DNA of 10,165 nt from NCBI GenBank assembly GCA_003601875.1, contig PIYF01000014.1:1-10165 (forward strand), written 5' to 3'. The notes under the pieces were generated by a model that was given only the letters and a program-made list of their open reading frames with translations, had not been told where the DNA came from and searched no databases. Shown here piece by piece: positions 1 through 10,165 of this stretch; within the stretch, counting starts at the first letter, position 1; every line of letters starts with the position of its first letter. The translations under genes and the position numbers were made by a program. The DNA comes from Candidatus Bathyarchaeota archaeon (GTDB lineage Archaea > Thermoproteota > Bathyarchaeia > Bathyarchaeales > Bathycorpusculaceae).

Positions 1-597
1 TATGAAGCGAAGTTTAAAACTGGTTTACTTGTCTATAGTGGAAGCACGGAAACAGTTAATTATGATGAGGCTGAAAACGATAAAGGCTTTTATTATATAG
101 AGGTTGACAAAGATAAGAATGTTCATTCAAATTTTATAAAATTGAAGTCTCCAAGAAAATTTACAGTTCTTGAACAAGATTTCACTGGAGTAGCTCCGTC
201 TAAAATTACAGAGTTAACTGTTCAACTTGTAAAGGGTGCAGATGAAGAAGGTGTTGTGATAATTCCTATTCTAAAGGGAACTTTACCCGTTGAGGCTAGC
301 CGTGCATCTGTGGATATCACTCAGATTAGAAACGCTGTTGAAAAAGCCTTACTTGTCCACCCAGTTATTCAACTGCGTGAAAGTGGAGTTTCAGAGGAGG
401 TTGTTCGTTCAATATTCGAAAGCGAATTTAAGGATTTAAAAACGAAAGCATTCGAATATTTTCTTGAAATATTCTCTCAACGTTATAGTCGTGAAGAAGC
501 AGAAAAAATAGCGAAAGTTGCAATCAAACTAATTGAACCCCTTACAAAAAAAGAAGAGGCAAGAGTGAAACAAACCTTGGAGGAACTTTTAAAATGA
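1..597 (+). CDS. mre11: Mre11 nuclease, C-terminal part (5' truncated)
   Basis: The reading frame is open from base 1 to the TGA at 595-597 (198 residues), so the gene begins upstream of the window. Mre11 is the Mn-dependent nuclease of the Mre11-Rad50 complex, which senses and trims DNA double-strand breaks. The visible part starts in the end of the phosphoesterase core, with a segment reading VYSGSTETVNYDEAENDKGF. This matches the P/S-GSTER...EAxxxKGF signature that follows the last metal ligands in Mre11/SbcD. A cap-like region and a charged helical C-terminus follow; in the family this C-terminus docks on the base of the Rad50 coiled coil. The catalytic motifs themselves lie outside the window. 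A TTG at 142 is only an internal codon and not a real start. The stop overlaps the rad50 start (ATGA), so the two are translationally coupled, which strongly supports the call. Confidence 0.9.
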   Translation, partial: YEAKFKTGLLVYSGSTETVNYDEAENDKGFYYIEVDKDKNVHSNFIKLKSPRKFTVLEQDFTGVAPSKITELTVQLVKGADEEGVVIIPILKGTLPVEASRASVDITQIRNAVEKALLVHPVIQLRESGVSEEVVRSIFESEFKDLKTKAFEYFLEIFSQRYSREEAEKIAKVAIKLIEPLTKKEEARVKQTLEELLK

Positions 598-2681
598 AGA
601 TAGAAATCGTACAGCTTGAAAACATTCGTTCCCATGTTAAATCAACAGTGCCCTTCACGAAAGGTTTCAACTGTCTTGTCGGAGGATTAGGAAGCGGAAA
701 ATCAAGCATACTATACGCTATAGACTTCGCTTTATTTGGGGATCCCATTGGAAGAAGTTATCAATATTTGTTACGAGAAAATGCAGAAAACGGACTGGTT
801 ACCATACAATTTAAACAGAACGGAAAAAGCTATAAACTATCGAGAGGCTTACAGCGACGTGGAAAAAACATAGGTCAAAATTTTGACCAACTGAAACTTT
901 TTGAAGGTGAAAAATTAATAGCAAGCGTGAAAAATGAAGCAGTAGCCGAACAGTTAAAGGCTATAACAGGGTTTGACAAGGATATTTTTCGTGAAATAGT
1001 CTGGGTTAGACAAGAACATCTAAAAGAACTTTTGGATGCAAAACCTCGAGAAAGACAGCGACGTTTAGATGAACTGTTTGGTTTATCAGAATATGAAAAA
1101 GCCTGGAGTAATCTTGCAGGCTACCAGAAAGAATATGAAGGTGAAAGAAAAGCCTACGAGAAAGACCCTGATGTTGTAGGAATAGAAAAACTTAACAAAG
1201 AATACCAAAGTGTGATTGAAGAGCTTTCACTTCTTGAAATGGATATTCAAAAAACAAGGAAAAAACTTGAGGAGGCAAAAAAAGAATTGGAAGAAGCTGA
1301 TGCGAAACTGAAAAGGCTTGAGGAAGTGAAAGTTAGAACTGAAGAACTTAAAAGAAAAGAAGCCCAAATACAAGCAAACTTAACAAATGTTGAAGATGTC
1401 TCCGCAAGCCTAGCTGAAAAAATTGAAGCAAAAAAATTAATCATTGAAAATTACAAACAACGCTTACAGTCTGCTGAAGAAAAAATTCAAAATTATGTTG
1501 AAAAACTGAAGGCGACAGGCATCCCCATAACTCAATCTTTAGAGGCATTAAAACAATATTTGACATCCTTTGATGAGCAAATCACCAGTATGAAAGGTGA
1601 ACAAGAAGCAGCAATTAAAACAATAAGGACAAACCAGAAAAGAATCTCATCCTTGTCTAAAGAAAACCGTTGTCCCCTATGTTTACAACCATTAACAGAA
1701 GAGTATAAAGAAAATATGTTAAAGAGAATTGAAGAGGAAAACAATGAAAGACAAGAGACAATAACACAACTTCAACACGACATAGAAGAACTTCAAAGAA
1801 TAAGAGATGAAGTGAATAAAGCTCTCACAGAAATACAAACTTTAACCCCTAGAATAGAGGAGTTGAGGCTTCGTATAAACGAGGAAACGCAAGCCTTAGA
1901 ACAACTTTCAGAAGAGTTTAATGAAAAACAAAAACTGGAAAACGAATTACGTGAACAATTATATGCTGTGCGAAAGGAGATAAGCCTGTTTGATTTGTCA
2001 GAGTTTGAAAATGCGAAAATTCGAAGGGAGCAAGCTTTCAAAAATTTCTATCAAATAGAATCTGACTTAAAAACAATGGAAAACAGGAAAAAAGATATGG
2101 CTAGACGTTTAGATGAATTAAAAGAGAGAATAGACTTTGCACAGCAAAAACTGGAGAGAATGGAAAAGGTATCAAAGGTCATTGAATTGATTGGGAATAT
2201 ACGGGAAGCTTATAGAAGTATCCAGCCAAAACTTAGAAGTGAATTCGTTAAACTTCTAAGAAACTTTGTCCAGCAAGTTCTGGATGATTTAATAGGCGGT
2301 GAAGGTCCAATTTTAAACGTTATGGTTGATGAAACATATACTCCTTACGTGAAAAGTGAAAGTGGTGTTGAAAGGGAAGTTTCAAACCTTTCGGGTGGTG
2401 AGAGAACTCTCTTAGCGTTTGCTTATAGACTTGGATTGGGTCAATTAATAATGCAGTCAAGAACAGGTCACGGGTTAAGTCTTCTCCTACTTGACGAACC
2501 AACGGAAAGTTTAGGCAGAGAAGACGGTTCAATAGACCGTTTAGCAGAAGCTATTTCAAAGTTTAAAGCCATCGAACAAATAATAGCTGTAACACATAGT
2601 GAAGCTTTTGCAGAAAAGGCTGAACATGTAATAAGACTTGAAAAAGAAGGGAGTATAAGTAAACTTTCAGTTGAAAAATAA
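594..2681 (+). CDS. rad50: DNA double-strand break repair ATPase Rad50 (short form)
   Basis: This is an SMC-like ATPase partner of Mre11 that tethers DNA ends and gates nuclease access. In order it shows a Walker A (GLGSGKSS, residues 31-38), a Q-loop region (WVRQEH, about 139-144), a first coiled-coil arm (about 190-355), a zinc hook CPLC (C360, C363), a second coiled-coil arm (about 375-540), an ABC signature LSGGE (599-603), a Walker B LLLLDEP (D634, E635), and a switch histidine in AVTHSEAF. At 695 residues it is shorter than many archaeal Rad50 proteins (about 850-900 residues), so the arms are short. Two oddities are seen. The D-loop position usually reads LD but here reads ESLGRED, and the Asp usually after the switch His is Ser. 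The ATG overlaps the mre11 stop by four bases. The symmetric coiled coil with a central CxxC separates it from other SMC relatives. Confidence 0.95.
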   Translation: MKIEIVQLENIRSHVKSTVPFTKGFNCLVGGLGSGKSSILYAIDFALFGDPIGRSYQYLLRENAENGLVTIQFKQNGKSYKLSRGLQRRGKNIGQNFDQLKLFEGEKLIASVKNEAVAEQLKAITGFDKDIFREIVWVRQEHLKELLDAKPRERQRRLDELFGLSEYEKAWSNLAGYQKEYEGERKAYEKDPDVVGIEKLNKEYQSVIEELSLLEMDIQKTRKKLEEAKKELEEADAKLKRLEEVKVRTEELKRKEAQIQANLTNVEDVSASLAEKIEAKKLIIENYKQRLQSAEEKIQNYVEKLKATGIPITQSLEALKQYLTSFDEQITSMKGEQEAAIKTIRTNQKRISSLSKENRCPLCLQPLTEEYKENMLKRIEEENNERQETITQLQHDIEELQRIRDEVNKALTEIQTLTPRIEELRLRINEETQALEQLSEEFNEKQKLENELREQLYAVRKEISLFDLSEFENAKIRREQAFKNFYQIESDLKTMENRKKDMARRLDELKERIDFAQQKLERMEKVSKVIELIGNIREAYRSIQPKLRSEFVKLLRNFVQQVLDDLIGGEGPILNVMVDETYTPYVKSESGVEREVSNLSGGERTLLAFAYRLGLGQLIMQSRTGHGLSLLLLDEPTESLGREDGSIDRLAEAISKFKAIEQIIAVTHSEAFAEKAEHVIRLEKEGSISKLSVEK

Positions 2682-2685
2682 AGAT

Positions 2686-3501
2686 TTATCCTGGAATAAC
2701 TCCAATCCTTGTTACGGAAACATTTCTTTTTTCAAGTTCGTGAATCAAAGGATTTATTCCCACAGAATCACTTGCAATGTGTCCAGTGACAATGAGATTT
2801 CCCTGTCTTTCACTTCTTAATCTTTCTAAGTCATTTGGACTTATATGTATATAAACAACGGTTCCGACGCCGTATTTAAAATACGTTTTTGCGATTTCAT
2901 ATCCACCATTGGTTCCTGCACCATGAGAAACAACAACTTTTCCAGCCGGATTTTCAGCTTTTCCAAGCCGAATTTTAATTTCTGTAACTGCATTTTTGAA
3001 TTCAGACATTTCTCTTAAGGCTGAAACTACATCTTTAACGGTGGAATCTTCATCTATTCGACTTTGAATCTGTTCATCCATTCTTCTTCTTCCAATTTCA
3101 TCTAAAGGTGTATGAATATTCATGTAAGGTATTCTTAGAAGTTTTGCAACATCAATTGTATGAGCATAATTTTGCATGTGACCCTGCACTTCCAATAATT
3201 CAAATTTCCTTCTAACAACTTCTTCAGCCTCTTCTCTTGGAACTCCAGCGGCAACCATCTGTTGGATGTGTCTTTTAAAGACTTGATGAAAATTTATCAT
3301 CGCTTTCCCTCCTGGTGGATGATGAGCAATTACAGCATCATAACCTAGCTGTTTTGCAAGTAAAAGTTCTGGAACACCAGCATCGATTCCAAAAAGAACT
3401 TTTCTGATGTTATCACCATTCACGTATATGGCGCTATCCTGTGGGGTTTCTTTGAACCCTGCAAGTTTCAAAGCTAGTTTCATAATCTCTTCAGTGTTCA
3501 A
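2686..3501 (-). CDS. NIF3-family (Nif3/YbgI, DUF34-like) metal-binding protein
   Basis: This 271-residue protein resembles the NIF3 family of dinuclear metal-binding proteins, which bacterial annotation often calls GTP cyclohydrolase I type 2 homologues. The cellular role of the family is poorly defined. Seen here are GIDAGVPELLLAKQLGYDAVIAHH (numbered from the TTG; HH at 60-61), the HTPLD motif (130-134), a glycine-rich GAGTNGG (195-200), and a C-terminal TGHIASDSVGIN (239-250). In canonical members the last motif carries a His and a Glu ligand; here it offers His241 and Asp245, so the metal site is atypical. An ATG at 3528 would add nine residues, but TTG at 3501-3499 sits three bases after GAGGTGAT, so I chose the TTG. 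The gene converges on rad50, with four bases between the stops. It is probably not functionally tied to rad50. Confidence 0.78.
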   Translation of the reverse strand: MNTEEIMKLALKLAGFKETPQDSAIYVNGDNIRKVLFGIDAGVPELLLAKQLGYDAVIAHHPPGGKAMINFHQVFKRHIQQMVAAGVPREEAEEVVRRKFELLEVQGHMQNYAHTIDVAKLLRIPYMNIHTPLDEIGRRRMDEQIQSRIDEDSTVKDVVSALREMSEFKNAVTEIKIRLGKAENPAGKVVVSHGAGTNGGYEIAKTYFKYGVGTVVYIHISPNDLERLRSERQGNLIVTGHIASDSVGINPLIHELEKRNVSVTRIGVIPG

Positions 3502-3504
3502 TTT

Positions 3505-3512
3505 ATCACCTC
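3505..3512 (-). promoter_or_regulatory. Shine-Dalgarno site deciding the NIF3-family TTG start
   Basis: On the minus strand GAGGTGAT, a near-perfect complement of the archaeal 16S 3' end, lies three bases before TTG. The upstream in-frame ATG at 3528 lies 5' of this site, so it cannot use it. Confidence 0.75.
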
Positions 3513-3530
3513 TAAACATGAAAAACACTG

Positions 3531-3541
3531 TTCTATTAATT
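3531..3541 (-). promoter_or_regulatory. possible TATA box for the NIF3-family gene
   Basis: The minus strand reads AATTAATAGAA here. It is centred about 25 bases before position 3510, so a transcript could start right at the ribosome binding site. This is inferred from spacing and AT content only. Confidence 0.3.
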
Positions 3542-3563
3542 AGTTTCCAGCAAGCTGAAGTTT

Positions 3564-3571
3564 TCTATATG
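3564..3571 (+). promoter_or_regulatory. possible TATA box for the helical protein gene
   Basis: TCTATATG would place a start site near 3593, giving a leader of about 50 bases before the ATG. It is a weak call based on composition and spacing only. Confidence 0.25.
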
Positions 3572-3644
3572 TCTGAAAAACATTCTGGATCAAACGAAAC
3601 AAATAAAAAAGAACAGATAAGTATTAGTGCTAAAACGAGTTGAG

Positions 3645-4049
3645 ATGATGACTGCTAACGAAAAAATATTAAAATCTCTTAAATCTGCAATGAATTACTT
3701 AGAAAATTCAGTTGCAGCGTTAAATAAGAAAGATGAAAACTTAATTGCGGACAGTATTTGGCATGTTGCAGCAGAACTAGAATATGCGTTATTCCTTTTC
3801 TCAATAATGTTTCAAGACGACGTGGACAAATCAAAATGGAAGTTTAATTCAAAACCTCAATTAATCGAATTAGATTGGACTATTAAAAGGGTTAAAGAAC
3901 TTCTTAGCAATGCAGAAAAATTAGCAACAAGTAAAAATTTTCTTGAAGCTTATAAGGAAGCTTACATTGCACGACGTTATATACTTGAAGTTCAAAAAAG
4001 TTTTGCTAAAAAGAAACGTGAAGAATTAAAGAAAAAACTTAGAAAATAG
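3645..4049 (+). CDS. hypothetical small helical protein
   Basis: This is a 134-residue protein that I do not recognise. It is rich in Lys, Glu, Leu and Ala, has no Cys, and carries no signal peptide or membrane segment. The sequence suggests two long amphipathic helical hairpins. The first (about 5-62) contains DSIWHVAAELEYALFLFSI, and the second (about 75-120) contains ELDWTIKRVKELLSNAEKLA and EAYKEAYIARRYILEV. The C-terminus is very basic (KKKREELKKKLRK). The overall look recalls TPR-like or HEPN-like helical bundles, but I see no diagnostic motif for either. Tandem ATGs at 3645 and 3648 are the likely starts, behind a weak GAGTTGAG. An in-frame GTG at 3627 has no ribosome binding site. The gene converges on the eL22-like gene with one base between stops and diverges from the NIF3-family gene. 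Confidence 0.75.
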   Translation: MMTANEKILKSLKSAMNYLENSVAALNKKDENLIADSIWHVAAELEYALFLFSIMFQDDVDKSKWKFNSKPQLIELDWTIKRVKELLSNAEKLATSKNFLEAYKEAYIARRYILEVQKSFAKKKREELKKKLRK

Positions 4050-4050
4050 T

Positions 4051-4332
4051 TTATTCTTCCTCGCTTATCTTTCTCTCTTTAACCTTTAAAATGTTCTCTT
4101 TGTCACCTATGACCCTGTAATAATCTTTTAACTCGTTTTTGTGAAGGAACTTTTTCAGAAGAACTCTCAAATATTTTTTTGGAAAATCCTTTTCTTCGCT
4201 TCTTACAGTTATTTCATCCACCTTCTTTTCAACTTCACTTTCAGTTTTCTCTTCTAAAAATTTAATAAGGTCGTTGATGACGTCGTCTCCTTCTTTTTTC
4301 AATTCTGATATGTCTATTCTTTTTTCAACCAT
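4051..4332 (-). CDS. eL22 (eukaryotic ribosomal protein L22e)-like protein
   Basis: This 93-residue protein closely resembles the core of eukaryotic ribosomal protein eL22, a large-subunit protein. Residues 41-46 read ITVRSE against ITVTSE in human eL22 (human sequence recalled, not searched). Residues 50-74 keep the F-x-K-x-YL-x(2)-L-x-KK-x-L-x-KN-x-L-x-D-x(2)-RV pattern, and residues 75-89 follow the final strand. The N-terminal part (about 4-30, DISELKKEGDDVINDLIKFL) aligns with the eL22 segment before its FEQFLQERI helix. Like eL22 it ends in acidic residues (SEEE), but it lacks the long basic eukaryotic N-terminus and the loop between helix and strand is shorter. The ATG lies five bases after AGGTGA, which overlaps the stop of the preceding DUF47 gene. 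It is last in a transporter operon. It may be a ribosomal subunit or a repurposed RNA-binding fold. Confidence 0.82.
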   Translation of the reverse strand: MVEKRIDISELKKEGDDVINDLIKFLEEKTESEVEKKVDEITVRSEEKDFPKKYLRVLLKKFLHKNELKDYYRVIGDKENILKVKERKISEEE

Positions 4333-4337
4333 TTAAT

Positions 4338-4343
4338 TCACCT
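4338..4343 (-). promoter_or_regulatory. Shine-Dalgarno site of the eL22-like gene, overlapping the DUF47 stop
   Basis: AGGTGA on the minus strand shares its first bases with the TAG stop of the DUF47 gene and sits five bases before the ATG. Translation of the two genes is therefore likely coupled. Confidence 0.7.
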
Positions 4344-5001
4344 ATTTCCTCACTATAATAACTCTCACTTGATCACATGCATCTTCACATGAATCTGCGA
4401 TCATTTCTATTGATTCAATAAGCTGACTTATTAGGATAGCTATCCCTATATTCTCAAACTTTTCTTCCACCAGCAACCTTCTAATTTTCTCATGAAGCTC
4501 GTCAACTTCTTCTTCTTCTCGCTCCACTTTGTCTGCAGCTTGAAGAGCCTCTCCAGCTTTAACCATCATTTTATTTACGCATTTAAGTAGTGAGGACGCG
4601 CATTCCTTTACACTTTCAACCATGCCTTTTAATTCTCTTTTAATGGATTTAGGCACCTCGTTGGATGGTAAAACATTCAATACACGTGTAGATTCCCTTG
4701 TCCAATCAGCCACCATATCAATTCTTTTCACAAGGTCCATGAGGTCTGCTCTATCTGCAGGTGAAAGTTCTCCCCTTGAAATTTCATCCATAACTTTTCT
4801 TCTTAAGGAATCTGCCTCTTCTTCACCGCTTGCAACTCTTTTTATACATCTCTTAATTTCTTCCCTATCATTCTCTATTAAAGCGTCTATTGCTCTTTCT
4901 AAATCCTCAACAATTCCTGTTGTAAGAGTTAAATGTCTTTGAATTGTTGTTATGGCTCTGTTTTCTCTTCTCTTCTCAAACCATTTTATTAAACTACTCA
5001 A
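4342..5001 (-). CDS. DUF47/PhoU-like protein
   Basis: This 219-residue all-helical protein belongs to the DUF47 family (TIGR00153-like), relatives of PhoU. These usually sit beside phosphate or related oxyanion transporters and are thought to regulate them. It shows the acidic metal-binding pattern of the PhoU fold in two halves: GEEEADSLRRKV (59-70) with RIDMVADW (93-100), and a second charged stretch (160-173) with ESIEMIADSCED (196-207). No membrane segment is seen. The start is TTG at 5001-4999, with GGAGG nine bases upstream, and it overlaps the end of the ABC ATPase gene by eight bases, so coupling is likely. No better ATG lies nearby. DUF47 beside this ABC transporter hints that the substrate could be phosphate or another oxyanion; this is an inference. 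Confidence 0.85.
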   Translation of the reverse strand: MSSLIKWFEKRRENRAITTIQRHLTLTTGIVEDLERAIDALIENDREEIKRCIKRVASGEEEADSLRRKVMDEISRGELSPADRADLMDLVKRIDMVADWTRESTRVLNVLPSNEVPKSIKRELKGMVESVKECASSLLKCVNKMMVKAGEALQAADKVEREEEEVDELHEKIRRLLVEEKFENIGIAILISQLIESIEMIADSCEDACDQVRVIIVRK

Positions 5002-6106
5002 CCGCTAATTCCTCCCTCAAACCAACTTTTGGATAAGTAAATATGTGGGCTTTTTCAGATGGGAAACTTACCGTAACCTTTTCACCTATTTTATACCATT
5101 TCCCCGTTAAGGAAGGTCTAGTCAATATCACTAAATCTTCATTTTCAAGTCTAATTTCATATCGTACGTTTGTTCCCTCAAAGGTCATTCTCTCTATAAC
5201 TCCTAAAACAGCGTTTTTACCTTTTCTTATTTCCCTCTGAACTTTAAGGGTTTCAGGTCTTAACGCAATAACCACCCTTTCACCCTTCTTTAACTCTTCT
5301 GTAGTTTTATTAATGGTTTCGACTTTAATTCCGTTGCGAAGTTCCACAGTTATGGTTTTATCGTTTATTTCAGCAACGTATCCCTCTAGAAAGTTTGATT
5401 CTCCAATAAAATGAGCTACAAATATGCTTTTGGGGTTCATGTAAAGTTCTTCTGGGGTTCCAACCTGCAAAATTTTCCCTTTCTTCATGACGGCTATTCT
5501 ATCAGATATTGCCATGGCTTCAGCTTGGTCGTGGGTTACATGAATTGCCGTTAACCCCAAATCCTTTGTCATTTTCCTTATTTCATATCTCAACTCATTT
5601 CTAACTTTTGCGTCAAGCTGTCCTAATGGTTCGTCTAACAGAAGAAGTTTTGCACCAGCAGCTAAAGCCCTTGCAACAGCTATTCTCTGCATCATTCCAC
5701 CGCTTAATTCATTTGGAAACGCATCCAACCTCTCATGTAGTCTAACCATTTCAAGAACTTCATGGCCTATCCTCTTCGCTTTTTTCATATCGAAACCCTT
5801 AACTCTAGGACCGTAAATTACATTGTCCCAAACATCCATATGAGGAAATAAAGCAAAAGTTTGAAAGACAAAGCCGACGTCTCTGTCTTCCGGCGGAACA
5901 TCATTGACAAGCCTGTTTCCAATGTAAATTTCTCCTTTATCAGGCTTTATTAATCCAGCTATCAACCTAAGCAGAGTTGTCTTTCCACATCCGCTTGGAC
6001 CCAGCAAAGCGAAATATTCTTTATCATGAACATGAATACTCACGTTATCCACAGCCACTATTTTTCCATAAGTTTTCGTCACGTTAACCAAGCGGACATC
6101 AGGCAT
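4994..6106 (-). CDS. ABC transporter ATPase with TOBE domain (FbpC/PotA/CysA type)
   Basis: This 370-residue protein is the cytoplasmic ATPase of an importer. It has Walker A GPSGCGKTT (36-44), Q-loop Gln82 in VFQTFALFPH, signature LSGGMMQR (134-141), Walker B LLLLDEP (154-160), D-loop QLDAK, and H-loop His192 in THDQAEAM. After about residue 235 a C-terminal region with a TOBE_2-like fold follows (segments near ESNFLEGYVAEI and ALRPETLKVQ), as in iron, spermidine/putrescine and sulfate ATPases. The signature has MM where QQ is common. The ATG is preceded eight bases upstream by GGAGA. It follows the permease after 52 bases and overlaps DUF47 by eight bases. The family fold does not fix the substrate: iron(III), phosphonate, thiamine, polyamine or an oxyanion all fit. 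The ATPase assignment is sure and the substrate is not. Confidence 0.93.
   Translation of the reverse strand: MPDVRLVNVTKTYGKIVAVDNVSIHVHDKEYFALLGPSGCGKTTLLRLIAGLIKPDKGEIYIGNRLVNDVPPEDRDVGFVFQTFALFPHMDVWDNVIYGPRVKGFDMKKAKRIGHEVLEMVRLHERLDAFPNELSGGMMQRIAVARALAAGAKLLLLDEPLGQLDAKVRNELRYEIRKMTKDLGLTAIHVTHDQAEAMAISDRIAVMKKGKILQVGTPEELYMNPKSIFVAHFIGESNFLEGYVAEINDKTITVELRNGIKVETINKTTEELKKGERVVIALRPETLKVQREIRKGKNAVLGVIERMTFEGTNVRYEIRLENEDLVILTRPSLTGKWYKIGEKVTVSFPSEKAHIFTYPKVGLREELAVE
5011..5015 (-). promoter_or_regulatory. Shine-Dalgarno site of the DUF47 gene
   Basis: GGAGG on the minus strand, within the end of the ABC ATPase gene, lies nine bases before the TTG start and supports that start. Confidence 0.6.
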
Positions 6107-6158
6107 CTTTCATTTCTCCGTTTACCTTAAATTTAATACGTAAATAACTTTTGAACAT

Positions 6159-7841
6159 CTAATATACCTCTCTTCCCCTCACAATTAACCTCAAGATCAG
6201 CAAAATTATAAATGAAAACAATATAAGAAAACCGCAGCCTAAACCTAAAATTGTTGTTGGAACTCCGCTTTTAACCCAATTAACAAGTAAAACAGGAGCA
6301 GTAACAAGGTTACTAACAACCATTGTTGCTCCAGTTTCACTCACACTTCTTGTGAAAACCATAATGGCACCTGAAAGCATAGAATATTTAGTTAATGGAA
6401 AAACTATTGTTCTGAAAACTGCAAAAGGTTTTGCACCTAAAGTTCTTGCAGCTTCCTCAAGGTTAACGTTTATCCTTTCAATAGCAGCCGACATGGATCT
6501 AACAAAATACGGATAAGTAATAGCCATATGCGCGAAAATTAAAGGCCCCATTTCTGGGAGAAAACCAAAGTTTTTCCAAAAAATTGATAGTGACGCTCCT
6601 AAAGCGACGGATGGAACAACCAGCGGAATATTAACGAGAACATCCAATATTATAGAAGGTAGTTCTCCAAAGGTTTTTCTTGCAATTGCTATAGCCATCG
6701 GTAAACCTATTATCATATTTATCAACGTGACAATACCGCCTAAAAAGTAAGTTAAAATTATACTTTGCCAATATTCCCTCCAAACACCAGAGCCAGATAA
6801 AGCCTGTGAAAGGGTCGTTCCTCCAAAAATAGCTTTAAAAGCTGGAAAAGCAACAAAAAGAGAAGGAATCAAAATAAGAGCGAAAAATATTAAAAGTGCT
6901 AAACCATTTCGCGAGGCAGTCACTCCTGATGAACTAAGCTTCCTTTCAGCATTAGGCCAAACTTTTCTAACAGGAAGTTTTAATCTAGGACCAAGCAATT
7001 TAATTGTTATAAATATAAGGCTAGCGATTACTATTAAAATGAAACTTACAAAAACCAAAGGGCCATTCTGATTAAGGTCGTGATATTTTTTTATGAATAA
7101 TGGACCGTTAATGAACGCTGTTCCTGCAACCATCATTGTTGCTCCAGTTTCTGAAATAGACCTTGCAAAGGCTAAAATGAAAGATGCTATCATTGATGGT
7201 TTTAAAATTGGAAGAGTCACCGTTCTTGCGGCTGTTAGAGGTGAAGCACCTAAAGTTCTAGACGCTTGTTCATATTCTAACTTGTAATCTAATAATGCTC
7301 CAACCATAACTCTAGTAACTACTGGATAAGAAAAGGTGAAATGTAAGAGAATAACTAGTAGCCAACCTGGAGAAATTAAAGATTTTCCAAAAAGTGATGA
7401 TAATCCATCTTCACTCCAGAAAAGTAACAATGAATAACCAAGCGTGGCTGTTGGCACAATAAATGGGATATCCACAAACGTGTCTATAACGTTTAACCAC
7501 TTCGACTTCCCTCTTGCAATAAGCCAAGCCATAGGAATTCCAGCCGCTAAATCTATAACAGAAACAAAAATTGCAACCCAAAGAGAATTTCCAATGGCGT
7601 TTAAAGCTTCACTCATAAGTTTTGGCTGAGATAACACTTGCTCCATTTCTCCCCATTTCATTATTACACCTAAAATTGGAGGAATAAGAATTAACGTGAA
7701 AAAAATGATTATCGAAGATAGGTAAATGGTGTTCCTTAAAGACCGCTTTGCTGAGAGTTTATCCAAGACTTTAATGATTTCAGGCAAACACTTTCCGCCC
7801 ACATTCCAGCCAAATTCCCTTTTTCCACTAGTTTTTAACAC
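6159..7841 (-). CDS. ABC transporter permease, fused two-domain (FbpB/ThiP type)
   Basis: This 560-residue membrane protein contains two tandem binding-protein-dependent permease domains, so a single chain can replace the usual homodimer or heterodimer. About twelve membrane segments are visible, among them about 39-61, 84-107, 122-142, 159-180, 220-240, 262-284, 313-335, 362-385, 395-420 and 535-553. Each half carries an EAA loop that contacts the ATPase: EQASRTLGASPLTAARTVTLP (191-211) and EEAARTLGAKPFAVFRTIVFP (462-482). Each is followed by a matching R-S-x-SETGATM segment (227-236 and 498-507), which shows the internal duplication. The fused layout is typical of COG1178-type permeases. 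The GTG at 7841 is the longest start; an internal GTG at residue 14 or a TTG at 19 are alternatives, since none has a clear ribosome binding site. A TATA-like box about 20 bases upstream suggests a leaderless start. No substrate-binding protein gene lies beside it. Confidence 0.92.
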   Translation of the reverse strand: MLKTSGKREFGWNVGGKCLPEIIKVLDKLSAKRSLRNTIYLSSIIIFFTLILIPPILGVIMKWGEMEQVLSQPKLMSEALNAIGNSLWVAIFVSVIDLAAGIPMAWLIARGKSKWLNVIDTFVDIPFIVPTATLGYSLLLFWSEDGLSSLFGKSLISPGWLLVILLHFTFSYPVVTRVMVGALLDYKLEYEQASRTLGASPLTAARTVTLPILKPSMIASFILAFARSISETGATMMVAGTAFINGPLFIKKYHDLNQNGPLVFVSFILIVIASLIFITIKLLGPRLKLPVRKVWPNAERKLSSSGVTASRNGLALLIFFALILIPSLFVAFPAFKAIFGGTTLSQALSGSGVWREYWQSIILTYFLGGIVTLINMIIGLPMAIAIARKTFGELPSIILDVLVNIPLVVPSVALGASLSIFWKNFGFLPEMGPLIFAHMAITYPYFVRSMSAAIERINVNLEEAARTLGAKPFAVFRTIVFPLTKYSMLSGAIMVFTRSVSETGATMVVSNLVTAPVLLVNWVKSGVPTTILGLGCGFLILFSFIILLILRLIVRGREVY

Positions 7842-7856
7842 TCATAAATTTTCCGC

Positions 7857-7866
7857 ATAAAAGTTA
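7857..7866 (-). promoter_or_regulatory. possible TATA box of the transporter operon
   Basis: The minus strand reads AACTTTTATG just upstream of the permease GTG. Start sites about 25 bases downstream would fall near 7836, close to the GTG, which fits a leaderless or nearly leaderless transcript. It is inferred from spacing only. Confidence 0.3.
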
Positions 7867-7868
7867 AG

Positions 7869-7926
7869 TCAGTTCGCCCGTCGAGTCATATCACCGCTAA
7901 AGCTCAATTGACTCTCATCTCATCAT
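7869..7926 (-). ncRNA. candidate archaeal box C/D guide sRNA
   Basis: This is on the minus strand in the 153-base spacer between the permease and nitroreductase genes, which holds no other gene. From 5' to 3' it reads: box C ATGATGA (perfect RUGAUGA, 7926-7920), a 12-nt guide, D'-like TTGA, an 8-9-nt linker, C'-like GTGATATGA (an RUGAUGA variant), a guide of about 13 nt, and box D CTGA (7872-7869). The total of 58 nt and the spacings match archaeal C/D sRNAs. Counting upstream from box D, guide bases 3-10 read, 5' to 3', GACGGGCG. This is complementary to CGCCCGUC of the 16S decoding site (E. coli C1400-C1407); base 11 adds a pair where 16S has G1408. The D-plus-five rule would place 2'-O-methylation on C1402. 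The terminal stem is weak and the D' and C' boxes are degenerate. The GC-rich block in an otherwise AT-rich spacer supports the call. Unproven. Confidence 0.5.
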
Positions 7927-7949
7927 TCAAAATAATAAAAGGAATTGTA

Positions 7950-7960
7950 AAGCTTAAAAC
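7950..7960 (-). promoter_or_regulatory. possible TATA box of the candidate C/D sRNA
   Basis: The minus strand reads GTTTTAAGCTT here, centred about 26 bases upstream of 7929, so a transcript could begin just before box C. The same AT-rich spacer also holds the nitroreductase promoter on the other strand. Confidence 0.3.
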
Positions 7961-7980
7961 TTTGTGGTAAATATTTAATG

Positions 7981-7987
7981 AAGGGAT
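7981..7987 (+). promoter_or_regulatory. ribosome binding site of the nitroreductase gene
   Basis: AAGGGAT lies seven bases before the TTG start at 7995. It is a moderate match to the anti-Shine-Dalgarno sequence and is the reason for choosing this TTG over the GTG two codons later. Confidence 0.45.
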
Positions 7988-7994
7988 TTAAACT

Positions 7995-8516
7995 TTGGAT
8001 GTGTTAGAGGCTATTAAAAATAGAAGAAGCATAAGGGCCTTCAAAAATGAGGACATTTCAAGCGAAACTGTTGAAAAACTTATTGATGCTGCAAGGTGGG
8101 CACCTTCAGCTGGCAACATTCAACCATGGGAATTCATAATTGTGAAAAATTCTGAGGTTAAGAGGAGGCTGGCTGAGGCAGCTTTAAATCAGAAATTTGT
8201 TGAAAAAGCTCCCGTTGTTATAGTTGTCTGCGCTGATGAAAATCGTTCCTTTAAGGGTTATGGTCTTAGAGGTAAAAGTTTATATTGTATACAAGATACT
8301 GCTGCTGCAATTCAAAATATTCATTTAGCCGCCTGCTCTCTTGGATTGGCAACTTGTTGGGTTGGAGCCTTTAAAGAGGAGGATGTTCGAAAAATTTTGG
8401 ATGTTCCAGATGGAGTAAGACCCGTTGCTTTGGTGCCTGTTGGTTATCCAGCTGAAAAACCTTCACCTCCACCTAGGAGACCTCTAAGCCAGATAATTCA
8501 TTATGAAAAGTTTTGA
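7995..8516 (+). CDS. nitroreductase-family FMN oxidoreductase
   Basis: This 173-residue cytoplasmic protein belongs to the nitroreductase family of FMN-dependent enzymes, which reduce nitro compounds, quinones, flavins or related substrates. The FMN-phosphate motif RRSIRAF (10-16) is present near the N-terminus. It is followed by ARWAPSAGNIQPWEFIIV (33-50), the conserved APSAGNxQPW segment. The second FMN region is near GLATCWVGAF (117-126), and the closing motif is GYPAEKPSPPPRRPL (150-164). The length suits a small single-domain member, which in this family dimerises. The start is TTG at 7995. The gene reads away from the transporter operon and ends 50 bases before the ligase. The sequence does not tell the natural substrate, so a more specific name such as BluB-like or NADH dehydrogenase is not justified. 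Confidence 0.9.
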   Translation: MDVLEAIKNRRSIRAFKNEDISSETVEKLIDAARWAPSAGNIQPWEFIIVKNSEVKRRLAEAALNQKFVEKAPVVIVVCADENRSFKGYGLRGKSLYCIQDTAAAIQNIHLAACSLGLATCWVGAFKEEDVRKILDVPDGVRPVALVPVGYPAEKPSPPPRRPLSQIIHYEKF

Positions 8517-8523
8517 ACATGGA

Positions 8524-8534
8524 ATTTTATATGC
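8524..8534 (+). promoter_or_regulatory. possible TATA box of the DNA ligase gene
   Basis: ATTTTATATGC lies about 25 bases before 8555, giving a predicted leader of about 12 bases that includes the ribosome binding site TAGGGAT (8556-8562). Confidence 0.4.
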
Positions 8535-8555
8535 AACCATAACGCTTAGTAAAAG

Positions 8556-8562
8556 TAGGGAT
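8556..8562 (+). promoter_or_regulatory. ribosome binding site of the DNA ligase gene
   Basis: TAGGGAT sits four bases before the TTG at 8567. The in-frame stop TAA at 8540 and the lack of any ATG or GTG between 8540 and the TTG fix this start. Confidence 0.5.
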
Positions 8563-8566
8563 ATTA

Positions 8567-10165
8567 TTGGAATATGCTTTAATCGCTGATGCTTACGAAA
8601 AGATAGAGGCTACAACTAAAAGGCTGGAAATGACGGACTTATTAGTTGAACTTTTAAAGAAAACACCTAAAGAAATAATTGACAAAGTTGTCTATTTGAC
8701 GCAGGGAAAAATTTATCCAGATTTCGTTCAGCTTGAGATAGGGGTTGCTGAAAAACTAGCAATTAAAGCTTTAGCTAGAGCTTCTGGTAGAAGAGAAAAA
8801 GAAATAGAAGAAGATTTAAAGAAAACAGGGGACATAGGTGAAACAGCTCAAAATTTCATAGCGAAGAAGCAGCAAGTAACCTTTTTTAAAAAAGCATTAA
8901 CCGTTGAAAGAGTTTATGAAACCCTTGATAAAATGGCGAAGGCATCAGGCTCCGGAGCCATCGATTTAAAAACAGCTCTTTTAGCGGGATTATTAGCTGA
9001 CGCTTCTCCAAAAGAAGCTAAATATTTAATGAGAACAGTTACCGGTAACCTTCGTTTAGGAATAGCAGACATGACTGTTTTAGACGCATTAGCAATAGCA
9101 TATGGTGGAGGAAAGGAAGCGAGAGAATTTTTAGAACGAGCCTATAACATATCCTCAGACCTTGGAAGGGTTGCAAAAGTTTTAGTTGAAGAAGGATTAG
9201 AGTCAATTAAGAAATTCCATGTAACCGTAGGTGAACCTATAAGACCGATGCTTGCTGAAAGGCTGTCTTCACCCGAAGAAATTTTAGAAAAACTTGGAGG
9301 GAAATGTGCAGCAGAATATAAATATGATGGAGAAAGAATACAAGCTCACAAGAAAGGTAACCAAATAACATTATTTTCAAGAAGACTCGAAAACATTTCA
9401 AGTCAGTATCCAGATGCGATTCAATTGCTTAAAGAACATGTGAAAACAGATGAAGCTGTTCTGGAGGGAGAATGCGTAGCCATAGACTTAGACACTGGTG
9501 AATTACGTCCGTTCCAAGAGCTTATGCATAGAAGAAGAAAATATGGAATAGAGAAAGCAATGGAAGAATATCCAGTTTCCCTATTCCTGTTTGACGCATT
9601 ATACGTTAACGGAAAAGACTTAACCCTTCAACCATACATGGTTAGACGTAAAACCCTTGAAGAAATAATCAAACAAAGCGACAGAGTTCAATTAGCAAAA
9701 AGAATAATTACAAATAACGTTGAAGAACTGGAAAAATTTTTCCTAGAAGCAATAGAAAACGGCTGCGAAGGATTAGTCTGCAAATCAATAGGAAAAGAAT
9801 CAATTTATCAAGCAGGAGCAAGAGGATGGCTCTGGATAAAATATAAACGAGACTATAAAAGCGAAATGACAGACACTGTAGACCTAGTTGTCGTTGGAGC
9901 CTTCCATGGAAGAGGAAAAAGAGCCGGAACCTACGGTGCACTATTACTAGCTGCATATAATCCTGACAGAGATATATTCGAAACAGTTACAAAATGTGGA
10001 ACAGGATTTACAGATGAAGACTTAGCGAAACTTCCAAAAACACTAGAAAAACACGTTGTCCCACATAAACATCCAAGAGTTCAATCATTACTTAAAGCAG
10101 ACGTATGGTTTGAACCAGCTGTAGTCCTAGAAATTCTGGGAGCAGAAATAACCCTAAGCCCAGTA
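8567..10165 (+). CDS. lig: ATP-dependent DNA ligase (3' truncated)
   Basis: This is the archaeal/eukaryal LIG1-type replicative ligase, which seals nicks between Okazaki fragments and in repair. The first 533 residues are in the window, and about 30-60 more are expected. An N-terminal helical DNA-binding domain (about 1-210) is followed by the nucleotidyltransferase domain. Motif I is KYDGER, with the adenylated lysine at K252. Motif III is LFDALYVNG (F342, D343), motif IV is EGLVCKS (E401 to K406), and motif V is WLWIKYKRDY (421-430). The OB domain then begins (VVVGAFHGRGKRAGTYGALL). The window ends in LGAEITLSPV, so motif VI (the RFPRF-type segment) is missing only because of the cut. The start is TTG at 8567. 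It appears to be transcribed on its own from a TATA box just downstream of the nitroreductase gene. Confidence 0.96.
   Translation, partial: MEYALIADAYEKIEATTKRLEMTDLLVELLKKTPKEIIDKVVYLTQGKIYPDFVQLEIGVAEKLAIKALARASGRREKEIEEDLKKTGDIGETAQNFIAKKQQVTFFKKALTVERVYETLDKMAKASGSGAIDLKTALLAGLLADASPKEAKYLMRTVTGNLRLGIADMTVLDALAIAYGGGKEAREFLERAYNISSDLGRVAKVLVEEGLESIKKFHVTVGEPIRPMLAERLSSPEEILEKLGGKCAAEYKYDGERIQAHKKGNQITLFSRRLENISSQYPDAIQLLKEHVKTDEAVLEGECVAIDLDTGELRPFQELMHRRRKYGIEKAMEEYPVSLFLFDALYVNGKDLTLQPYMVRRKTLEEIIKQSDRVQLAKRIITNNVEELEKFFLEAIENGCEGLVCKSIGKESIYQAGARGWLWIKYKRDYKSEMTDTVDLVVVGAFHGRGKRAGTYGALLLAAYNPDRDIFETVTKCGTGFTDEDLAKLPKTLEKHVVPHKHPRVQSLLKADVWFEPAVVLEILGAEITLSPV

Follow-up and report, generated by a model that had tools for sequence, protein, structure and literature searches.

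In the sections available to us of the published reports closest to this locus, eL22 (L22e, RPL22) in archaea is described from the Asgard group: L22e was reported in Lokiarchaeum (PMC4571567), eL22 and eL28 were found in some Asgard archaea (PMC8997704), and Eme and others recorded RPL22e in several Asgard phyla and, within the Heimdallarchaeia, in the Hodarchaeales only, counting it among the informational 'eukaryotic signature proteins' that back an affiliation between Hodarchaeales and eukaryotes (PMC10307638). For human L22, the available part of the paper by Houmani and Ruf states that the basic residues 80-93 are required for high-affinity 28S rRNA binding and incorporation into the ribosome, with residues 88-93 as the critical part, while 28S binding persists when residues 80-84 alone are changed (PMC2668802). 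No title or abstract among the literature matches listed, which comprised open-access articles and neither subscription papers nor preprints, dealt with eL22 in Bathyarchaeia or other Thermoproteota, and the available parts of PMC10833476, PMC12993045, PMC8339473 and PMC8561730 added nothing new on eL22.

We analysed a stretch of 10,165 nucleotides from a Candidatus Bathyarchaeota archaeon (contig PIYF01000014.1; hereafter the window), the source genome of which comprises 0.6 Mb, is 66 % complete and contains a single PF01776 match. A preliminary description of this DNA had proposed that one short product is a homologue of eL22, and the core motifs named there, i.e. ITVRSE, FPKKYLRVLLKKFLHKNELKDYYRV and an EEE end, are all present in the translation (Table 1). 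The profile search bears this out: PF01776 matches the window protein at E = 1.5e-9 with 38.6 bits (cut-off 23.6), and all 44 members of the A1 alignment match it at E <= 0.001. In a phmmer search against the PDB, eL22 chains rank first (best E = 8.3e-7), whereas the reversed protein, used as a control, retrieved no eL22 at E <= 1 and just two Anamorsin chains (0.79 and 0.87). The homology covers nearly the full length, and the predicted model, a check that had also been suggested, has the eL22 fold over the whole domain with a helix spanning residues 52-65. NCBIfam gave no match to the window protein at E <= 1, and PHROGs a single one (E 0.021) to an entry without annotated function. By these comparisons, the window protein is confirmed, at the level of sequence and model, as a real eL22 homologue.

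Table 1. Features at and around the eL22 gene in the window
Feature	Position	Strand	Remarks
eL22 homologue	4051..4332	-	ATG-to-stop ORF, 93 aa + stop
Codons of residues 52-65 (KKYLRVLLKKFLHK)	4138..4179	-	aligns with human L22 residues 80-93
Codons of acidic C-terminal EEE	4054..4062	-	two or more of the six final residues acidic in 43 of 44 rows
Shine-Dalgarno-like AGGTGA	4338..4343	-	overlaps DUF47 stop TAG (4344-4342); read from the sequence
DUF47 / PhoU_div protein, 219 aa, upstream neighbour	4342..5001	-	PF01865, E 1.3e-31
ABC transporter ATPase with TOBE_2 domain	4994..6106	-	PF00005, E 1.4e-32; PF08402, E 5.3e-12
ABC transporter permease, two BPD_transp_1 stretches	6159..7841	-	PF00528, E 7.1e-25
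Rad50/SMC-like ATPase, 695 aa	594..2681	+	PF02463, 50.4 bits; PF13476, 39.3 bits; both above cut-offs

The eL22 gene lies outside any ribosomal operon. As described beforehand, it comes last on the minus strand, after permease, ABC ATPase and DUF47; its ATG (4332-4330) follows DUF47 on the same strand after a gap of 9 bases, and the ribosome-binding site placed inside the DUF47 stop is indeed found there. The Rad50-like ATPase also shows a zinc hook (PF04423) at 22.1 bits, below the cut-off of 24.3, and is preceded by the C-terminal piece of what we take by eye to be an Mre11-like nuclease (both within 1-2681, plus strand). A conserved gene of 140 aa (3627-4049, plus strand) converges with eL22 and recurs in 10 of 28 canonical loci; a Pfam search with it gave no convincing match. 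Rfam models did not match the window at gathering scores.

The residues that bind rRNA in human L22 can be followed into the archaeal proteins by our own residue matching, taken from the phmmer/PDB alignment. K52, R56, K60 and K61 of the window protein are the equivalents of human K80, K84, K88 and K89, and are Lys or Arg in 44, 44, 43 and 44 of the 44 aligned rows; R73 is basic in all 44. Residue 53 (human R81) is basic in 29 rows. Within the human 88-93 cluster, K88 and K89 are thus kept, K93 (residue 65) is Lys or Arg in 35 of 44 rows, and K92 (residue 64) is basic in none, being replaced by His in 43. The basic cluster equivalent to human 80-93 is therefore present at most positions, not all. 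The acidic tail, kept in nearly all of these rows (Table 1), is found in 3 of 8 divergent class members and in 9 of 15 other-class members, the sequences of these 15 being cut at 90-100 residues. The preliminary description had left the choice between a ribosomal subunit in a lineage close to eukaryotes and an ancestral fold that had not yet joined the ribosome. The RNA-binding residues and the acidic tail would speak more for a genuine subunit of the ribosome than for an ancestral fold only, while the proximity to eukaryotes finds no support, because the host belongs to the Bathyarchaeia (Thermoproteota/TACK), in which eL22 is widespread.

This spread depends on the profile used. PF01776 matches 42 of 60 relatives and 47 of 398 genomes of the phylum, all of the latter but G354 in the order of the window; G354, with four stops inside the match and a score below the cut-off, was taken as spurious. 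The A1 profile matches 139 of the 256 class genomes; by our count, 116 of these belong to the window's order, and the 23 matches from outside this order are mostly weak and divergent. It matches 80 of the 90 genomes of the window's family, nine of the ten non-matching ones being at most 85 % complete. The broader A3 profile matches 66 of the 398 phylum genomes: 48 belong to the order, four to the rest of the class and 14 to families beyond the class (f20-f24, f45 and f60), the match in f24 (G064) being doubtful. The A9 profile, built mostly from such outsiders with two class rows and none from the window's family (P0224 carries the NCBI name Bathyarchaeota), again matches 66 of 398, adding G063 and dropping G064, and finds the window protein at 2.7e-15. 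Given its E of 5.7e-4, one stop and absence from the A9 matches, G064 is likely spurious as an eL22 carrier. Neither A3 nor A9 found eL22 in any of the 11 genomes of family f2, which belongs to the same order.

Pfam does not call the outsider proteins, which bear record names such as 'hypothetical protein [Thermoproteota / Thaumarchaeota / Nitrososphaerales archaeon]': five of nine rows of the outsider set A8 match PF01776 at E <= 1, the best at 6.1e-4, and one printed score is 19.6 bits against a cut-off of 23.6. As a profile, A8 finds eL22 in the PDB at 8.2e-8; among the best 60 of its 71 matches at E <= 10, 57 are named L22 or eL22 and three are ribosome chains otherwise named, and its alignment with the A1 profile reaches a probability of 99.0 (E 5e-18). 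The Nitrososphaerota-type set A10 matches the PDB weakly (best 0.027, with eL22 in five of six matches) and aligns with A1 at a probability of 96.4 (E 1.3e-9). Proteins such as P0342, P0329, P0303, P0259 and P0272 combine an eL22-like core with long Lys/Ala/Glu-rich tails in about 130-160 aa; several come from Nitrososphaerota MAGs, mostly under the names 'hypothetical protein' or 'sRNA-binding protein'. A genome scan for Asgard sequences with an alignment of the yeast, Tetrahymena and window proteins matched 588 stretches, none of which was confirmed, and eL28 (PF01778) was found in none of 60 genomes, the control genomes giving no match either.

The preliminary description had named eL22 a eukaryotic signature with Asgard relatives and was unsure of its wider spread. 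The Asgard part agrees with the literature; since relatives also occur across the Bathyarchaeia and in several more lineages of this phylum, eukaryotes and the related Asgard archaea cannot be recognised by possession of eL22 alone. The distribution may be explained by a gene passed on mainly vertically within the Bathyarchaeia and lost in some families. Most eL22-bearing genomes have one strong match each. Two single-contig genomes carry two canonical copies at separate sites, i.e. L061 and L062 in G519, and L079 and L080 in G522. In L018 and L020 of genus g6, the eL22 frame opens straight after a stop and contains none of the starts ATG, GTG and TTG ahead of its conserved N-terminus, which points to an unusual start codon or to a frameshift.

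Divergent relatives with distinct tails were also encountered. Twelve rows (L072, L074 and L090-L099) from 10 genomes that also bear canonical eL22 represent a paralogue of eL22 fold ending in HGW, HGF or WGL, which Pfam misses; the eL22 fold is present in set A11, which joins this type with one bearing PYFFP-like tails (L069, L070, L071, L073 and L078, from class members where canonical eL22 was not seen). In the 12 rows of the HGW/WGL type, the equivalents of K52, R56, K60 and R73 are basic in 1, 3, 3 and 0 and that of K61 in 12, so that most of the basic RNA-binding residues are missing from this type. In the five PYFFP rows, the equivalents of R56 and R73 are basic in all, K61 in four, K60 in three and K52 in none. 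The idea that both tail types had lost the RNA-binding face was dropped after this residue recount, which shows such a loss in the HGW/WGL type only. Since the HGW/WGL paralogue has lost most of these residues, the eL22 fold does take other roles.

Gene neighbourhoods were counted at 28 canonical loci from 26 genomes (27 fetched plus the window), hand-picked for long contigs and family diversity, by a simple ORF caller over mostly about 5 kb on each side, where contig ends may hide genes. DUF47 was found at 14, an ATPase at 13, a permease at 13, an Mre11-like gene at 17 and a Rad50-like gene, the commonest of the neighbours counted, at 20; neither ATPase nor permease was seen at 15 loci, some of which stop near a contig end. 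In two loci of one genus from another class (L085 and L086), DUF47 directly precedes eL22, so that the DUF47-eL22 pair, a survey of which had been proposed, recurs beyond the class. The gene before eL22 in L087, as in L057, looks by eye like PurA, and genes near the eL22-like gene in L083, L084, L087 and L089 are presumably GatD- and GatE-like, likewise named by eye. GatD and GatE make Gln-tRNA, and the neighbourhood would accordingly represent a translation context. The position of eL22 is partly conserved between genomes. Its sequence diverges faster than those of four neighbours (mean pairwise identity 52.4 % vs 61.9-72.5 %).

A comparison of 23S rRNA covered 47 genomes, 28 of which gave a match; 17 whole-model matches were aligned, i.e. 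11 with eL22, five without and one with the tail form only. The domain III region corresponding to E. coli 1430-1560 measures 125-128, 126-130 and 126 nt in these three groups, respectively, and this near-equal length with and without eL22 reveals no insertion or expansion co-varying with the protein in that region of the 17 genomes. Three 23S genes are much longer than the other aligned ones, i.e. L141 (G437) with 4805, L138 (G027) with 3844 and L136 (G051) with 3409 nt, measured across the family model, which suggests introns or large insertions. In the single-contig genomes G518, G519, G520 and G521, the 23S rRNA match was, under strict filters, incomplete or split into pieces that in some cases lie far apart, possibly due to broken rRNA genes or assembly faults.

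Taken together, we consider it likely that the window protein is an archaeal orthologue of the ribosomal protein eL22, and, judged from its sequence, a ribosomal protein of the Bathyarchaeia is most likely what it is. It would bind 23S rRNA via the helix 52-65 and Arg73, as eL22 does in eukaryotes, and its predicted site, by analogy with eukaryotic eL22, is close to the tunnel exit of the large subunit, where the acidic tail may lie near helix 59 and the SecY channel; the tail of eukaryotic eL22 has been proposed to help keep the positively charged residues of membrane proteins inside. A role in the DUF47/ABC transporter operon, as its regulator or an accessory component, would account for the shared strand, the 9-base gap, the ribosome-binding site overlapping DUF47 and the recurrence of DUF47 at half of the canonical loci and beside eL22 in L085 and L086. 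This is nevertheless very improbable, since the 15 of 28 loci without ATPase and permease make the transporter a neighbour rather than a needed partner, the Rad50-like gene is the commoner neighbour, and other lineages place eL22 beside PurA-like or near GatD/GatE-like genes. The tie to a transporter operon noted beforehand thus holds for the window, where eL22 ends the permease-ATPase-DUF47 run, but is a local one, and the position behind the operon would reflect inherited gene order with no functional tie.

An RNA-binding protein of eL22 fold acting outside the ribosome, e.g. an RNA regulator, with the ribosomal role confined to the eukaryote/Asgard line, would be in keeping with a gene outside ribosomal operons, its absence from family f2, its fast divergence, the lack of a signature in the 23S rRNA comparison and the paralogue stripped of most RNA-binding residues. 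We regard this as unlikely, as the equivalents of human K80, K84, K88 and K89 and the acidic end are almost invariant, and the Nitrososphaerota-type members carry Lys/Glu-rich tails, which are common in ribosomal proteins. To a similar degree we doubt that a gene of the same ribosomal function was acquired horizontally from Asgard archaea or eukaryotes. The patchy spread, with 66 of 398 phylum genomes matching and 48 of these falling in the window's order, would fit such a transfer; however, taxonomic families cluster in the tree, and the DUF47-eL22 and PurA-eL22 neighbourhoods recur across families and classes. The tree is no direct test of transfer, because it holds two eukaryotic rows only, set as outgroup, and it is poorly resolved at depth, with weak deep forks. 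Its 16 group labels together need 15 changes, which is the minimum, although f1, f4 and the tail rows each fail to form a single clade.

Returning to a ribosomal eL22, it is tempting to speculate, although we hold this as a tentative proposal only, that eL22 is of ancient archaeal origin, having been invented neither by eukaryotes nor by Asgard archaea: it would have belonged to the large ribosomal subunit before the Thermoproteota and the Asgard/eukaryote line separated, with many losses thereafter. In the Bathyarchaeia, a second copy may have become a paralogue that kept the fold but little of the rRNA-binding face and acquired a conserved aromatic C-terminus (HGW, HGF or WGL), possibly as a new ribosome-associated or RNA-independent factor. 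The wide and patchy spread in the Thermoproteota is the interesting part of the finding: if eL22 also occurs in Bathyarchaeia and other Thermoproteota, with most of its rRNA-binding residues preserved, then having it is no longer a distinction of the Asgard-eukaryote line, and its patchiness informs more on loss or transfer. Because one order includes families with and without eL22, it would offer an archaeal model for the gain and loss of a protein at the tunnel-exit side of the ribosome.

Compared with eukaryotic eL22 (RPL22, PF01776), identity is 22-34 % among the 50 structural alignments listed. The window protein lacks the N-terminal lysine cluster of human L22 (13-16, nuclear import), is about 8-12 residues shorter in mid-protein, with a gap site that varies between alignments, and has His at the position of human K92; unlike eukaryotic RPL22, its gene lies in a prokaryotic operon. 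Asgard L22e, known from Lokiarchaeum and Hodarchaeales, is also an archaeal homologue of eL22, as judged from the published descriptions available to us (PMC4571567, PMC8997704, PMC10307638), and belongs to another phylum. The NCBI records '60S ribosomal protein L22 [Candidatus Bathyarchaeota archaeon]' represent the same family (P0040, for example, is 66 % identical); we found the name alone in them, with no analysis of context or residues, and assume that it was given automatically. What is new here is therefore a further lineage for a known protein, plus its Pfam-negative branches.
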